Shown here: piece after piece, positions 1-64,000 of the stretch
How positions within the stretch are numbered: the stretch's first letter is position 1
Layout of the letters: the number at the start of each line of letters is the position of its first letter
DNA from: Beijerinckia sp. 28-YEA-48
GTDB lineage: Bacteria > Pseudomonadota > Alphaproteobacteria > Rhizobiales > Beijerinckiaceae
NCBI RefSeq assembly: GCF_900104955.1
Contig: NZ_FNSI01000001.1
Location: 3,692,001 to 3,756,000 of the forward strand
Direction of reading: 5' to 3'
DNA: 64,000 nt
Translations under genes and position numbers: made by a program
The notes under the pieces: generated by a model
The model's database searches: none
Told to the model about the DNA's origin: nothing
The model's input: only the letters and a program-made list of their open reading frames with translations

Positions 1-362
1 GTGTGCCCGGGATATTCGATCTCGGTGGAAAGATTGCCGAAGCCACGAACAGTGAGCGCCGAGGCGGGATTGGCTGGATGGACCAGGCCAACCACACGGT
101 CGCCAACAGCGAAGGCCGTCACGTCGCGGCCCACCGCCTCGACACGGCCCGCCGCATCACGACCAAGTTGCATCGGCATGGGAAAAGCAGGTCGGCCCGG
201 CAGCACCGGCAACTCGCCCCGACGATATTTGATGTCCCACAAGGACACGCCTGTTGCCGTGACTTGCACCCGCACGTCGCGCGGGCCGATCTCGGGCATG
301 GGAAAATCGCCATAGACCAGTTTGTCGACACCGCCATGGTCAAAAATACGAACCGCTTTCAT
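1..362 (-). CDS. MDR-family NADPH:quinone/zinc-type oxidoreductase, C-terminus cut by window edge
   Basis: The minus-strand frame from the ATG at 362 gives 120 residues before the window ends. It starts MKAVRIFDHGGVDKLVYGDF and continues with a GroES-like fold containing VQVTATGVSLWDIKYRRG and LGRDAAGRVEAVGRDV, both typical of the N-terminal domain of medium-chain dehydrogenases/reductases. A GAGGAG ribosome site sits 5 bases before the ATG. The family uses NADPH to reduce quinones or enals; the cofactor domain is outside the window, so the substrate class stays open. It is preceded by an unusually clear promoter with two operator palindromes, so a dedicated repressor is likely (inference). 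Confidence 0.85.
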   Translation of the reverse strand, partial: MKAVRIFDHGGVDKLVYGDFPMPEIGPRDVRVQVTATGVSLWDIKYRRGELPVLPGRPAFPMPMQLGRDAAGRVEAVGRDVTAFAVGDRVVGLVHPANPASALTVRGFGNLSTEIEYPGH

Positions 363-394
363 GCCAACTCCTCGTTTCGCCCACATACCCGACC

Positions 395-435
395 ATTATA
401 TTGACAGCTATATGTCGTAAAGACAGAATTCTGTC
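395..435 (-). promoter_or_regulatory. Promoter with tandem GACA-N6-TGTC operators for the MDR gene
   Basis: On the minus strand a perfect -10 TATAAT (395-400) precedes the MDR gene. The perfect 14-bp palindrome GACAGAATTCTGTC (422-435) lies at or just upstream of the -35 position. A second GACA-N6-TGTC site (403-416) occupies the -35/-10 spacer. The two sites start 19 bp apart, close to two helical turns. This layout is typical of a dimeric repressor such as TetR or MarR (inference); no such regulator gene lies next to it inside the window. Confidence 0.6.
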
Positions 436-593
436 ATATTGATGGTTCATGCCGGTATGGGAAATGGGAGGACTGACGCTATCGGCGACAACAGGTGAGC
501 ATCGCGGAGCCATTACGCGCTGTTGCCGCCGAGCCCAGACAATGAGCGCGAGCGCAGCTTCGCTCTACACGGGATCTCGAACGGTTCTGAAAC

Positions 594-1094
594 TCAACGG
601 CCTTGCGCGAGGTTTGCCGCAAGCCGGTCATAGCCGCCACGGATCATTGCGCCATAACCGTTCTCGGGAAAGCCGGCGAGATAGTCGAGGCCCATCGTGA
701 GATAGCATTGCGCATTATCACGATCACCGAGTCTGAAATAGGCATCGGCGACATTGAGATACAGCGAGGGATAGAAATCCTTCAACGACAGCGTGGCGTC
801 GAAGGCCAACACCCGCTCCTGCGTCACCTTACCCGCCGCTTCAAGCGCGCGAAGGTCCCAACGGAGTTCATCGGCGACATGGTCCTGCGCGTCGGCGAGG
901 AAATGCGCCAGACTGCATTGGTGCAGCGGATCGGGATCGGCTTCTCCCTCGGCCCACAGCGCCTCAAGCCGTCGTTTTGCGCCTTGTACATCTCCGCTCT
1001 GAAGTTGCTGAACGGCATCCATCAAGCGCGCCATTTTCGGATCGACCGTCATCTCATGGGTTCCAATATCGCTGGCTGTTCCTTGAATTGACAT
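594..1094 (-). CDS. TPR-like hypothetical protein
   Basis: The frame gives 166 residues from the ATG at 1094; an alternative ATG at 1052 (MTVDPKMARL) is equally possible, as neither has a strong ribosome site. The protein is helical: LMDAVQQLQSGDVQGAKRRL and LYLNVADAYFRLGDRDNAQ look like tetratricopeptide helices, with Ala, Gly and Tyr at TPR positions, ending in a helix with YLTMGLDYLAGFPENGYG. No enzyme motif or signal peptide is seen. It is transcribed divergently from the isochorismatase-like gene across about 60 bases. A scaffolding role would be a guess from the repeat type only. Confidence 0.6.
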   Translation of the reverse strand: MSIQGTASDIGTHEMTVDPKMARLMDAVQQLQSGDVQGAKRRLEALWAEGEADPDPLHQCSLAHFLADAQDHVADELRWDLRALEAAGKVTQERVLAFDATLSLKDFYPSLYLNVADAYFRLGDRDNAQCYLTMGLDYLAGFPENGYGAMIRGGYDRLAANLAQGR

Positions 1095-1154
1095 CGGATG
1101 AAAGGGGAGGCTTCCTCCACGATCCCATTCTTCGATTATGCACAAGGGACCGCA

Positions 1155-1841
1155 ATGCCAAAAGTGTCGATCAAAGCCAAACCCGCGGCGCTGGAGGTGG
1201 ACCTGTCCCGCGCGGCCGTCCTCGTCAACGATATGCAGAACGCCTTCTGCGCGCCCTCGGGCTATCTCGATCGTATCGGCTTTGATATCGGCCCGGCCGC
1301 CGCGACGGCCACCAAGGTGGAGCAATTCTGCAATGCCGCCCGCGCCGCGGGTCTGCCGGTCGTTCTCATGCAGAATGGCTTCTCGCCCGATTATCACGAA
1401 GCGTCTGGCCCCGGCTCGCCGCTCTGGCATAAATCCAACGCCCTGCGTTACATGCGCGCCCATCCGCAAGAACAAGGTCGCATTCTCACACGCGGCACAT
1501 GGGACTATGAGCTGATCGAAAGCTTGCAGCCTCAGCCAGACGACGTGCTGATCCAGAAATCGGCTGACAATGGTTTCGCCGGCACCGATCTCGATCGCCT
1601 CTTACGGGCCAGAAACATCAACACCGTTTTTGTCTGCGGCATTTCCAGCAATGTCGGCGTCGAGTCAGCCCTGCGCGCCGCCTATCATTTGGGCTATTTC
1701 GGCATCATGGTGGCGGATGCCTGCATGGCCGTTGGCCCTGCGTTCATGCAGGAAGCGACCGAGTTCAATATCGCCAGCTTTTTCGGTTGGGTGTCTTCCG
1801 TTGATGACATTTCTGATTCATTCAAGCACGCTACAGCCTAG
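1155..1841 (+). CDS. Isochorismatase-family hydrolase without the nucleophilic cysteine
   Basis: 228 residues from the ATG at 1155, chosen because the conserved fold begins soon after (DLSRAAVLVNDMQNAF); an upstream in-frame ATG at 1098 lacks support. Asp26 in NDMQNAF and the Lys in LIQKSADNGFAGTDL match the catalytic Asp and Lys of the cysteine-hydrolase superfamily. The third member of the triad, a Cys in the usual TNVCVE motif, is Gly here (VCGISSNVGVESALRAA). In the family, Gly at this place is typical of true isochorismatases (EntB, PhzD), which cleave a vinyl ether, whereas nicotinamidase- and N-carbamoylsarcosine-type amidases need the Cys. The substrate is not shown by the neighbours. 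Confidence 0.85.
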   Translation: MPKVSIKAKPAALEVDLSRAAVLVNDMQNAFCAPSGYLDRIGFDIGPAAATATKVEQFCNAARAAGLPVVLMQNGFSPDYHEASGPGSPLWHKSNALRYMRAHPQEQGRILTRGTWDYELIESLQPQPDDVLIQKSADNGFAGTDLDRLLRARNINTVFVCGISSNVGVESALRAAYHLGYFGIMVADACMAVGPAFMQEATEFNIASFFGWVSSVDDISDSFKHATA

Positions 1842-1975
1842 GCCAAATCGCGTTTCGATAGGAATATCAATTGCACAAGCGATAAGGCGCGCATCCCAGC
1901 AAGCATCGGCATAGCCTCACCTTGACTTGCCGCGCCGATGCTCCCTAGATCGGCGCATTCTTTTTAATTCATGGG

Positions 1976-2878
1976 ATGAAGATGCGCGTATTTCGCAATG
2001 CTTTGATCGCGAGCCTGGTCTTTTCCGCTAGCTTCGCCGCTCTGCCGGTTTTGGCGCAGCCCAAACCTTCCGCTACGGACGATCGGGCCGTTTCGCAATT
2101 CTGGAACGTCTATCGCACGCTGACGAGTGAATGCGGCGGCGCCGCCTGGACGCTCTGGCAATCGAATTCCTATGAGCGCTGGCGCAGCGGCAAGTCGCCG
2201 GTCCTCTCGATGCATTATTCGGCGCGTTTCTATCAGACCTTGCCACCCGCGCCCCAGGCGCTGCCGGAACCGACGCGCGCTCAGGCGGCCGAGGCGATGA
2301 AGAAGGCCAATGACATCCTGAAGACGTCCGCCCCCGAGTTCAGCACGCTTGCCGACTATATCAACGCCAAGGATTTCAAGGACGACAAGTACAAGAAGGG
2401 CGACGAAATCAACACGCGCCTGGTCGCCGCCGGCAAGGCCTGTTTCGACGTTAGCCAGGAGATGGAAAACATCTTCACCGCCTATGCCGAGAAGCGCGCA
2501 CCCGATCTTGTGTCTGCTTCATCAAACAAGCCCGCCGCGCAGCAGCGCTTGAGCGACTGGCAGATGGCCCGCGACCTGTCCAACGAACTGGCCAAGGGCA
2601 CCAAGGCAGATCTCGCCGCGCTCGATACGAAAACCAAGGCCCTCTCAGAAATGGTGGAGAAGCGGCTCGCCGACCCGGCGCTGGCTGCCTCGAGCTTTTA
2701 TCGCGACCTCAACAAAGACGTCGCGGTGGAAATGCGCAAGACCGTGCGTGAGATCAAGGAAAAGCCAAAGCTGCTGCAGGAATATGGCGAGCAACGGCCA
2801 CGCAACCGCTTCGTCTATCTGCGCAGCCAGATCAATGCCGGCGGCGGACGTAACCTGCTTGATGAAATCAGTAAGTAA
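1976..2878 (+). CDS. Secreted DUF3829-like protein
   Basis: 300 residues. The N-terminus is a signal peptide: MKMRVFRNALIASLVF, a hydrophobic core, then a VLAQ-type cleavage site. The mature part is mostly helical and Lys/Ala/Glu rich, with ADYINAKDFKDDKYKKGDEI, which resembles the DY..KDYKDD pattern of DUF3829 (YiiG-like) proteins. Few cysteines and no enzyme motif are visible. It probably acts in the periplasm or at the outer membrane. A hairpin terminator follows 14 bases after the stop, so it seems to be a single-gene unit. The DUF assignment is from recall of the motif, without a profile search. Confidence 0.75.
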   Translation: MKMRVFRNALIASLVFSASFAALPVLAQPKPSATDDRAVSQFWNVYRTLTSECGGAAWTLWQSNSYERWRSGKSPVLSMHYSARFYQTLPPAPQALPEPTRAQAAEAMKKANDILKTSAPEFSTLADYINAKDFKDDKYKKGDEINTRLVAAGKACFDVSQEMENIFTAYAEKRAPDLVSASSNKPAAQQRLSDWQMARDLSNELAKGTKADLAALDTKTKALSEMVEKRLADPALAASSFYRDLNKDVAVEMRKTVREIKEKPKLLQEYGEQRPRNRFVYLRSQINAGGGRNLLDEISK

Positions 2879-2891
2879 GCTCAAACCCTGT

Positions 2892-2914
2892 CCCGGTGGT
2901 TGATCGCCACCGGG
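2892..2914 (+). terminator. Hairpin terminator after the DUF3829-like gene
   Basis: CCCGGTGG (2892-2899), a 7-base loop and CCACCGGG (2907-2914) form a perfect 8-bp stem, followed by a pyrimidine-rich tract (CTCTTCCCTTTCTCTC). It separates the secreted protein gene from the gamma-glutamyltransferase gene. Confidence 0.7.
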
Positions 2915-2949
2915 CTCTTCCCTTTCTCTCTCGCCTTCGAGGGTGTGTC

Positions 2950-4548
2950 ATGCCTCGCAATCTTACCACCAACCGCTCCAACAAAGGCATGGTCACCGCG
3001 CCACATGCGCTCGCAAGCCAGGCCGGCCTGCGTGTCTTGCAGGAAGGCGGCAATGCCATCGAGGCGATGGTCGCAGCCGCCGCCACCATCGCGGTGGTCT
3101 ATCCGCACATGAATTCGATCGGCGGCGACGGCTTCTGGCTGATCTCGCGCGCTGGCGCGGCGCCCCTCGCCATCGACGCCAGCGGCACGGCCGCGCGCAA
3201 GGCGACACCGGCTTTCTATGCCGAGAAAAAGCTCAACGCGGTGCCGCCGCGTGGTCCGCTTGCGGCCAATACGGTCGCCGGCACGATCGCCGGCTGGGGC
3301 ACGGCGCTCGCCATGGCGCGTGAGATCGGCGGACGCCTGCCGCTGTCGCGGCTCGTGGAAGATGCCATCGCCCATGCGGAGGCCGGCATCACGGTGAGCG
3401 AGACCCAGGCGGCGCTGACGACGTCGAAGCTCGCCGAGCTGGCCTTGCAGCCGGGCTTTGCCCAGACCTATCTCGTCGGCGGTCGCCCGCCGGCCTGCGG
3501 CGAGACGATGCGCTTTCCCGTGCTGGCACGCACCCTGCGGCAACTCGCGGCGAAAGGCACGGAGGATTTCTATCGTGGCGATCTCGCCCGCTCGATCACC
3601 GCTGATCTTGCCCGCTGCGGCTCACCGCTGACGCTCGACGACTTCACAGGCTACCAAGCCACACAGGTTGAAGCGCTCACCGTGAAGACCGGCGTCGGCC
3701 AGCTCTACAACATGCCGCCGCCGACGCAGGGCCTCGCCTCGCTGCTCATCCTGGCGCAATTCGATCGCCTGAAAGTGGCGCACGGCGAAAGCTTCGATCA
3801 CATTCATGGATTGATCGAGGCAACCAAGCAAGCTTTCCTGGTGCGCGATAAGTATATCGGCGATCCCGGCACGATGACCCAGGACGTCAGGGCTTTTCTC
3901 GCCGACGATCAGGTGCAAGCCATGGTCAATCGCATCGATCGCCGCACGGCCCTGCCCTGGCCGCAACCCGCAACACCTGGCGACACGATCTGGATGGGCG
4001 CGATGGACGACGCCGGCAATGCGGTGAGCTTCATCCAATCGACCTTCTTTGAATTCGGTTGCGGCGTGGTGCTGCCTGAGACTGGCATCTGCTGGCAGAA
4101 TCGCGGCGCCAGTTTCAGCTTGCAGCCGGGTTCTCCGCGCACGATCGGGCCGGGCCGCAAACCTTATCACACGCTCAACCCGGCGATGGCGCGCCTCAAC
4201 GATGGGCGCTGGATGACCTATGGCACGATGGGCGGCGAAGGCCAGCCGCAAACCCAATCGGCGCTGTTCACACGCCACGTGCATTTCGGCCAAGACCTGC
4301 AAGCGGCGATCTCGGCGCCGCGCTGGCTGCTCGGCGCGACCTGGGGCGAAGACAAGGTGAACCTGCGCCTGGAAAACCGGTTCGATCCAACTCTCGTCGC
4401 GGCCCTGCGCCAGGCTGGCCACGACGTCGAACTGCTCGAACCGTTCAGCAGCACCATGGGCCATGCCGGCGCGATTACGCGGACGGCGGACGGCCGGATC
4501 GAAGGCGCGACGGACCCGCGCAGCGATGGCGCGGCGCTGGGCATCTAG
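2950..4548 (+). CDS. Gamma-glutamyltransferase family protein
   Basis: 532 residues from the ATG at 2950 (GAGG ribosome site upstream); an in-frame GTG-side extension to 2896 overlaps the terminator and is rejected. The large-subunit part shows VTAPHALASQAGLRVLQEGG, AIEAMVAAAATIAVVYP and GGDGFWLI. The family self-cleaves before a Thr that becomes the nucleophile; here Thr346 in PGDTIWMGAMDDAGNAVSF aligns with the Thr of TTHYSVVD in E. coli GGT. The small subunit has YGTMGGEGQPQTQS, the form seen in YwrD-like members. Unlike periplasmic GGTs it has no signal peptide, so it is probably cytosolic and acts on gamma-glutamyl conjugates (inference). Confidence 0.9.
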   Translation: MPRNLTTNRSNKGMVTAPHALASQAGLRVLQEGGNAIEAMVAAAATIAVVYPHMNSIGGDGFWLISRAGAAPLAIDASGTAARKATPAFYAEKKLNAVPPRGPLAANTVAGTIAGWGTALAMAREIGGRLPLSRLVEDAIAHAEAGITVSETQAALTTSKLAELALQPGFAQTYLVGGRPPACGETMRFPVLARTLRQLAAKGTEDFYRGDLARSITADLARCGSPLTLDDFTGYQATQVEALTVKTGVGQLYNMPPPTQGLASLLILAQFDRLKVAHGESFDHIHGLIEATKQAFLVRDKYIGDPGTMTQDVRAFLADDQVQAMVNRIDRRTALPWPQPATPGDTIWMGAMDDAGNAVSFIQSTFFEFGCGVVLPETGICWQNRGASFSLQPGSPRTIGPGRKPYHTLNPAMARLNDGRWMTYGTMGGEGQPQTQSALFTRHVHFGQDLQAAISAPRWLLGATWGEDKVNLRLENRFDPTLVAALRQAGHDVELLEPFSSTMGHAGAITRTADGRIEGATDPRSDGAALGI

Positions 4549-4648
4549 AGCAAACGTTTCAGTAGAAACGTGATTTTGCTTAGATCCTCTTACTTGGACG
4601 CGTCCTCATGGCGCTCGACGATTCCGTCGAGCTGTGAAACGCTATAGC
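4548..4648 (+). repeat. Dispersed intergenic element, family B, copy 1
   Basis: About 100 bases starting at the GGT stop codon. It contains a hairpin CGTTTC-AGTA-GAAACG flanked by AGCAAA and TTTTGCT, then GACGCGTC, then a second hairpin GCTCGACG-ATTC-CGTCGAGC, and ends in CGCTATAGC. A second copy at 36364-36455 has the same order and ends but different bases in the stems, with pairing kept. Strand is arbitrary. Confidence 0.7.
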
Positions 4649-4877
4649 CCAGCTTTGAAAATTTTTGCCGCCTGCAGCTGCCTTCGGCGGACGGGCACGA
4701 ATTGAAGCTAACACCCTCATAAATCAGTGGCTTTTATGGCATCCTGCCGTCACCAAGAGGCGCGCGCGGGTGCAGCGCCACATGGATTTTGTCCGACAAT
4801 ATGCCGACAGGCCCTTGCATTACAATCGGCCTATTGGTACGGTCAACCGGACAATCAAGCCAATCAGCGGGGCGAGT
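4649..4877. other. Leader region of the GntR gene
   Basis: Together with repeat copy 1 this gives 329 bases without a gene. After the repeat it contains no convincing coding frame, although an in-frame ATG-less extension of the GntR frame runs through it. It presumably holds the promoter of gntR; TTGCATTACAATCGG at 4814-4828 is the only promoter-like stretch and is weak. No clear operator palindrome was found. Confidence 0.4.
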
Positions 4878-5615
4878 ATGACGCAGCTTTCTCTCGATCA
4901 AGGGGACCTCAGCCTCTATCGGCAGCTTGAGACGATCGTCCGCGGACAGATCATCGACGGCGAATTGAGCCCCGGCGATCGCCTGCCCTCCGAAGCGGAC
5001 CTGTCAGCGCAATACAGCGTCAGCCGCGCCACCGTGCGGCAGGCGCTGGAAGCGCTGGAACGGGAAGGCCTGATCAACCGCCATGTCGGGCGCGGCACCT
5101 TCGTGCGGGCGTTGACGACCCAGGCCGATACGACGGTCGGCCGCGTGCAGCATGATTGGCGCGAGGCCATCGCGCTTGCTGACCAGGCCGAACGGCTGAC
5201 CCGACACGCCGGCATGCCGGCCCCGCCTCATGTGGCGAATATTCTCAAAGTCGCCATCGACGATCCGGTGCCCTTCTTCATCCGCATGTCGGAAAGCGAG
5301 CCGTCCTGGGGCGTGCGGCGCTATCTGCATCCCCGCTTCAACAGCGTCATCGCCGAAATCGCCGCCGCCAAGCATTTTCTGCCAAAGCTCAGCGCCGTCA
5401 CCGGCACGCCCGTGACCACGACAAAAATGTGGGCCGAAGCGATCCTCGCCTCGCCGCGCTTCGCCATGATGTTCAAGGTGCCAACGGCTTCGCCAATGCT
5501 GTCGATCTGGTGGATCGACGAAGCTGACGGCGCCGCTGTCGCCGTTTCCCACATGCTGCAGCCCGGTCCGTTGTTCTCCCTTGGCCTCAATGCCGATGAG
5601 TTCGACGCCGAATAA
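4878..5615 (+). CDS. GntR-family regulator, HutC/UTRA type
   Basis: 245 residues from ATG 4878; upstream in-frame codons are not typical of the family. Residues 10-75 form the winged helix: LYRQLETIVRGQIIDGELSP, GDRLPSEADLSAQYSVSRAT, VRQALEALEREGLINRHVGR, GTFV. This is the standard GntR signature. The C-terminal ~150 residues match a UTRA effector domain in length and layout (LPKLSAVTGTPVTTTKMWAE, then strands ending at the C-terminus). Such proteins usually repress a neighbouring catabolic operon until a small acid or its CoA ester binds. It heads the plus-strand run 5643-10708, which is its most likely target (inference). Confidence 0.9.
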   Translation: MTQLSLDQGDLSLYRQLETIVRGQIIDGELSPGDRLPSEADLSAQYSVSRATVRQALEALEREGLINRHVGRGTFVRALTTQADTTVGRVQHDWREAIALADQAERLTRHAGMPAPPHVANILKVAIDDPVPFFIRMSESEPSWGVRRYLHPRFNSVIAEIAAAKHFLPKLSAVTGTPVTTTKMWAEAILASPRFAMMFKVPTASPMLSIWWIDEADGAAVAVSHMLQPGPLFSLGLNADEFDAE

Positions 5616-5642
5616 GCGTGTTTTCCGTTGTGGAGTTCAGTC

Positions 5643-6497
5643 TTGCGTCCTGTCCACGGTGCCGACACCAAAACAATCGTGATCGATGGCGTCACCACGC
5701 GCTATCTCGAGGCTGGCAGCACGATGCAGCCGCATCTGATCCTGCTACACAGCTGCGAATTCGGCGCCTGCGCCGAGATCAGTTTCGAATATAACATCGC
5801 CGCGCTGGCGCAGCACTTTCACGTTATCGCGCCAGACTGGATCGGCTACGGCGGCAGCGACAAAACCTACGACTTCGGCCGCAATCCTTTGTTCCCGCGC
5901 CTACGCCAACTGCAGCGGCTGCTTGCGGCTTTCGCCATCGAGGAAGCCGATTTCATCGGCAACAGCTGCGCCGCCTCCTTCCTGTTGCAATGGATGTCGG
6001 AGCCCGGCAGCGACGACCGCCGCGTGCTGCCGGTGCGCAAAATGGTTCTGGTCAGCCCGTCGTCGATCGGGACGCCGGGACCGGGGCGACAAGCGCACAA
6101 CGCCTATGATGGCCAGCGCGAAGCGATGCGCGCCATTGTCGCCGCCAGCTTTCACAGCCCTGTCTGGCCAGCGGACGAAGACTATGTCGAGCGTCGTCAA
6201 CAGAGCGCGCTGACACCCGGTCATTGGGAAGCCATCGAAGCAGCGCGCTTTCGCATGCCCGGCCGCGTCTCGGCCGGACCGCCAAAGCCCGACTACAGCG
6301 CCTGCACCGTGCCGCTGCTGCTCATCACCGGACAGAACGACAAGCTGATCGCCGAGCCCGAAGGGGCGATGGCAAACGGCCGCCGCATGTTGCGCAACGG
6401 CCGCTTCGAGGTGTTCGCCCAATCGGGCCACTGCTCGCACATCGAACATGCCGACAGGTTCAACGCCATGGCGCTCGATTACCTCAGGACCGCCTGA
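5643..6497 (+). CDS. Alpha/beta hydrolase
   Basis: 284 residues from a TTG at 5643, which has GGAG 7 bases upstream; another TTG at 5628 lacks this. Ser108 in FIGNSCAASFLLQW is the nucleophile elbow (G-x-S-x-A), LLLITGQNDKLIAEPEG carries the acidic residue, and SGHCSHIEHADRFN the His. PDWIGYGGSDKTYDFGRNP is the usual oxyanion region of C-C bond hydrolases and esterases of this fold (MhpC/BphD/DmpD-like). The position in a run with a flavin monooxygenase-like protein and an SDR suggests cleavage of a ring-opening product or an ester in a degradation route. The substrate is not known. Confidence 0.88.
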   Translation: MRPVHGADTKTIVIDGVTTRYLEAGSTMQPHLILLHSCEFGACAEISFEYNIAALAQHFHVIAPDWIGYGGSDKTYDFGRNPLFPRLRQLQRLLAAFAIEEADFIGNSCAASFLLQWMSEPGSDDRRVLPVRKMVLVSPSSIGTPGPGRQAHNAYDGQREAMRAIVAASFHSPVWPADEDYVERRQQSALTPGHWEAIEAARFRMPGRVSAGPPKPDYSACTVPLLLITGQNDKLIAEPEGAMANGRRMLRNGRFEVFAQSGHCSHIEHADRFNAMALDYLRTA

Positions 6498-6575
6498 GAC
6501 ATCGCTTCGCCAGCGTTTGAAAAAAATTGCATCGCGCGGCCCCGTGAACGGGCGCGCCATTGAGGGAGCACGACC

Positions 6576-7673
6576 ATGCGTTTCGCCCATTTCGCCCATG
6601 TCTGGGGCAAGCCCGGCATGACGCCGCATCAGCGCTATGAACAATTGTGGCGCGAGATCCAGCTCTGCGACGAACTCGGCTTCGACTATGCCTTCAGCGT
6701 CGAACATCATTTCACGCCGCAGGAAAGCTGGATGTCGTCGCCCAACATGTATGTGGCGGCGGCCGGCGCGCGCACCAAGCGCATCAAGCTCGGCGCCATG
6801 GGCCATGTGGTGCCGCTGCATCATCCGGTGCGCCTCGTCGAAGAGATCGCGCTGGCCGACCAGATCACCAATGGCCGTGTCGAACTCGGCCTCGTGCCCG
6901 GCATTCAGGACAGCTACTTCAAGAATTTCGGCGCCAATTTCGCCGATCGCCGCGCCATCACCCAGGAATTCGCGCGCTTCATGCAGCATGCCTATCGCGA
7001 AGGTGCCGCTGGCCGCACGGTTGATTGGGACGGCGCGCTGATCAAGGTCAAGGACATGGACCTGTCGGTCTGGCCGGTGCAAAAGCCGTGGCCGCCGATG
7101 TGGATGGAAACGCGCGATCCGCCGACATTGGAGCTGTGCGCCGAACTTGGCCTGCACACCGGCTACTTCCTGTTGTTTCCGCGCCAGGAAGCCGCGACCC
7201 GCTACGCGCCCTATCTCGCTGGCTGGAAGACAAACGGCCATGCGGGCACGCCCAACATCGCCTATTCCACCGTCGTCTATGTGGACGAGACCGACGAAAA
7301 GGCCATCGCCAAAGCCAAGGCCGACGCGGGCAATGCCTATAAAGGTTTCTTCTCCACCGGCGACGACTGGGACGAGATCCGCAAGAAGCAGAAGGAGACC
7401 GCCGCTTACTTCGAAGTGCGCGGCGACAAGGGCGCCGGCGAGATCATCCTCAATCTGCTCGATCCCGATTATTTGATCGAGAACGACCTGGTGCTGATCG
7501 GCTCGCCCGAGACGGTGGCCAACAAGCTGCGCCGCTGGTCGAGCGAAGGCATGTTCAACACATTCTTCGGCGAGTTCAATTTCGGCAACATTCCGGAGGA
7601 GGCCTTGATGCGCTCGATCCGGCTGTTCGGCGAACAGGTGATCCCACGGCTGCGCGATCACGAACCATTCTGA
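6576..7673 (+). CDS. LLM-class flavin-dependent oxidoreductase
   Basis: 365 residues from ATG 6576 with GAGGGAG upstream. The luciferase-like TIM barrel is clear: RFAHFAHVWGKPGMTPHQRY, LCDELGFDYAFSVEHHFTPQ, KRIKLGAMGHVVPLHHPVRL, VEEIALADQITNGRVELGLV. These enzymes bind reduced FMN or F420 and hydroxylate, oxygenate or cleave organic substrates in the cytosol. The EHHF motif and LDQITNGR-like sequence are typical of the bacterial luciferase/alkanal monooxygenase group. A separate flavin reductase is often needed; none is nearby. A strong terminator-like hairpin follows, so expression of the next genes may be reduced or separate. Confidence 0.9.
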   Translation: MRFAHFAHVWGKPGMTPHQRYEQLWREIQLCDELGFDYAFSVEHHFTPQESWMSSPNMYVAAAGARTKRIKLGAMGHVVPLHHPVRLVEEIALADQITNGRVELGLVPGIQDSYFKNFGANFADRRAITQEFARFMQHAYREGAAGRTVDWDGALIKVKDMDLSVWPVQKPWPPMWMETRDPPTLELCAELGLHTGYFLLFPRQEAATRYAPYLAGWKTNGHAGTPNIAYSTVVYVDETDEKAIAKAKADAGNAYKGFFSTGDDWDEIRKKQKETAAYFEVRGDKGAGEIILNLLDPDYLIENDLVLIGSPETVANKLRRWSSEGMFNTFFGEFNFGNIPEEALMRSIRLFGEQVIPRLRDHEPF

Positions 7674-7678
7674 CGTTT

Positions 7679-7713
7679 GCGAAGCGGCGGGGCATCAACC
7701 CCGCCGCTTTCGC
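7679..7713 (+). terminator. Strong hairpin between the LLM and MFS genes
   Basis: GCGAAGCGGCGGGG (7679-7692) and CCCCGCCGCTTTCGC (7699-7713) pair over about 13 bp around a CATCAA loop, followed by ATTTAAC. It is a good stem with a weak U tract, so it may act as a partial terminator inside the cluster. Confidence 0.6.
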
Positions 7714-7751
7714 ATTTAACAGAACGATCTTCATAAGAGGGGGAGAGAGCA

Positions 7752-9008
7752 ATGCAGAATGATCTCAACAGGCAGAACTGGATGCTGATCGCCGCCGCCG
7801 TGCTGGGCGTCGGTGTTTCCTTGCTGGCGGTGGCTTTGATTCCGCTAGCGGTGTTTCTCAAGCCGCTGAACGCGGCCTTCGGCTGGGGCCGCGCCGAAAT
7901 TTCGCTCGCCATCACCGTGATGGGACTGGCCATGGCCATCGCCATGCCAATCGCCGGTTGGATCATCGATCGCTATGGCATTGTTCGTCCGGCCATCATT
8001 TCGATCCTCGGAATTGCGGCGGGTCTGTTGTTCATGCCGACAGCCATCACGCAATTCGGCCTCATGGGTCTTTACGTAACCGCCGGCTGGATCGGTGCCG
8101 TGGGTACGGCTTCAAGTGCCGTCATCTACGTCAAAGTGCTGTCGGCGGTCTTCGATAAATCGCGCGGCCTGGCGCTCGGCTTCGCCATGGCGGGCATGCC
8201 GCTTGGCATGGCGGTGGCGCCACTCATCGCCGTCACCCTGTTGCAGGCCTATGGCTGGCAGGCCGGCTTCTATGGTCTGGCCGCACTCCCGATCGTCATC
8301 GGCATTCCGACCGTGCTTTATGTCGGCGCGCATGCGCCTGCCATGACCGCTGCTGGCGGCAAGCCTTCGTCCCGCGACACGAGCGGAGAGTGCCGCATGA
8401 GCGATGCGATGAAGACGCGCAGTTTTGCCACCATGTTTCTGGTCTTCCTGGTGGCGGCATTAGCTCTGCACGGCATTCAGATCCATCTGCCGGCACTGCT
8501 GTCTGACCGTGGCGTGCCGCAGCATCTGAGCGTCGCGGCTCTCAGCGTGATGTTCGTCGTCGCCCTGATCGCCCGTGTCGTCTGCGGCTTTCTGTTCGAC
8601 CGCTTCTTCGCCCCCTGGATCGGCGCGCTGTGCTTTCTGGTTTCGGCCATTGGCGTGGCGATACTGATCTTGCCTGGCGCGCCGGCAGCGCAAGTCATCC
8701 TGGCCATCGTGCTGTTTGCCGTCGGCACTGGTGCTGAAACCGATCTGCTCGCCTTTCTGGTCAGCCGTTATTATGGCAATCGCGCCTTCGCGCAGATCTA
8801 TGGCTGGCTGTTCGCCGCCTTCATGGTCGGGAGCGCCATCGGACCCTATCTGGTCGGCCTCGCTTTTGACCAGGCACGCGATTATACGACGGCGCTCGCC
8901 TGGTCATCGGCCGGCCTCTTGCTGTCGACCCTACTCCTTGCCAGTCTGCCGCGCTTCGCCAAGCGAGAGGCGAGCGCCACCGCGCCCGCCACAGCACCGG
9001 CGGAATAA
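7752..9008 (+). CDS. MFS transporter
   Basis: 418 residues with about 12 hydrophobic segments in two halves joined by a polar loop near residues 200-220 (GGKPSSRDTSGECRMSDAMK). Segment WIIDRYGIVRPAIISILGIA carries the D-R-x-G motif between helices 2 and 3, and VCGFLFDRFFAPWIGALCFL the matching second-half motif, both typical of the major facilitator superfamily. A strong AGAGGGGGAGAG ribosome site precedes the ATG. It sits between an LLM oxidoreductase and a methyltransferase gene, so uptake of the compound handled by the cluster is the likely job; it resembles MFS carriers of monocarboxylates in layout (weak inference). Confidence 0.9.
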   Translation: MQNDLNRQNWMLIAAAVLGVGVSLLAVALIPLAVFLKPLNAAFGWGRAEISLAITVMGLAMAIAMPIAGWIIDRYGIVRPAIISILGIAAGLLFMPTAITQFGLMGLYVTAGWIGAVGTASSAVIYVKVLSAVFDKSRGLALGFAMAGMPLGMAVAPLIAVTLLQAYGWQAGFYGLAALPIVIGIPTVLYVGAHAPAMTAAGGKPSSRDTSGECRMSDAMKTRSFATMFLVFLVAALALHGIQIHLPALLSDRGVPQHLSVAALSVMFVVALIARVVCGFLFDRFFAPWIGALCFLVSAIGVAILILPGAPAAQVILAIVLFAVGTGAETDLLAFLVSRYYGNRAFAQIYGWLFAAFMVGSAIGPYLVGLAFDQARDYTTALAWSSAGLLLSTLLLASLPRFAKREASATAPATAPAE

Positions 9009-9019
9009 AGGAGAAGAGC

Positions 9020-9877
9020 ATGTCGGACCAGCGCACCGAACCAGACAACACGGCGGTGCGGGTCGCCCTGTGGCGAGCCTTGCATGTGGAGGTCGACGCG
9101 CCGCCGCCTGTGCTGGTCGACGACATCGGCCTCAAGCTGGTGGCGCCGGACGCTGGTTGGCGGCAGCGGCCCGACATGGACCCGCAGTTCACGCGGCTGT
9201 TTCGCGCCTCGATCGTCGCCCGCGCCCGCTTCATCGAGGATCTCGCCATCGAACAGGCGGCCAAGGGCGTCAGCCAATATGTCATCCTTGGCGCTGGCCT
9301 CGACACTTTCGCACAACGCCGGCCGGAGATAGCCTCCGGCCTGCATGTTTTCGAAATCGATCAGCCGGGCACGCAGGCCTGGAAGCGGCAACGGCTCATC
9401 GACTGTGGCTATGGCATTCCCAATTGGCTGCACCTCGTGCCGGTCGATTTCGAGGCTGGCGATCAATGGCAACAGCGATTGGTGGAGAACGGCTTCGATA
9501 TCAAACGGCCCGCCGTCGTCGCCTCGACCGGCGTCAGCATGTATCTGACGAAAGAGGCGGTGGCGGCGACCTTGCGCCAGATCGCGGCGCAGGCGCCGGG
9601 CTCGTCGCTGGCCATGACATTCCTGCTGCCGCTTGAACTGATGGATGCGGATGTGCGGCCAGGATTTGAAATGGCCGCCAAAGGCGCGCGCGCCAGCGGC
9701 ACGCCCTTCCTCAGTTTCTTCGCACCGGACGAGCTTCTCGCCCTGGCGCGCGAAGCCGGCTTCAAAGACGCCCAGCACATCTCGGGCGCAACACTGGCCG
9801 AGCGCTATTTCACCGGCCGGAGCGATGGCCTGCGGCCACCAAGCCATGGCGAGGATCTGCTCGTCGCGACCACCTAG
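9020..9877 (+). CDS. Class I SAM-dependent methyltransferase, leucine carboxyl methyltransferase-like (TIGR00027 type)
   Basis: 285 residues; ATG 9020 has AAAGGAG upstream and starts 11 bases after the MFS stop. YVILGAGLDTFAQRRPE is the SAM-binding loop and VFEIDQPGTQAWKRQRL the acidic strand-2 motif, both hallmarks of the bacterial LCM-like family. VASTGVSMYLTKEAVAATLR corresponds to the EGLxxYL motif. Family members methylate carboxylates or phenolic/secondary-metabolite acceptors; most are uncharacterised. In this gene run it may methylate or protect a substrate or intermediate, but that is only suggested by position. Confidence 0.9.
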   Translation: MSDQRTEPDNTAVRVALWRALHVEVDAPPPVLVDDIGLKLVAPDAGWRQRPDMDPQFTRLFRASIVARARFIEDLAIEQAAKGVSQYVILGAGLDTFAQRRPEIASGLHVFEIDQPGTQAWKRQRLIDCGYGIPNWLHLVPVDFEAGDQWQQRLVENGFDIKRPAVVASTGVSMYLTKEAVAATLRQIAAQAPGSSLAMTFLLPLELMDADVRPGFEMAAKGARASGTPFLSFFAPDELLALAREAGFKDAQHISGATLAERYFTGRSDGLRPPSHGEDLLVATT

Positions 9878-9892
9878 AAAGGACGGCACATT

Positions 9893-10708
9893 ATGGACCC
9901 GAGACCAGATGAACTGACCGGGAAAGTGGCGTTGGTGATCGGCGCCGGCTCCATCAAGCCTGACGAGATGAGCAATGGACGGGCGACCGCCATCACTTAC
10001 GCCCGCGCCGGCGCCAAAGTCGTCGCCGTCGATGTCTCAGCTCAGGCCCTGGCGGGAACCACCGATGCGATCACGGCCGAGGGATATGAATGTCTCGGCT
10101 TGGTCGGCGATGCCTCCGACGAAACCGTGGTGAACGAGATCGTCGCCGCGGCCATACAGCGCTTCGGCAGCGTCGACATTCTGCACAACAATATCGGTAT
10201 TCTCACCTTCGGCTCGGTGCTCAAGACCGATGTGGAGACCTGGGACCGCATCATGATGCTGAATGTGCGCAGCATGTTTCTCGCCACCCGCACCGTGCTG
10301 CCGCATATGATCGAACGGAAAGGCGGATCGATCGTCAATATTTCAGCCCTGGCCTCCGCGCGGTTTCTCGGCGCGGCGGTCACCTATATGACATCCAAGG
10401 CTGCGGTAAACGGCTTTACCCAGGCGGTGGCTTTGGAAAACGCCCGCCACGGCATCCGCTGCAACGCCATCCTGCCGGGCTTCATCGATACTCCCGTCGG
10501 TCTCAGCGTCTACGAAGGCGGCGATCCAGTGGAAGCGGCGACGCGCAAAGCCAAGCGCAATGCGGCGCTGCCCAGCGGCAAGGCCGGCACGCCTTGGGAC
10601 ATCGCGCGCGCCGCTTTGTTCCTCGCATCCGATGCGGCCGCCTACATCAACGGCGTGCTTTTGCCTGTTGAGTCAGGCGTGATGTTGCTCTCGCCAACCG
10701 CCGCATGA
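9893..10708 (+). CDS. SDR-family NAD(P)-dependent oxidoreductase with an expanded cofactor loop
   Basis: 271 residues, ATG 9893, AAAGGA upstream. The Rossmann start is LTGKVALVIGAG followed by SIKPDEMSNGRATAITYARA, so the usual GxxxGxG has extra residues before the last glycine. NNIGI stands for NNAG; the catalytic set is Ser in NISALAS, Tyr165 and Lys169 in YMTSKAAV. VDVSAQAL places an Asp at the strand-2 end, which favours NAD. NAILPGFIDTP is the typical SDR substrate-side loop. It is probably the last gene of the run from 5643. Its 3' end overlaps the convergent tyrA gene by 67 bases. Confidence 0.9.
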   Translation: MDPRPDELTGKVALVIGAGSIKPDEMSNGRATAITYARAGAKVVAVDVSAQALAGTTDAITAEGYECLGLVGDASDETVVNEIVAAAIQRFGSVDILHNNIGILTFGSVLKTDVETWDRIMMLNVRSMFLATRTVLPHMIERKGGSIVNISALASARFLGAAVTYMTSKAAVNGFTQAVALENARHGIRCNAILPGFIDTPVGLSVYEGGDPVEAATRKAKRNAALPSGKAGTPWDIARAALFLASDAAAYINGVLLPVESGVMLLSPTAA

Positions 10709-11532
10709 GCGACGCGGGCCGACGATGAGTGCTCGCCGCCTTGCGCTTTGCCTCCGTTCTCCAACTCCTCGGCAAGCTCAGCGGCCAAGCCGAAGAACTT
10801 GCGCCGCATTTCCGCAGCGAACGGATTCAAGCGCTCGATCGCGTCGAACACTTCCGGCGCGTCGTCGCGCACCATGTTGATGCCTTCCATCAGCAGGTCG
10901 AAGCTGCGCGTCGTCATGGTGGAGGGCAAGGGCTCCATCTGCACCAGAACTTTGGCGATGAGATGGGTGAGGCCCTGCACGGCAGCCGCTTCGCGATCAT
11001 GCGCCTCCGGCGTCGTCACGATGACATCGAGCGCGAAATGGCGGCGCAGGAAAGCCGCGATCCTTGGCGTCTGCTGACCGCGGATCGGGCAAAGCGCGAT
11101 CTTCAAACCAGCAAGGCCATTGCGTGCGCTTTGCGGGCCAAACAGCGGATGGGTGCCAACGACATCGACATGAGCGGGCAGCCCAGCCGCCATGATCTGC
11201 GCCGGCAACGTCTTGACCGAGCCGACATCGAGCACCAGCACGCCTGGCAACAAATGCGGCGCGATGGCCGCGACCGCCTGCGCCATGGCCGCCACCGGCA
11301 TGGCCAGAACGACGATCGGGCAGCGCGCCGCGTCGGATAAACTCACGAGGGTGACGCCTTGGGTAACACCTTGCGGCGTTTGCGCATCGCCGGCTGCGTA
11401 TTTGGGATCGTGGCAGCGCAGATCGAAAAACGGATGTAGATGCTCGGCCATCAGGCGGCCGAAGGCGCCGAAGCCGATAAGGCCAAGACGCGGACGTTGG
11501 CGGGGATTTGCAGAAGATTGACCAGACAACAC
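10642..11532 (-). CDS. tyrA: Prephenate/arogenate dehydrogenase family protein
   Basis: 296 residues from a GTG at 11532, preferred because AGAGG lies 6 bases upstream; an in-frame GTG at 11565 adds 11 residues. PRLGLIGFGAFGRLMAEHL is the NAD(P) fingerprint and VVGTHPLFGPQSARNGL holds the catalytic His and the typical substrate loop. The enzyme oxidatively decarboxylates prephenate or arogenate for tyrosine synthesis. There is no fused chorismate mutase and no ACT domain. The last ~35 residues are low complexity and overlap the end of the SDR gene. The gene is preceded by a short leader frame with two Tyr codons and attenuator-like structure. Confidence 0.85.
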   Translation of the reverse strand: MLSGQSSANPRQRPRLGLIGFGAFGRLMAEHLHPFFDLRCHDPKYAAGDAQTPQGVTQGVTLVSLSDAARCPIVVLAMPVAAMAQAVAAIAPHLLPGVLVLDVGSVKTLPAQIMAAGLPAHVDVVGTHPLFGPQSARNGLAGLKIALCPIRGQQTPRIAAFLRRHFALDVIVTTPEAHDREAAAVQGLTHLIAKVLVQMEPLPSTMTTRSFDLLMEGINMVRDDAPEVFDAIERLNPFAAEMRRKFFGLAAELAEELENGGKAQGGEHSSSARVAHAAVGESNITPDSTGKSTPLM

Positions 11533-11569
11533 AATGGACCTCTTGGGACAAACGCCAGAGGTCACGTTC

Positions 11570-11653
11570 CAACCGCTGGCTCGACAGCGGTTGAAAAAGA
11601 CAAAGCCCTTCCTGCCGCTAGATGCGCGGCGGGTAATACGACGTCTGGAAGGG
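11570..11653 (-). promoter_or_regulatory. Candidate transcription attenuator upstream of tyrA
   Basis: Reading the minus strand: CCCTTCC (11653-11647, inside the leader frame) can pair with GGAAGGG (11612-11606); a smaller stem GCCGC/GCGGC (11630-11626 with 11618-11614) is nested between them and has the leader stop codon in its loop. The T-rich tract CTTTGTCTTTTT (11605-11594) follows directly, as in a terminator. A separate 9-bp hairpin CAACCGCTG/CAGCGGTTG (11593-11585 with 11578-11570) comes just before the tyrA start region. Function is inferred from layout. Confidence 0.55.
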
Positions 11654-11665
11654 GGCGTTGCTCAT
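11618..11665 (-). CDS. Leader peptide of tyrA with tandem tyrosines
   Basis: A 15-codon frame, ATG at 11665, reads MSNAPFQTSYYPPRI and stops with TAG. It has a strong GGGAGG ribosome site 4 bases before the ATG, much better than expected for a chance frame. Codons 10 and 11 are both Tyr, followed by two Pro codons, which slow ribosomes. It ends 85 bases before the preferred tyrA start. Shortage of charged tRNA-Tyr would stall the ribosome over the 5' half of the outer stem (codons 5-7) and prevent terminator formation. This would be a tyrosine-sensing leader in the style of the trp and phe leaders. Confidence 0.6.
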   Translation of the reverse strand: MSNAPFQTSYYPPRI

Positions 11666-11741
11666 GGCGCCTCCCTTAGCCGTAAAGGCGCGGCGAGGTC
11701 AATGCGGCAAAACTGGCCCGCACCCCTCAGGCATTCACCCT

Positions 11742-12584
11742 TCAGACTTGCGCGAAGCCGAACAGCCGGGTCGGATTGGTGGCCAGAATGCGGCGCGCCA
11801 GGTCTTCATCACCGATCCAGTCGAGCAACAGGCCGATCAGTTGGCCGACATCGGGCGTCATGTCGCCCATGCGCAGATGCGGCCAGTCCGATCCCCACAG
11901 CAGGCGATCCGGGTTGGCTTTGACCAGCGCGTCGTGGAACGGCCGCAGATCGGGATAGTCGGGCAGCACACGGGAATTGCGGCAGAGCGCCAGCTTCACC
12001 CAGAGGCGCCCTTCAGACAGCAGCGCGCAGAGACGTTGGAAGGCAGGATCATCGACGCCGCGTTCGACATTCGGCTTGCCCATATGATCGAGCACGATGT
12101 CGATGCCCAGCGAAAGCAGGCGCGTCTCCTGGCCGACGATGGTTTCGCAATCGGCCCAGATATGCGCGTGCATTCCGAAAGCGCGCAGGCGCGGCGCGAG
12201 CCGCGCTAGATCGTCGAAGCCGACGCTGCCGGGAAGACGGCCGCCCGTGGCGGTTTTGATTTCGACGAAACGCAAAGCGCGCACGCCGAGCGCGCGCCAG
12301 GCTTCCAGTTGCGCGTCGCTCACCGTTGCATCGGCGATAGCGACACCGCGATAGGCCTCGGGTCTTGCCCGCAGAGCGTCAAGGAAGGCCGCATCATCGA
12401 AGCCATAGACAGACGATGGCTGCACGATCACCGCGCGCGACAGGCCCATCGTCTTGAGTGCCGCGGCATGGCGATCGAGCCAAGCCTCTGGAATATCGCC
12501 GGAGAAGGCCGCCTGAGCGAAGCGCTGGGTTGGCCCGATGACATGGCAGTGGCAATCGCAGGCGCCGGCGGGAACAGACAGCAT
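11742..12584 (-). CDS. Amidohydrolase, 2-pyrone-4,6-dicarboxylate lactonase (LigI)-like
   Basis: 280 residues. ACDCHCHVIGPTQRF carries the metal-binding His-x-His, FGMHAHIWADC and VLDHMGKP carry further His residues, and LLWGSDWPH the Asp, as in amidohydrolase family 2. The sequence order and length match the COG3618/LigI group, which opens the PDC lactone ring in the protocatechuate 4,5-cleavage route, or related sugar lactonases. The ligAB genes 9 kb away in the window make the PDC route attractive, but no LigC dehydrogenase is present. Upstream of it, on the same strand, is a GST gene 15 bases away. Confidence 0.85.
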   Translation of the reverse strand: MLSVPAGACDCHCHVIGPTQRFAQAAFSGDIPEAWLDRHAAALKTMGLSRAVIVQPSSVYGFDDAAFLDALRARPEAYRGVAIADATVSDAQLEAWRALGVRALRFVEIKTATGGRLPGSVGFDDLARLAPRLRAFGMHAHIWADCETIVGQETRLLSLGIDIVLDHMGKPNVERGVDDPAFQRLCALLSEGRLWVKLALCRNSRVLPDYPDLRPFHDALVKANPDRLLWGSDWPHLRMGDMTPDVGQLIGLLLDWIGDEDLARRILATNPTRLFGFAQV

Positions 12585-12599
12585 CTTTAACCGTACCTT

Positions 12600-13217
12600 T
12601 TAGCCGTCTTGCAATTGCGTTGCCTGCGCCGCAGGGCGGGCCTCGAAGGTCTCGTGCCAGCGCGCAAGATGCGGATGCGTAACGCGCCAGGGCTCAGTCG
12701 CGAAGCGGAAATCGCTATAGGCCAGTGCGCAGCCAATGGCGATTTCGCCAATGCCAATGCTGTCGGAGGCGAATGTATCCACCTCCGCTTCAAGATGGCG
12801 CAAGACCGCCGCGCGCTTGAAGGCGAAGGCTTCGATATGCTTCTGCGATTTCTCCCCCGCGGGCCGATCACGCTCGTTGCGGGCCAGGATCAGAATATCG
12901 AGCAGGCCGTTGCCAAGCGCGTGCAGGCGCAGCGCCGCGATGCGCGCATCGCCTCCGGCCGGAATCAGCGGACGGCGACCGGAGATCTGATCGAAATATT
13001 CGATGATGACGTAGGAATCGAACAGAACGCGCCCGTCTTCGAGAACCAGGGTTGGAATCTTGTTCAACGGATTTTCAGGCATCAGGTCGGCATTGGCCGA
13101 CGACATGGCAACGACCGTGCGCAGGCGCTCGATGCGCTCGGCCAGGCCCAGCTCATGGGCGGCCAGCATGACCTTGCGCACATAGGGCGAGCGCGGCGAC
13201 CAATGCAGCTTCATCAT
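12600..13217 (-). CDS. Glutathione S-transferase family protein
   Basis: 205 residues (start at 13217 or the next ATG at 13214). The thioredoxin-like domain begins MKLHWSPRSPYVRKVMLAAH, with a Ser in SPYVRK at the usual active-site place, and NPLNKIPTLVLEDG followed by LFDSYVIIEYFDQ, the cis-Pro and gamma-glutamyl binding region. The C-terminal helical domain runs from about residue 85. It resembles YibF/beta-class-like GSTs, which conjugate or reduce electrophiles with glutathione, or cleave ether bonds. It is probably co-transcribed with the LigI-like gene (15-base gap). Confidence 0.88.
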   Translation of the reverse strand: MMKLHWSPRSPYVRKVMLAAHELGLAERIERLRTVVAMSSANADLMPENPLNKIPTLVLEDGRVLFDSYVIIEYFDQISGRRPLIPAGGDARIAALRLHALGNGLLDILILARNERDRPAGEKSQKHIEAFAFKRAAVLRHLEAEVDTFASDSIGIGEIAIGCALAYSDFRFATEPWRVTHPHLARWHETFEARPAAQATQLQDG

Positions 13218-13304
13218 GGGCGGCCGGACCTTGGGCTAAAATGGCGAGAGGGCGAGGTCATAAGGGACATCCGATTGATATTGAACCCGGAGAGGAACAG
13301 CCAG

Positions 13305-13394
13305 ACGTCGTCGATAAAACGTCGTCGACGAACGCCACAAATATCCTCTTACAAAAATCATAAACCTATATTATTAGGTCTGATATACCGCCTA
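13305..13394 (+). promoter_or_regulatory. Repeat-rich control region between GST and hydrolase genes
   Basis: This divergent spacer holds the direct repeat ACGTCGTCGA at 13305-13314 and 13319-13328 (14-bp period) and an inverted repeat ACCTA-TATTAT-TAGGT at 13364-13379. TTAGG (13375-13379 side) and CCTAA further downstream form a second, wider inverted pair. A related ATAGG-N6-CCTAT site lies upstream of the paralogous hydrolase gene at 17307-17322. These are probable regulator sites; none is assigned. Confidence 0.4.
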
Positions 13395-13434
13395 ATCGGC
13401 CAATGCAATGTGAGCACACCAACGGGGAGACGCC

Positions 13435-14226
13435 GTGTCCGGGGTCCGTGAGGAATATCTGCATCGCGCTGGCGAGGTAACCATCCGTGTGCGCGCCGAA
13501 GGCCAGGGGCCGCTGATCGCTCTCCTCCCCTCGCAAGCCCGCGATTCCGACGATTACGACACTGTCGCCGAGGGGCTGGCGCAAGCCGGCTATCGCGTGT
13601 TGCGGCCGCAGCCGCGCGGCATTGGCGACAGCCAGGGACCGCTCGAAGGCATCACCTTGCGCGACCTGGCGCAGGATGTGGCCGAAGTGATCGCCGCTGA
13701 GAACGCCGGCCCCGCCGTCGTCCTTGGCCATGCCTTCGGACATTACGTGGCGCGCCAACTCGCGGTCGCCTTTCCAGCGACGGTGCGTGGCATTGTCGTC
13801 GCGGCCTCGGCGGCAAAGACCTATCCGGCGGAACTGTCGCGCGCCGTGACGGAAGCTGGCGATCCGTCCCTGCCCGATGACGTGCGTCTCGCCGCCTTGC
13901 GCAAGGCGTTCTTCGCGCCGGGCAATGATCCGACACCCTGGCTCTCGGGCTGGCACCCGCATATGCAGGCGCCGCAGCGCGCCGCGCGCGCCGCCATAGC
14001 GCAAGACACTTACTGGTCAGGCGGCACCGGCCCGCTGCTTGATCTGCAAGCCGAGTTCGATCCGTTCAAGCCGGCCGAACGGCGCACTGAAATGCGCGAG
14101 GAGTTCGGCGAGCGCGTCAGCGTCGCGCTGGTGCGCAACGCCAGCCATGCCCTCATTCCCGAACAGCCGGAAGCTGTGACGCGCGCCGTCATCGCCTGGA
14201 TGCACGACATCAATCATAAATCGTAA
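13435..14226 (+). CDS. Alpha/beta-hydrolase-fold protein with Ala at the nucleophile position
   Basis: 263 residues from a GTG at 13435 (GGGGAGA upstream). It has the fold landmarks GPLIALLPSQARDSDDYDTV, RPQPRGIGDSQGP, a late Asp in LQAEFDPFKP and the His in RNASHALIPEQPEAV. The nucleophile elbow reads VVLGHAFGHYVARQLA, so residue 100 is Ala where hydrolases carry Ser, Cys or Asp. The paralogue at 16397-17242 has the same change (GHAYGN). There is no signal peptide, in contrast to the paralogue. Eleven bases later begins a TctC-type binding protein, so hydrolase-fold protein and transport protein are one operon. It may bind rather than hydrolyse its ligand, or use other chemistry. Confidence 0.85.
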   Translation: MSGVREEYLHRAGEVTIRVRAEGQGPLIALLPSQARDSDDYDTVAEGLAQAGYRVLRPQPRGIGDSQGPLEGITLRDLAQDVAEVIAAENAGPAVVLGHAFGHYVARQLAVAFPATVRGIVVAASAAKTYPAELSRAVTEAGDPSLPDDVRLAALRKAFFAPGNDPTPWLSGWHPHMQAPQRAARAAIAQDTYWSGGTGPLLDLQAEFDPFKPAERRTEMREEFGERVSVALVRNASHALIPEQPEAVTRAVIAWMHDINHKS

Positions 14227-14236
14227 GGAGGAAAGA

Positions 14237-15199
14237 ATGCCCATGTGGAGAGGCGCCATTTTCGTGGCGGCGCTAACGGCTGTCGTCGTGCCGGCTGCGG
14301 CGCAGGACTATCCGAGTCGTCCCATCACCTTAGTCGTGCCCTATGCGGCGGGTGGCCCCGTCGACATCGCTGGCCGCTCGACGGCGGAGGCTTTGTCGAA
14401 ACAGCTCGGCCAAGGGGTCGTGGTGGAGAACAAGCCTGGCGCCGGCGGCCTCGTCGGCACGCGCTATGTCGGCACCGCCCGACCCGATGGCTACACGCTG
14501 CTGCTCGGCTCGCCAGGACCGCTGGTGATCGCGCCGAGCGCCGATCCGGCCACCGTCAATGTGGAGAGAGATTTTACGCTGATCGGCGTGATCGCGGAAT
14601 CGCCACAGGTGCTGGTCATCTCGTCGAAACTGCCAGCGAAGACTTTCAAAGAGTTCGTCGCCTATGCCAAGACGAAACCGGGCGCACTGAACTATGGCTC
14701 GGCCGGCATTGGCACGACGCCGCATCTGGCCGCTGAACTGCTCAACCGCGCCACTGGCATCAGGACCGTGCATGTACCCTATCGCGGTACGAGTGCCGCC
14801 GTGCCTGACGTGATCTCCGGCGAATTGCAGATGATCTTCGGCGATATCGCCACCTTGCGGCCCTTCGTCGACTCAAAGGCGGTGACGGCGCTGGTCATCG
14901 GCGGCACGCGCCGCTCGAACCTTCTGCCCGATGTGCCGAATGCGGTCGAAGAAGGCTATCCAGGCCTGATCTCGCGCAACTTCTCTGTTCTGCTGGCGCC
15001 AGCCCGCATGCCGGCGGATATCGTCGCGCGGCTGAACGCGGCTTTGACAGCCGCCAAGACCGATAAAGGCTTTATCGAGCGGATGGACCAGCAGGGCATG
15101 AGCCCGGTCGACAGTTCACCCGATCAAGCGCGCCAATATCTGCAAGGCGAGCGGCAGACCTGGGAGCCGATCGTGCGCGAGATGGGACTGAAATTTTGA
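14237..15199 (+). CDS. TctC/Bug-type solute-binding protein
   Basis: 320 residues with a signal peptide ending in PAAAQDYPSRPITLVV. VVPYAAGGPVDIAGR and NKPGAGGLVGTRYVGTARP are the signature loops of the tripartite tricarboxylate transporter receptor family; NYGSAGIGTTPHLAAELLN and VPYRGTSAAVPDVISGELQM follow as expected. The periplasmic protein binds a carboxylate and would hand it to TctAB, but no tctAB genes occur in the window. GGAGG precedes the ATG. It is paired with the hydrolase-fold gene upstream. A REP element follows the stop. Confidence 0.93.
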   Translation: MPMWRGAIFVAALTAVVVPAAAQDYPSRPITLVVPYAAGGPVDIAGRSTAEALSKQLGQGVVVENKPGAGGLVGTRYVGTARPDGYTLLLGSPGPLVIAPSADPATVNVERDFTLIGVIAESPQVLVISSKLPAKTFKEFVAYAKTKPGALNYGSAGIGTTPHLAAELLNRATGIRTVHVPYRGTSAAVPDVISGELQMIFGDIATLRPFVDSKAVTALVIGGTRRSNLLPDVPNAVEEGYPGLISRNFSVLLAPARMPADIVARLNAALTAAKTDKGFIERMDQQGMSPVDSSPDQARQYLQGERQTWEPIVREMGLKF

Positions 15200-15220
15200 A
15201 GCTGTCATAACGCATCGTGG

Positions 15221-15369
15221 TGTCATCCCGGACACTTGCGCAGCAAGTGATCCGGGAACCAGGAGCAAACGTCAAAATCTCGAAAGTCGCTGCACCGCAG
15301 CTATTTTTCTACACATGATACCACACGCCCCTGGTTCCCGGATCACGCTGCGCGTGTCCGGGATGACAC
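15221..15369. repeat. REP-type inverted repeat pair, family A, copy 1
   Basis: Two palindromic units face each other: TGTCATCCCGGACACTTG...TGATCCGGGAACCAGG on the left and CCTGGTTCCCGGATCACG...GTGTCCGGGATGACAC on the right, with about 65 bases between. The outer arms (GTCATCCCGGACAC / GTGTCCGGGATGAC) are complementary. It lies between the stops of two convergent tctC genes. Copies 2 and 3 are at 28660-28813 and 48207-48350. Confidence 0.85.
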
Positions 15370-15388
15370 AAAGGCTTCGGCGGGCGCG

Positions 15389-16360
15389 TCAGTTGATCTT
15401 GACGTTGGCGACCTCAACCACCTTGCCCCAGCGCTCGATTTCGCTGCGGACATAGGCTGAAAATTCAGCCGAGGTGCTCCCGACCACGCCGAGGCCCTGC
15501 TTCTCCAGGCGATCCTTCACGTCGGGTGAGCGCAGCGTGGCGATGCTCAGATCATAAAGCTTTTGCGCCAAAGCCGGAGGCAGACCGGCCGGCGCGACGA
15601 CGCCGTACCAATTGTCCGCCAAGACGTCCGGCTCGCCGACCTCGGCGGTCGTTGGCACGTCGGCGAGCAGTGGCACGCGGTTCTTGCTGCCGACGGCGAT
15701 CGCGCGCAGCTGGCCACCCTGCACGGCGCCGAGCAATACCGGCACGTCAGCGAACATCAGCTGTACGTGACCGCCCAGCAGATCGTTCACCGCCGGCGCC
15801 GCGCCCACATAAGGCACATGCACCATGTCGGTCTTGGTGGCGATCTTCAGAAGTTCGGCGGCCAGATGCGGCATGCCGCCGTTGCCCGACGAGGCGAAAT
15901 TGAGCTTGCCCGGGTTGGCCCGCGCCAGAGCGACAAATTCCTTGAAGTCCTTGGCCGGAACAGCAGGGCCAACCACCAGCAGCTCCGGCGCCGACACCGC
16001 CTGCGTTACGAGATAGAGATCCTTCAGCGGATCGTAGGGCATCGGCTGTTTGAGGGCGGCATTGAGGGCTAATGTGCCGGAGCTTGCGATGCCGATCGTA
16101 TAGCCATCACGATCCGCCTTCGCCACCTGGGCGATGCCGGTCATACCGCCGGCGCCGCCGCGATTTTCGATGACCACCGACTGGCCGGCGACATGGGACA
16201 GTCTTTCACCGAACACACGCGCCACCGTGTCGGCCGGGCCGCCGGCCGCGAATGGCACGATCAGTTTGATCGGTTTGGATGGATAGTCTTGCGCTTGAAC
16301 CGTAGGAACGACACAGGCGACCAGCATCGCGGCGAATAGGCTTGAAACAATCGGCTTCAT
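15389..16360 (-). CDS. TctC/Bug-type solute-binding protein (mirror-image paralogue)
   Basis: 323 residues, signal peptide MKPIVSSLFAAMLVACVV up to VQAQDYPSKPIKLIV. IVPFAAGGPADTVAR, NRGGAGGMTGIAQVAKADRD and NFASSGNGGMPHLAAELL are the family loops. AGGAGGGG lies 4 bases before the ATG. It is convergent with the tctC at 14237 and sits downstream of a second GHAxG hydrolase-fold gene, so the two gene pairs form a mirror image around the REP element. Ligand unknown; aromatic or tricarboxylic acids are typical of the family. Confidence 0.93.
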   Translation of the reverse strand: MKPIVSSLFAAMLVACVVPTVQAQDYPSKPIKLIVPFAAGGPADTVARVFGERLSHVAGQSVVIENRGGAGGMTGIAQVAKADRDGYTIGIASSGTLALNAALKQPMPYDPLKDLYLVTQAVSAPELLVVGPAVPAKDFKEFVALARANPGKLNFASSGNGGMPHLAAELLKIATKTDMVHVPYVGAAPAVNDLLGGHVQLMFADVPVLLGAVQGGQLRAIAVGSKNRVPLLADVPTTAEVGEPDVLADNWYGVVAPAGLPPALAQKLYDLSIATLRSPDVKDRLEKQGLGVVGSTSAEFSAYVRSEIERWGKVVEVANVKIN

Positions 16361-16396
16361 ATTTCCCCTCCTGCTATTCTTCGCGCTCGCGCGCCC

Positions 16397-17242
16397 TCAC
16401 AAATCTTTCACCCAACTGGCGATCGCTTCCACCACCGCCGCAGGCTGTTCTGGAATCAGCGCATGGCTGGCGTTGGGGATGATTTTCACGGTGACGCGGT
16501 CGCCGAACTCATCGCGGCTCTCGTTCCATTTCTCTTTCGGCTTGAACGGATCGCTGTCGGGCACGAGATCGAGCATCTTCACGCCGCCGCCATTCCAATA
16601 TTCGGCCTGTTTCGTGGCTGTGGACGCCGCGCCCTGAATCCTGTTCGCCGCCGGCGCCCAGCCCTTCAGCCAGACGGAGGCATCATGGTTGGCCAGAAAG
16701 AAGCCGCGCTTGAGCGCGACGAGCCGCGTTTCATCCGGCAGTTTCACATCGCCCGCCTGCTGCACCACCGCGCGCAATTCATCGGGAAAGGTTTTGGCGG
16801 CGGCGGCGATCAGCACGATGCCGCGCACCAGTTGCGGATGATCGGTCGCCACCATGCGCGCCACCCAATTGCCATAGGCATGGCCGGCGATCACAGCGGG
16901 ACCGGCTTTCTCTTGCGCGATGACGGCGGCGACATCGGCAGCAAGGTCCTGCATGCGGACGTTCTCCGTGGGGCCCGTGCTCGCGCCCGCACCACGCGGC
17001 TGCGGCCGCACGACCCTAAAGCCGGCCTTGGCCAGGCCCGCCGCAACAGCGTCGAAATCATCGGAATCGCGCCCGCGCGACGGCAGCATGACGATCAGCG
17101 GTCCGCGTCCCTCGGCGATCACGTCGATCTTGGCTGCACCGGCCTCGACCATGGTGCGCGTGCGCGGCGCGTCCTGCGCGGCAACGGCTGTCGCGGCGCA
17201 TATCCACGCGGCCAGCATGGCACCTGCCCGGCGTCGAAACAT
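16397..17242 (-). CDS. Exported alpha/beta-hydrolase-fold protein with Ala at the nucleophile position
   Basis: 281 residues from the ATG at 17242, which has GGAGG 7 bases upstream; the ATG two codons earlier is too close to it. A signal peptide (MFRRRAGAMLAAWICAATAV, cleavage after VAA) sends it to the periplasm. It closely resembles the protein at 13435: LPSRGRDSDDFDAVAAGLAK, VVRPQPRGAGASTGP, DSDPFKPKEKWNE and NASHALIPEQPAAVVEAI. The elbow is GPAVIAGHAYGNWVAR, so residue 122 is Ala, as in the paralogue. Being in the same compartment as the TctC protein it is paired with, it might deliver or process the ligand. Confidence 0.87.
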   Translation of the reverse strand: MFRRRAGAMLAAWICAATAVAAQDAPRTRTMVEAGAAKIDVIAEGRGPLIVMLPSRGRDSDDFDAVAAGLAKAGFRVVRPQPRGAGASTGPTENVRMQDLAADVAAVIAQEKAGPAVIAGHAYGNWVARMVATDHPQLVRGIVLIAAAAKTFPDELRAVVQQAGDVKLPDETRLVALKRGFFLANHDASVWLKGWAPAANRIQGAASTATKQAEYWNGGGVKMLDLVPDSDPFKPKEKWNESRDEFGDRVTVKIIPNASHALIPEQPAAVVEAIASWVKDL

Positions 17243-17306
17243 TGGCATTCCTCCCTCTCCCGCCCGGCGATCCAACAGACAGGCTGGTCCACTCTCAGGC
17301 TCCCTA

Positions 17307-17322
17307 ATAGGCTATAACCTAT
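17307..17322. promoter_or_regulatory. Inverted repeat upstream of the exported hydrolase-fold gene
   Basis: ATAGG-CTATAA-CCTAT (17307-17322) is followed by ATAATTG and lies 65 bases upstream of the ATG at 17242. It shares the CCTATA core and 6-base spacing with ACCTA-TATTAT-TAGGT upstream of the paralogous operon at 13364. AT-rich promoter sequence could imitate this, so a regulatory role is tentative. Confidence 0.35.
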
Positions 17323-17429
17323 ATAATTGATCTTTGTAAATGGAGGGAGCCGCGAGGGAAATTCAGAACCGCGCGCAGGATAACCAGCAGGAGACGGCCA
17401 GCCTGACCGGCACGTGCAAGCCAGTCAAG

Positions 17430-17476
17430 CCTGTCAGTCAACCCTGCCGGTCCAGCCTGTCAGTCAACCATGCCGG
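17430..17476. repeat. Two-copy 26-bp tandem repeat at the end of the DUF4105 gene
   Basis: CCTGTCAGTCAACC occurs at 17430 and again at 17456, each followed by (C/A)TGCCGG; 20 of 21 bases match. The second copy contains the stop codon of the minus-strand DUF4105 gene, so one unit is coding and the other is downstream. Confidence 0.7.
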
Positions 17477-18539
17477 CGCGGATCGCCTGCGAGAAATGCG
17501 GATCGCGATCAGCGGCAATCGCACGATCGGCAATACGCCCGCTGCGGCGCAGCTCATCCAGGCTGTGGCCAGGCACGAGGCCACCAACGTCATAAACATA
17601 TTCGGGCAGATAGCCTGAGAACAGCAGGCGATAATCGAGCGGCAGGCCGGGGACGATGCGCTTCACCATTTCATAGACGATGGTGGTGCAATTGGCCGTC
17701 ACCGTATTGTACCAGCGCGGCGTTTCGGCAAGGCTGTTCGCTTGGTCGACATAAGAGAGGAAGAGCGAGCGCATGGCCGGACGCGTCAGGCCGATGCGAT
17801 AGAGATACACGTCTTCCTTGCGAACATTGCTGCGCAGGCGAATGATATCGCGCTCGTCGGCGGCGATGAGGCTCAATGCGAACTCTTTGAAGAAGCCGCC
17901 GATCTCCGAGAACTCCTGGCCCTTCTGCTTGCGGATTTCCACCGAGAAGGTGACGTGGTCGCCGCCTTCAAAGCCGAAGGAGACGAGCGTGTGGGCGATT
18001 GCGGGGCTGGACCAGTAAGACAGAACGAGATCGACCGTGGCCAGGCGCGACAGATCATAAGTCCGCGCTTCCCACCGCGGCGTGTAATCGGTCTCGCTGC
18101 GCCAATCGAAATTGCGCACCTGGGTCAGCCGCACGATGTCGGGATTACCGGGGTCGACCTCGGCCCGTGTCGCCCTGGCGACATCATCGGCCCAGAGCCG
18201 ATCATTGCGCGGCGTGATGTTGACCCACCAAAGCAATAGCGCCGCAAGGGCGGCAAGATAAAGCAGCGGCAGTTTGCGCTGGCCCAGCACCAAGGTGACG
18301 ATAGCGACAAGGGCCAGCAACGCCCAAACGGCCACCGCCGTCCATTTGGCCACCGGCGCCCCTGGGAACTGATACCAAAGCGCCAACGCGCCCCAGCCAG
18401 CCGTCAGCACAATAGCAAAACTGCCGAGACCACGAAGAATGCCGCGCCAAACGCGGCCGGTGGATGAATGCCCCAATTTGCCCAACATCATTCCATGAGG
18501 AGGAAGCAGCGCCATTCCTGCGCTACTCTCGAAGGGCAA
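17460..18539 (-). CDS. DUF4105-domain membrane protein
   Basis: 359 residues if the TTG at 18539 is used; an ATG at 18515 would remove 8 residues, and the choice is uncertain. The N-terminal third has three hydrophobic segments (FAIVLTAGWGALALWY, WTAVAVWALLALVAIVTLVL, LLYLAALAALLLWWV). The rest is a periplasmic domain with YTPRWEARTYDLSRLATVDL, SYWSSPAIAHTLVSFGFEG and NTVTANCTTIVYEM, which match DUF4105 (Lnb-type N-terminal region). The conserved His and Cys in AHTLVSF and NCTT suggest a papain-like cysteine peptidase relation, with no experimental support known to me. Confidence 0.85.
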   Translation of the reverse strand: MPFESSAGMALLPPHGMMLGKLGHSSTGRVWRGILRGLGSFAIVLTAGWGALALWYQFPGAPVAKWTAVAVWALLALVAIVTLVLGQRKLPLLYLAALAALLLWWVNITPRNDRLWADDVARATRAEVDPGNPDIVRLTQVRNFDWRSETDYTPRWEARTYDLSRLATVDLVLSYWSSPAIAHTLVSFGFEGGDHVTFSVEIRKQKGQEFSEIGGFFKEFALSLIAADERDIIRLRSNVRKEDVYLYRIGLTRPAMRSLFLSYVDQANSLAETPRWYNTVTANCTTIVYEMVKRIVPGLPLDYRLLFSGYLPEYVYDVGGLVPGHSLDELRRSGRIADRAIAADRDPHFSQAIRAGMVD

Positions 18540-18581
18540 CGTATATCCACCGGCGGCCTTGAGCGATAGTCGCAGCGCTAC

Positions 18582-19592
18582 TCAATCGAGCTTGATGCCC
18601 GCCTGTTTGACGAGATTGTCCCATTTGACAACTTCGGCAGCGACGAAATCGGTGTATTCCTCTGGCGTCGTTGGGCTCGGCGTCGAGCCCATCTTGATGA
18701 GTGCGGCGCGCACATTCGGCGCATTCAATCCCTCAACGACGACCTTGTTGATCCGGTTGACGATCGCTGCCGGCGTGCCCGCAGGCACCGAAAGGCCCGT
18801 CCAAAAGCCGGTGGTGAAATCGGGCACGCCCGCTTCTATCGCGGTCGGCAGATCAGGAAGAAGCGGCGTGCGTTGCTCGGAGGCGACAGCGAGCGCCTTG
18901 ACCCGCTTGTCTTCCACCAGGGGCAGGATGACGGAGATATCGGAAAATGTCAGTTGGACATCGTTCGCGAGCAGTGCGGTCACCATTTCCGCACCGCTCT
19001 TGTAGGGAACATGGGTGAGACCGATTCCCGTCTTGGCCTTGAACAGCTCGACATTCAAATGCGTCTGGTTGCCATAGCCGGCCGACGCGAAGTTGAGCTT
19101 GCCGGGGTTGGCCTTCGCATAGGCGACGAAATCGGCGACCGTGTTCACCGGCAGGGAAACGGGGACAATCAGCAGCGTTGAACTCGTCGTCAGCCGCACG
19201 ACATGGGCGAAACTTTTATTGGGATCGAAACCCGCGTTCTTTTGGACGGCGGGCACCGAGGCCAGCGTGGCGACACTGCCCATCAGAATCGTATAGCCAT
19301 CAGGCTCCGCTTGCGCGACCGAACGGACGCCCGTGGCGCCGCCAGCGCCAGGCCGATTTTCAACGATGGCCGCCTGCCCCAATCCCTCCTGGAGGATTTG
19401 CGCCGTCATGCGGGCCACCACATCCGTCGGCCCACCCGGCGCGAAGGGAAGCACGAGCCGTATGGGCCTGGTTGGCCAAGTCGGCGTCTGGCTCTGGGCC
19501 ATGCCAGCGGTCAGTGCCAATCCTACGATGCCGGCGAACATTGAAAGTGCGGCAGACGCAAAATCCCGTCGTAGAAAGCCAGATGTTGTCAT
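18582..19592 (-). CDS. TctC/Bug-type solute-binding protein of the lig cluster
   Basis: 336 residues from the ATG at 19592 (GGGAGG 7 bases upstream). The N-terminus MTTSGFLRRDFASAALSMFA has a twin-arginine-like signal with cleavage near MAQSQ. Family loops: VLPFAPGGPTDVVARM, NRPGAGGATGVRSVAQAEPD, NFASAGYGNQTHLNVELF, VPYKSGAEMVTALLANDVQL. It is last in a minus-strand run ligA, ligB, CMD, tctC, which suggests that it binds an aromatic acid such as protocatechuate or a precursor (inference). Confidence 0.92.
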   Translation of the reverse strand: MTTSGFLRRDFASAALSMFAGIVGLALTAGMAQSQTPTWPTRPIRLVLPFAPGGPTDVVARMTAQILQEGLGQAAIVENRPGAGGATGVRSVAQAEPDGYTILMGSVATLASVPAVQKNAGFDPNKSFAHVVRLTTSSTLLIVPVSLPVNTVADFVAYAKANPGKLNFASAGYGNQTHLNVELFKAKTGIGLTHVPYKSGAEMVTALLANDVQLTFSDISVILPLVEDKRVKALAVASEQRTPLLPDLPTAIEAGVPDFTTGFWTGLSVPAGTPAAIVNRINKVVVEGLNAPNVRAALIKMGSTPSPTTPEEYTDFVAAEVVKWDNLVKQAGIKLD

Positions 19593-19666
19593 TGTAGTCC
19601 TCCCAAATCGTTTTAAACTCTTGCAGCGCAGCGCCATTGTTAATTATTGCGCTTCACCCCTGGCCG

Positions 19667-20329
19667 TTACGGATGATCCGCAACCGGCAGAAGCGGCGTC
19701 ATATTCGGGCGCAATTGCTGATCGAAAGCGTGCAGGATGATCGCCGTCTGCGAATAATTCGCCATCAGCAGAACCATCATGACGAGATTGTTCTGGCCGA
19801 ACTGCCTCAGCGCCTCAGCATAGGTTTCCGAGGTGAGGTGATTATCGCCGAGAAGTTCGCGCGCAAACTGAATAATGGCGGCTTCCTTCGGCGCGACATC
19901 CTTGATGGGCCGCCGGTATTTGACAATATCGACGACGTTCTGGTCCAGACCGGCCTTGAGCGCCGCAGGCTCGTGCGCCGCCCATTCGATTTGGGCGTCG
20001 GATTCTCGTGCCGTCGTCAGAATGATCAGTTCGGTCAACTTCGCATCGAGCGGAAATTTGTTGCGTAGGAACCAATTGATCTCGCGGATGTGCGGCGACA
20101 ATTCCGGCACGTTCAGCCAGATGCCCGCAGGGCCTATGAGTTGAGCCTTGAGGCGGCTGTTGGGATCGACGATCGCGTCATAGGCTTTCTGGCCGCTTTC
20201 ATCTAAATTTTCACGCTTCACCAACGGCAACCGTGATCGCGACTCGGGATAAACGTCCGGAGGCAGCGATGTCTTTTTCTCCGGCACTTTCATGACGGCT
20301 TCCGGCCCAGCTGATTGCACATCTGACAT
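19667..20329 (-). CDS. Carboxymuconolactone decarboxylase (CMD)-family protein
   Basis: 220 residues from the ATG at 20329 (GAGG upstream). The AhpD-like helical core has IWLNVPELSPHIREINWFLR, KLTELIILTTARESDAQIEW, AAHEPAALKAGLD and LLGDNHLTSETYAEALRQFG. The E-x7-C/H pattern of AhpD is partly kept (EWAAHE), but no CxxC pair is present, so peroxidase activity is unlikely. Many such proteins sit in aromatic catabolic operons without known reaction. It lies just downstream of ligB. Confidence 0.88.
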   Translation of the reverse strand: MSDVQSAGPEAVMKVPEKKTSLPPDVYPESRSRLPLVKRENLDESGQKAYDAIVDPNSRLKAQLIGPAGIWLNVPELSPHIREINWFLRNKFPLDAKLTELIILTTARESDAQIEWAAHEPAALKAGLDQNVVDIVKYRRPIKDVAPKEAAIIQFARELLGDNHLTSETYAEALRQFGQNNLVMMVLLMANYSQTAIILHAFDQQLRPNMTPLLPVADHP

Positions 20330-20362
20330 CGAATTCCTCACCCATTTAAGCTGCTATTATTC

Positions 20363-21223
20363 TTACGCCGCGGCGTTCTGTGCATTCGCGTTCCGCAGGA
20401 CCAGGTTGCCGACCGCCGTGTTCATGGCTGGGACATGATAGAAGCGATGCACAACGTCGACAGCGTCATCGAGCGCCCCGCGCATCGTCAGCCACATAAT
20501 GATTTCCATACCTTCGGCGCCGACTTCCCGCACGTATTCGGCGAGCGAAATTTCGGCCAGTTCCGCTGGCGACGTCGTCAGCTTATCGAGAAAATAATTG
20601 TCGAATTCCTGATTGATCAGGCCCGACCGCGGGCCATGAATCTGATGCGACATACCGCCGGTGCCGGCGATCACGACGTTCAGATTCTCGTCGAAGGATT
20701 CAACCGCCGTGCGCAGCGCCTTGCCAAGCGCATAGCAGCGTGCCGCCGTCGGCTGCGGATATTGAATGACGTTGACGCAGATCGGAATAACCTTGAAGGG
20801 CCAGGCGTCAGGCTGCCCGCAGACGAGCGACAGCGGCACCGTGAGACCGTGATCGACATCCATCTCATTCATGATCGTCATGTCGAACTGGTCATGGACG
20901 AGAGACTCGGTCATGTGCCAAGCGAGCTTAGAGTGCCCCTGCACAACGGGAACAGGGCGAGGCCCGTTGCCCTCGTCCGCCGGGTTGAACGCATCGGCGC
21001 AGCCGATCGCGAATGTCGGCGTATATTTGAACGTAAAGCCGTTCGCATGGTCGTTGTAGATCACGATCATGACATCGGGCTTGATCTCCTCCAGCCATTT
21101 CTTGGTCGGTTCGTAGCCTTTGAAAATGGGTTGCCAGTAAGGCTCGTCGGTTCTGCCGCCATCGATGACGCGGCCGAGAAGCGGCACATGGGAGGTGCAG
21201 AGTCCTCCGACAATCTTAGCCAA
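20363..21223 (-). CDS. ligB: Protocatechuate 4,5-dioxygenase beta (catalytic) chain-like
   Basis: 286 residues from a TTG at 21223 (AAGGA 8 bases upstream), overlapping the ligA stop by 8 bases; a longer frame to 21274 would run inside ligA. Type II extradiol dioxygenase landmarks are present: His in LCTSHVPLLG and YNDHANGF and Glu in VGAEGMEIIMW as iron ligands, and the catalytic His in GGMSHQIHGPRSG. The enzyme cleaves protocatechuate or a close catechol beside the hydroxyl groups with Fe(II). The TTG start with stop overlap points to translational coupling with ligA, as expected for 1:1 subunits. Confidence 0.88.
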   Translation of the reverse strand: MAKIVGGLCTSHVPLLGRVIDGGRTDEPYWQPIFKGYEPTKKWLEEIKPDVMIVIYNDHANGFTFKYTPTFAIGCADAFNPADEGNGPRPVPVVQGHSKLAWHMTESLVHDQFDMTIMNEMDVDHGLTVPLSLVCGQPDAWPFKVIPICVNVIQYPQPTAARCYALGKALRTAVESFDENLNVVIAGTGGMSHQIHGPRSGLINQEFDNYFLDKLTTSPAELAEISLAEYVREVGAEGMEIIMWLTMRGALDDAVDVVHRFYHVPAMNTAVGNLVLRNANAQNAAA

Positions 21224-21614
21224 TCTTGCTGTCCTTTTTCGATCGAATGTCACCCATGGGACGACCGCCGGCATTCATCATGTCCACGTATTCCTTGTCG
21301 GACATGCCCGACATGATGGCGTTCACGCGCTGGAAAGGCGTTCCATCGACGACAGCAAGCTTGGTCATGCAAAAAATATTGCCGCCGAGATCCAGCATGC
21401 GCGACCAGTCGCGCGCCAGCACGGCTTCGCGCTGTTGTTGCGTCATCGGAAATGTCGCCAGATATCCGGCTTGATCGGCCTTGAAGGCCTTCCGGTTCTC
21501 GGCCTCCAGCAGGGACGACAGAAACTTATTGAGTTGATAGCCTCGCCGTAACTGTTCGCCGTCGAACAGCGTGGTTCCAGGGATGTCCTTGAAGGCGTCG
21601 GCAGAGGTTGTCAT
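21216..21614 (-). CDS. ligA: Protocatechuate 4,5-dioxygenase alpha chain-like
   Basis: 132 residues with GGGAG before the ATG. GTTLFDGEQLRRGYQLNKFL and SLLEAENRKAFKADQAGYLA are typical of the small LigA helical subunit, followed by MTQQQREAVLARDWSRMLDL and GGNIFCMTKLAV. The subunit covers the LigB active site and helps bind the substrate. It is the first gene of the ligAB-CMD-tctC run, divergent from the LysR gene. In gallate dioxygenases the two parts are fused; here they are separate, favouring protocatechuate-type substrates. Confidence 0.88.
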   Translation of the reverse strand: MTTSADAFKDIPGTTLFDGEQLRRGYQLNKFLSSLLEAENRKAFKADQAGYLATFPMTQQQREAVLARDWSRMLDLGGNIFCMTKLAVVDGTPFQRVNAIMSGMSDKEYVDMMNAGGRPMGDIRSKKDSKIG

Positions 21615-21794
21615 ACGACATCTCCCATTTTTCTTCGTTCATTTCGGCCACCCACGCCTCGTCTCCCGTCTTCGCAGAACCGCTCCGCAGCGCTCAAATA
21701 GTGCGGAACACGCATGATCTCGTTGGCGCGAAAGGCGGCCGAATGCACCATCACGCACATTCGGGAAAGCGATTCTCTCCCAAAATTTGCGTCT

Positions 21795-21823
21795 CTTCCC
21801 GATTTGTCTCAGACTATGGGAAG
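21795..21823. promoter_or_regulatory. Inverted repeat in the ligA/lysR divergent spacer
   Basis: CTTCCC (21795-21800) and GGGAAG (21818-21823) are separated by 17 bases, about 30 bases upstream of the LysR gene start. LysR proteins usually bind dyads in the divergent spacer. The repeat does not fit the strict T-N11-A form, so this is a weak candidate. Confidence 0.3.
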
Positions 21824-21854
21824 ATAGAGGCAGGCCGACAAGCGCCGTTTTCTC

Positions 21855-22787
21855 ATGAAGTTGATGCAAAAATCGCAACATATGGCTTTCCAGCGGCGGT
21901 CGCTTCCCTCACTGCGCGGTATCGTCGCCTTTGAAGCGGCGGCGCGCACGCAAAGCTTCGTGCGCGCGGCGGAAGAGCTTTCGCTCAGTCAAAGCGCCGT
22001 CAGCCGGCAGATCGCGCAGCTGGAAGCGGCTTTAGGCGTCGCGCTGTTTCAGAGGGTGCGGCAACGGGTTGTGCTGACGCCGGCCGGCGAATTCTTCGCC
22101 GAACGCATGCGCGATGTGACACGCCGGCTGCGGCTGGCCGCCAATGAGACCATGACGTTCCAGCATGGTGGCGGTTATCTGCGCCTCAGCGTCCTGCCAA
22201 CCTTCGGCGCGCGCTGGCTCATTCCGCGCATGTCGAGCTTCATCGCCGCCCATCCGGGCATCACCGTTCTGTTCAATTCGCGCCTGCCCGGCACGTTCGA
22301 TTTCGAATCGAAGGAGCTGGATGCCGCGATCCACTTCGGCGATCCGGTCTGGCCTGGCGCCAAGCTGCATCTGCTGCGCAAGGATGAGATCGCCGTCGTC
22401 GCCGCGCCGCGCTTGCTCCAGGCGTTTCAGCCGAAGGAAGCGAAAGACCTTCTCGGCGCCACCTTGATCAGCCACCGCTCGCGCCCCCAGGCCTGGCCCG
22501 AATGGTTCAATGCCCATGGCCTGGCGAAATCGCCGGCGCATCCCGAACTCGAATTCGAACAGTTCACCATGGTCATCCAGGCGGCTGCGTCGGGCCTTGG
22601 CTTTGCCATCGTGCCAACCTTCATGGCGCGGCCTGAACTGCAATCAGGCGCGCTCGTGCAATTGTTCGATGTGATCGTCTCGGAGACGCGCGGCGACTAT
22701 CTGGCCTATCCGATCGGCCATGAGAACTATCCGCCGCTCGTGGCCTTTCGGGAATGGATTCTCCAAACGATGGCCACCGACCCGTAG
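21855..22787 (+). CDS. LysR-family regulator (GcvA-like)
   Basis: 310 residues. Residues 15-75 form the winged helix: LPSLRGIVAFEAAARTQSFV, RAAEELSLSQSAVSRQIAQL, EAALGVALFQRVRQRVVLTP. The effector domain begins near residue 105 (GYLRLSVLPTFGARWLIPRM), the GcvA-type pattern. It is divergent from ligA with about 240 bases between, the usual place of the activator of an aromatic catabolic operon. The ATG at 21855 is followed by others at codons 4 and 10; the exact start is uncertain. Confidence 0.92.
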   Translation: MKLMQKSQHMAFQRRSLPSLRGIVAFEAAARTQSFVRAAEELSLSQSAVSRQIAQLEAALGVALFQRVRQRVVLTPAGEFFAERMRDVTRRLRLAANETMTFQHGGGYLRLSVLPTFGARWLIPRMSSFIAAHPGITVLFNSRLPGTFDFESKELDAAIHFGDPVWPGAKLHLLRKDEIAVVAAPRLLQAFQPKEAKDLLGATLISHRSRPQAWPEWFNAHGLAKSPAHPELEFEQFTMVIQAAASGLGFAIVPTFMARPELQSGALVQLFDVIVSETRGDYLAYPIGHENYPPLVAFREWILQTMATDP

Positions 22788-22802
22788 CCCCCTCATCAGG
22801 CG

Positions 22803-23786
22803 TTACGCGTCCACCCGCAGCACCACTTTGCCGACCTGCTCGCCCGCATCCATCAAGGCATGGGCGTCGCGCACATCACGCCAATCATAAGTGGCGCAGA
22901 TGTGGTTTTGGATACGGCCGCTTTCGAGCAGCGGCCAGACCTGTTCGACAAGCTCAGCGGCGATACGACCCTTGTAGGCGGCGGGACGTGGCCGCAGGGT
23001 TGAGCCCGTCAAGGTGAGGCGACGGCGGACGATGTTGCGCACATTGACCTCCGCCATCTCGCCCAGATGGCTGGCGATCAGCACCACCCGCCCATCGGGC
23101 GCCAGCAGTTGCAATTGCTTTTCCGTATAGGGGCCGGCCTGGCCGTCGAGCGCCACATCGACCTTTTCCTTGCCGATGGCGGCGACGATGTCGGCAACCC
23201 AATCGCCGCGATAGCTGACCGTGATGTCGGCGCCGATCTCGCGGCACTTCTGCTGTTTCTCGGTCGTGCCGGCGGTGGCGATGACGCGCGCGCCGCGCAA
23301 GTGTTTGGCCAATTGAATGGCGGCCATGCCGACACCGCTGGTGCCGCCCTGCACCAGCAGGGTTTCGCCTTCACTCAATCGACCAAGCCAGATCACATTG
23401 TTCCAGGCGGTGAAGAAGGCTTCCGGCAAGGCCGCCGCTTCGACGAAGCCAGCGCCGTGCGGCAACCGCATGCATTGCGCCGCCGGAACGGCACAGAATT
23501 CCGCATAGCCGCCGCCATTGACCAGCGCGCAAACCGCATCGCCAACCTGTGGCTGCTTCACATTGGCGCCAACCTGTTCGACGACGCCGGCGACATCAAG
23601 CCCCGGCAGATCGGTGACGCCGGGCGGCGGCGGATAAAGACCGCGACGTTGCTGCACGTCAGGCCTATTCACCGCCGCGGCCTTAACCCGGATCAACACG
23701 TCATCAGGACCGACCACGGGCATCGGCCGCTCGCAGAAGGCCAGCACTTCGGGCCCGCCGGGGCGCGTGATTTCAATCGCTTTCAT
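22803..23786 (-). CDS. NAD(P)H quinone oxidoreductase (PIG3-like MDR)
   Basis: 327 residues. MKAIEITRPGGPEVLAFCER, VKAAAVNRPDVQQRRGLYPP and PGLDVAGVVEQVG form the GroES-like domain; LLVQGGTSGVGMAAIQLAKH is the nucleotide-binding loop. No structural zinc cysteines are seen, as expected for the PIG3/QOR group, which reduces quinones with NADPH. It lies 36 bases downstream of the fumarase beta gene on the same strand, so it may be the third gene of that operon. Confidence 0.92.
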   Translation of the reverse strand: MKAIEITRPGGPEVLAFCERPMPVVGPDDVLIRVKAAAVNRPDVQQRRGLYPPPPGVTDLPGLDVAGVVEQVGANVKQPQVGDAVCALVNGGGYAEFCAVPAAQCMRLPHGAGFVEAAALPEAFFTAWNNVIWLGRLSEGETLLVQGGTSGVGMAAIQLAKHLRGARVIATAGTTEKQQKCREIGADITVSYRGDWVADIVAAIGKEKVDVALDGQAGPYTEKQLQLLAPDGRVVLIASHLGEMAEVNVRNIVRRRLTLTGSTLRPRPAAYKGRIAAELVEQVWPLLESGRIQNHICATYDWRDVRDAHALMDAGEQVGKVVLRVDA

Positions 23787-23822
23787 CGACAGGTCTCGTT
23801 TTAAGAAGAGGCAGAACTTGTT

Positions 23823-24446
23823 TTAGGAAGAGGAAGGACCAAGAGACGCCAGGATCTCCGGCAAGCGCGCCTGCGCTGAAACCAACAAGCGCTCGTAGAT
23901 CGATTCGCCATGGGCATCGATGGCGACCGTCACCGGGCCGAAGCCCGAGAGCTGGATCTGGTTGAGACGGAACTGCATGATCAGATCGGTCCAGGCGACG
24001 TCCGTGACCTTCTCGACACCTTGGCTCAGCAAGGCCGAAGCGCCGCCGACGAAGGAGAAATAAATGCAGCCGACCTCGCGCATGGCCTCGACGCTGTCGC
24101 GCGACAGGCCGCCTTTGCCGCCCAGCGCCGTGAGGCCGAGGCCACGGATCATGGTCGGCATCAAAGCATTGAAGCGGCTCGACGTGGTCGGATTGACATA
24201 ATGCATGCGCGTCGGGCGACCGTTCTCTTCGTCATAGCACACGCCCATATGGAAGAAGGCGCCGCCGCGCATGGGCAGCGGCATCTCGCGCCCGGCTTCG
24301 ATTTCAGCCACCATGCGCTTTTGCGTTGGCATGCCGACGGTGGCGACCGCTTCGCCATCGAGCAGAACGAGATCGCCGGCTTTCAAGGTGCGGGCTTCGG
24401 CAGGTGAAAGCGGCAGACGCAGGCGGCGCAGAGATGACGTGTTCAT
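23823..24446 (-). CDS. Class I fumarase / L-tartrate dehydratase, beta subunit
   Basis: 207 residues. LRLPLSPAEARTLKAGDLVL and LLDGEAVATVGMPTQKRMVA open the swivelling domain, and GGAFFHMGVCYDEENG, NPTTSSRFNALMPTMI, GLTALGGKGGLS follow the family order. It binds the substrate carboxylates while the alpha subunit holds the iron-sulphur cluster. The ATG overlaps the alpha stop (ATGA), giving tight coupling. A two-gene arrangement is common in archaea and for tartrate dehydratase TtdAB; a hydro-lyase for fumarate, tartrate or a similar hydroxyacid remains open. Confidence 0.88.
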   Translation of the reverse strand: MNTSSLRRLRLPLSPAEARTLKAGDLVLLDGEAVATVGMPTQKRMVAEIEAGREMPLPMRGGAFFHMGVCYDEENGRPTRMHYVNPTTSSRFNALMPTMIRGLGLTALGGKGGLSRDSVEAMREVGCIYFSFVGGASALLSQGVEKVTDVAWTDLIMQFRLNQIQLSGFGPVTVAIDAHGESIYERLLVSAQARLPEILASLGPSSS

Positions 24447-25312
24447 TCGATCCGCTCCACGACGCCGGAATTATAGATTTTTGCCCGGGTGCGCCGATTG
24501 ATCCAGCAATTGAACGAGACGGCGATGGGCGTATAGCCATGGCCCGCGGCATAATTGATATGAACGCCGAAGGTGGTCGTGGCGCCGCCGCAGCCCATCG
24601 GGCCAAAGCCCGTTTGATTGACCGCGCGGGTCAGGCGCTCTTCCATGCCGGCGACCATCGGATCGGGATGCGGCTCGCCAAAAGGCCGTAAGGTAGCGTC
24701 CTTCGACAGTTTCGCCGCGTGATCGAAGGTCCCGCCGATGCCGACGCCGATGACCACGGGCGGGCAATGTTGACCGCCAGCGCGCATCACCATTTCCAGG
24801 ATACAACGCTCGATCTCTTCGAGGCTTGGGCTCACCAGGGTTTCGATCGCCGCCCAGCGGCCACCACCCAGCGCCTTGGGGGCGCAGGTGATATCCATAT
24901 AGTCGACATCGCCGATGAGCTCGTAAGAGACCAGCGGCATGTCCTTGCCTTTAAAACTGCGCTCATTGGTCAGCGGGTTGGTGACGAAGCGCATGATCGG
25001 CGGTTGGATGGTTTCGACCAGATGTTCGAAGCCATCGACGATCGCCTGGCGAATGTCGCCTTCCATGCGCACGCCAGCGCCGATCTTGATCGTATAGCTC
25101 GGCACGCCGGCATCCGAACACAGGAAGCGACCGGTGCTTTCGGCCGTTTCGGCGCTGGCCAGCATCAGGGCCAAAGTTTCGCGCGCGTGCGGCACCGTCT
25201 CGGTGGTGATCGCTTCGCGCAGCTTCGCTTTCGAGGTTTCCGGAATGCGACGCAGCGACCAATTGTAGAGATTGGCCGTCACGTCCTTGACCAGATCATA
25301 GGTGATCGCCAT
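24443..25312 (-). CDS. Class I fumarase / L-tartrate dehydratase, alpha subunit
   Basis: 289 residues from the ATG at 25312; the longer frame to 25387 is low-complexity. Three cysteines for the [4Fe-4S] cluster are at LCSDAGVPSYTI, ITCAPKALGGG and GPMGCGGATTTFG. PVVIGVGIGGTFDHAAKLSK is the conserved central motif. Such enzymes add or remove water from fumarate or tartrate through the cluster and are oxygen-sensitive. It is divergent from an Ldh-family dehydrogenase, which could oxidise the hydroxyacid product (inference). Confidence 0.9.
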   Translation of the reverse strand: MAITYDLVKDVTANLYNWSLRRIPETSKAKLREAITTETVPHARETLALMLASAETAESTGRFLCSDAGVPSYTIKIGAGVRMEGDIRQAIVDGFEHLVETIQPPIMRFVTNPLTNERSFKGKDMPLVSYELIGDVDYMDITCAPKALGGGRWAAIETLVSPSLEEIERCILEMVMRAGGQHCPPVVIGVGIGGTFDHAAKLSKDATLRPFGEPHPDPMVAGMEERLTRAVNQTGFGPMGCGGATTTFGVHINYAAGHGYTPIAVSFNCWINRRTRAKIYNSGVVERIE

Positions 25313-25490
25313 CCGGCCCGCTCCCCGGCAGTTCGTTCCCTTGCAAGTGCCGCCACCTGTAGCGGGGCGCGGTTGCGCCGCCGCCAAAAGCCGTTATCGT
25401 TTCGACAGGTGAAATAACACCGGAGTCACCCATGGCGGCGCGCCGCCGGCCTATCTTCCGCGCGGGCCAATTGCCATGGAGGGAGCGATT

Positions 25491-26564
25491 TTGTCGTCAC
25501 AATTGAATACCGCGCCGTTGTCGGTCGCCGAACTGACCGCCGAGGTCGCAGCCTTGTTTGCCAGTGCGGGCCTTTCCGCCGCGGGCGCCAGCCGCATCGC
25601 CCAGGCGCTGGTCGAAACCGAGCAGCAGGGGCTCAAGTCGCATGGCTTGCTGCACGTGCCCGTCTATATCGAGCGGATGCGCAAGGGCTCGGTCTCGCTC
25701 CATGATCAGGCCGAAGCGGTCAGCGATCACGGCGCTGTCGCGGTGCTCGATGCGCGCCATATGCTCGGCCATCTCGCCGCCGAACAGGCGATGACGCTCG
25801 CCGTCGAGAAAGCAAGCAAGTTTGGCATCGGCGCGGTGGCGGTGCGGCGCGGCTTTCATTTCGGCGCGGCCGGACGCTATGTCGCCCAGGCGGCGCGCGC
25901 CGGCATGATCGGGATCGCCATGGCCAACACCCGGCCGCTGATGCCGGCGCCCGGCGGCGCCGAAGCGGTGGTCGGCAACAATCCCCTCGCCATTGGCATT
26001 CCCACCGCCGATGAGCCGATGATTGTCGTTGACGTGGCGATGAGCGAAGGCGCCCTCGGACGCATCCGCCATCATCACCAGCGCGGCGAACCGATCCCGG
26101 CAAGCTGGGCGGTGACGGCCGATGGCCTGCCGACGACAAGTGCTGCCGAAGCGATCAAAGGCCTGCTGCTGCCGACCGGCGGCCCGAAAGGCTTCGCCTT
26201 GGCCCTGGCGATCGACATGGCCTGCGGCCTGCTCTCCGGCGGCGCCGTCGGCGGCGAAATCAATGCACTTTATGGCGATACCACACGGCCGAATGACTGC
26301 GCTTTCCTGTTCATCGCCTTGAACCCGGCGGCCTTTGGCGCCGACGACCTGCTCGAGCGCGCCCAGGCGGAACGCGAGCGCATCCGCAACGGCCGTCGCG
26401 CGCCGGGCAACGCCGCCATCCGCGCCCCTGGCGAAATGAAATGGCGAACCGCCGCAACGCAGCAAACGGCGGTTCACATCGACGCAGGAACGTTGGCGGC
26501 CCTGCGGGCCTGCGCGGCGCAAAGCAAAACAACTGCCGTTTCTAACAGCGGCGAAACATCTTAG
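25491..26564 (+). CDS. Ldh-family malate/L-lactate (type 2) dehydrogenase
   Basis: 357 residues from a TTG at 25491, which has GGAGGG 7 bases upstream; the ATG at 25476 contains that site and is less likely. LFASAGLSAAGASRIAQALV, ETEQQGLKSHGLLHVPVYIE, with the SHG motif, and AVRRGFHFGAAGRYVAQAAR match the non-Rossmann malate/lactate/ureidoglycolate dehydrogenase family, with the catalytic His in GLKSHGL. GPKGFALALAIDMACGLLSG is the typical C-terminal motif. The substrate is a 2-hydroxyacid or related imino acid, oxidised with NAD(P). It is divergent from the fumarase/tartrate dehydratase genes. Confidence 0.9.
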   Translation: MSSQLNTAPLSVAELTAEVAALFASAGLSAAGASRIAQALVETEQQGLKSHGLLHVPVYIERMRKGSVSLHDQAEAVSDHGAVAVLDARHMLGHLAAEQAMTLAVEKASKFGIGAVAVRRGFHFGAAGRYVAQAARAGMIGIAMANTRPLMPAPGGAEAVVGNNPLAIGIPTADEPMIVVDVAMSEGALGRIRHHHQRGEPIPASWAVTADGLPTTSAAEAIKGLLLPTGGPKGFALALAIDMACGLLSGGAVGGEINALYGDTTRPNDCAFLFIALNPAAFGADDLLERAQAERERIRNGRRAPGNAAIRAPGEMKWRTAATQQTAVHIDAGTLAALRACAAQSKTTAVSNSGETS

Positions 26565-26639
26565 GATCGATCGCTTGGGTCTTTCCTCGGGATCGATCAC
26601 ATTTTCGATGCGTTCCGCTCGATCAATCCTGGTGCACAT

Positions 26640-27443
26640 GTGCTGTCGTTTCATCCCGTTCATTCCGTCGTCAAAACGCTGGAGCTGTTGGCCGAGGTCA
26701 ATCGCACCAGCCTGGCGACGGTTGGCGAATTGCATAAGCGCACCGGCATCCCCAAGCCGACCATCGTTCGCCTGCTCGAAACATTGATGGCGACGGGCTA
26801 TGTGGTGCGCGATGAACGGATGCGGGGATATCAAGTCACTTCAGCTGTTCAGCGTTTGAGCGCCGGCTTTCACGGCGCGCCTTTGGTGATCGAGGCGGCA
26901 CGGCCTTGGGCGACAGCGCTGACCTCGCAGATCAAATGGCCTTGCGCGGTTTGTCTGCTGGATCGCGACGCGGTGGTCGTTCGCTACAGCACCATTCCCG
27001 ATAGTCCGATCTCGCCCTTCCACGCCACCCTTGGCAGTCGATTGACATTGGCTGGGCGGGCGCTCGGCCGGGCTTATCTTCTCTTCTGTCCGGAAGAGGA
27101 GCGCTCGATTCTGCGCGCCGCCATGCGGGCATCGTCCGACCCTGAAAATCATGCGCTGGGCGATGAGGAATTGGAGCGCCTGATCGGCCAGGCCCGGTTT
27201 CGCGGCTATACGGATCGCGATGCCCTGGTCGAGCCGCGCAATTCCGACACCATCGCCGTGCCGCTGATGCAAGGCGAGCGCGTGGTCGCCACCTTCGGCG
27301 TCACCTATTTCCGCTCGGTCGTCAGCACGCCGGATGACCGCGCCCGAATCATCCACCCGCTGAAGAAAGCGGCCGCCAATATCGAGGCGCAGCTCGAACA
27401 ATTGCTCGCGCCGCTGCCCGGTGCGTTTCAGGATGAGAAATGA
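26640..27443 (+). CDS. IclR-family regulator
   Basis: 267 residues from a GTG at 26640. The N-terminal helix-turn-helix is VHSVVKTLELLAEVNRTSLA followed by TVGELHKRTGIPKPTIVRLL, ETLMATGYVVRDE. The effector domain starts near residue 85 (AARPWATALTSQIKWPCAVC), with RYSTIPDSPISPFHATLGSR and GRALGRAYLLFCPEEERSIL as the IclR landmarks. These proteins control operons for aromatic or carboxylic acid use. It lies between the Ldh gene and a TctC gene, both on the same strand, which are candidate targets. Confidence 0.92.
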   Translation: MLSFHPVHSVVKTLELLAEVNRTSLATVGELHKRTGIPKPTIVRLLETLMATGYVVRDERMRGYQVTSAVQRLSAGFHGAPLVIEAARPWATALTSQIKWPCAVCLLDRDAVVVRYSTIPDSPISPFHATLGSRLTLAGRALGRAYLLFCPEEERSILRAAMRASSDPENHALGDEELERLIGQARFRGYTDRDALVEPRNSDTIAVPLMQGERVVATFGVTYFRSVVSTPDDRARIIHPLKKAAANIEAQLEQLLAPLPGAFQDEK

Positions 27444-27556
27444 CCGCTGGTTTCTGCCCCTGAAACGACGCGAGCGGCCATCGTCGCGCCGGTAACGCGC
27501 CCAAGAGCAAATTGAGTTTCGATGGAAACGCTCAGGGCGTCCTGAGGAGGGGTCTT

Positions 27557-28549
27557 ATGCCGCTTATGTCTCGCCGCGCTTTCGCGGCTTCGCTTGTTGG
27601 CGCCGGTGCCTTGGCACCGAGCCTGCTGGCACAAAACGCCTTCGCGCAAAGCTGGCCGGCGCGCTCGGTAACGATGTTCGTGCCGTTCCCAGCCGGCGCT
27701 TCGACCGACGTCGTCGCGCGTTTCCTCGCCGAGAAGCTGCGCGCCGAATTCGGACAAGGCTTCGTCATCGACAATCGCCCCGGTGCGGGCGGCAACCTTG
27801 CCGCCAGCATGGTGACGCGCGCGGCACCCGACGGCTACACCCTGTTCGTTTCAAGCTCAGGGCCGCTGGCCACCAACAAGCTGCTCTACAAGTCGATGAA
27901 TTTCGATCCGACCAAGGATTTCGAACCGATCGCCTTGATCGGCGACGTCAATGTGATCGTCGCGGTGCATCCGTCCGTGCCGGCGAAGACGCTGGCCGAA
28001 CTGATCGCTTATGGCAAAGCCAATCCCGGCAAGCTGACATTTGGCAGCCCCGGCTACGGCCTGATGGGCCATATGGTCGGCGAATTGCTGCAACGCTCGG
28101 CTGGCTTCACCATGACGCATGTGCCCTATCGCGGCTCGGCGCCGCTGGCCGCCGACGTCACGGCTGGTGTCGTCAATGTGGCGATCGACTTCTTGCAGCC
28201 CTATATTGAACTGGCGAAAGCCGGCAACGTGCGCGCCCTGGCCGTGACCGCCGATGCACGCGCGCCGCAACTGCCTGACGTGCCGACCCTGAGCGAATCC
28301 GGCCTGCCCGGATTCAACGCGGCGTCCTGGTTCGCGCTTGTCGGCCCCAAGGGTCTGCCGCAGCCGGTCGTCGAACAGCTCAGCAAGACCGCCATCGCCT
28401 GGGTGCGCAGCGACGAGGGCAAGGCGCAGCTCGAAAAGGTCGGCATGCGTGCCATCGGTGGCGGGCCGGAGGACATCCGCAAGGCGCAGGCCAGTGAATT
28501 CGCCAAATGGGCCGAAGTGGTGAAAGCGGCTTCGATCTCCCTCGATTGA
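27557..28549 (+). CDS. TctC/Bug-type solute-binding protein
   Basis: 330 residues from ATG 27557 (GAGGAGGGG upstream). The signal peptide MPLMSRRAFAASLVGAGALA has a twin-arginine (SRRAFA), unusual but seen in this family, ending near NAFAQS. Loops: FVPFPAGASTDVVARFLAE, NRPGAGGNLAASMVTRAAPD, TFGSPGYGLMGHMVGELLQR, VPYRGSAPLAADVTAGVVN. A strong terminator follows. It is the fourth such protein in the window and also has no TctAB partner here. Confidence 0.93.
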   Translation: MPLMSRRAFAASLVGAGALAPSLLAQNAFAQSWPARSVTMFVPFPAGASTDVVARFLAEKLRAEFGQGFVIDNRPGAGGNLAASMVTRAAPDGYTLFVSSSGPLATNKLLYKSMNFDPTKDFEPIALIGDVNVIVAVHPSVPAKTLAELIAYGKANPGKLTFGSPGYGLMGHMVGELLQRSAGFTMTHVPYRGSAPLAADVTAGVVNVAIDFLQPYIELAKAGNVRALAVTADARAPQLPDVPTLSESGLPGFNAASWFALVGPKGLPQPVVEQLSKTAIAWVRSDEGKAQLEKVGMRAIGGGPEDIRKAQASEFAKWAEVVKAASISLD

Positions 28550-28569
28550 CGGCGAACGGTCTCAAGACA

Positions 28570-28606
28570 AAGCGCGCTGGTGGGAGCCAGCGCGCTTTTT
28601 TGTTTG
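28570..28606 (+). terminator. Strong rho-independent terminator
   Basis: AGCGCGCTGG (28571-28580), loop TGGGAG and CCAGCGCGCT form a perfect 10-bp GC-rich stem followed by TTTTTTGTTTG. It ends the tctC transcript from 27557. Confidence 0.93.
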
Positions 28607-28659
28607 TGCTTAGTGCGTACCGAAGGGCGCGCGGTGGGACATAGAGAATGCCCGAAGCC

Positions 28660-28813
28660 TGGGTGTCATCCCGGACACGCACAGCGTGATCCGGGATCCA
28701 GGGGCGAGCGGTACAGCGTTCAATACCGCGCGCGCTTCAGCACATCACAACAAGCAATACTCGTCACGCGCCCCTGGATCCCGGATCGCCTGCGGCGTCC
28801 GGGATGACACCCA
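28660..28813. repeat. REP-type inverted repeat pair, family A, copy 2
   Basis: TGTCATCCCGGACACGCACA...TGATCCGGGATCCAGGGGCG on the left and CGCCCCTGGATCCCGGATCG...GTCCGGGATGACACCCA on the right; the two units are inverted complements with about 70 bases between. It lies between the tctC stop and the convergent DUF6282 gene, exactly like copy 1. Confidence 0.85.
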
Positions 28814-28830
28814 GGATTTTCAGTATCCTG

Positions 28831-29766
28831 TTAGTGCTTCGTTTCGGCATCCAGGTTGAGCAGCGCGGCGGCGTTGTCGCCGGTCATCGCCTTGATCTCC
28901 GCATCGGTGAACTGCAGATCGAGCAGATGGCCGACGATTTCCCGATAGCCGTCGACCGGGCGCGGCGCATTGAGCAGGCCGAGGTCGGAGGACAGAACCG
29001 TCTTGTTGGTGCCGACCAGGTCGATGACGCGCTTCAGTTCCGCCGGCTCGAACTTCTTTGAACCGCCTTCGACGAACATGCAGATCGAATGTTCCATCAC
29101 GGCGCCGAGCGCCGCAAGACCACGGATGTCGGCATCGTTGATGCTGTTCACCTTATAGGTCGGGTGGTTGACCAGCATTTTCTTGACGCCGCGCGCCTTG
29201 GCTTCCTCGAACACGGCGAAGATTTCAGCGGTGCCAAGATGGCCGCCGGCGAGGATGATATCGCCCTCGGCGATGAGATCGAGAATCTGTTTCACCTCGT
29301 CGATGAGCTTGCCGTCGGCGCCAAACACCGTCAGCGGAATCGGCTCGAGCATTTTCTTGGCGGTCGTCGGGAAGGTCTTCACGGTACCCGCCGCCAATAC
29401 ATCGATATGGTTCTTGGCCGACAGGGTCGGCATCCACACCTGCTTGGCGCCGATCTTGATGGCGTGATCGACCGCATGCGGATTGAACCCGCCCGACGCA
29501 TTGTTGAGCACGATACCCGAGAACAGCTTGACGCCGGTATTGGGCACCAGTTTCTCGAGAATGATAGCGTGCGGCGTGCCGAGATAGAAATGATCTTTGT
29601 AGAGCAACGCCCGGAATTTCGCCTCGGCGCAATCCATCATCGCATCGTGATGATCGAGAATGCGCGGCATGGCGGCGGGGCCGCTGTGGCAATGCAGATC
29701 GATGGCGCCGACCAGGAGCTTTTCGATTTCAGCGGCGCGCGGATGGGGTTGTTTCGTGGTCGTCAT
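28831..29766 (-). CDS. DUF6282-type amidohydrolase-like protein
   Basis: 311 residues. A metal-dependent hydrolase barrel is suggested by AIDLHCHSGPAAMPRILDHH (H-x-H near the N-terminus), ALLYKDHFYLGTPHA, QVWMPTLSAKNHIDVL, MLVNHPTYKVN and TVLSSDLGLLNAPRP, with His and Asp at amidohydrolase-like positions. The family is, as I recall it, catalogued as DUF6282 and has no defined reaction. It is the last gene of an operon with an HpaI-type aldolase and a bicupin (11-base gap), pointing to a hydrolytic step in a carboxylate degradation route. Confidence 0.82.
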   Translation of the reverse strand: MTTTKQPHPRAAEIEKLLVGAIDLHCHSGPAAMPRILDHHDAMMDCAEAKFRALLYKDHFYLGTPHAIILEKLVPNTGVKLFSGIVLNNASGGFNPHAVDHAIKIGAKQVWMPTLSAKNHIDVLAAGTVKTFPTTAKKMLEPIPLTVFGADGKLIDEVKQILDLIAEGDIILAGGHLGTAEIFAVFEEAKARGVKKMLVNHPTYKVNSINDADIRGLAALGAVMEHSICMFVEGGSKKFEPAELKRVIDLVGTNKTVLSSDLGLLNAPRPVDGYREIVGHLLDLQFTDAEIKAMTGDNAAALLNLDAETKH

Positions 29767-29777
29767 GGGATCCTCCG

Positions 29778-30698
29778 TTAAACAGTTTCGTTGGGCATCG
29801 GATAATCATCGGCATTGATCACCCAGCCGGCCTTCTTCGAAAAATCGAGACGTGGTGGGGAGAAAATGTCGATCATCTGGTTCAAGCCGGGCACGACCGA
29901 TCGCGAGGTGTGAACCGATGGCGGCGGGATTACCGTCAAGGACGGGGCGGCCATAAACTCATGCTCGTCGTCGCGCCAGATGCGCATATCCGGCGTCCAC
30001 GGCCAGCGGATGTCATGGATATAGGCGCCGTCGATCACCAACGAGCCTTGTTCGAAATCGTCATGATGATGCGGCGAGAGCTTGGCGATGTCGCGCACGC
30101 CGTCTCTGGGATCAAGCATGTTCACCATCAAGGTGGTGCAGCGGAAGATGCGGCCAAAGCGGCCCTCGCCACCGGCAATCTCCAGACTGTAGCGGCGGAT
30201 CTTCCAGCCACCGCGCGGGTGCGGCCAGGCCTGCAACGGCGTCACATTGGGATGCGGCTCAGCATAAGACGCCGCGTTGGCGCAGCGGGCGGCGAGGTCT
30301 TCCGCCGCTGTCGAGAAAATCCGGATGATGCGGCCGTCATCGGCGGCGACGACTTCGGAATCGCCCGGCGGGATGAAGGCAATGGAATAGCCTGGCGTCT
30401 GAACGGTCTCAGCGCCGGCCGCGAGGCTGGCGCCTGTCCGCGCATCGGGCAGCAGCACGCAATATTCGTCGGGCTGGCCCTGGCGCGTCAGCTTGGCGCC
30501 GGCCTTGACGTCGGAGAAAGCGACGAGAAAATTCTGGCCACGCGCATACCAGGTGCGAACCAGCGGCTCGTTGTCCTGCGGTGGCTCTGAATAAAAGCGG
30601 GCATAGTCAGCGCCAGCGAAAGCTGTCACGGGCGCCGCCTTGGCTGCGGGCGCAGGCGCTAGCTTGGCGCGCGGATCCTCGGCATGGAAGGCCATCAT
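29778..30698 (-). CDS. Bicupin-like protein
   Basis: 306 residues; GGGAG lies 3-6 bases before two adjacent ATG codons (30698 and 30695). Two cupin-like halves are visible: an N-terminal one around TRQGQPDEYCVLLPDAR and YSIAFIPPGDSEVVAAD, and a C-terminal one with KLSPHHHDDFEQGSLVIDGA and SLTVIPPPSVHTS. The HHHDDFEQ cluster and the later His fit a metal site, so the C-terminal half is the likely catalytic or binding one. No closer function is apparent. It lies 7 bases after the aldolase gene. Confidence 0.78.
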   Translation of the reverse strand: MMAFHAEDPRAKLAPAPAAKAAPVTAFAGADYARFYSEPPQDNEPLVRTWYARGQNFLVAFSDVKAGAKLTRQGQPDEYCVLLPDARTGASLAAGAETVQTPGYSIAFIPPGDSEVVAADDGRIIRIFSTAAEDLAARCANAASYAEPHPNVTPLQAWPHPRGGWKIRRYSLEIAGGEGRFGRIFRCTTLMVNMLDPRDGVRDIAKLSPHHHDDFEQGSLVIDGAYIHDIRWPWTPDMRIWRDDEHEFMAAPSLTVIPPPSVHTSRSVVPGLNQMIDIFSPPRLDFSKKAGWVINADDYPMPNETV

Positions 30699-30705
30699 TC
30701 TCTCC

Positions 30706-31497
30706 CTAGCTGGCGACTTTCAAGGCGGACATCTCGGCCAGGGCCTGGGCCGCCGCCTTCCGGAGAAATCCCTGATCGGACGAAACGATGAAGGCGCTGG
30801 CGCCACGGGCGGCGAAATCGGCCGCCTCCTCGGCGCCATCGACCATGACGCAGACCGGTTTGCCGACTTTCTTGGCGGCGGCGATAATCGCATCGACCGC
30901 ATCGCGCACGACCGGCGCATCGCGGGTCGGCGCGCCAAAGGCGACGGTGAGATCACCCCGGCCGATGAACACCGCGTCGAGCCCTTCAACGGCAACAATC
31001 GCATCGATGACATCCAGCGCCGCTGGATCCTCGATCATGGCGATGGTGGCGACGCTCGCATCGGCGCCATCGACCAGGCTCCACATCTTGCCGGCGCCAT
31101 AGCCACCAGCGCGGGTGACGCCTGAGAAACCACGGGCACCGCGGCGATACCGACAGGCGGCGACCAGCGCCTCGGCCTGGGCGACGCTCGCCACATGGGG
31201 CGCCAGCACGCCAACGGCGCCGCAATCGAGCACCGAGAGAATGGCATCGGCCGACAGCACCGGCACGCGCACGATGCCCGCCACCTGCGCCGCCCATGCG
31301 GCCAGCAGCGACACATCGGTCGCGTTCCGGTCGAACGGCGCATGCTCCTGGTCGATGACGACAAAATCGAAGCCGGCGCCGCCGATGATCTCGATCGCAT
31401 GGCTGGTCGGCGTCTTGATGAAACTGCCGACCAGGCATTCGCGGTTCAACAGGCGGCGACGAAAGGAAGACTGGGCGGGACTGGTCATCGGCACCAT
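30706..31497 (-). CDS. HpcH/HpaI-family aldolase
   Basis: 263 residues from the ATG at 31497 (another at 31488). RRLLNRECLVGSFIKTPTSH, GAGFDFVVIDQEHAPFDRNA and ATIAMIEDPAALDVIDAIVA carry the barrel motifs with the metal-binding Glu (MIED) and Asp (FIGRGDLTVAFG). Class II aldolases of this type cleave 4-hydroxy-2-oxo acids to pyruvate and an aldehyde with a divalent metal. It is the first gene of the three-gene unit with the bicupin and the DUF6282 protein. The exact substrate is unknown. Confidence 0.9.
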   Translation of the reverse strand: MVPMTSPAQSSFRRRLLNRECLVGSFIKTPTSHAIEIIGGAGFDFVVIDQEHAPFDRNATDVSLLAAWAAQVAGIVRVPVLSADAILSVLDCGAVGVLAPHVASVAQAEALVAACRYRRGARGFSGVTRAGGYGAGKMWSLVDGADASVATIAMIEDPAALDVIDAIVAVEGLDAVFIGRGDLTVAFGAPTRDAPVVRDAVDAIIAAAKKVGKPVCVMVDGAEEAADFAARGASAFIVSSDQGFLRKAAAQALAEMSALKVAS

Positions 31498-31629
31498 CAA
31501 TGAAAAAGGATGCCGCTATTTTTCACGTCTGCCGGCCGGACGGACGGCCGACGCGACTATGTTTCACCAGATGGAATGCAGCCGGAGTTGGGCTCGGATG
31601 ACGAGGTTCCCTCGGTATCCCGCCGCCGC

Positions 31630-33795
31630 TTACGAATACACCGCGGCCACCCTGATCTGCCCTTCATTGCGCAAGACCTGCAACGAGACGTCGTCGTTAT
31701 GGCGGCGCAGCATCAGATCGACCGTCGAGTGGCCCAGCCGCAAGTTGCGCAGCGTCACCTCACCCAGGAACGATGGCAGTCGCGGGTTGCGCAGAAGAAT
31801 CTCATGGCGGTCCGGATCGAACTCCAGACCGCAGGACGATTGGAGCAGCAGAAGCGGCGTCCCGGCGGCCCAGGCTTGCGGTGAACAGGCGACGGGATAA
31901 AGCGTCGGGCCGCGCTCGCGCCCGCGCTGGAAGCCACAATAAAGCTCGGGCAGACGCCTGAGATCCGTATAGCTCGCGGCATCGAAGAGCCCTTTGAAAA
32001 CACGGTCGACCGCGTCCTTATAACCATAGCGGGCAAATCCGGCAGCGATCAGCGAATTGTCGTGCGGCCAGACCGAGCCGTTGTGATAGGACATCGGATT
32101 GTAGCGACGCTCCTCGCGCGCCAAAGTGCGAATGCCCCAGCCGGAAAAGAAGGACGGCCGCATCAGGTCGCGCATGACGGCTTCCGCGCGCTCAGGTGAG
32201 ACGATCCCGCTGAACAACAGATGCCCGGCATTCGAGCTGCGAACCCGGCACGGCCTTTTGTGCCCGTCGAGCGCGATGGCATAAGTGCCGATATCCTCGC
32301 ACCAGAACGCCGCTTCGAACTGTTGGGCAAGTTTCGAAGCCTGGGCGTCGAGCGCCTCTCCCAGCGCATATTTGCCCAGGCGTCGGGCGCCGCGCGCGGT
32401 CAAACGCTTGGCCGCATAGACATAGCCCTGGACCTCGCAAAGCGCGATCGGCCCATGCGCCAGCGCGCCATCCGCATGAAAAATCGCGTCTTGCGAATCT
32501 TTCCAGCCCTGGTTCGCCAGGCCAGTTTCGTCGGCGCGTTGATATTCGACAAACCCGTCGCGGTCAGGATCGCCCAAGCCATCGATCCAGCCCAAGGCGG
32601 CTTCGATATGGGGCCAAAGCTCGCGTAGGGTTTCGAGATCGCCGGTGTGCTCGGTGTAAAGCCCGGCCAGCATGACGAAAAGGGGCGTCGCGTCGACGCT
32701 GCCGTAATAGAGCCCGAAGGGAACTTCGCGCAGGGCCGCCATCTCCCCGCCCCGCATCTCGTGCAGGATTTTTCCCGGTTCAGCGTCGGCCAGCGGGTCG
32801 AAGTCCTTGGCCTGATGAACCGCAAGCCGCCGCAGGACACCCTTGGCGACACGAGAATCGCACCACAGCATTTGCAAAGCGGTGATGATGCCGTCGCGGC
32901 CGAACGTGGTCGAATACCAGGGAATGCCAGCATAGGGATAAGGTCCCTGCGGCGTCTGCGTCGTCAGCATCGCGAGGTCGGCCATCGATCGGCATAGCAC
33001 CTCGTTGAAAATGGGATTGGAACTGGTGACCGTGGCCATCCCACGGCTCGCGACCTTATGCTCCTGGAACGCGGCACGCAGGCCCTTGCGAAACGGCAAC
33101 GGCGCCTGTCTCTCCCCTCCACCATCGCACGTCACCATCACATAAATGGAGCGGCTCTCGTAGGGCTGCAGTTCAAAATTGTAGGTGGCCAGGCTGCTGG
33201 AAAGCTGCCTGGGTACGGGCTCAAACAGCAGCGTCGTCGCGCGACAGCCGTCATCAAGACCTCGATACTTCAATGTGACTTCGGCATTCCCACAAACCTC
33301 CGACGTTGTTCCGCCACGGCGCATGCGGCGCGCGCCGCGCACCTCGAACAGATCGGCGAAGTCGCTGGAAAAATTGAAGGTCAGTTGAATTTGCAGAGAG
33401 CGGTCATCGTGGCTTTGGACCCGCACCCGTTGATAGACGGAGCCGCGCCACAGGAACAATGTCCGCACAAAATGCAGCATGTTCTTTGGCAGGACGAGCT
33501 TGCCGCCGACATAGATGTCGGGATTCGTCAGGTCCACGGTCAACATGGAATTATCGTCGCGGACGTTTGAACTCAACAGCAACAACTGTTGGCCATTGAG
33601 CAGCATCTCAAGCCGCGAAAGATAACGCGTATCAAAGAAGAAGACGCCGTCAGGCCCTCCGGCCGTCGCACCGATGTCGGCATGACTGTCGAGCACCGCG
33701 AAGGAGTCGCCATATTTAAGCGTGCGGAGAGGGCGCGCCGCGAGATCTGTCCCTGGTATATAAAACGGCGTTACCGGGACTTCCTGCATCAGCAT
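31630..33795 (-). CDS. Amylo-alpha-1,6-glucosidase / glycogen-debranching N-terminal domain protein
   Basis: 721 residues. The N-terminal ~200 residues (LKYGDSFAVLDSHADIGATA, DGVFFFDTRYLSRLEMLLNG) match the N-terminal bis-domain of glycogen debranching proteins. The rest is an (alpha/alpha)6 barrel with PYAGIPWYSTTFGRDGIITA, LGDPDRDGFVEYQRADETGL, NQGWKDSQDAIFH and YNPMSYHNGSVWPHDNSLIA, holding the acidic catalytic residues of the GH133/GH63-like group. It follows the GT4 gene by 15 bases. No glycogen synthase is nearby, so the natural substrate could be another stress glucan or glycoside. Confidence 0.9.
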   Translation of the reverse strand: MLMQEVPVTPFYIPGTDLAARPLRTLKYGDSFAVLDSHADIGATAGGPDGVFFFDTRYLSRLEMLLNGQQLLLLSSNVRDDNSMLTVDLTNPDIYVGGKLVLPKNMLHFVRTLFLWRGSVYQRVRVQSHDDRSLQIQLTFNFSSDFADLFEVRGARRMRRGGTTSEVCGNAEVTLKYRGLDDGCRATTLLFEPVPRQLSSSLATYNFELQPYESRSIYVMVTCDGGGERQAPLPFRKGLRAAFQEHKVASRGMATVTSSNPIFNEVLCRSMADLAMLTTQTPQGPYPYAGIPWYSTTFGRDGIITALQMLWCDSRVAKGVLRRLAVHQAKDFDPLADAEPGKILHEMRGGEMAALREVPFGLYYGSVDATPLFVMLAGLYTEHTGDLETLRELWPHIEAALGWIDGLGDPDRDGFVEYQRADETGLANQGWKDSQDAIFHADGALAHGPIALCEVQGYVYAAKRLTARGARRLGKYALGEALDAQASKLAQQFEAAFWCEDIGTYAIALDGHKRPCRVRSSNAGHLLFSGIVSPERAEAVMRDLMRPSFFSGWGIRTLAREERRYNPMSYHNGSVWPHDNSLIAAGFARYGYKDAVDRVFKGLFDAASYTDLRRLPELYCGFQRGRERGPTLYPVACSPQAWAAGTPLLLLQSSCGLEFDPDRHEILLRNPRLPSFLGEVTLRNLRLGHSTVDLMLRRHNDDVSLQVLRNEGQIRVAAVYS

Positions 33796-33810
33796 GGTGA
33801 TAAGCTCTTT

Positions 33811-34932
33811 CTATGCCGAAGCAGGGCGAGATATCAGGACATTCGCATCCATTCTCTCTTTCAGATGCGGTGCGATATCCGATCCTTCGCCGCCATGCCC
33901 CTGCGATGAGGCAACCAGTGCGCGATAGACTTTGACATAGTCGTTCGCCATGCGCGTGGCAGAAAAACGTTCCTCGAAACGTCGCCGCACTTTGCCACGG
34001 TCGAGAGCCATGACCTGGGGCAGAGCCATGACCGCCTCTTCGACAGTATCCACCATGAACCCCGTCAGCCCGTCCTCAATGACCTCCGGCACCGACCCAC
34101 AGCGAAAGGCCAGGACCGGCGTGCCGCAGGCCATTGCTTCGATCATGGACAGACCAAACGGTTCCGGCCAGTCAACGGGAAATAAAAGCGCCCGCGCCTC
34201 GCCCAGAAATTGTGTCTTCTGATGCTCGTTGATTTCCCCAATGAACTCCACCCCTGGCCCGTCAAGCAGGGGCTCGATTTGCGTGCGAAAGTAAACCTCG
34301 TCGACTCGGTCCACTTTGGCTGCGATCTTGAGCGGTATGCCAAGCGCGCGCGCAATCGCGATGGCCCGATCCGGGCGTTTCTCTGGCGAGATCCGACCGA
34401 GAAAAGCAACATAGCTTCTGTCGGCCATCGCGACAGGACGATGCATATCGATCGGAAGCCCATGATAAATCGTCGCGTGATAGTTCGCATTGGGTATGGG
34501 GTAACGCTGATGATTGGAGATCGAGACCAGCGGCATATCGCTGAAGCCCAGATATAAGGGAACGAGATCAGGCAAATCTTGCCGACCGTGCAGTGTGGTG
34601 ACCGTGCGCCCGGCGATCGGTCGAAACAGCGGAAAATGAAAATTGTCGATATGGAAATGCAAGACATCGAAATCGTCAGCCATGCGACGAACGCGATCGA
34701 GCATCAGCATATAATAGGGAATGAACTCTCGGATATTAGGGTCAAGCCGAATGGCCTGCGGGACGCATGGCACAAGCTCCGCCGCCGTCATTGAATCGCC
34801 GCTTGCGAACAAAGTGACATCATGGCCAAGCGCCACCAGTTCATCACTCAAATAGGAAACGATCCGCTCCGTCCCCCCGTAAAGCCTTGGAGGCACGCTC
34901 TCCATCAAAGGCGCGATCTGGGCGATCTTCAT
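33811..34932 (-). CDS. Glycosyltransferase family 4 protein
   Basis: 373 residues. MKIAQIAPLMESVPPRLYGG (GGTERIVSYLSDEL) is the GT-B N-terminus, SYVAFLGRISPEKRPDRAIA the start of the nucleotide-sugar domain, and EPFGLSMIEAMACGTPVLAF the E-x7-E motif that binds the donor. No membrane segment. It heads a two-gene operon with the debranching-type glycosidase, preceded by a perfect EcfG-type promoter (GGAAC-N16-CGTT, 35073-35049), so both genes should be part of the general stress response. Confidence 0.92.
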   Translation of the reverse strand: MKIAQIAPLMESVPPRLYGGTERIVSYLSDELVALGHDVTLFASGDSMTAAELVPCVPQAIRLDPNIREFIPYYMLMLDRVRRMADDFDVLHFHIDNFHFPLFRPIAGRTVTTLHGRQDLPDLVPLYLGFSDMPLVSISNHQRYPIPNANYHATIYHGLPIDMHRPVAMADRSYVAFLGRISPEKRPDRAIAIARALGIPLKIAAKVDRVDEVYFRTQIEPLLDGPGVEFIGEINEHQKTQFLGEARALLFPVDWPEPFGLSMIEAMACGTPVLAFRCGSVPEVIEDGLTGFMVDTVEEAVMALPQVMALDRGKVRRRFEERFSATRMANDYVKVYRALVASSQGHGGEGSDIAPHLKERMDANVLISRPASA

Positions 34933-35350
34933 GGCTGTCTTTCTGCACGGCCCAACCGACGGAACATGTCCAGGCGGCGCTTCGAGCCAAGCTTATGACG
35001 CTTGCCCAGGACCATAGTACGAACTGAGCAGAATTGCTCACTCAGCCGAACGCGCCAGGACGGAGCACGTTCCACTATAATGAAGATTATGACTTTATTT
35101 CAGGCTGATCGTGCAGCACGGCGCTAAACGACGGACCTTGATGCCCCTGCCGGCGCGCGCCTGTTACGACGCTGAGATTCCCTCAGGATACCAATTACTT
35201 TCCCGTAACTCGGTCTTTTGAGCCTCCCCAAAAGCCGAGCCTGAGCCCGTCGGCCAGCCCCTGCCCACGCCAGATCAATATTGCTCTGACATTGGTCGGG
35301 AGAAGGTATAATATGTCTCTGGGGCTGAACGAACTTTTAGGAGTTCACCC
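34933..35350. other. 418-base divergent spacer between GT4 and SPFH genes
   Basis: It holds the EcfG-type promoter toward the GT4 gene (35049-35073), a TATAAT (35307-35312) with CTGACA 15 bases upstream facing the SPFH gene, and a GGAACATGTC at 34971 without a matching -10. The remaining sequence shows no convincing coding frame or repeat. Confidence 0.55.
35049..35073 (-). promoter_or_regulatory. EcfG-type promoter of the GT4/debranching operon
   Basis: On the minus strand, GGAAC (35073-35069), 16 bases, then CGTT (35052-35049): a perfect match to the alphaproteobacterial general-stress sigma factor consensus. The initiation region is about 110 bases upstream of the GT4 ATG. Confidence 0.75.
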
Positions 35351-36277
35351 ATGAATCCCATCACCCTCTTTCTCACGGTCGTCTGCGCCGCCATTGGTGC
35401 CGCCTTGGGCACGAGAGGCGATGTCTATTGGGGTGGCGCCTTTATCGTTGCGGCGATCATCATCGCGCTCGCCCTCAAGATGGCCAACACCTGGCAAAAG
35501 TTCGTCATTCTGCGCGCCGGCAAATTGCACGGCGTCAAGGGACCCGGACTTTTCCTTATCATTCCAATCATCGACAACGTCGTGGCGGTGATTGACGAAC
35601 GCATTCAGACCACGGCGTTTAGCGCCGAAGCCGCACTCACCAAGGATACGGTGCCCGTGAATGTGGACGCCATTATCTTCTGGTTTGTTCACAACGCGCA
35701 GCATGCGGCCCTCAACATCACGAATTATCGCGAAGCCATCGATCGGGTGGCCCAAACGTCACTGCGTGAAATGATAGGGTCGTCGATGCTATCCGCGCTG
35801 CTTTCCGACCGGACGGCCGCCGACGACCTGCTGCGCAACGAAATCGGTCGTAAGACAGCCGATTGGGGGATTTCAGTAAAGTCTGTCGAAATCCGCGACG
35901 TCGCCATTCCGGTCGCGTTGCAGGATGCGATGTCGCGGCAAGCCCAGGCGGAACGCGAGAAGCAGGCGCGCGTCATTCTCGCTTCGGCGGAAGCGGAAAT
36001 AGCTGACAAATTTGTCGCCGCTGCCACGACCTATGGAAATCAGACGGCAGCGCTGCACCTGCGCGCCATGAATATTATCTACGAGACCACCAAGGAGCGT
36101 GGCGCCACGATCCTCATGCCGTCCGCGATGGTCGACAGCATGAACCCGGTGGTCGCTCTGGCGCTGACGGGACAAGGCACTGCGCAGCTGGTCAAGACAA
36201 ATGGACCGACCCAATCCCAGGAACAGACCTCCACCATAGAGGCTCCCCCAGCTGCCCCAGGCAGCCTGCCGCATTAA
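35351..36277 (+). CDS. SPFH/band-7 (slipin-type) membrane protein
   Basis: 308 residues; TTTTAGGAG before the ATG. Two hydrophobic segments at the N-terminus (LFLTVVCAAIGAALG, GGAFIVAAIIIALALKMA) anchor it. The band-7 domain follows: VILRAGKLHGVKGPGLFLII, PIIDNVVAVIDERIQTTAFS and DTVPVNVDAIIFWFVHN, then the helical part MSRQAQAEREKQARVILASA. Slipins form oligomeric rings in membrane microdomains and influence proteases and channels. No NfeD partner is adjacent. The Pro/Gln-rich C-terminus is probably flexible. Confidence 0.92.
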   Translation: MNPITLFLTVVCAAIGAALGTRGDVYWGGAFIVAAIIIALALKMANTWQKFVILRAGKLHGVKGPGLFLIIPIIDNVVAVIDERIQTTAFSAEAALTKDTVPVNVDAIIFWFVHNAQHAALNITNYREAIDRVAQTSLREMIGSSMLSALLSDRTAADDLLRNEIGRKTADWGISVKSVEIRDVAIPVALQDAMSRQAQAEREKQARVILASAEAEIADKFVAAATTYGNQTAALHLRAMNIIYETTKERGATILMPSAMVDSMNPVVALALTGQGTAQLVKTNGPTQSQEQTSTIEAPPAAPGSLPH

Positions 36278-36363
36278 GTAGCTTGCCACATTAAGCGGCA
36301 TCGGCAGGGCGCGACAGTACGCCATATACCGCCCCCTGCCGCATCAGGCGACACCTCGCCCTG

Positions 36364-36455
36364 GAGCAAATTGCAAACGCAATTTTGCCTGAGATTTTTG
36401 TTTTGACGCGTCTCTATGGCGTTTGACGTTCCATCAAACGGCAAACCGCTATAGC
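36364..36455 (+). repeat. Dispersed intergenic element, family B, copy 2
   Basis: GAGCAAATTGC-AAAC-GCAATTTTGCC hairpin, then TTGACGCGTCTC, then GTTTGACG-TTCCA-TCAAAC hairpin, ending in CGCTATAGC. It aligns with copy 1 (4548-4648) in order and ends while the stem bases differ yet still pair. It lies in the 250-base gap before the desaturase gene; the rest of that gap shows no feature. Confidence 0.7.
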
Positions 36456-36527
36456 TGCACACCATCCGCTTCTCGCAAAACATCGTGTTGAGAGGCGAAG
36501 CCCGGTTTCGATGGGTAACGAGGATAA

Positions 36528-37580
36528 ATGGTTCATAGTCCAGTAGAAATACGCGCATTGGCACGTCACTTTGCCCGTTACCGCGACCCCAGCAGCACAC
36601 GCAGCATACTTGAACTAGGCATTACGATCGTGCCTTTCGCTGTACTTTGGACCCTCATGTGGGCCGCTTTCAACAATGGCTATTGGATCGGCCTTTTGCT
36701 CGCGATCCCCGCGGCCGGCTTCCTCGTCCGCCTGTTCATGATCCAACACGACTGCAGCCACAGGGCCTTCTTCGGGAATCGCTCGGCAAACGATTGGATC
36801 GGCCGCGCCATCGGCGTCATGACCATGACCCCTTACGATTTTTGGCGATCCACCCATTCGATCCATCACGCGAATGCCGGAAACCTCGATTATCGCGGCA
36901 TCGGCGATATCGACACGCTGACCGTGCGCGAGTTCAATGACCTGCCGAGATGGCGACAGGCCCTCTATCGCCTGTATCGGCATCCGCTGGTGATGTTTGG
37001 CCTTGGTCCGAGCTATCTGTTCATTCTGCAGCATCGCTTGCCGAAGGGCATGATGCGCGGCGGCTGGCGGCCCTGGCTCAGCACAATGGGTACGAATTTT
37101 TTCATCGCCGTTCTCGCCGGGATCCTGATTTGGCTGATGGGCATTGGAACCTTTCTGCTCGTGCACCTGCCGATCATGATTCTGGCGGCGTCCATTGGCG
37201 TCTGGCTGTTTTATGTCCAGCATCAGTTCGAAGACACTTTCTGGGCGCGCGACGAGACCTGGGGCTTTCACGAAGCGGCCCTGCACGGCAGTTCCCACTA
37301 TGACTTGCCGGGCGTGCTGCGCTGGTTCACAGCCAATATCGGTGTCCACCACGTTCATCACCTCAGCAGCAAAATTCCCTTCTACCGCTTGCCTGACGTC
37401 CTGCGGGATCATCCGCAGCTCGCTACCGTCCGCCGGATTACCTTGCTCGAGAGCTTGCGCTGTGTGCGCATGACTTTGTGGGACGAGCAAAAGCGCCGGC
37501 TCGTTTCGTTTGGCGAGGCGAAGCGGACTTCATTGATCGAAACTGTATCAACCGACCGCGAAAGCAGCTACGCTCTCTGA
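36528..37580 (+). CDS. Fatty acid desaturase family protein
   Basis: 350 residues with four to six hydrophobic segments. The three His boxes of the di-iron membrane desaturases are HDCSH (IQHDCSHRAFFGN), HSIHH (RSTHSIHHANAGN) and HHVHH (NIGVHHVHHLSS). The spacing fits acyl-lipid delta-type desaturases such as DesA/DesB, which act on membrane lipids with ferredoxin or cytochrome. A change in membrane fluidity under stress is the likely role, in keeping with the surrounding stress genes. The stop TGA abuts the next ATG. Confidence 0.92.
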   Translation: MVHSPVEIRALARHFARYRDPSSTRSILELGITIVPFAVLWTLMWAAFNNGYWIGLLLAIPAAGFLVRLFMIQHDCSHRAFFGNRSANDWIGRAIGVMTMTPYDFWRSTHSIHHANAGNLDYRGIGDIDTLTVREFNDLPRWRQALYRLYRHPLVMFGLGPSYLFILQHRLPKGMMRGGWRPWLSTMGTNFFIAVLAGILIWLMGIGTFLLVHLPIMILAASIGVWLFYVQHQFEDTFWARDETWGFHEAALHGSSHYDLPGVLRWFTANIGVHHVHHLSSKIPFYRLPDVLRDHPQLATVRRITLLESLRCVRMTLWDEQKRRLVSFGEAKRTSLIETVSTDRESSYAL

Positions 37581-37790
37581 ATGGTAGAGAGCATCAATTA
37601 CAAGGGTTATTCGCTGAAGGTGAGGCGCTTCGCTTCGGGCTGGATGGTCGAAATTTATCGGCCTGGCAGCGTTTTTGTGGAGCGCCACACGCCCATGACG
37701 AGACACGACTCTGGCAAGACAGATCTTATTGAAGAGGCCAGAACATACGTCGACATTCAAATTGATCGAAATGAGCCGCCTGTCGCTTAA
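37581..37790 (+). CDS. Small hypothetical protein, translationally coupled to the desaturase
   Basis: 69 residues. The ATG follows the desaturase stop immediately (TGA ATG), indicating coupling. The sequence MVESINYKGYSLKVRRFASG, WMVEIYRPGSVFVERHTPM and later EEARTYVDIQIDRNEPPV suggests a small beta-rich domain. I do not recognise a family. Confidence 0.6.
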   Translation: MVESINYKGYSLKVRRFASGWMVEIYRPGSVFVERHTPMTRHDSGKTDLIEEARTYVDIQIDRNEPPVA

Positions 37791-37800
37791 GTCAGCTTGA

Positions 37801-38031
37801 TCAGATCTCGTAGGTGAAACGTTCAAGCCGTGGCTTCAGCCAGAGCGCGCCATCGATGAGATCACGCGGTTCCGCATAGCGCCAATCATGAGGTGCCGTG
37901 ACAGAGGCATTTTGCATTCTGTCGATTTTCTCTTGGGTGGCGTAACCGGCGATTTCATACTTCCCCGTGAAAGGTTGTAGGACGCCGAATTCACGCACCA
38001 TGAGATAGGTTGGATAGTTTTGGGCGATCAT
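37801..38031 (-). CDS. Small hypothetical protein
   Basis: 76 residues; GGAGG lies 6 bases before the ATG, which supports translation. MIAQNYPTYLMVREFGVLQP and FTGKYEIAGYATQEKIDRMQ, then YAEPRDLIDGALWLKPRLER. No signal peptide or membrane segment. Family unknown; it resembles short proteins of unknown function often found in alphaproteobacteria. Confidence 0.6.
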   Translation of the reverse strand: MIAQNYPTYLMVREFGVLQPFTGKYEIAGYATQEKIDRMQNASVTAPHDWRYAEPRDLIDGALWLKPRLERFTYEI

Positions 38032-38136
38032 GGCCGACCTCCAAGCCGGGCATCATTCTCGACGCTTTTCATCGACAGTGTGACAGATCACGACGAATGA
38101 GGCTGATCAAAACCGCACACTGTTTGCTCGAGAAAC

Positions 38137-38316
38137 TCATTTACGTTCCAATTTTGAAGCGGGAGCCGTCACGACAGGCCCATCGTTCGAAAGAGCCTTT
38201 AATTCCCGCTGCAAATTCGCAATCGACTCCGCAGCCATCATCATCCGCAGTTCGTGAATGATCTGCCGGGTTGAGGGAAGAGGGATGCGTTTGCCGAAGC
38301 GAAATTCGCTTTTCAT
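38137..38316 (-). CDS. Very small hypothetical protein (59 residues)
   Basis: The minus-strand frame reads MKSEFRFGKRIPLPSTRQII, HELRMMMAAESIANLQRELK and then ALSNDGPVVTAPASKLERK. GAGG lies 8 bases before the ATG. The middle is a probable amphipathic helix. No family recognised. An overlapping plus-strand frame (38010-38261) has no ribosome site and is rejected. Confidence 0.45.
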   Translation of the reverse strand: MKSEFRFGKRIPLPSTRQIIHELRMMMAAESIANLQRELKALSNDGPVVTAPASKLERK

Positions 38317-38509
38317 TGTGCTGCCTCGTTATGGAATGCATCGCGGTGCATATGCCGAGGCTCATCGCCATAGGATCGGCCAAAGCTGAAACCAGCCGGC
38401 CTTTTCAGGCGATTACTCCCCCCTATAGATGGGGAGTGGCGGATGAAATAACAAGTACATAGATATCGGCGATAAAGCCGCCAGGAGGCCGCTTGGCTCT
38501 CCGCAACAA

Positions 38510-38536
38510 CGCCGCCAGATCGATGTTCTGGCGGCG
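38510..38536 (-). terminator. Hairpin terminator of the GlsB-type gene
   Basis: CGCCGCCAGA (38510-38519) and TCTGGCGGCG (38527-38536) pair perfectly around TCGATGT; on the minus strand the stem is followed by TTGTTGC. Confidence 0.7.
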
Positions 38537-38563
38537 CTGGTTCGATGAATGTGAGAGCCGTTA

Positions 38564-38818
38564 TCAGGCGCGGCGCAGCATGCGGGCCGCCGCGATGAGG
38601 ATGCAGGCTCCGATAAATCCGGCGATCAGATAGCCGATCCAACCGGTGAGAACGACGCCCAGCACGCCCAAGAGCGCGTTGGCAATCGCCGCTCCGACAA
38701 TGCCCAGGATGATGTTCATCAAGACACCCTGGTTGCTCTTCATAAACATTTCCGCAAACCACCCGGCGAGACCACCGATAATGATGGCGGCAATCCATCC
38801 AACTTGCACGTCGTTCAT
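38564..38818 (-). CDS. GlsB/YeaQ/YmgE-family stress response membrane protein
   Basis: 84 residues with three hydrophobic segments: VGWIAAIIIGGLAGWFAEMF, LMNIILGIVGAAIANALLGV and LTGWIGYLIAGFIGACILIA. The GxGxxG-rich pattern is that of the transglycosylase-associated (PF04226) proteins, induced by stress and located in the inner membrane. An EcfG-like promoter lies upstream (38873-38849 on the minus strand). Confidence 0.93.
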   Translation of the reverse strand: MNDVQVGWIAAIIIGGLAGWFAEMFMKSNQGVLMNIILGIVGAAIANALLGVLGVVLTGWIGYLIAGFIGACILIAAARMLRRA

Positions 38819-38848
38819 AGCTTAGCCCTCTTGATGAACCCCACGTTC

Positions 38849-38873
38849 AACCCCGGCCGTGCCATTAGGTTCC
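38849..38873 (-). promoter_or_regulatory. EcfG-like promoter of the GlsB-type gene
   Basis: Minus strand GGAAC (38873-38869), 16 bases, GGTT (38852-38849). It keeps the invariant GGAAC and TT; the first -10 base differs from CGTT. It is about 30 bases from the gene start. Confidence 0.6.
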
Positions 38874-39006
38874 ATCTTGGGTTCCATCTAGTGCTTGGCC
38901 TGCGCCGCCTGATCCATGTGCCCCACGCCGACTGGTATGGCTGCGCTATCGACATCGAACGCCAATCGGCTTCTAGATTGGGGGTGAAGCGTATGCGGGA
39001 CATTCG

Positions 39007-39138
39007 ATGAAGTATCGCCTGCTCATTCGTTCTGCGGAGGGATTCGCAATTCATCCCTGCATCGTCTTGATGCTGACAATCGGCTCGACAGCATTATTCA
39101 TTCTCGCGTCCGCGCTGTTCATCATCGGCGGCGGTTGA
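39007..39138 (+). CDS. Possible 43-residue membrane peptide
   Basis: The frame begins MKYRLLIRSAEGFAIHPCIV and ends in a hydrophobic stretch LTIGSTALFILASALFIIGG, which could span the membrane. The ribosome site is weak. It lies in the 386-base gap between the GlsB-type gene and the first PRC-barrel gene. Small single-span proteins are common in this kind of stress locus, but this may be chance. Confidence 0.3.
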   Translation: MKYRLLIRSAEGFAIHPCIVLMLTIGSTALFILASALFIIGGG

Positions 39139-39144
39139 TTTCGT

Positions 39145-39169
39145 GGAACACTTCGACATCGAGGCTGTT
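39145..39169 (+). promoter_or_regulatory. EcfG-like promoter of the first PRC-barrel gene
   Basis: GGAAC (39145-39149), 16 bases, TGTT (39166-39169). The gene's ATG is 35 bases further on, with TTAGGAG as ribosome site. Confidence 0.6.
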
Positions 39170-39204
39170 GTAGAAACGTCCCAACTAAAGTTAGGAGTTT
39201 CACT

Positions 39205-39564
39205 ATGCCCACTTCCACAGGCCATACTCGCGCCATCGCCGCTTCACGTGTGACTGGCACAAACGTCTATAATGCGCAGAGCGACAAGATCGGTCAGGTC
39301 CAAGACATCGTCTTGGATAAGCAATCCGATAAGATTCTCTTCGCTGTCCTGAGCTTTGGCGGCTTCCTGGGTATCGGCGAAAAGTACCACGCCATGCCGT
39401 GGTCCAAACTCAACTTCGATCCGGATAAAGGTGGCTACGTCACGAACCTGACGAAGGAACAGCTCGAGAAAGCGCCGAGCTACGATATCAACGATCTGGT
39501 CAAGAACGACGGCACCGGATCAACACCGGCGCTTGATTACTATTCGCAGTTCGGACCGCACTAA
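39205..39564 (+). CDS. PRC-barrel domain protein
   Basis: 119 residues. Residues 12-85 form a PRC barrel: RVTGTNVYNAQSDKIGQVQD, IVLDKQSDKILFAVLSFGGF, LGIGEKYHAMPWSKLNF. No signal peptide, so it is cytosolic, unlike the second copy at 39709, which shares the SVGGFLGIGE(K/R)Y core. PRC barrels occur in RimM and photosynthetic reaction centre H; stress-induced single-domain forms have unknown function. TTAGGAG precedes the ATG and an EcfG-like promoter lies upstream. Confidence 0.9.
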   Translation: MPTSTGHTRAIAASRVTGTNVYNAQSDKIGQVQDIVLDKQSDKILFAVLSFGGFLGIGEKYHAMPWSKLNFDPDKGGYVTNLTKEQLEKAPSYDINDLVKNDGTGSTPALDYYSQFGPH

Positions 39565-39568
39565 TTCA

Positions 39569-39607
39569 ATCGCCGCGGCCTTGCGGATATGACGAGGCCG
39601 CGGCGAT
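39569..39607 (+). terminator. Hairpin after the first PRC-barrel gene
   Basis: ATCGCCGCGGCC (39569-39580) and GGCCGCGGCGAT (39596-39607) form a perfect 12-bp stem with a 15-base loop. No T tract follows, so it may act by RNA stabilisation or only partial termination. Confidence 0.55.
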
Positions 39608-39635
39608 GACGTTCAGACTCACGATCAAGCGAGAG

Positions 39636-39660
39636 GGAACTTAGAGACGACGGAAGCATT
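39636..39660 (+). promoter_or_regulatory. EcfG-like promoter of the second PRC-barrel gene
   Basis: GGAAC (39636-39640), 16 bases, CATT (39657-39660), ending in the conserved TT. The ATG follows 48 bases later. Confidence 0.5.
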
Positions 39661-39708
39661 GAATATCTGCAACGCGCATCGACAAAAGCGCGTATCAGGA
39701 GAACAACA

Positions 39709-40113
39709 ATGCCCTTCCGTAAAGCTGCTCTTTCCACTGCCTTTGCCATCGCCTTTGCCGCCACGACATTCGGCGCAACGGCGCAGACGTTGGTCACCAA
39801 ATCAGAATTCTTCGCAGCGCAGCCGACGGATGTCCTGAGCTACAATCTGATCGGTCTCAACATCACGAACCCCGCGAAGGAAACGATCGGCGAGATCAAA
39901 GATCTGATCATCTCCGACAATCAATTGAAGGGTTACATTCTTTCCGTCGGCGGCTTCCTTGGTATCGGCGAACGCTACGTCGCCTTCACGCCCAAGTCCG
40001 TCCAGGTCACCTATTCGGAAAGCGACAACAAGTGGCACGCCATCATGAACGCCACCAAGGACGAGTTGAAGGCGGCGCCCGAATTTAAATATCAGGGTCG
40101 CTGGAAGCGCTAG
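39709..40113 (+). CDS. Exported PRC-barrel domain protein
   Basis: 134 residues with a signal peptide (MPFRKAALSTAFAIAFAATT, cleavage near GATAQ), then a PRC barrel: SYNLIGLNITNPAKETIGEI, KDLIISDNQLKGYILSVGGF, LGIGERYVAFTPKSVQVTYS. The core matches the cytosolic copy at 39205, so the pair may be a duplication with different location. A periplasmic stress protein is likely, function unknown. AGGAG precedes the ATG. Confidence 0.9.
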   Translation: MPFRKAALSTAFAIAFAATTFGATAQTLVTKSEFFAAQPTDVLSYNLIGLNITNPAKETIGEIKDLIISDNQLKGYILSVGGFLGIGERYVAFTPKSVQVTYSESDNKWHAIMNATKDELKAAPEFKYQGRWKR

Positions 40114-40157
40114 ACCGACCATCTCCTCCATCCGCATCAAGAGAGAGGAATAGGATC

Positions 40158-40337
40158 ATGAGCAACGACAAGACATCGCCTCAGAAGCGCAAAGACGATC
40201 GCGATCTGACGGAAGAGTTGAAGCAGTCCTTTCCGGCAAGCGATCCACCGACCGTCACCCGTCAACCCACGGATCAACGGCATGTGAAGAGCGAAGAGGC
40301 GGAAGCGGACGAGAAGAACGAGAAGAAGAAGCAATAG
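40158..40337 (+). CDS. Small acidic/basic protein with SFPASDPP motif
   Basis: 59 residues, GAGAGGAATAGG upstream. It begins MSNDKTSPQKRKDDRDLTEE and contains LKQSFPASDPPTVTRQPTDQ, a motif I recall from many short proteobacterial proteins of unknown function, then a Lys/Glu-rich tail ending KNEKKKQ. It is 44 bases after the exported PRC-barrel gene and probably shares its transcript. No structure is expected outside the motif. Confidence 0.7.
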   Translation: MSNDKTSPQKRKDDRDLTEELKQSFPASDPPTVTRQPTDQRHVKSEEAEADEKNEKKKQ

Positions 40338-40363
40338 GCCAGGCTGGCCTTCGAAAATGAAAG

Positions 40364-40393
40364 GCCCCGTCGCCGGCGAACCGGTGGCGGGGC
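40364..40393 (+). terminator. Terminator after the SFPASDPP protein gene
   Basis: GCCCCGTCGCCGG (40364-40376) and CCGGTGGCGGGGC (40381-40393) pair over 13 bp with two G-U pairs and a CGAA loop, followed by ATATTATTG. Confidence 0.75.
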
Positions 40394-40425
40394 ATATTAT
40401 TGCGGAGGAGCCATGGCCCCGGAAC

Positions 40426-40450
40426 GGAACCGACCGCGTAGATATACGTT
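40426..40450 (+). promoter_or_regulatory. EcfG-type promoter of the iron permease gene
   Basis: GGAAC (40426-40430), 16 bases, CGTT (40447-40450): perfect match to the general-stress consensus. A second GGAAC starts 5 bases earlier, with no matching -10. The gene begins 70 bases later. Confidence 0.75.
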
Positions 40451-40519
40451 GATTGAAAGGCGTCGACCCAATGGGATGCACCGGCATTTAAGTCTGGGTG
40501 CGACCAAAGGAAAAAGATT

Positions 40520-40954
40520 ATGCGGTCTTCTATGCCGGTCAATTCTACGGGTGGCGCGCGCAGAACTAGCTCCAAAGACGATTGGTTTCGGATCCTCGCC
40601 GTTAAAACCTCTCAGTGGTCAGGCAAGCCAGCGGCATTCACACTCGCTGTCGCGACGGTCATCGTCTGGGCGCTGACCGGCCCCATCTTCCACTACAGCG
40701 ATACCTGGCAGCTCGTTATCAACACCGGCACCACGATCATCACGTTCTTGATGGTCTTCCTCATCCAGGCAACGCAGAACCGGGATGCAGCGGCAATACA
40801 GCTCAAGCTCGATGAACTGATCCGAGCTCTTTCATCCGCACATAACGAAGTCATCGCAGCGGAGGAGCTGCAGGACAAAGAAATTGAAAGCCTGAAGGCG
40901 GATATAAAAGATAGCTGCTTGGAATTGCCGAACCGCACGAATGTGCGCCCCTGA
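40520..40954 (+). CDS. Low-affinity iron permease family protein
   Basis: 144 residues. Two hydrophobic helices (AFTLAVATVIVWALTGPIF, LVINTGTTIITFLMVFLIQ) are followed by TQNRDAAAIQLKLDELIRAL, the signature of the low-affinity iron permease family (PF04120), then a Leu/Glu-rich cytosolic helix (HNEVIAAEELQDKEIESLKA). Transport itself is unproven for bacterial members, which look more like small stress membrane proteins. An EcfG-type promoter precedes it. Confidence 0.88.
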   Translation: MRSSMPVNSTGGARRTSSKDDWFRILAVKTSQWSGKPAAFTLAVATVIVWALTGPIFHYSDTWQLVINTGTTIITFLMVFLIQATQNRDAAAIQLKLDELIRALSSAHNEVIAAEELQDKEIESLKADIKDSCLELPNRTNVRP

Positions 40955-41096
40955 CCGACCTCCGCCCCGCCGCCGGCGCACCGGCCACGGTCAAGACCAT
41001 CCGGCAGCTGGTCGCAGCGCGCCAGGCCAGGAGCCAATTATTTTTCGGGATTTTAGACCGGATCACCCCGCCAGTGGCGGCAAGGGGTAATCTCAA

Positions 41097-41181
41097 TGGT
41101 GCCCAGAAAAGGACTCGAACCTTCACGCCTTGCAGCACAGGTACCTGAAACCTGCGTGTCTACCAATTCCACCACCTGGGC
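41097..41181 (-). tRNA. tRNA-Leu(CAG)
   Basis: The minus strand folds as a tRNA of 85 bases: acceptor GCCCAGG paired with CTGGGC and the encoded ACCA end; D arm GTGGAATTGGTAGACAC; anticodon arm CAGGT-TTCAGGT-ACCTG with anticodon CAG; a long variable arm as expected for Leu; T arm AAGG-TTCGAGT-CCTT. It reads the Leu codon CUG, the commonest in this GC-rich genome. Confidence 0.96.
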
Positions 41182-41413
41182 AACGGGGGGTCTCTTACGA
41201 GGCGGGACCGCGCCTTGTCAATTGCTGGAAAGGGCGCGCGAGCGCCGTTTCCCCATATTCCTGCCCGGCCGGATCGAAATGTCGCCGCCTCCCCCCATAA
41301 CCTGGGCTTAACGAGCCATTTGGGGGCCGTTTTCGGCGATCATATTAACCGCCGGGCAAGCGGCCGGGCGCGATAATTCGTCCCTGCCGGCCTTTTGCCG
41401 CGACAGGTCGGTC

Positions 41414-42205
41414 ATGACAGGTCCAGACAGCTCTCCCCCTCCCGCCGTCCAACTGCACGGCCTGACGAAGCGCTTCGGCGACAAGGCCGCCGTGGCCGGC
41501 TTCGATCTCACCGTGCGCGCCGGCGAGCTTTATGCCCTGCTCGGCCCCAATGGCGCCGGTAAAACCACGACCCTGCGCATGGTCGCCGGCCTGCTGCCAG
41601 CCGACAGCGGCACGATCGAGGTGTTTGGCATCGATGCCCGGCGCGATCCCGTCTCTGCTAAGCGAATCACTGCCTGGCTGCCGGACGAGCCGATGCTCTA
41701 CGATAAGCTCGATCCGCTCGAATATCTGGAGTTCGTCGCCGGGCTGTGGGGCGTCGCGCCGCGCCTGGCCGAGGCGCGCGCCACGGCGCTGCTTCACACG
41801 CTCGGCCTGTGGGAGCATCGCTTCGAGCGCTGCGAGGGCTTTTCACGCGGCATGAAGCAGAAGGTGGCGCTGGCGGGCGCGCTGATCCACGAGCCGCGTC
41901 TGCTGATGCTCGACGAACCTCTGACCGGGCTCGACGCCGCCATCGTCCGGCAGGTGAAAGACCTCTTGACGGAACGCGTGCGCGCCGGGGCCGCCATCGT
42001 GCTGACGACCCATATTCTCGATGTCGCCGAACGGCTCGCCGACCGCATCGGCATCATCCACGACGGCCGGCTGATCGCCGAAGGCACGCTGGCCGAGCTG
42101 CGCGTGCTGGCCGGGCGTCACCAATCGACGCTCGAAGACGTGTTTCTCGAGTTGACGGGACAAGTCCAGAGCGCCGCGCAGCCCATAGATCCTGTCGACG
42201 CATGA
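41414..42205 (+). CDS. ABC transporter ATP-binding protein
   Basis: 263 residues. Walker A LLGPNGAGKTTTLRM, signature region CEGFSRGMKQKVALAGAL, Walker B LLMLDEPLTGLD and the switch His in LTTHILDVAERL. The C-terminal part (RLIAEGTLAELRV) is that of multidrug/Na+-export-type ATPases such as CcmA/NatA. Its stop overlaps the ATG of the membrane subunit (ATGA), so the two are a coupled exporter. Substrate unknown. Confidence 0.94.
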   Translation: MTGPDSSPPPAVQLHGLTKRFGDKAAVAGFDLTVRAGELYALLGPNGAGKTTTLRMVAGLLPADSGTIEVFGIDARRDPVSAKRITAWLPDEPMLYDKLDPLEYLEFVAGLWGVAPRLAEARATALLHTLGLWEHRFERCEGFSRGMKQKVALAGALIHEPRLLMLDEPLTGLDAAIVRQVKDLLTERVRAGAAIVLTTHILDVAERLADRIGIIHDGRLIAEGTLAELRVLAGRHQSTLEDVFLELTGQVQSAAQPIDPVDA

Positions 42206-43704
42206 TGAACTTCTTCAAGCCTGGGTCATTTGGCTGGCTGATCGCCCATGATCTGCGCCTGTCGCTGCGTCGCTTCCAGGGCATGTTCGGCCAATTGCAG
42301 CCGCGCACGACGGCGCTGATCGTTGTCGCGGCGTTGCTTGTCTTTCACGCCCTCGCCTGGCCGGTGGCGCATTGGCTGGCCGATGACAAAGGCTTGCTCT
42401 ATCCGGCTTTGGCGGCGGGCGTGCTGTTCGTTCTGCCCTGGCTGATTTCACAAGCGCTGACCGGCGCGACGCGGGCGCTGTATACGCGCGGCGATCTCGA
42501 TCTTCTGCTCGCCTCGCCCTTGCCCGCGACCCATATTCTGGGCGCGCGCGCCATCGCCATCGCGGCGGAAGCCATGGGCGCGGTGGCGATCCTGGTGTTG
42601 CCGATCGCCAATATGAACGCGCTGGTCAATGGCTGGCAGTGGCTCGCGGTCTATCCCACCCTGCTGGCCGGCGGACTGTTTGCAACGTCACTCGGCATCG
42701 CCTTGGCGCTTGGGCTCATCCGCCTCATCGGGCCGCGCCGCACGCGTGTCGTTTCGCAGGTGGTGGCCACCTGCATCGGCGCCGCCTTCGTGCTCGGCCT
42801 GCAAGTGCTCAACATGTTTCCGCAAGGGACACGCGAAGGCATCGTTGCGGCCATTGATCGATCGGATCCCGGCCTCTTCGATCGCCATGGAATATTATGG
42901 CTGCCAGTGCGGGCCGCGGCCGGCGATCTCCCAGCCCTCCTCACATGGAGCCTAGTGGCGCTTGGCCTGTTCACCGTCACCTGCCTGATCATGGGCCGCG
43001 CCTTCACCACGAGCGCCCTGCAATCAGCCGGCGTTGCTGGCGGGCGCACGAAACAGCGCCCCATGCGCTTTAACGGCAATCGAGGCCGCGCTCTGCGCCG
43101 CAAGGAATGGCGGCTGATCGCGCGCGATCCCTGGCTGATCAGCCAGCTCATGTTGCAAGTGATCTATACCCTGCCGGTTGCCCTCGTCGTCTGGCGCAGC
43201 CTTGGCACGCAAGACGCCATCGCCATTTCGGTGGCGCCGGCCATTGTCGTCATCGCCTCGCAAGTGTCCGCCTCGCTCGCCTGGCTCACGCTCTCAAGCG
43301 AAGACGCGCCGGAATTCCTCGCCAGCGCGCCGGTGACGCGCCGCGAGATCGAGCGACGCAAGCTGGAAGCTGTCGCCTTGCCGCTTGGCCTGTTCCTGGC
43401 GCTGCCGCTTCTCGGGCTGGCGCTGGTCTCGCCCATCGCGGCGCTATGGACGCTCGTCTTCGCCACCTGCGCCGCATTGTCCACGGCCTTGCTCAATCTC
43501 TGGCATCCGATGCCGGGGCGACGCGTGATGGTGATGCGCCGACATTCGCAATCGAAACTCATCGCCATGATGGAACATCTGTTGTCCCTGCTCTGGGCCG
43601 TGGCGATGGTGATGGCTGTGCTTGGCAGCCTATTCGCCTTCGTGCCGATCAGCCTTGTCCTTGCCGTGCTGTGGTTCAACCGGCCGGCACGCGCCGCTGC
43701 CTAA
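42202..43704 (+). CDS. ABC transporter membrane subunit (ABC-2-like)
   Basis: 500 residues with about ten to twelve hydrophobic segments. It begins MMNFFKPGSFGWLIAHDLRL, with a cytosolic RFQGMFGQLQPRT before the first helix. RRKEWRLIARDPWLISQLML is the conserved coupling motif of this family of large permease proteins (comparable to YhaP/EcsB-like). In-frame sequence upstream to 41746 is the ABC protein gene in another frame and not part of it. It works with the preceding ATPase. Confidence 0.9.
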   Translation: MMNFFKPGSFGWLIAHDLRLSLRRFQGMFGQLQPRTTALIVVAALLVFHALAWPVAHWLADDKGLLYPALAAGVLFVLPWLISQALTGATRALYTRGDLDLLLASPLPATHILGARAIAIAAEAMGAVAILVLPIANMNALVNGWQWLAVYPTLLAGGLFATSLGIALALGLIRLIGPRRTRVVSQVVATCIGAAFVLGLQVLNMFPQGTREGIVAAIDRSDPGLFDRHGILWLPVRAAAGDLPALLTWSLVALGLFTVTCLIMGRAFTTSALQSAGVAGGRTKQRPMRFNGNRGRALRRKEWRLIARDPWLISQLMLQVIYTLPVALVVWRSLGTQDAIAISVAPAIVVIASQVSASLAWLTLSSEDAPEFLASAPVTRREIERRKLEAVALPLGLFLALPLLGLALVSPIAALWTLVFATCAALSTALLNLWHPMPGRRVMVMRRHSQSKLIAMMEHLLSLLWAVAMVMAVLGSLFAFVPISLVLAVLWFNRPARAAA

Positions 43705-43867
43705 TCCTCGGCCTAATCCCCGGCCTGATTAACCTTACCCGACAGTCCTTTCCTCAACGCTGCGGCTGCGGACCAGTGCTTGCAGCCATGTGGGTCCGTC
43801 GCGGAACACAGGGGCAATATCGCTCTATCTGTCCCGCATCGAGACAAAACGCACGGAAACAGGACAG

Positions 43868-45025
43868 ATGGCACTCGCCGACAACCCACAGATTGGCAAG
43901 GCCCAACTCGCCCCCGGGCCAGGATTGGTTCCGGAGCCCGCGGCTTTTAGCTACGGCGGCGTTCTTTCATCGCCGATGCAAAGCTTTGCTCTGAACGGCC
44001 ATTTCGTCGCGCTGCTCGCTTGCCTGATCGCCGCTCTGCTGGCCCATGCGGGCGCGATGCCGACAGGCTTTCAATGGCTTGGACGGCTGAGCGCCTTCCT
44101 CGAACCTTTCGCCTGGCCTGCCTATCTCGCCTTCTCCGGCATCGCCTGCCACGGTTTTCTGCAGACCAAATGGCAGGTCACATCGCGCGACTATATCGAG
44201 CCCGCGGTCATCTACGGCGCGCTCTGGGTGACGCTCAACGCGGCGACAAGCTATGTCTCCGGCTTTGCCCCGCTGGCGCCGATCGCCGCCTCGCTCCACG
44301 CCACGATCGGCATTTGGGAAATCCCAGCCTTGCTGGCCCTGCCCGCTTTCATGCTCATCGCCCAGCGGTTCTTCGGCGGACGGCGACTCCTCTTGCTCAT
44401 CGCGGCCATGGCGCTGCACGTGCTGGCACCGCGGACAGGCTTTGCCTTCATCGACCTCGGCCTCAGCGGCTTCATCTATTTCGTCATCGGCACGCTCTAT
44501 GCGCGCCAGGGACGCGCGCTCGCCACTTGGGCGTCGCGCCATCCTGCGCTCGCCATCGTCATCCTGTGCGTCTGGAGCATCTACAACGCGCTGGCAACCT
44601 TCTATCCCGCCGCCACACTGACAGCGACGCTCGCCAATCTGCCGTTCGCCAGCCTGCCCTTGGCGAAATTCGGCTTGGCTCTCGTTGGCATCGGCGCGGT
44701 CGCCATGGTGTCGGGGCTGCTCGGGCTGTTACAATCGGTGCTTAGCACCATCGCTGCGGAACCGCGCATCGCCCATTTGTGGCGGCCTGTCGTGTTGCTG
44801 GTACCGTTTGCCATCGGCACGCTCTGCGGCGTTCTGGTCGCCACGCGGCTGGCGCCGAGCCATGCGGGCGCCCTGGCGGTGCTGTCGGTAATGAGTTTGA
44901 CCGCCATCGTGACGGTCGCCCTCGTGCGGGTCTTCGGCCTGGCCCAGACGACCCCCCACCAGGAAGCCGCCGCAACAGCGAAATTGCGCCCTATTCGGCA
45001 GCTGAATGACGGCAACGCGCCATAA
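43868..45025 (+). CDS. Multi-spanning membrane protein, acyltransferase-3-like layout
   Basis: 385 residues from the ATG at 43868 (AGGA upstream), with about ten to twelve hydrophobic helices after a cytosolic N-terminus of ~40 residues (QIGKAQLAPGPGLVPEPAAF). FAWPAYLAFSGIACHGFLQT and LGLSGFIYFVIGTLYARQGR resemble the AcylT_3/OpgC-like family in outline, but the catalytic His of that family is not obvious. Function not assigned. It stands alone between the ABC genes and polA. Confidence 0.75.
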   Translation: MALADNPQIGKAQLAPGPGLVPEPAAFSYGGVLSSPMQSFALNGHFVALLACLIAALLAHAGAMPTGFQWLGRLSAFLEPFAWPAYLAFSGIACHGFLQTKWQVTSRDYIEPAVIYGALWVTLNAATSYVSGFAPLAPIAASLHATIGIWEIPALLALPAFMLIAQRFFGGRRLLLLIAAMALHVLAPRTGFAFIDLGLSGFIYFVIGTLYARQGRALATWASRHPALAIVILCVWSIYNALATFYPAATLTATLANLPFASLPLAKFGLALVGIGAVAMVSGLLGLLQSVLSTIAAEPRIAHLWRPVVLLVPFAIGTLCGVLVATRLAPSHAGALAVLSVMSLTAIVTVALVRVFGLAQTTPHQEAAATAKLRPIRQLNDGNAP

Positions 45026-45045
45026 TCCTGGATTTTTGGGCGCCT

Positions 45046-45065
45046 GAGGCGGGGATAGCCGCCTC
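45046..45065 (+). terminator. Possible terminator before polA
   Basis: GAGGCGG (45046-45052), loop GGATAG, CCGCCTC (45059-45065); stem only 7 bp and followed by GCGCGC, not a T tract. Weak candidate for ending the preceding transcript. Confidence 0.35.
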
Positions 45066-45143
45066 GCGCGCATAGCTTCGCTGTCCCGCAGGGGCTAAAC
45101 TGCTGCCGGCATTTGCCGCAACACTCCTGCAGACAGCGAGACC

Positions 45144-48100
45144 ATGGCTCCGACGCATAAGCCCCTGTCCAAGGGCGACCATATTTTCCTCGTCGATGGA
45201 TCGTCCTTCGTCTTCCGCGCCTATTTCCAGTCGATGCGCCAGGACCCGAAATACAATTATCGCTCCGACCGGCTGCCCAATGGCGCGGTGCGGCTGTTTT
45301 GCACAAAACTGTTCCAATTCATCGAGAAGGGCGCGATGGGCATCAAGCCCACCCATCTCGCCATCATCCTCGACAAGTCGGAGAACTCCTTCCGCAAGGA
45401 AATGTATCCGCCCTATAAGGCCAACCGCTCAGAACCGCCGGAAGATCTCATCCCGCAATTTCCGCTGATGCGCGAAGCGGTGCGCGCCTTTGGCATGATC
45501 CCGGTCGAACAGGATGTCTACGAGGCCGACGACCTGATCGCCACCTATGCGCGACAGGCGCGCGAGCGCGGCGCCGATGTGCTGATCGTCTCGGCCGACA
45601 AAGACCTGATGCAGCTCATCCAGCCCGGCGTCTCCATGTATGATCCGGCTTCCGGCGTCGCCGGCAACGCGGGCGCCCGCGAGGAGCGGCGCATCGGCGA
45701 AGCGGAAGTGCAGGATTATTTCGGCGTGCCTGCCGACAAAGTGATCGACGTGCAGGCGCTCGCCGGCGATTCCACCGACAATGTGCCAGGCGCGCCCGGC
45801 ATCGGTATCAAGACGGCGGCGCAGCTCATCACCGAATATGGCGACCTCGATACGTTGCTCGCCCGCGCTGGCGAAATCAAACAGCCGAAGCGACGCGAGA
45901 CCCTGACCAATCCAGAGAACATCGAGAAAATCCGCATCTCGAAAAAGCTGGTGACCCTGGTCGACGACGTGAAGGTGGAAACGCCGATCGACGATCTCAT
46001 CTTGAACCCGCCCGATGGCAAGGCCCTGGTGGCCTTTCTCAAGGCGATGGAATTTTCCGCCATCACCAAGCGCGCCGCCGAAATCTTTTCGGTCGACGCC
46101 AACGAGATCGAGCCCGATCCGCGCCTGGTCGGCCCCGGCGCCTGGCGCGGTCGCAACGGTGAAGCGACAGCCGCCGCTGAGCCGGCAACGGCGGAAGCGG
46201 AAGCCGCGCCGAATGGCAACGGCGCCGACTCCAGCGTGCCGCGCAAGAATGCCCGCTATGGCGAACAGGCGCCAAGCGCCGTCATCGCCACCGGCCCTGG
46301 TGCGCTCGCCGCCGCCCGCGCGGAAGCTTTCCGCACGATGGCGTTCGATCTGAAGAAATACCAGACCGTCACCTCGCTCGACACGATCGATACGATCATC
46401 GCCGCTGCCTTTGCTGCCGGCCGTGTCGCCATCGATACGGAAACCTCGTCGCTCGATCCGCAACAGACGCAGCTCGTCGGCCTGTCCTTCTGCGTCACAC
46501 CGGGCGAGGCTTTTTATATTCCGCTTGGCCACCGCAGCGAAGGCGGCGGCGATCTGTTCGGCGGCAACGAATTGGTGCCGGGGCAATTGCCGCTCGACGC
46601 CGTGCTCGCGAAGGTCAAACCGCTGCTCGAAGACCCGAGCGTCTTGAAGATCGCCCATAACGCCAAATTCGATTGGATCGTGCTGCGCCAGCATGGCGTC
46701 GCCATGGAACCCGTCGAAGACACCTTGCTGATGTCTTATGTGCTCGACGCCGGGCGCAGCGATCACGGCATGGACGTGCTGTCGGAAAAGATCCTGGGCC
46801 ACAAGCCCATCCCCTTCAGCGAGGTGGCGGGCACCGGCCGCACCTTCATCGGCTTCGCCCGCGTGAGCATCGAGAAGGCGACCGAATATTCAGCCGAGGA
46901 TACTGACGTCACCCTGCGGCTGTGGAACGTACTGAAGCCGCGCCTCGTCGCCGAGCGGATGAACACCATCTATGAGACGCTCGAACGGCCGATGATCGAA
47001 ACCCTGGCGCGCATGGAGCGGCGCGGCATTTCGATCGACCGGCAGATCCTCTCACGGCTCTCGGGCGAATTCGCGCAAGGCATGGCGCGGCTCGAGGCGG
47101 AGATTCAGGAATTGGCCGGCGAGAGCTTCAATCTCGGCTCGCCGAAACAGCTGGGCGACATTCTGTTTGGCAAGATGGGCCTGCCTGGCGGCAAGAAGAC
47201 CGCGACGGGCGCCTGGTCGACCGCCGCCGGCGTGCTGGAAGACCTGGCCGACCAAGGCCACGACCTGCCGGCGCGCATTCTCGACTGGCGACAGTTGCAG
47301 AAGCTGAAATCGACTTACACCGACGCGCTGCCCGAATATGTGAACCCGCAGACCAAGCGCGTCCACACCTCCTATGCGCTGGCCGCGACCACCACCGGAC
47401 GCCTGTCGTCGTCGGAACCGAACCTGCAGAATATTCCGGTGCGCAACGAGGCCGGGCGCAAGATCCGCACGGCCTTCGTCGCCGCCTCGGGCAATAAGCT
47501 CATCTCCGCCGACTATTCGCAGATCGAGCTGCGCCTGCTCGCCCATATCGCCGACATTCCGCAGCTAAAGACGGCTTTTGACAACGGCCTCGACATTCAC
47601 GCGATGACCGCATCGGAAATGTTCAACGTGCCGATCGAGGGCATGCCGAGCGAAGTGCGCCGCCGCGCCAAGGCGATCAACTTCGGCATCATCTACGGCA
47701 TGTCGGCCTTCGGCCTCGCCAATCAGCTCGGCATTCCGCGCGAGGAAGCGGGCGCCTATATCCGCAAATATTTCGAGCGCTTCCCCGGTATCCGCGACTA
47801 TATGGAAGCGACGAAGAAGGTCTGCCGCGAGCAGGGTTATGTGACGACGATCTTCGGCCGCCGCTGCCATTATCCGCGCATCACCGCCTCAAACCCCTCG
47901 GAGCGCGCCTTCAACGAACGCGCCGCGATCAACGCGCCAATCCAAGGCTCGGCCGCCGACATCATCCGCCGCGCCATGGTGCGCATGGACGATGCCCTGG
48001 TGGCGGCGAAGCTGAACGCGCAGATGCTGCTGCAGGTGCATGACGAACTGGTGTTCGAAGTACCCGAGGCCGAGGTCGATGCGACGATCAAGGTCGTGCG

Positions 48101-48197
48101 CAAGATCATGGTCGACGCGCCGCATCCGGCGGTGGCGCTGTCCGTGCCGCTACAGGTCGATGCCAAGGCGGCGCATAATTGGGACGAGGCGCATTAA
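45144..48197 (+). CDS. polA: DNA polymerase I
   Basis: 1017 residues with three parts. The 5' nuclease (1-300) shows LDKSENSFRKEMYPPYKANR, VDDLIATYARQARERG-type motif (EADDLIATYARQ) and GDSTDNVPGAPGIGIKTAAQ. A linker at 325-400 is rich in Ala, Gly and Asn. The 3'-5' exonuclease is active-looking: D-x-E in AIDTETSSLDP (~429), HNAKFDW and YSAEDTDVTL. The polymerase has DYSQIELRLLAHI (~789), RRAKAINFGIIYGMSAFGLA (~839) and VHDELVFEVPE (~965). It fills gaps in repair and removes Okazaki primers. Length slightly exceeds E. coli PolA (928). Confidence 0.98.
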   Translation: MAPTHKPLSKGDHIFLVDGSSFVFRAYFQSMRQDPKYNYRSDRLPNGAVRLFCTKLFQFIEKGAMGIKPTHLAIILDKSENSFRKEMYPPYKANRSEPPEDLIPQFPLMREAVRAFGMIPVEQDVYEADDLIATYARQARERGADVLIVSADKDLMQLIQPGVSMYDPASGVAGNAGAREERRIGEAEVQDYFGVPADKVIDVQALAGDSTDNVPGAPGIGIKTAAQLITEYGDLDTLLARAGEIKQPKRRETLTNPENIEKIRISKKLVTLVDDVKVETPIDDLILNPPDGKALVAFLKAMEFSAITKRAAEIFSVDANEIEPDPRLVGPGAWRGRNGEATAAAEPATAEAEAAPNGNGADSSVPRKNARYGEQAPSAVIATGPGALAAARAEAFRTMAFDLKKYQTVTSLDTIDTIIAAAFAAGRVAIDTETSSLDPQQTQLVGLSFCVTPGEAFYIPLGHRSEGGGDLFGGNELVPGQLPLDAVLAKVKPLLEDPSVLKIAHNAKFDWIVLRQHGVAMEPVEDTLLMSYVLDAGRSDHGMDVLSEKILGHKPIPFSEVAGTGRTFIGFARVSIEKATEYSAEDTDVTLRLWNVLKPRLVAERMNTIYETLERPMIETLARMERRGISIDRQILSRLSGEFAQGMARLEAEIQELAGESFNLGSPKQLGDILFGKMGLPGGKKTATGAWSTAAGVLEDLADQGHDLPARILDWRQLQKLKSTYTDALPEYVNPQTKRVHTSYALAATTTGRLSSSEPNLQNIPVRNEAGRKIRTAFVAASGNKLISADYSQIELRLLAHIADIPQLKTAFDNGLDIHAMTASEMFNVPIEGMPSEVRRRAKAINFGIIYGMSAFGLANQLGIPREEAGAYIRKYFERFPGIRDYMEATKKVCREQGYVTTIFGRRCHYPRITASNPSERAFNERAAINAPIQGSAADIIRRAMVRMDDALVAAKLNAQMLLQVHDELVFEVPEAEVDATIKVVRKIMVDAPHPAVALSVPLQVDAKAAHNWDEAH

Positions 48198-48206
48198 TCT
48201 CGCGCC

Positions 48207-48350
48207 TGGGTATCATCCCGGACGCGCCAGCGGCGCGATCCGGGAACCAGGAGCGCGTGGTAGAATGCATGCTCCTGAATGGCACGCCAAAGGTTAAAGC
48301 GGCTGCCCCCCGGATACCGGATCACGCTACGCGTGTCCGGTATGACACCA
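48207..48350. repeat. REP-type inverted repeat pair, family A, copy 3
   Basis: TATCATCCCGGACGCGCC...CGATCCGGGAACCAGGAGCG on the left and CCCCCGGATACCGGATCACG...GTGTCCGGTATGACACCA on the right. It is more diverged than copies 1 and 2 (TATCAT, GGTATG) but keeps the architecture, and lies between polA and the convergent gene at 48379. Confidence 0.8.
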
Positions 48351-48378
48351 AGACTTCGGGATGACTTGCAACGCATTC

Positions 48379-48756
48379 TTACATCGCCCCGGCAAGCCCG
48401 CTTTCAAAAACGTAAAATTTGCCCGCCTCATTGCAGTCCAACGTCAGTCGTAGGCGATTGGCCAAATCTGGCTCGACAAAAATAGCAAAGACGCGATCCT
48501 CGCCATCTTCCACCAGCAGCGGCGCATTGGATGCGGGATTTTCGGGATAACACTTCGATCGCGACCCGATCCCTGGGTAGTAACCTGGGCCATGCCTGAT
48601 TTCTTGACCGCTGCCGATCCGACCTTCCACAAAATCCAAAAAATACCACAGCGTCGCCACCTGAGAACTTCCAGGCTTTACCCGATCGATGAGAGCATCG
48701 ATCGCAGCACGGGCCGCGTCCGTGAGAATGATACGAGGCCGGCCAGATGCTTCCAT
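48379..48756 (-). CDS. Hypothetical protein downstream of the molybdenum hydroxylase genes
   Basis: 125 residues. It starts 18 bases after the molybdenum-subunit stop with GAGG as ribosome site, so it may be the third gene of that operon. MEASGRPRIILTDAARAAID, QVATLWYFLDFVEGR, PLLVEDGEDRVFAIFVEPDL and NEAGKFYVFESGLAGAM suggest an alpha/beta fold. No family recognised. Its start codon lies in the loop of a strong hairpin (48734-48767). Confidence 0.65.
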   Translation of the reverse strand: MEASGRPRIILTDAARAAIDALIDRVKPGSSQVATLWYFLDFVEGRIGSGQEIRHGPGYYPGIGSRSKCYPENPASNAPLLVEDGEDRVFAIFVEPDLANRLRLTLDCNEAGKFYVFESGLAGAM

Positions 48757-48767
48757 GGCCGGCCTCG
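48734..48767 (-). promoter_or_regulatory. Hairpin around the start codon of the gene at 48756
   Basis: CGAGGCCGGCC and GGCCGGCCTCG form an 11-bp perfect stem (48734-48744 with 48757-48767) with a 12-base loop holding the ATG. On the minus strand the ribosome site GAGG is in the 5' arm. It could limit translation or end the upstream transcript. Confidence 0.6.
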
Positions 48768-48774
48768 CAATTGC

Positions 48775-51033
48775 TTACGCCAATCCCGACCGCACCCGAT
48801 CCGGCGTGAACGGCGCTTGCCGCAGGCGCAGGCCCGTTGCGTCATAGATGGCGTTGGCGACGGCGGCGGCGAGGGGGCGCATCGAGCTTTCACCGGCGCC
48901 TGACGGCGCGAGCTCCGGCCGGTTGATCAACACCACGTCAATCGTCTCCGGTGCCTCCGTCATGTCGAGGATCGGATAGGTCTGCCAATCGATGCTGGTG
49001 ACGTTCTTGTCGTCGAACTTCACCTCTTCCCAGATCGCCCGCGACATGCCTTGCACGACATTGCCTTCGATGGTCGCTGTAAGCTGGCGCGGATTGATGA
49101 TGACGCCGCAATCGTGCGCCACGGTGAATTTGCGGCCCCAGACCTTGCCGGTCTTGAGGTTCACCTCGACCTCGGCGATGACGGCGGAGCGGGTGCCGCT
49201 GCGCTGCGCATAGGCAATGCCCTGGCCACGCGCGATATCGCCGGTCACCTGTTTGCGCGCCGCCGTGCGCGGTTGCCAGCCGGCTTTCTCGGCCGCCGCT
49301 TTCACCACGGCGACATCGCGTGGCTCGCCCAGATGTTTCAGGCGGAAGGCCACCGGATCCTGATTGGTGGCGAAGGCGACTTCGTCGATGAAGCTTTCGC
49401 TGGCGAAATGCAGCTGCGGCCCCAGAGGATCGCGCAAATGCGCGCCGCGCAGGGGTGAACCACGGTCGAGCAACGGCGGCACCGTTTCCCAGCTCTTGCG
49501 CTTGGCGGTGAAGCGATAGCTCTCCTCGGGCGTGTTGAACACATTGGTCGGCTTCAGCGGCACACCGATCGCCTGACCGGCCAAGGTGTCGGCAGCGGCG
49601 CTTTCATTGCTGCTGACATCAAGACGCGAAAAGCCTTTCGATGAAAAATCCCAGCCGATGATATTGCCGTCCTTGTCGACGGCGGCGCGCGCCCTGTGCA
49701 CGGAGGCCGGGCCTTTCGGGTCCCAGCCGGTGCCGTCCTGACGCGTGCCGATCACCCGCACCGGCTTGCCGATGAGGCGCGCAATCAAAGCCGCATCCGC
49801 CACCGCATCACCGGCATCGTTACGACCATAGGAGCCCGGCCCCGGCACCCAGATGCCACGCACCTTGTCTTTTGGCATGTTGAGCATGGCGGCGGCGCCT
49901 TCGCCGGCGAAATGCGGCTTCTGCGAGCCGGTCCACAAGGTCGCCTGACCGTCCTTCACCTCGACGACGGCACAGGCCGGGCCCATGCTGGCATGAGACT
50001 GGAAGGGCCATTCATAGGTCGCCTCGATGACGCGTGCGGCGCCCGCGAAGGTCGCATCGACATCGCCGACATCCTTGTCGGCGCCCTTGGCGACCACCGG
50101 CGCGTTGCGAATATGATAGTAGAGTTTGCTTTGTTCAGGGAAAGGCGGCTTGACGTCCGACCATGTCACCTTGAGATCGCGCGCCGCCTTCACCGCATCA
50201 TATTCGCGCGGCGCCACCACGGCGAGGAAAGCCTTCTCGCGCACGATCTGCACGCCGGGAATGCCCTTCACCGACGCTTCGTCGACGCTCACCGGCTCGG
50301 CGCCGGCCACCGGCGGGCGCAGCACGCGGCCATGCACCATGCCCGGCACTTTGATGTCGACGACATAGTCACCGGTGCCTAGCACTTTCGGCGCCACGTC
50401 GCGGCGCGCCGGCGAGGTGCCGATCACCTTATAGTCAGCGGGTTTCTTGCGTTGGCCCTGGCCTTTGACGAACAGGGCATTGCCAATCTGCTTGTTCCAT
50501 TCGAGCTGGGTGTCGAAGAAACGGCCGCCGATCAGTTCGCCATAGGAGACCTTCTTGTTCGCGTCGCTGACCGCGTGGACGACACCATCGGTCACCGTGA
50601 GATCGGCGGCGGGAAGGCCGAGATGCTGCGCGGCCATGGCGACGAGCTGATAACGCGCTTCGGCGGCAGCGCTCGCCAACGCGACACCGCCCATCTGGAT
50701 GCCGGTCGAGCCGGAAGCCCCGCCCTGATTGATGCTGGTGCCGGAATCGCCCTGGACGATCGACACTTTCGCGACCGGCAGATCAAGCTCCTCGGCGACC
50801 ATCTGGGCGCAACCCAGATCAGTGCCCTGGCCCATGTCCATCTTGCCCCAATAGGCGACGACGGAACCATCGGCATTGACGGTGATGTAAGTGGAGAGAT
50901 TGGCGGGATTGAGCGGCGGACGTTTGTCGGCGCCAAAGACGGCGGCCCGGGCTGCGGCACCCGGCAGAACGACGGCAACGGTGAGCGCACCGGTCGAAAC
51001 GAGAAGCGTGCGGCGATTGAGTTGAATGGTCAT
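48775..51033 (-). CDS. Xanthine dehydrogenase-family molybdopterin-binding subunit (IorB/aldehyde oxidoreductase-like)
   Basis: 752 residues from the ATG at 51033 (GGGAGG upstream). A twin-arginine signal (MTIQLNRRTLLVSTGALTVA to AARA) exports the folded enzyme. Pterin domains follow: TYITVNADGSVVAYWGKMDM, GQGTDLGCAQMVAEELDLPV, GGASGSTGIQMGG and VHGRVLRPPVAGAEPVSVDE. Glu in PSGAGESSMRPLAAAVANAI near the C-terminus aligns with the catalytic Glu of the family. It oxidises an aldehyde or N-heterocycle in the periplasm. The [2Fe-2S] subunit gene precedes it by 11 bases, and no FAD subunit is present, as in IorAB-type enzymes, which use a cytochrome acceptor. Confidence 0.93.
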   Translation of the reverse strand: MTIQLNRRTLLVSTGALTVAVVLPGAAARAAVFGADKRPPLNPANLSTYITVNADGSVVAYWGKMDMGQGTDLGCAQMVAEELDLPVAKVSIVQGDSGTSINQGGASGSTGIQMGGVALASAAAEARYQLVAMAAQHLGLPAADLTVTDGVVHAVSDANKKVSYGELIGGRFFDTQLEWNKQIGNALFVKGQGQRKKPADYKVIGTSPARRDVAPKVLGTGDYVVDIKVPGMVHGRVLRPPVAGAEPVSVDEASVKGIPGVQIVREKAFLAVVAPREYDAVKAARDLKVTWSDVKPPFPEQSKLYYHIRNAPVVAKGADKDVGDVDATFAGAARVIEATYEWPFQSHASMGPACAVVEVKDGQATLWTGSQKPHFAGEGAAAMLNMPKDKVRGIWVPGPGSYGRNDAGDAVADAALIARLIGKPVRVIGTRQDGTGWDPKGPASVHRARAAVDKDGNIIGWDFSSKGFSRLDVSSNESAAADTLAGQAIGVPLKPTNVFNTPEESYRFTAKRKSWETVPPLLDRGSPLRGAHLRDPLGPQLHFASESFIDEVAFATNQDPVAFRLKHLGEPRDVAVVKAAAEKAGWQPRTAARKQVTGDIARGQGIAYAQRSGTRSAVIAEVEVNLKTGKVWGRKFTVAHDCGVIINPRQLTATIEGNVVQGMSRAIWEEVKFDDKNVTSIDWQTYPILDMTEAPETIDVVLINRPELAPSGAGESSMRPLAAAVANAIYDATGLRLRQAPFTPDRVRSGLA

Positions 51034-51044
51034 GGTGGCCTCCC

Positions 51045-51500
51045 TCAAACCTGCGCCGCGCGCTTGATGGCGCGCAGGATGGCAACGTGGGTGCCGCAGC
51101 GACACTTGAGGCCGCTCATGGCGTCGCGGATCTGGGCGTCCGTCGGCTTCGGCGTCTTTTCAAGAAAGGCGGCCGCTGTCATCAGCCAGCCGTTGAGACA
51201 GTAGCCGCATTGCGGCACCTCTTCGGCGATGAAAGCTTCCTGGATCTTATGCGGCTTGCCGCCGCCAAGTCCGGCGAGCGTCGTCACTTTGGACGTGCCC
51301 AGCGAGTCGACCGGGGTAATGCAGGAGCGCACCGGCTCGCCATCGACCAGCACCGTGCAGGCGCCACACTGGGCGAGGCCGCAGCCGAACTTTGGATTCT
51401 TCAGCCCCAAATCGTCGCGCAGCGCATAGAGCAGCGGCATGTCGCCATCTGCATCGATCGCATGGACGCGGCCGTCCACGTTGAGTGAAATTCTGGCCAC
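51045..51500 (-). CDS. (2Fe-2S)-binding subunit of the molybdenum hydroxylase
   Basis: 151 residues from a GTG at 51500 with AGGGAGG upstream; longer in-frame starts are rejected. Cys pattern for two clusters: FGCGLAQCGACTVLVDGEPV with a fourth Cys in RSC, then QCGYCLNG and LKCRCGTH in the C-terminal domain. It transfers electrons from the molybdenum site to an acceptor. It is read first and is followed by the molybdopterin subunit. Confidence 0.94.
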   Translation of the reverse strand: MARISLNVDGRVHAIDADGDMPLLYALRDDLGLKNPKFGCGLAQCGACTVLVDGEPVRSCITPVDSLGTSKVTTLAGLGGGKPHKIQEAFIAEEVPQCGYCLNGWLMTAAAFLEKTPKPTDAQIRDAMSGLKCRCGTHVAILRAIKRAAQV

Positions 51501-51763
51501 CGGCACCTCCCTAGGTTGTTTCCAAATTAATGCGCGTTTTTCGCGCGGCCGTCCATGGCGTGCCGAGATTGTTACCTCCGCACACCCACGGCTTTGGTCC
51601 AACCGCCGCGTGCCCGCTTAACGAATTGTTAACCTTAACAAAACGTTACTCTGCCGCAATCCGACCAAATCCCGCTTTTGTTCACCATCAGGAGGGGATT
51701 CGATTTTTCTTCCGGCCAGAATGATGTTCTCTGGACGCACGCAAATTCGCGAGCGGACGCAAT

Positions 51764-53086
51764 ATGCTACAGGGACTTCAGGGCACGAGGACGGTGGCGG
51801 TCAATCTCGACCGGGATCTTCTGCGTTCCAACGCTCATCTTGAAACCTGGGCTATTTCGTTCAAGGCCAAGCCCATGGCCCTCTTGCGAGCGCTGGGCCG
51901 CGCTTTCCAGCGCCGGCAAAGCCTCGGCGATGCTTTGGCCGACGAATTGCCCGTCGACGCTTCTGCTTTCGTCTATGATGCCCAAGAGATTCAGCGCCTG
52001 AACGAAGCCCAGGCCAATGGCGCCAAGGTTGTTCTCGAAAGCACACTGCCCGCGGCCTGGTCCGGCCCGATCGCCCATCACCTCGGTCTCGACACGAATA
52101 TTGGCGTGAATCTTGACATGAATCCTGACATGGACACGACACCTTCTTCGGCGCCGCCCCCAGTTCAGGTCACCAGCGGGCCCGCCCGATCACTACGGGG
52201 GAAGTTGCGCGCCTATGCCAAAGCGATGCGGCTCGAACAGTGGTCGAAGAACATCCTCGTCTTCGCCCCGGCGGTGCTGGCGCACCGGCTCGTCGAAGCC
52301 CCCGTCCTCATCGCGACAATCTCGGCCTTCTTCTGCCTCGGCCTGGTGGCGTCCTCGATCTATCTGCTCAACGACATCATGGATCTGAAGCAGGATCGCC
52401 GCCATCCGACGAAACGGAACCGGCCCTTCGCCAGTGGCGCCCTACCTGTCTCCCATGGTCTTGTGCTGATTCCACTGCTGCTGGCCGGTGCGACGCTGAT
52501 CGCCTCGCAATTGCCGCCGCTGTTCGCGGCCACCATCGGCGCCTATGTGGTGTTGAACTTCGCCTATACGTTTTATTTCAAGCGCCGGCTGATGGTCGAC
52601 GTCTTGTCGCTGGCCAGCTCCTATACGCTGCGCATTCTGGCGGGCAATGCGGCCACCGGCATCGAACTGTCGTTCTGGTTGCTGGCGCTGTCGATGTTCC
52701 TGTTTCTCAGCCTGGCGCTGGTGAAGCGCTATGTCGAGCTCGACACGGTCACCGTCGATGCGATCAACGAAAAGCGGGTGATGGGCCGGGGCTATCGCTA
52801 TGGCGACATCGACATGGTGTCGCAGCTTGGCGTCGCCAGCGCCTTCTCGGCGGTGCTGGTGCTGGCGCTTTATGTCGACCGCGCCGGCCACAACGGGCTC
52901 TATAAGACCCCGGAGCTGATCTGGCTGATCTGCCCGATGATGCTCTATCTGATCGTGCGCATGTGGTTTCTGGCCAAGCGGCGCGAACTGGTCGACGATC
53001 CCGTGCACTTCCTCATTCGCGACTGGCGCAGCCATCTGGTCGGCGCGCTGGCGATCGCGGTGATGCTGGCGGCGAAGTGGGGCTGA
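51764..53086 (+). CDS. UbiA-family prenyltransferase (decaprenyl-phosphate phosphoribosyltransferase-like) with degenerate HAD remnant
   Basis: 440 residues. Residues ~145-440 are a UbiA enzyme with nine helices: YAKAMRLEQWSKNILVFAPA, NDIMDLKQDRRHPTKRNRPF (NDxxDxxxD for the diphosphate-Mg2+), and DVLSLASSYTLRILAGN as second acidic motif. Homologues joined to a HAD phosphatase are common. Here the N-terminal part keeps AVNLDRDLLRSNAHLETWAI, where DxDxT has become N-L-D-R-D, and is only ~110 residues, so the phosphatase is probably dead. The enzyme would attach ribose 5-phosphate to a polyprenyl phosphate for the following DprE1-like oxidase. Confidence 0.87.
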   Translation: MLQGLQGTRTVAVNLDRDLLRSNAHLETWAISFKAKPMALLRALGRAFQRRQSLGDALADELPVDASAFVYDAQEIQRLNEAQANGAKVVLESTLPAAWSGPIAHHLGLDTNIGVNLDMNPDMDTTPSSAPPPVQVTSGPARSLRGKLRAYAKAMRLEQWSKNILVFAPAVLAHRLVEAPVLIATISAFFCLGLVASSIYLLNDIMDLKQDRRHPTKRNRPFASGALPVSHGLVLIPLLLAGATLIASQLPPLFAATIGAYVVLNFAYTFYFKRRLMVDVLSLASSYTLRILAGNAATGIELSFWLLALSMFLFLSLALVKRYVELDTVTVDAINEKRVMGRGYRYGDIDMVSQLGVASAFSAVLVLALYVDRAGHNGLYKTPELIWLICPMMLYLIVRMWFLAKRRELVDDPVHFLIRDWRSHLVGALAIAVMLAAKWG

Positions 53087-53087
53087 C

Positions 53088-54407
53088 ATGAGCGTCAAGC
53101 TGCACGGGTGGGGACGGATCGCCATGGCTGAAGCCGTGGCCCTGCAACCACGCGACAGCACCTCGGCAACGCTCCCCGCCAGCGCCTATCTGCCCGTCGG
53201 CAACAGCCGCAGCTATGGCGACAGCGCCATGCCGGCCGGCACCGCCATCCTCACACGCGGCATGAACCGCATTCTCGATTTCAACGCCGACACCGGTATC
53301 CTGCGCGCCGAGGCAGGCGTTCTGCTGAGCGAGATCATCGCATATGTGGTGCCGCACGGCTGGTTTCTGCCGGTGACGCCCGGCACGCAGTTCGTCACGC
53401 TCGGCGGCGCCTTGGCCAATGACGTGCATGGCAAAAATCATCACCGCGCCGGCAGCTTTGGCTGTCACGTCACAGCTTTTGAACTGATCCGCTCCGACGG
53501 CACCCGCCTTCTTTGTTCGCCGCAGAGCCATGCGGACTTCTACGCCGCCACCATCGGCGGCATGGGCCTGACCGGCCTCGTCACCTGGGTCGAGATGGCG
53601 CTGAAGCGCACGCCAACGCCCGACGTGATCGAGGAGACCCTCCGCTTCCCCTCCCTCGGCCGCTTCTTCACGCTCAGCACGCAGAGCGACGCGACCCACG
53701 AATATTCCGTCGCCTGGATCGACAGTTCGGCGCGCGGCACGACGCTGGGGCGCGGCCTGTTCATGCGCGCCAATCATGCCAACGCTCCAATGGCCCGGCG
53801 CCAAGGGCTGCATCTGACCTTGCCGTTTACGCCGCCCGTCTCGCTGATGAACGGCGCCAGTATCGGTCTCTTCAATGCCGCCCAATTCGCGCTGGCGAAA
53901 GCCGGCGAACGACGCCGCGACTATGCGCAGTTCTTCTATCCGCTCGATGGCATCGGCGGTTGGAACCGCGCCTATGGGCCGCGCGGCTTTCACCAGCACC
54001 AAAGCGTTCTGCCGCTCCACAGCGCCGAACAGGCCGTGGCCGACATGCTGGCGGCGCTGCACGCAGCGCGCATCCATTCCTTCATCAGCGTGCTGAAAAT
54101 CTTCGGTCCACGGGCGTCACCCGGGCTGCTGTCCTTTGCCCGCGAAGGCGCCACCCTGGCGCTGGACCTCCCCAACCATGGCGAAGCGACGCTGCACCTT
54201 CTCAGCCAGCTTGATCAGATCGCGCTGCGCGCTGGCGGCGCCGTGAATCCCTATAAAGACAGCCGCATGCCGCGCGAGGTGTTCGAAGCTTCGTTTCCGG
54301 CCCTGGCGCAGATGCAGCCCTGGTTCGACCCGCTGGCGGCCTCGCAATTCAGCCGCCGCATCGGTCTTCCCCAACGTCTCAATCCCACCACTCTGGCCGC
54401 GGAGTGA
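53088..54407 (+). CDS. FAD-linked oxidoreductase, decaprenylphosphoryl-ribose oxidase (DprE1)-like
   Basis: 439 residues, directly after the UbiA gene (one base between). PVGNSRSYGDSAM and TPGTQFVTLGGALANDVHGK, NHHRAGSFGCHVTAFEL are the FAD-binding motifs of the DprE1/VAO family, with the conserved HGKNHH. The C-terminal substrate part shows FFYPLDGIGGWNRAYGPRGF. DprE1 oxidises the 2'-hydroxyl of polyprenyl-phospho-ribose; a partner reductase (DprE2, an SDR) is needed for arabinose and is not visible here. Confidence 0.9.
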   Translation: MSVKLHGWGRIAMAEAVALQPRDSTSATLPASAYLPVGNSRSYGDSAMPAGTAILTRGMNRILDFNADTGILRAEAGVLLSEIIAYVVPHGWFLPVTPGTQFVTLGGALANDVHGKNHHRAGSFGCHVTAFELIRSDGTRLLCSPQSHADFYAATIGGMGLTGLVTWVEMALKRTPTPDVIEETLRFPSLGRFFTLSTQSDATHEYSVAWIDSSARGTTLGRGLFMRANHANAPMARRQGLHLTLPFTPPVSLMNGASIGLFNAAQFALAKAGERRRDYAQFFYPLDGIGGWNRAYGPRGFHQHQSVLPLHSAEQAVADMLAALHAARIHSFISVLKIFGPRASPGLLSFAREGATLALDLPNHGEATLHLLSQLDQIALRAGGAVNPYKDSRMPREVFEASFPALAQMQPWFDPLAASQFSRRIGLPQRLNPTTLAAE

Positions 54408-56128
54408 AACCCGTGCTAACCGCCAGCCACATGACCCTCTCGGACGCCAGGCCCAACGCGATCCTGAAAGTCTCACCGCTGACCCTTCTGGCGGTGTGCT
54501 GCCTCGTGGCCATGGCGCTGCTCGCCCTGCCGATCCGCCTGCCGGTCGGCGGCAATTACTGGGACATCATCGTTTATTACGACGCGGCGCATCGGCTCAA
54601 CAACGGCCAGACCCCGCATACGGATTTTTTCACGCCGGTCGGCGGCCTCGGCTACTACCTGTTCGTCGCGGTGAAGAAACTCATGCCGCAGGCCAATCCG
54701 ATCCTGGCGGTGCAGTGGAGCATCCTCATCATCGCTGCGCCGCTGATGGCTTTGATCGTTGCCCAGGTCGACCGCGTGTCGCGGGCACGGGCGCTCGGCC
54801 TGGTGCTGCCCTTCCTGCTGTTTGGCTTCCTGCCGATCAACGGCATCGAAGCCTATCCGTCTTCCACCTTCGACGCCTTCGGCAATTACAACCGGCAATC
54901 GGTTCTGTTGCTTTACGTGCTGGTCTCGACGCTGATGTTCGTGCAATCGCGCGTGTTGCAGAACGTCATCATCGCCATCCTGCTGTCGGCCCTGCTGTTC
55001 ATCAAGGTCACCGGCTTCGTCGTTGGCTTCGCGCTCGTTTCCTACGCGCTCGTCTGCGGCCGCATCAATTGGCGTGATTACATCCTGGCGATCTTCGGCT
55101 TCTTGGCGATCAATTCCGCCATCGAGCTGATCAACGGCATGTACACCGAATATCTCTCCGACATCCTGCAACTGGTCACGATGAATCGCGGCACCTTCCT
55201 GCCGCGCCTCGCCGGTGTCGTGACGCTGAAGTTCGACATGATCGTCTGTATCCTGGCATTGCTGGCCATGGTCACCTGGGAGGCTTTGCCGCGCCATGCG
55301 GCGGCGGTGCCGAGCGGCAGTTTTCCGACGCTGATCACGGCTGCCCGTAAATTGCTCAACTCCGGCGCCGCGTGGCTTGCCGTGACCTCCGCCGGCGCCA
55401 TCATCTTCGAAACCCAGAATACCGGCAGCCAGGAGTTCATATTCATCTGGCCGGTGCTGCTCGTCATTCTGTGCAAATGGAAATCGAGCACGGACAGAAA
55501 GCGGCCGGTGGTGCTGATGCTGATCGCGGCCATCACGCTGCCGGTGGCCCTGCACACGCTCTACCGCGCGGCGCGCGCGACGGCCGCCGCCATCGTCTAT
55601 CAGCCGCTGCCGGCGCAATATCTCGACCGCATCGGTCGCGCCAGCGCCAAGAAAGAGCTGATTACAAGGGCGCAGATCCTCAACGATCACTATGCCCGCT
55701 TTCAGGACAGCTACCGATCGCTGGCGAACCAGAATCAATTGCCGTCACTGGCGCTGCATGCCGAGCCCGATTTCCAGATCGCCTGGCTGTTGAGTATCGA
55801 CGAAGCAGCGAAGGCACTGGTCGATTATGAAGCGCGCAATGGCGTGCGTTTCGACAGCGTCTTCTCGATCGACTTCGTCGATCCCTTCTCCTACCTGCTC
55901 GACCGCAAGCCGATCCGCAATGTCTCGATCGGCATCGATCCGACGCGCACCTTCCCGGCGCTGACGCCGGAGACGGTCGAGGAGATCGCCAATATGGGGG
56001 CCATTCTGATCCCCAAATGCCCGATTACCAGTTTCCGCGACCACATTCTCGAGGGTTTCGAACCGGCGTTACGCAATCGCCTCACGGTGGAACTGACGCC
56101 GTGCTGGGATCTGTCGCTGAAGAATTAA
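54404..56128 (+). CDS. GT-C-type membrane glycosyltransferase-like protein
   Basis: 574 residues with about ten to twelve hydrophobic helices. It starts at a GTG overlapping the preceding stop (GTGA); the next GTG (54413) fits an upstream GGAG better. The first periplasmic loop holds GGNYWDIIVYYDAAHRLNNG and QTPHTDFFTPVGGLGYYLFV, with acidic residues as in GT-C enzymes that use lipid-phosphate sugars. The C-terminus is a periplasmic domain. With the two preceding genes it could transfer a pentose from the lipid carrier to a surface glycan. Its stop overlaps the convergent gene at 56125. Confidence 0.82.
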   Translation: MKPVLTASHMTLSDARPNAILKVSPLTLLAVCCLVAMALLALPIRLPVGGNYWDIIVYYDAAHRLNNGQTPHTDFFTPVGGLGYYLFVAVKKLMPQANPILAVQWSILIIAAPLMALIVAQVDRVSRARALGLVLPFLLFGFLPINGIEAYPSSTFDAFGNYNRQSVLLLYVLVSTLMFVQSRVLQNVIIAILLSALLFIKVTGFVVGFALVSYALVCGRINWRDYILAIFGFLAINSAIELINGMYTEYLSDILQLVTMNRGTFLPRLAGVVTLKFDMIVCILALLAMVTWEALPRHAAAVPSGSFPTLITAARKLLNSGAAWLAVTSAGAIIFETQNTGSQEFIFIWPVLLVILCKWKSSTDRKRPVVLMLIAAITLPVALHTLYRAARATAAAIVYQPLPAQYLDRIGRASAKKELITRAQILNDHYARFQDSYRSLANQNQLPSLALHAEPDFQIAWLLSIDEAAKALVDYEARNGVRFDSVFSIDFVDPFSYLLDRKPIRNVSIGIDPTRTFPALTPETVEEIANMGAILIPKCPITSFRDHILEGFEPALRNRLTVELTPCWDLSLKN

Positions 56129-56559
56129 AACACCCGCTGCTGCGCCCGCGACAGCTCAAAACCTGCCCCTCGCGCATTGCGGCACAGGATGCCGGTCTCG
56201 GCCGAATGGCAGGTGAAGCCGCCGCGTGACCAGACCGCACCATAAGACAGCACCGGCAGATTTGGATCGGCGACCGTATCGCCATGGCAGATGCGGGCGC
56301 CGCGCGTCGATTTCGCCAGAACTTCGAAGGCATTGCCCCAGTCGAGATCGCATTCGCGCGGGCGCGGCGGCGGCTTATTGGAGGTCTGCCTGATGTCACA
56401 GCGCAGCGACGCCCCATCCGTGTCGGCGAAATAGGCGCAATGGATATTACTGGAGGGCGAGCGAAAGCTGTCGCCTTCCAGCGCCTGAGCGGCCGATATC
56501 GATGCCAGGCCGAGAAGGACCGCCGCCAAAACTTTCGCCAAAGCCAGGGTCCCTCTCAT
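56125..56559 (-). CDS. Secreted DUF6636-like protein
   Basis: 144 residues from the ATG at 56559. Signal peptide MRGTLALAKVLAAVLLGLAS, cleavage near AQALEG. The mature domain has SFRSPSSNIHCAYFADTDGA, LRCDI, ECDLDWGNAFEVL, GGFTCHSAETGILCRNARGA; four to six Cys probably form disulphides. The FxSPSxNIxC..LRC pattern is that of DUF6636. It ends by overlapping the convergent GT-C stop by 3 bases and lies 8 bases after the dihydroorotase gene, likely cotranscribed. Confidence 0.8.
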   Translation of the reverse strand: MRGTLALAKVLAAVLLGLASISAAQALEGDSFRSPSSNIHCAYFADTDGASLRCDIRQTSNKPPPRPRECDLDWGNAFEVLAKSTRGARICHGDTVADPNLPVLSYGAVWSRGGFTCHSAETGILCRNARGAGFELSRAQQRVF

Positions 56560-56567
56560 CCGATGCC

Positions 56568-57893
56568 TCACAAAGCTTGAATGAAGCGCACCGTCTCGCC
56601 GCGCGCCGGGCTCGTCAATTCGCCCTGCCACATCACCTTGGCGCCACGGATAATGGTGCCGACCGGCCAACCGGTGACCGTCTTGCCGTGATACGGCGTC
56701 CACTGACTGCGCGAGGCGATCCAATCGTCGGTGATCGTTTCCTTGCGCTTCATGTCGACGACAGTGAAGTCGGCGTCGTAGCCGAGCGCGATGCGCCCCT
56801 TGCGGGCGATCTGGAAAATCCGCTGCGGGCCGGCGCTGCTCATATCGACGAAACGGGCCAGCGACAGGCGGCCGGCGTTGACGTGATCGAGCATGATCGG
56901 CACCAGCGTCTGCACGCCGGTCATCCCCGAGGGCGTGTTGGGATAGCTCTTGGCCTTTTCTTCCAGCGTATGGGGCGCATGGTCGGAGCCGAGCACATCG
57001 GCGATGCCTTGCGACACGGCCCACCAGATATGATCGCGATGACGGGCCTCGCGCACTGGCGGGTTCATCTGCAGCTTGGTGCCGAGCGTCGCATAGAGGC
57101 TGGCGTCGAGGGTGAGATGATGCGGCGTCACTTCGGCGGTGGCGACGTCCTTATGGTCCTTGAGGAAGTCCATCTCCTCGGCAGTGGAAATATGCAGCAC
57201 GTGAATGGCCGCGCCCTGCTCACGGGCGATGTGCACGAGACGCTGCGTGCAATGCAGCGCCGTCTCCACATCGCGCCACACCGGATGGGAGGACGGATCG
57301 CCTGGCACGCGCAGGTGCTTGCGCTCTTCGAGCAAATATTCGTCTTCCGAATGGAAGGCGGCGCGGCGGCGCGTGTGCGAGAGAATATGGCCGACGCCGC
57401 CATCATCGGCGACCAGTAGATTGCCGGTGGACGAGCCCATGAACACTTTGATGCCGGCGGCGCCAGGCAGACGCTCAAGCTCGGGGATATCCTTGGCGTT
57501 CTCATGGGTGCCACCGACCCAGAAGGCGAAATCGCAATGCATGCGATGGCGGCCGCGCTTCACCTTGTCGGCGAGTTCCTCTGGCCCGGTGGTCAGCGGA
57601 TTGGTGTTGGGCATTTCGAAGACGGAAGTGACACCGCCCATGACGGCGGCGAGGGAGCCGGTTTCCAGGTCCTCTTTATGGGTGAGGCCGGGCTCGCGGA
57701 AATGCACCTGGCTGTCGATCACGCCCGGCAGAATGGTCAGGCCCCGGCAATCGACGGTTTCGGCGGCGGAGGCGCGCGACAGGTCGCCGATGGCCGCAAT
57801 CGTATCGCCGATCACGCCGATATCGCGTTCCCCGGCCCCGTCCTGATTGACGACCGTGCCCCCGGACAGAATGAGATCAAAGGTTTGCGCCAT
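56568..57893 (-). CDS. pyrC: Dihydroorotase-family amidohydrolase
   Basis: 441 residues, class I form (longer than the ~345-residue E. coli type). LPGVIDSQVHFREPGLTHKE carries the H-x-H metal site, AAGIKVFMGSSTGN the lysine carbamylated to bridge two zincs, and VLHISTAEEM, EVTPHHLTL and LGSDHAPHTLEEK the remaining His and Asp. It closes carbamoyl-aspartate to dihydroorotate in pyrimidine synthesis. Without a neighbouring pyrB the assignment to dihydroorotase rather than a hydantoinase or allantoinase rests on sequence motifs. ATG at 57893. Confidence 0.88.
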   Translation of the reverse strand: MAQTFDLILSGGTVVNQDGAGERDIGVIGDTIAAIGDLSRASAAETVDCRGLTILPGVIDSQVHFREPGLTHKEDLETGSLAAVMGGVTSVFEMPNTNPLTTGPEELADKVKRGRHRMHCDFAFWVGGTHENAKDIPELERLPGAAGIKVFMGSSTGNLLVADDGGVGHILSHTRRRAAFHSEDEYLLEERKHLRVPGDPSSHPVWRDVETALHCTQRLVHIAREQGAAIHVLHISTAEEMDFLKDHKDVATAEVTPHHLTLDASLYATLGTKLQMNPPVREARHRDHIWWAVSQGIADVLGSDHAPHTLEEKAKSYPNTPSGMTGVQTLVPIMLDHVNAGRLSLARFVDMSSAGPQRIFQIARKGRIALGYDADFTVVDMKRKETITDDWIASRSQWTPYHGKTVTGWPVGTIIRGAKVMWQGELTSPARGETVRFIQAL

Positions 57894-57982
57894 ATTCCGG
57901 GTTCCTGTGTCTTTTCCACCTGATGTGACGACTGCGCAGTTTGCTGCTTGCAGTTCTCGCCATCGGGCTTAACTAGAGCCTC

Positions 57983-58831
57983 ATGACGATGCAAGCTGGG
58001 ACTGACACCACTCAGGCAACTGCGACCCTGTTGACCGGGCGGGCGGTTTTGCGCCTGAACGGCCGCGATAGCAGAGATTTCCTCAATAATCTCGTCACCA
58101 GCGACATCGAGAAGCTGCAGCCGGGCGAGGGCGGTTTCGCCGCCTTGCTTAGCCCCCAGGGCAAAATCCTGTTCGATTTCTTCGTCACCCCCGATGGCGA
58201 CGGCCTGTTGATCGATTGCAATGCCGCCCAGGCGGCGGACCTGGCCAAACGGCTCGGATTCTACAAATTGCGCGCCGACGTGCGCATCAGCGACGAAAGC
58301 GCCAACCTGGCCGTGGCCGTCACAGTGGAAGAGCCACCGCCGGCCCAGGCGCTGGCCTTTCGCGACCCGCGCCATCCGGGCCTGGGCTGGCGCGTCATCG
58401 GCCCGCCCGACGAACTGGACCAGATCGGCGCTGAGGCTGGCGGCGAGGATATTTATGCCGCCCGACGCATTGCGCTCGGCGTGCCGGAAAGCGGCGTCGA
58501 TTTCGCCTATGGCGACACCTTTCCCCACGAAGCCAATATGGATTGGCTGCATGGGGTCGATTTCACCAAAGGCTGCTATATCGGCCAGGAGGTGGTGTCG
58601 CGGGTGGAACATCGCGGCACGGCGCGCAAGCGCTTCGTCCGGGTCGGTTTTACCGGCCCGGCGCCAGCATCTGGCGCCGAGGTGAAGATCGGCGATGTGG
58701 TCATCGGCCAGATGGGATCGTCGGCCGGCAATACCGGGCTCGCGCTGCTGCGGCTCGATCGACTCGAGGGCGCCACCGCGCCCGTTACCGTGAATGAAAC
58801 AACTTTAAGTGTGCACCATGACCGCGCCTGA
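57983..58831 (+). CDS. ygfZ: Folate-binding protein YgfZ/CAF17 family
   Basis: 282 residues. LTGRAVLRLNGRDSRDFLNN begins the GcvT-like domain and KGCYIGQEVVSRVEHRG holds the conserved KGCY(I/T)GQE motif with its Cys. It binds tetrahydrofolate and helps mature certain iron-sulphur proteins. It is divergent from pyrC and overlaps the next gene by 23 bases, so it is coupled to the tRNA-modification gene. Confidence 0.94.
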   Translation: MTMQAGTDTTQATATLLTGRAVLRLNGRDSRDFLNNLVTSDIEKLQPGEGGFAALLSPQGKILFDFFVTPDGDGLLIDCNAAQAADLAKRLGFYKLRADVRISDESANLAVAVTVEEPPPAQALAFRDPRHPGLGWRVIGPPDELDQIGAEAGGEDIYAARRIALGVPESGVDFAYGDTFPHEANMDWLHGVDFTKGCYIGQEVVSRVEHRGTARKRFVRVGFTGPAPASGAEVKIGDVVIGQMGSSAGNTGLALLRLDRLEGATAPVTVNETTLSVHHDRA

Positions 58832-59561
58832 GACACGCCGCCCGCGTACCCCCCGGCGCAAGCCAACCGCCCGCCCCACCCTGCCGGCCACGCTGCTGGA
58901 AGAGCCGGTCTGCGCCCATTGCGGCAAGCCGGAAGCCTTGTGCGTCTGCGACGCGATCGAGCCGATCAACAACAAGATCGAACTCCTGGTGCTGCAGCAT
59001 CCGCAGGAGCAGGACAAAACGCTAGGCACAGCCCGCGTCGCCGTCACCCATCTGGCCAAAGCGACATTCCGCATCGGCCTGTCGTGGCCGAGCCTGTCGG
59101 CGGCGCTTGAGCGCGACGTCGACCCGAAGCGCTGGGCCGTGCTGCATCTGGGTGCTTCCGCCTCCGAAGACGCGCCGGCCGATCGCGACATCGCCTTGCT
59201 CGATCGCCACGGCGAACTCGCCGAAAATCAGGCGTCGGCGCTGCGCGGCCTTGAAGGCATCATCCTGTTCGATGGCTCGTGGAGCCAGGCCAAGACCTTG
59301 TGGTGGCGCAATGCCTGGGTGCTGAAATGCCCCCGGCTGGTGCTGCGCCCGACACAGGCGTCGCTCTACGGCAAGCTGCGCAAGGAGCCGCGCCGCGAAG
59401 GGCTCTCGACCTTGGAAGCGGCCGCCTTCACCCTGAGCCGGCTGGAGCGCAAGCCCGATATTGAAAAGGCCATGCTGTCGACTTTCCGGCGCATGCTGCA
59501 GCGCTATCGCTCGGCGCTGGAACCGCAGGGCGGCAAACAAGACAGCAAACCCGCCGCCTAA
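58809..59561 (+). CDS. tapT: tRNA-uridine aminocarboxypropyltransferase (DTW domain)
   Basis: 250 residues. A zinc knuckle CAHCGKPEALCVCD (residues 37-50) opens the domain, then VLQHPQEQDKTLGTARVAVT and FDGSWSQAKTLWWRN, where the DTW motif reads DGSW. RPTQASLYGKLRKEPRREGL and STLEAAAFTLSRLE complete it. The enzyme adds aminocarboxypropyl from SAM to uridine 47 of some tRNAs. The start overlaps the end of ygfZ. The N-terminus is Pro/Arg-rich. Confidence 0.9.
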   Translation: MCTMTAPETRRPRTPRRKPTARPTLPATLLEEPVCAHCGKPEALCVCDAIEPINNKIELLVLQHPQEQDKTLGTARVAVTHLAKATFRIGLSWPSLSAALERDVDPKRWAVLHLGASASEDAPADRDIALLDRHGELAENQASALRGLEGIILFDGSWSQAKTLWWRNAWVLKCPRLVLRPTQASLYGKLRKEPRREGLSTLEAAAFTLSRLERKPDIEKAMLSTFRRMLQRYRSALEPQGGKQDSKPAA

Positions 59562-59594
59562 GCCTTTACCTACTTGTGGGTTTGACACATTTTC

Positions 59595-59625
59595 TTCGCG
59601 CGAAGCGGCATCCCCTTCGCGCGAA
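59595..59625 (+). promoter_or_regulatory. Twin 10-bp palindromes upstream of tag
   Basis: TTCGCGCGAA occurs at 59595-59604 and again at 59616-59625, both perfect palindromes, 21 bp apart. A TATAAA (59631-59636) follows at the expected place for the -10. The sites lie just ahead of the ATG at 59646, so a repressor or activator bound here would act on tag. Confidence 0.5.
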
Positions 59626-59645
59626 AGTGCTATAAACTTGGCACC

Positions 59646-60410
59646 ATGCCGCCGACCAAAAAGCTCCCTGCTAAAAAGCCCGCTGCGAAGACCGCATCAA
59701 AAACCACCGTGAAGGTTGAGCCAAAAGCCAAACCAGCGGCGAAAGCCGCTGCCAAGGTTGCGGCAAAGCCTGCCGCCGGCCCAAAACCGCTGCGGCCGCC
59801 GGTGCTGCACGGCGATGGCCTCGCCCGTTGCCCGTGGCCGGGCGAAGATCCGCTCTATGTCGCCTATCACGACGAGGAATGGGGCGTGCCCGAGTGGGAC
59901 AGCCGGGCGCTGTTCGAAAAGCTGATCCTTGATGGCTTTCAGGCCGGCCTGTCGTGGATCACCATCCTGCGCAAGCGCGATGCCTTCCGCAAAGGCTTCG
60001 ACGGTTTCGAGCCGGCGAAGATCGCGCGCTATACACCCGCCAAAGTCGAGCGCCTGATGCAGGACGCTGGCATCGTCCGCAACCGCTCCAAGATCGAGAG
60101 CACGGTGAAGTCGGCCCGAGTTTGGCTCGACATCGAAAGCCAGCAAGGCTTCTCGAACTATTTGTGGGATTTCTTCGACGGCAAACCAATTCAAGCCGGA
60201 CGCCGCCACATGGGTGACATCCCGACCGAATCGCCGCTCTCGCAGAAAATCTCGAAGGATCTGAAGACGCGCGGCTTCAATTTCTGCGGTCCGACGATCA
60301 TCTATGCCTTCGCCCAGGCGGTCGGCATGATCAACGACCATCTCGTCGGCTGCCATTGCTACGAGCGCTGCGCCAAACTCGCCTATAGGCCGACACGCGG
60401 GACAACATGA
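59646..60410 (+). CDS. tag: DNA-3-methyladenine glycosylase I with basic tail
   Basis: 254 residues. The first ~55 are Lys/Ala/Pro repeats (PPTKKLPAKKPAAKTASK, VEPKAKPAAKAAAKVAAKPA), like histone H1 tails, and are not part of the usual ~190-residue enzyme. The catalytic part starts LARCPWPGEDPLYVAYHDEE with the zinc Cys and His; the helix-hairpin-helix and pocket follow in FQAGLSWITILRKRDAFRKG, and HLVGCHCYERC carries the second zinc His/Cys. It removes 3-methyladenine from DNA. The tail could help scan DNA. ATG at 59646; next gene starts within its last codons. Confidence 0.93.
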   Translation: MPPTKKLPAKKPAAKTASKTTVKVEPKAKPAAKAAAKVAAKPAAGPKPLRPPVLHGDGLARCPWPGEDPLYVAYHDEEWGVPEWDSRALFEKLILDGFQAGLSWITILRKRDAFRKGFDGFEPAKIARYTPAKVERLMQDAGIVRNRSKIESTVKSARVWLDIESQQGFSNYLWDFFDGKPIQAGRRHMGDIPTESPLSQKISKDLKTRGFNFCGPTIIYAFAQAVGMINDHLVGCHCYERCAKLAYRPTRGTT

Positions 60411-61036
60411 TGGCGCGCCGCCCTGCTGCCGCGCCGCGCGCCTTCCAACGTATGTTGTCAGGCCGGCGGCTCGATCTGCTTGACCCCTCACCGCTCGATA
60501 TCGAAATCGAAGACATCGCCCACGGCCTGGCGCGGGTGGCGCGCTGGAATGGCCAGACGACGGGTCCGCATATCTTTTCCGTCGCCCAGCATTCGGTCCT
60601 GGTCGAGCGCATCGCCGCTGACCTCGATCCTGGCCTGCCGGCGCGCTGGCGCATGATGGCGCTGCTGCATGACGCGCCGGAATATGTGATCGGCGATATG
60701 ATCTCGCCGTTCAAAGCGGTGATCGGCGAAGATTATAAGAGCGTCGAAGCGCGCATTCTGGCGGCCATTCATTTGCGCTTCGCCCTGCCCGCCACACCGC
60801 CGGCGGCGCTCGTCAAACTGACTAAACAAGCGGACCACGCCGCGGCCTTCATCGAGGCGACGCGGCTCGCTGGCTTTTCGATCGACGAGGCCGAGCAATT
60901 TTTTGGACGACCGAGAATCAGCGCCCGCAATATCGACGCACTCGTGTCATCAATGGACGCGACCAGTGCCAAACTCTTGTTCCTCGAACGATTCGCGGAA
61001 CTCGAAACCGAAATGCACGCCACGGCGAAAGGCTGA
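60407..61036 (+). CDS. HD-domain hydrolase (YfbR-like)
   Basis: 209 residues, ATG overlapping the tag stop (ATGA). RMLSGRRLDLLDPSPLDIEI opens it; metal residues sit in IFSVAQHSVLVERI (His), MMALLHDAPEYVIGDMISPF (HD) and KQADHAAAF (Asp), in the order H...HD...D typical of 5'-nucleotidases such as YfbR. It would dephosphorylate deoxynucleotides. No second domain. It probably shares a transcript with tag. Confidence 0.88.
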   Translation: MMARRPAAAPRAFQRMLSGRRLDLLDPSPLDIEIEDIAHGLARVARWNGQTTGPHIFSVAQHSVLVERIAADLDPGLPARWRMMALLHDAPEYVIGDMISPFKAVIGEDYKSVEARILAAIHLRFALPATPPAALVKLTKQADHAAAFIEATRLAGFSIDEAEQFFGRPRISARNIDALVSSMDATSAKLLFLERFAELETEMHATAKG

Positions 61037-61060
61037 AAAGCTAAACTGAAGGCTGAATCC

Positions 61061-61573
61061 ATGCCCCGTATCCATGTCTGCTCGCTGGCGAAGATCGAGG
61101 ACACAGTGCGCGAGACCGGCGCGCGCAGTCTCGTCACCCTGATCAACGCCGACACGCCGGTGACGCGCCCCGCCGACATTGCTTCCGAACGGCACTTGTT
61201 CCTCTCGATGTCGGACATCGTCGAACCGCTCGAAGGGCATTTCGCGCCGCAATCAACTCACGTCCAGGATCTTCTCGATTTCATCCAGCAGTGGGACCGG
61301 CGCCAGCCGTTGCTCATCCATTGCTTCGCTGGCGTCAGCCGATCGACGGCCGCCGCCTTCATCACCGCCTGCGCCTTGCTGCCGGAGCGCGACGAAAGCG
61401 AACTGGCGCAATTGATCCGCGCGCGCTCGCCGACCGCCACCCCCAATGCCCGGCTGGTGGCGCTGGCCGACCAAGCGCTTGGCCGCGACGGCCGGATGAG
61501 CCAAGCTGTCTCCGCCATTGGCATGGGCGAAATGTGCTACGAAGGCGTGCCCTTCATGCTCGAGATCGATTGA
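61061..61573 (+). CDS. Tyrosine-phosphatase-like protein
   Basis: 170 residues. The catalytic loop is LLIHCFAGVSRSTAAAFI, with Cys and Arg separated by five residues (CFAGVSR) as in protein tyrosine/dual-specificity phosphatases. Asp in the general-acid loop may be in SMSDIVEPLEG. No signal peptide. Cytosolic members of this small family in alphaproteobacteria have unknown substrates. It lies 24 bases after the HD gene, within the tag-HD-phosphatase-regulator run. Confidence 0.85.
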   Translation: MPRIHVCSLAKIEDTVRETGARSLVTLINADTPVTRPADIASERHLFLSMSDIVEPLEGHFAPQSTHVQDLLDFIQQWDRRQPLLIHCFAGVSRSTAAAFITACALLPERDESELAQLIRARSPTATPNARLVALADQALGRDGRMSQAVSAIGMGEMCYEGVPFMLEID

Positions 61574-61578
61574 CCATT

Positions 61579-62574
61579 GTGACGAAAGCCCCTTCACCCC
61601 GCAGCCTGCCGGTCGAGATCAATCTGACAGCGGCGATCGCGACGGTCGTCGGGGATGATCCGGCCATTCTGGTTGCCAATATCGGGCGCAATCGCGGCGA
61701 GGCGGCGCTGCCGTCCGGTCCGTTCGATCCGCTGGCGCATCGCACGCTCGACATCGGCCTGCGCACCTGGGTCGGCGAACAGACCGGCGTGCCGCTCGGC
61801 TATGTCGAACAGCTCTATACCTTCGGCGACCGCGGCCGCCATGCACAGCTCGGCGATCGCAAACCGCATGTGGTTTCCGTCGGCTATCTGGCGCTGACAC
61901 GCACGGCGCAATCGAAGGACAGCGCGGCGCAGCTGGCCTCGGGCGCCAGTTTCCAACCCTGGTACGGCTTCTTTCCCTGGGAGGATTGGCGCAGCCGCAA
62001 GCCGACCATCATCGACACCAGCATCGTCCCGGCGCTGCGCAAATGGGCGGTACGCGATCCGAACCGACCGAATGCCTATGGCCTGACCCGGACGGAACGG
62101 GTGCGCATGCTGTTCGAGGACGACGGCGGCCGTTTCAACGACGAGAACGTGCTCGACCGCTACCAGCTTCTCTATGAAGCGGGCCTGGTGGAAGAAGCGC
62201 GGCGCGATGGCCGCGCCAGCCCGCTGATCGAGGAAACCGGCCCGCTCGGCGAAGCCATGCGCGACGACCACCGCCGCATCCTCGCCACCGCCATGGGCCG
62301 CTTACGCGCCAAGATGAAGTACCGGCCGGTGATTTTCGAGCTGATGCCGGAGAGTTTCACCCTCACCGCCCTGCAACGCACCGCCGAGGCGCTTGAGGGG
62401 CGGCGGCTGCATAAGCAGAATTTCCGCCGTTTCGTCGAAAACGCCGCCGTGGTGGAACCGACCGGTGGCACCTCGATCCGCACAGGCGGACGGCCGGCGG
62501 CGCTGTTCCGCTTCCGCCGCGAAGTGATCCAGGAGCGGCCGGCGGCCGGCCTGCGGGTGGGCGTGCGCGGCTAG
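61579..62574 (+). CDS. NAD regulator-type protein (Nudix-like N-terminus plus winged helix)
   Basis: 331 residues from a GTG at 61579, 5 bases after the phosphatase stop. The N-terminal part (VEINLTAAIATVVGDDPAIL, RTLDIGLRTWVGEQTGVPLG, YVEQLYTFGDRGRHAQ) resembles a Nudix domain without a clear Nudix box; the C-terminal part (MKYRPVIFELMPESFTLTAL, QRTAEALEGRRLHKQNFRRF) matches the winged helix of NrtR, which controls NAD genes in response to ADP-ribose. No NAD gene is next to it. Assignment is by similarity of outline only. Confidence 0.68.
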   Translation: MTKAPSPRSLPVEINLTAAIATVVGDDPAILVANIGRNRGEAALPSGPFDPLAHRTLDIGLRTWVGEQTGVPLGYVEQLYTFGDRGRHAQLGDRKPHVVSVGYLALTRTAQSKDSAAQLASGASFQPWYGFFPWEDWRSRKPTIIDTSIVPALRKWAVRDPNRPNAYGLTRTERVRMLFEDDGGRFNDENVLDRYQLLYEAGLVEEARRDGRASPLIEETGPLGEAMRDDHRRILATAMGRLRAKMKYRPVIFELMPESFTLTALQRTAEALEGRRLHKQNFRRFVENAAVVEPTGGTSIRTGGRPAALFRFRREVIQERPAAGLRVGVRG

Positions 62575-62651
62575 GCTGGCCTGGGTGGCGCCCGCCGAGC
62601 GGCTCGTTTAGACAGGGAAACATCATTACTGGCTTTCCCGTCTGGAGACCC

Positions 62652-63827
62652 ATGACCGCTCCGCTCGCCTCTGTCCGTGTGCTTGAACTCGCCCGCATTC
62701 TCGCTGGCCCCTGGTGTGGCCAATTGCTCGCCGATCTTGGCGCCGACGTCGTGAAAGTGGAGCGCAGCGGCGCTGGCGACGACACCCGCCAATGGGGTCC
62801 GCCCTTCGTCGAGGACATCAACGGCGACCCGCTCGCCGCCGCCTATTTCTATGGCTGCAATCGCGGCAAGCGCTCCATCCAGGCTGACTTCGAGACGCCG
62901 GACGGCCAGGCCCTGGTGCGCCGGCTCGCGGAACATGCCGATGTGGTCATCGAGAATTTCAAATTCGGCGGTCTGAAAAAATATGGCCTCGACTACGACA
63001 GCCTGAAGGCGATCAATCCGCGGCTGATCTATTGCTCGATCACCGGCTTTGGCCAGACCGGCCCCTATGCGCCGCGCGCCGGCTATGACTTTCTCGTCCA
63101 AGGCATGGGCGGCGTCATGCATATGACCGGCGAGCCGGACGGCCCGCCGCTGAAATCCGGCGTCGCCATCGCCGACATTTTCACCGGGCTTTACGCCGCC
63201 AATGCGGTGCAGGCAGCCCTGATCCGCCGCGCTGAAACCGGCGCAGGCGCCTATATCGATTGCGCGCTGCTCGACTCGCAGGTGGCGGTGCTCGGCTATC
63301 AGGCGTTGAACTATTTCGTCTCGGGCAAGGTCGGCCACCGTATGGGCAATGGCCATCCCAATCTCGTGCCTTACGATGTCTATCCGGTCGCCGACGGCAA
63401 TATCATCATCGCCACGGGCAACGACGGCCAATATCGCAAATTGTGCGACATCCTCGGCGCGCCGGAACTCGCCACCGATCCGCGCTTTCTCGTCAACAAG
63501 GATCGCGTCGCACAGCGCATTGAATTGACGGCTCTCCTCAACGACCTGACGCGGACATTCCAGCGCAGCGATCTGCTGGCGAAGCTCGAAGCCGCCTCGG
63601 TGCCGGCGGGGCCGATCAACACGATCGTCGACGTGTTCGACGATCCGCAGGTGATCGCGCGCGGCATGCGCATCGACCAGCCCAATCCGCGCGCCAAGGG
63701 CGGCACGACGCCGGGCGTGCGCTCGGCCATCGTCATCGACGGCCAGCCCGCTGCGGCCGAACGGCCGGTGCCGGCCTTGGGCGAACACACACAGGATGTT
63801 CTCACCGACAAGGCCTGGGGAGGCTAA
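62652..63827 (+). CDS. CaiB/BaiF family CoA-transferase
   Basis: 391 residues. VRVLELARILAGPWCGQLLA, DLGADVVKVERSGAGDDTRQ, and GCNRGKRSIQADFETPDGQA form the type III CoA-transferase fold. The Asp that forms the acyl-enzyme is in AYIDCALLDSQVAVLGYQAL. YGLDYDSLKAINPRLIYCSI and GPINTIVDVFDDPQVIARGM are further signatures. It moves CoA between carboxylic acids. The next gene, a ThDP enzyme, begins 4 bases later; the pair could process an oxo-acid CoA ester. Confidence 0.92.
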   Translation: MTAPLASVRVLELARILAGPWCGQLLADLGADVVKVERSGAGDDTRQWGPPFVEDINGDPLAAAYFYGCNRGKRSIQADFETPDGQALVRRLAEHADVVIENFKFGGLKKYGLDYDSLKAINPRLIYCSITGFGQTGPYAPRAGYDFLVQGMGGVMHMTGEPDGPPLKSGVAIADIFTGLYAANAVQAALIRRAETGAGAYIDCALLDSQVAVLGYQALNYFVSGKVGHRMGNGHPNLVPYDVYPVADGNIIIATGNDGQYRKLCDILGAPELATDPRFLVNKDRVAQRIELTALLNDLTRTFQRSDLLAKLEAASVPAGPINTIVDVFDDPQVIARGMRIDQPNPRAKGGTTPGVRSAIVIDGQPAAAERPVPALGEHTQDVLTDKAWGG

Positions 63828-63830
63828 GCG

Positions 63831-64000
63831 ATGGCCACGACGCCGAGCAACACCCGCACGGGCGCCCAGATCCTCGTCGATCAACTGACCATTCAAGGCG
63901 TCGACCACGTGTTCTGCGTGCCGGGCGAATCCTATCTCGCCGTGCTCGACGCCTTTCATGACGCCAAGATCAATATCACCGTCTGCCGCCAAGAAGCGGG
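63831..64000 (+). CDS. Thiamine-diphosphate-dependent enzyme, N-terminal part, cut by window edge
   Basis: 56 residues visible. TRTGAQILVDQLTIQGVDHV and FCVPGESYLAVLDAFHDAKI are the N-terminal motifs of acetolactate-synthase-like enzymes; the Glu in VCRQEAG aligns with the ThDP-activating Glu. It is 4 bases downstream of a CoA-transferase gene. The family includes acetolactate synthase, sulphoacetaldehyde and oxalyl-CoA enzymes; the specific activity cannot be told from this piece. Confidence 0.85.
   Translation, partial: MATTPSNTRTGAQILVDQLTIQGVDHVFCVPGESYLAVLDAFHDAKINITVCRQEA

Follow-up and report, generated by a model that had tools for sequence, protein, structure and literature searches.

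A probable tyrosine-sensing leader ahead of a second tyrA copy in Beijerinckia sp. 28-YEA-48, with a similar leader ahead of tyrS in another genus

The window (the whole stretch of 64,000 nucleotides analysed here) carries a short reading frame with two adjacent Tyr codons ahead of a tyrA-like gene, and this raises the question of whether tyrosine controls the gene through the frame. A preliminary description had answered with a tyrosine attenuator consisting of a leader with GGGAGG as its ribosome site, a 7-bp stem followed by a T-run, and a 9-bp hairpin before tyrA. The gene and the frame are as follows.

10642..11532, minus strand: tyrA2, coding for a prephenate dehydrogenase-like protein of 296 aa (PF02153), GTG start by homology and SD
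11618..11665, minus strand: leader ORF MSNAPFQTSYYPPRI, reading ATGAGC...ATCTAG from 11665 to 11618
11633..11638, minus strand: Tyr-Tyr codons TAT TAC, with the stop 6 codons further on

The tyrA2 start that fits the homologues was GTG 11532, with the SD AAGAGG. The prephenate dehydrogenase nucleotide-binding domain (PF02153) was matched at E 3.2e-16 on the longer frame of the gene, the dimerisation domain PF20463 reached 20.8 bits (under the cut-off of 22), and the product reached no NCBIfam cut-off. The best solved relative was 5t9f, prephenate dehydrogenase 1 (E 3.9e-18), a soybean enzyme, followed by 4wji (3.2e-11). A second tyrA (L002), which passes the NF005694 cut-off and appears to lie directly after a putative hisC, was found elsewhere in the same genome, and the window gene was therefore taken to be an extra stand-alone copy, named tyrA2.

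The 15-codon frame with its adjacent Tyr codons was borne out, and 85 bases separate its stop from the homologue-fitted GTG 11532. Two promoter elements were placed ahead of it.

11697..11702, minus strand: -35 box TTGACC of the inferred leader promoter, from the window sequence and TTGAC in relatives
11674..11679, minus strand: -10-like box CTAAGG, 17 bases past the -35 box and 8 ahead of the leader ATG, from the spacing in relatives

The layout in the window is TTGACC-17-CTAAGG-8-ATG, and the GGGAGG (11675-11670, minus strand) lies 4 bases from the leader ATG and overlaps CTAAGG. The 7-bp stem of CCCTTCC (codons 5-7) with GGAAGGG past the leader stop is present and is followed by CTTTGTCTTTTT, and the 9-bp hairpin CAACCGCTG..CAGCGGTTG occupies 11593-11570 (minus strand). 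None of 200 dinucleotide shuffles folded as well as 11530-11690 (z -2.78). Further upstream, also on the minus strand (11742-13217), are an amidohydrolase-2 and a glutathione S-transferase gene, and the leader promoter was placed in the short gap after the first of this pair.

A search with the window protein against species genomes gave 53 loci, of which 52 were scanned and the distant L084 was left out. Since the scan demanded a Tyr close to the end of a short frame, finding Tyr there is partly conditioned by it, which is not true of the lack of Tyr at other positions, of the distance to the stop or of the genes downstream. Some leaders had already been revealed by a first scan, which required a ribosome site and not Tyr. 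A frame of 14-17 codons and of one layout was found ahead of tyrA2 in 48 of the 52 scanned loci, in Methylobacterium, Bosea, Mesorhizobium, Aureimonas, Roseococcus, Ruegeria, Shimia, Albimonas and other genera, which we take to represent three orders. No leader of this layout was found in the scanned loci L042, L080, L081 and L082; L042 had a pattern match lacking the layout and no match to the covariance model described below at E ≤ 0.01, and L080-L082 gave no frame.

Measurements were made on 54 leaders (the 48 scanned, the window and five further loci). The start codon was ATG in 52 and GTG in 2. Tyr stood at the first of the two adjacent positions in 52, at the second in 47 and at either in all 54, while none of the remaining 739 leader residues was Tyr. 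All 54 leaders had TTGAC within 45 bases upstream, in 53 of them 29-35 bases ahead of the start; for the odd one the script had picked another, nearer TTGAC. If the spacer has 17 bases and the -10 box 6, the start codon comes 6-12 bases later; the 5' end of the RNA is then probably only a few bases away from it, and the leader ORF MSNAPFQTSYYPPRI is probably near-leaderless. The leader stop was followed by the tyrA2 start after 84-109 bases in 49 tyrA2 sequences, with the tyrA starts of L051, L076, L077 and L079 placed by hand. In L051 (Methylobacterium mesophilicum), at about 2974-2990, the expected tyrA2 start soon meets an in-frame stop, owing to a start elsewhere, a sequencing error or a broken gene. 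Because the frame, the Tyr codons, the promoter spacing and the hairpins recur across many genera, the leader in the window is more than a chance frame.

The same comparison altered the earlier picture of the leader. GGGAGG found no support as its ribosome site, given that an SD-like 4-mer was found at that place in only 8 of 54 leaders and in each overlapped the -10-like box by inspection. The check set beforehand, conservation in relatives, held for the short frame and failed for the 7-bp stem, other stems being the ones conserved. The 7-bp stem, although real in the window, was kept in 1 of 49 sequences, with a 6-bp form in 1 more, while four others had unrelated 6-bp matches; TTTT occurred in the linker of 6 of 49. 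The stem with its T-run was therefore rejected as a terminator. Base-pairing between the early leader and the region past the stop is somewhat enriched (mean z -1.3), so a looser form of that stem may exist; the six-segment model given below makes no use of it. The conserved stem is a different one, formed between the stop region and the codons that come after Tyr-Tyr. In the ribosome-free fold of L060 (Bosea type), the early-leader CUGCCUG is paired with CAGGCAG, which lies in the stretch separating segments 4 and 5, and letters like these occur in other Bosea type loci.

Six segments were defined from the Tyr codons to the tyrA ribosome site, each able to pair with its neighbours.

11626..11632, minus strand: segment 1, CCGCCGC, pairs as 1:2
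11611..11619, minus strand: segment 2, AGCGGCAGG, takes in the last two stop-codon bases, pairs with 1 or 3
11585..11593, minus strand: segment 3, CAACCGCTG, pairs with segment 2 or 4
11570..11580, minus strand: segment 4, GCCAGCGGTTG, 3' arm of the 9-bp hairpin, pairs with 3 or 5
11554..11563, minus strand: segment 5, GACCTCTGGC, putative anti-ribosome-site, with 4:5 and 5:6 covarying in relatives
11537..11543, minus strand: segment 6, AGAGGTC, tyrA ribosome site, paired with segment 5 in the window fold

Among 48 distinct sequences, standard pairs made up 85% of cells for 1:2, 93% for 2:3, 93% for 3:4, 80% for 4:5 and 77% for 5:6. The alignment misplaces the window, L032 and L033 in segments 5-6, and these rows count against pairing; the window's own segment 5 pairing rests on its sequence, from which 4:5 (GCCAG/CTGGC) was read off, and on the shuffle test of neighbour pairing. 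In that test, against single-base shuffles of 49 sequences, the mean z was -2.2 for 1:2, -1.8 for 2:3, -4.1 for 3:4, -1.2 for 4:5 and -1.9 for 5:6. Non-neighbour segments gave mean z values of -0.3 to +0.8, except for 1:4 and 2:4 (about -1). For 4:5, the Bosea sequences showed no enrichment (z +0.4) and those of the Rhodobacterales set a weak one (-0.9). A 3:5 pairing was considered as a general switch and rejected at a mean z of -0.3 (about -1.2 in Bosea and in the Rhodobacterales set).

Cells changed on both sides numbered 15 for 3:4 (2.3 in shuffles), 29 for 4:5 (11.1) and 18 for 5:6 (6.3), and none of 500 shuffles reached the observed values. Covariation exceeded both shuffles and slid versions for these three helices and was slight for 1:2; helix 2:3, whose segments are constrained twice, had no excess among the 48 distinct sequences. 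Branches of the protein tree with double compensatory changes numbered 8 for 4:5 (0-4 in slid versions), 4 for 5:6 (0-2), 1 for 1:2 (0-2), 1 for 2:3 (0-1) and 2 for 3:4 (0-1). The number of pairs with double changes was not clearly over shuffles (4 against 3.7 for 4:5, 5 against 3.4 for 5:6), and RNAalifold kept only 11 pairs of the same alignment, in the regions of 1:2 and 3:4. Single columns follow two partners: column 71 pairs with 60 and 108, and both pairs were kept in 42 of 49 sequences (C-G-C 19, U-G-C 14, U-A-U 9), while column 110 pairs with 69 and 140, both kept in 30 of 49 (U-A-U 14, C-G-U 9, C-G-C 7), with nine C-G-A triples retaining the first pair only. The 9-bp hairpin noted before tyrA is helix 3:4 of this set and stands as a perfect, covarying hairpin. 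In every one of the 49 folds of the piece after 3:4, 5 or more of the 9 ribosome-site bases or 2 or more of the 3 start bases were paired, a count made with no shuffle comparison; in the folds of Bosea type loci the start codon was fully paired and the SD partly. From these alignments, mutually exclusive conserved helices are predicted to follow the Tyr codons, strongly for 3:4, 4:5 and 5:6 and weakly for 1:2. Of these predicted helices, 4:5 and 5:6 cannot form together, and the ribosome site of tyrA lies within 5:6.

A covariance model was built from 44 tyrA2-leader sequences and runs from the Tyr codons through hairpin 3:4. In the genome of the window it gave one strong match (E 4.5e-16) and no further target at E ≤ 0.04, the next one (0.05) being the reverse strand of the element itself. 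It was then searched in overlapping samples of the class (385 genomes), the phylum (398) and the order (397). All 24 matches at E ≤ 1e-6, the window's own excluded, adjoin tyrA2 and carry a Tyr leader; 21 of the 24 differ from every row of the tyrA2-leader alignment over the first 60 bases, and some are close kin of one another. The distance from Tyr to the stop deviates in two (L137 and L143). Exactly one match at E ≤ 1e-4 was found in each of 22 genomes searched whole, always ahead of tyrA2; 17 of these genomes had supplied model rows, and the genome of L057 was not among the 22. In 21 of the 22 an L002-type tyrA, sharing 53-100% identity with L002, was present as well. No match at E ≤ 0.01 was found in 31 loci with other or distant tyrA genes or without the leader (L002, L007-L031, L042, L080-L082, L084).

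Weaker matches of the class, phylum and order searches, between E 1e-6 and 1e-4, numbered ten, and nine of these loci were fetched. Two were real, L097 ahead of tyrA2 and L126 ahead of tyrS; L096, L098-L101, L144 and L145 had no tyrA2 or tyrS in the locus and no Tyr frame with the promoter spacing. The same outcome was obtained for 20 still weaker matches (L102-L121). L102 has a short Tyr frame and no fitting gene on its strand.

At the L126 locus (E 4e-6) the leader is MIDAFVLARPYYRPLP, a TTGAC lies 30 bases ahead of it, and the next gene is tyrS, coding for tyrosyl-tRNA synthetase (TIGR00234, E 2.1e-111). The tyrS gene was present in 60 of 61 relatives of the L126 genome. Thirty tyrS loci were fetched, all from the genus of L126 (L126 and the range L176-L205; another family of the class), and a Tyr leader was found ahead of tyrS in 29 of them, L190 being without one. 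These scans required Tyr or Tyr-Tyr, so the presence of Tyr is again partly conditioned. The Tyr-Tyr pair lies exactly 6 codons from the stop in all 29 leaders, the 58 Tyr among 477 residues all fall in Tyr-Tyr pairs, and TTGAC lies 29-31 bases ahead of the ATG. The tyrA2-leader model, which includes the Tyr codons, matched 27 of the 30 loci at E ≤ 0.01. In the 26 loci with a clear tyrS start, 91-104 bases separate it from the leader stop; L194, L197 and L199 have no clear start and were omitted from the alignment. The consensus fold of the tyrS leaders has 15 pairs in three elements: the stop lies in a stem, a small hairpin sits in the middle, and the ribosome site lies in a further hairpin. 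Six of the pairs are changed on both sides in some sequence.

Elsewhere in the class, 174 genomes gave a tyrS match, and no Tyr frame with the promoter spacing was found in the 30 best loci, four of which have Tyr frames that lack it. The model gave one match at E ≤ 0.01 in these 30 loci (L148), on the other strand and away from tyrS. The tyrS leader has so far been seen in the genus of L126 only. Because a leader of the same layout serves the enzyme that charges the tRNA, tyrosine or tRNA-Tyr is indicated as the signal, and this is the strongest single argument for it. The tyrosine attenuator proposed in the preliminary description consequently survives as a tyrosine-sensing leader, through the placement of Tyr, the restriction of the model's strong matches to tyrA2 in the 22 genomes searched whole, and the tyrS leaders, and not through the stem, T-run and GGGAGG put forward for it. 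That a leader attenuator answering to tyrosine or tRNA-Tyr is present at all is, on this comparative evidence, very probable.

Under readings with no tyrosine switch, the short frame would encode a small protein, a peptide or RNA would act in trans, or the dyad would be a DNA operator. The dyad is indeed palindromic, and a leader peptide of Sinorhizobium meliloti is described as acting in trans in the accessible part of PMC7298713. Such readings are highly improbable, since they do not account for the confinement of Tyr to the two positions, for the tie of the leader to tyrA2 and tyrS, or for dyad arms that covary with each other and with segment 5.

A second alternative is an arrest peptide, in which the end Y-Y-x-P-x-x would block the ribosome on free tyrosine or through slow incorporation of Pro, much as TnaC is described to block it in response to free tryptophan. 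The last six leader positions lend it something, the fourth being Pro or Leu in 54 of 54 leaders and the third Ala or Pro in 48. It is nevertheless improbable: neither Tyr position is invariant alone (52/54 and 47/54), the place of Tyr is shifted in L137 and L143, and the earlier leader residues vary widely. The codons after Tyr can moreover be explained by their pairing with segment 2, which is CCGCUG/CAGCGG in L062 as against CCGCCG/CGGCGG in Ruegeria.

The reading we favour, and consider likely, is a tyrosine-sensing leader attenuator that works by ribosome stalling and drives tyrA2 mainly at translation. The leader, its Tyr codons, the geometry, the alternative helices and the tie to tyrA2 and tyrS are read from sequence, and we infer from them the translation of the leader, the stalling, the order of folding and tyrA translation as the controlled step. 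Transcription from the promoter would begin very near the leader ATG. Under a shortage of charged tRNA-Tyr, the ribosome would wait at the Tyr codons and mask segment 1, so that 2:3 and 4:5 would form and segment 6 with the tyrA ribosome site would be free (ON). When tyrosine is plentiful, the ribosome would reach the stop codon and mask segment 2, and 3:4 and 5:6 would form (OFF). The position of the ribosome at the Tyr codons would in this way be handed along the chain of helices to a distant ribosome site. Counted from the codon in its A site, a ribosome covers about 13 bases; from the first Tyr this amounts to segment 1 and at the stop to segment 2, which fits the 6-codon spacing of most leaders.

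Equilibrium folding was compared for a ribosome at the first Tyr and at the stop. With the ribosome at the first Tyr, exposure of the tyrA site was over 0.05 higher in 4 of 49 sequences and over 0.05 lower in 6 (window -0.04). When segment 4 was freed, the gain exceeded 0.1 in 6 of 49 (window -0.02); for the tyrS site exposure rose in 4 of 26 and fell in 3. In this model, the position of the ribosome hardly alters the exposure of the site at equilibrium in most sequences. Since equilibrium folding mostly releases no site, the proposed switch would work only if folding during transcription decides; classical attenuators too depend on the order of folding. On balance, the relay to the tyrA2 ribosome site at the level of translation seems to us a reasonably probable arrangement.

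The main competitor is a classical transcription attenuator, in which a stall at Tyr would favour 2:3 and in its absence 3:4 would end transcription before tyrA, intrinsically or with Rho. Helix 3:4 is the strongest pairing of all neighbours, and at least six T follow it within 14 bases in L050, L055 and L094, a hint of termination at that point. The same pattern search found no such T-run in the other 51 of 54 leaders, the window included, and termination would leave the covarying helices 4:5 and 5:6 around the ribosome site without a role, which makes this reading unlikely. With a U-run soon after 3:4 in so few leaders, a plain transcription attenuator does not fit the window's copy, in which the last conserved hairpin is predicted to hold the tyrA ribosome site or start.

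The favoured reading, translational control by a stalled leader ribosome, has known relatives. In translation attenuators of the ermC type, a stalled leader ribosome likewise frees a trapped ribosome site, but ermC senses a drug and is not amino-acid-specific. The trpL attenuator of trpLE(G) in S. meliloti has a 14-aa leader peptide and an RNA 5' end at the leader ATG, according to the part of PMC7298713 available. It resembles the window element in being an alphaproteobacterial leader with regulatory codons and alternative structures. It differs in having Trp rather than Tyr codons and in ending in a transcription terminator, whereas the window element has no U-run and its last hairpin covers the ribosome site. 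The uORFC-8-2 motif precedes cysS in Rhodobacterales, with tandem Cys codons and a terminal U-run in all cases as far as the available text of PMC8632094 describes it; tandem regulatory codons, a short alphaproteobacterial uORF and a tRNA synthetase gene are shared with the Tyr element, whose gene and structure are different. The uORFC-13-1 motif of the same source precedes aroF in Acholeplasma and is also a uORF ahead of an aromatic pathway gene, with a Phe codon, a terminator and another phylum as differences. AroR of Corynebacterium glutamicum, likewise the leader of an aromatic gene, has a Tyr codon between Phe codons; in the accessible sections of PMC11802643 it answers to Phe, not to Tyr, and acts on transcription. 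In the part of PMC6429828 available, genes of shikimate metabolism are linked to two candidate uORFs that contain Phe and Tyr. They too use the pathway's own amino acids, and as they are compared here by description only, they may be the same element.

Among the papers listed in a search of the open-access literature, mostly without subscription papers and with tyrS outside its scope, none showed a tyrosine-only leader attenuator of tyrA, and no tyrA leader appears in the portions of PMC2965389 or PMC2659441 available. Control by leader peptides has been described for several amino acids, and we class the tyrosine form as a variant of ribosome-mediated attenuation. We see an even chance that it makes up an undescribed alphaproteobacterial class, defined by tyrosine-specific near-leaderless leaders with a six-segment relay (1:2 to 5:6) acting on the translation of tyrA2 and, in another lineage, of tyrS. 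Separate lineages use the same layout for tyrosine synthesis and for charging tyrosine onto its tRNA, and this suggests a shared sensor that either passed from gene to gene or originated twice. The element also offers a sharp test of whether a stalled ribosome, working through successive helices, can control translation instead of termination. Searches of Rfam (4227 families) gave no match at E ≤ 10 for window positions 11400-11800 and none at E ≤ 0.1 for 8 loci. The sole above-threshold Rfam match in the window was a tRNA gene at 41100-41181 on the minus strand.
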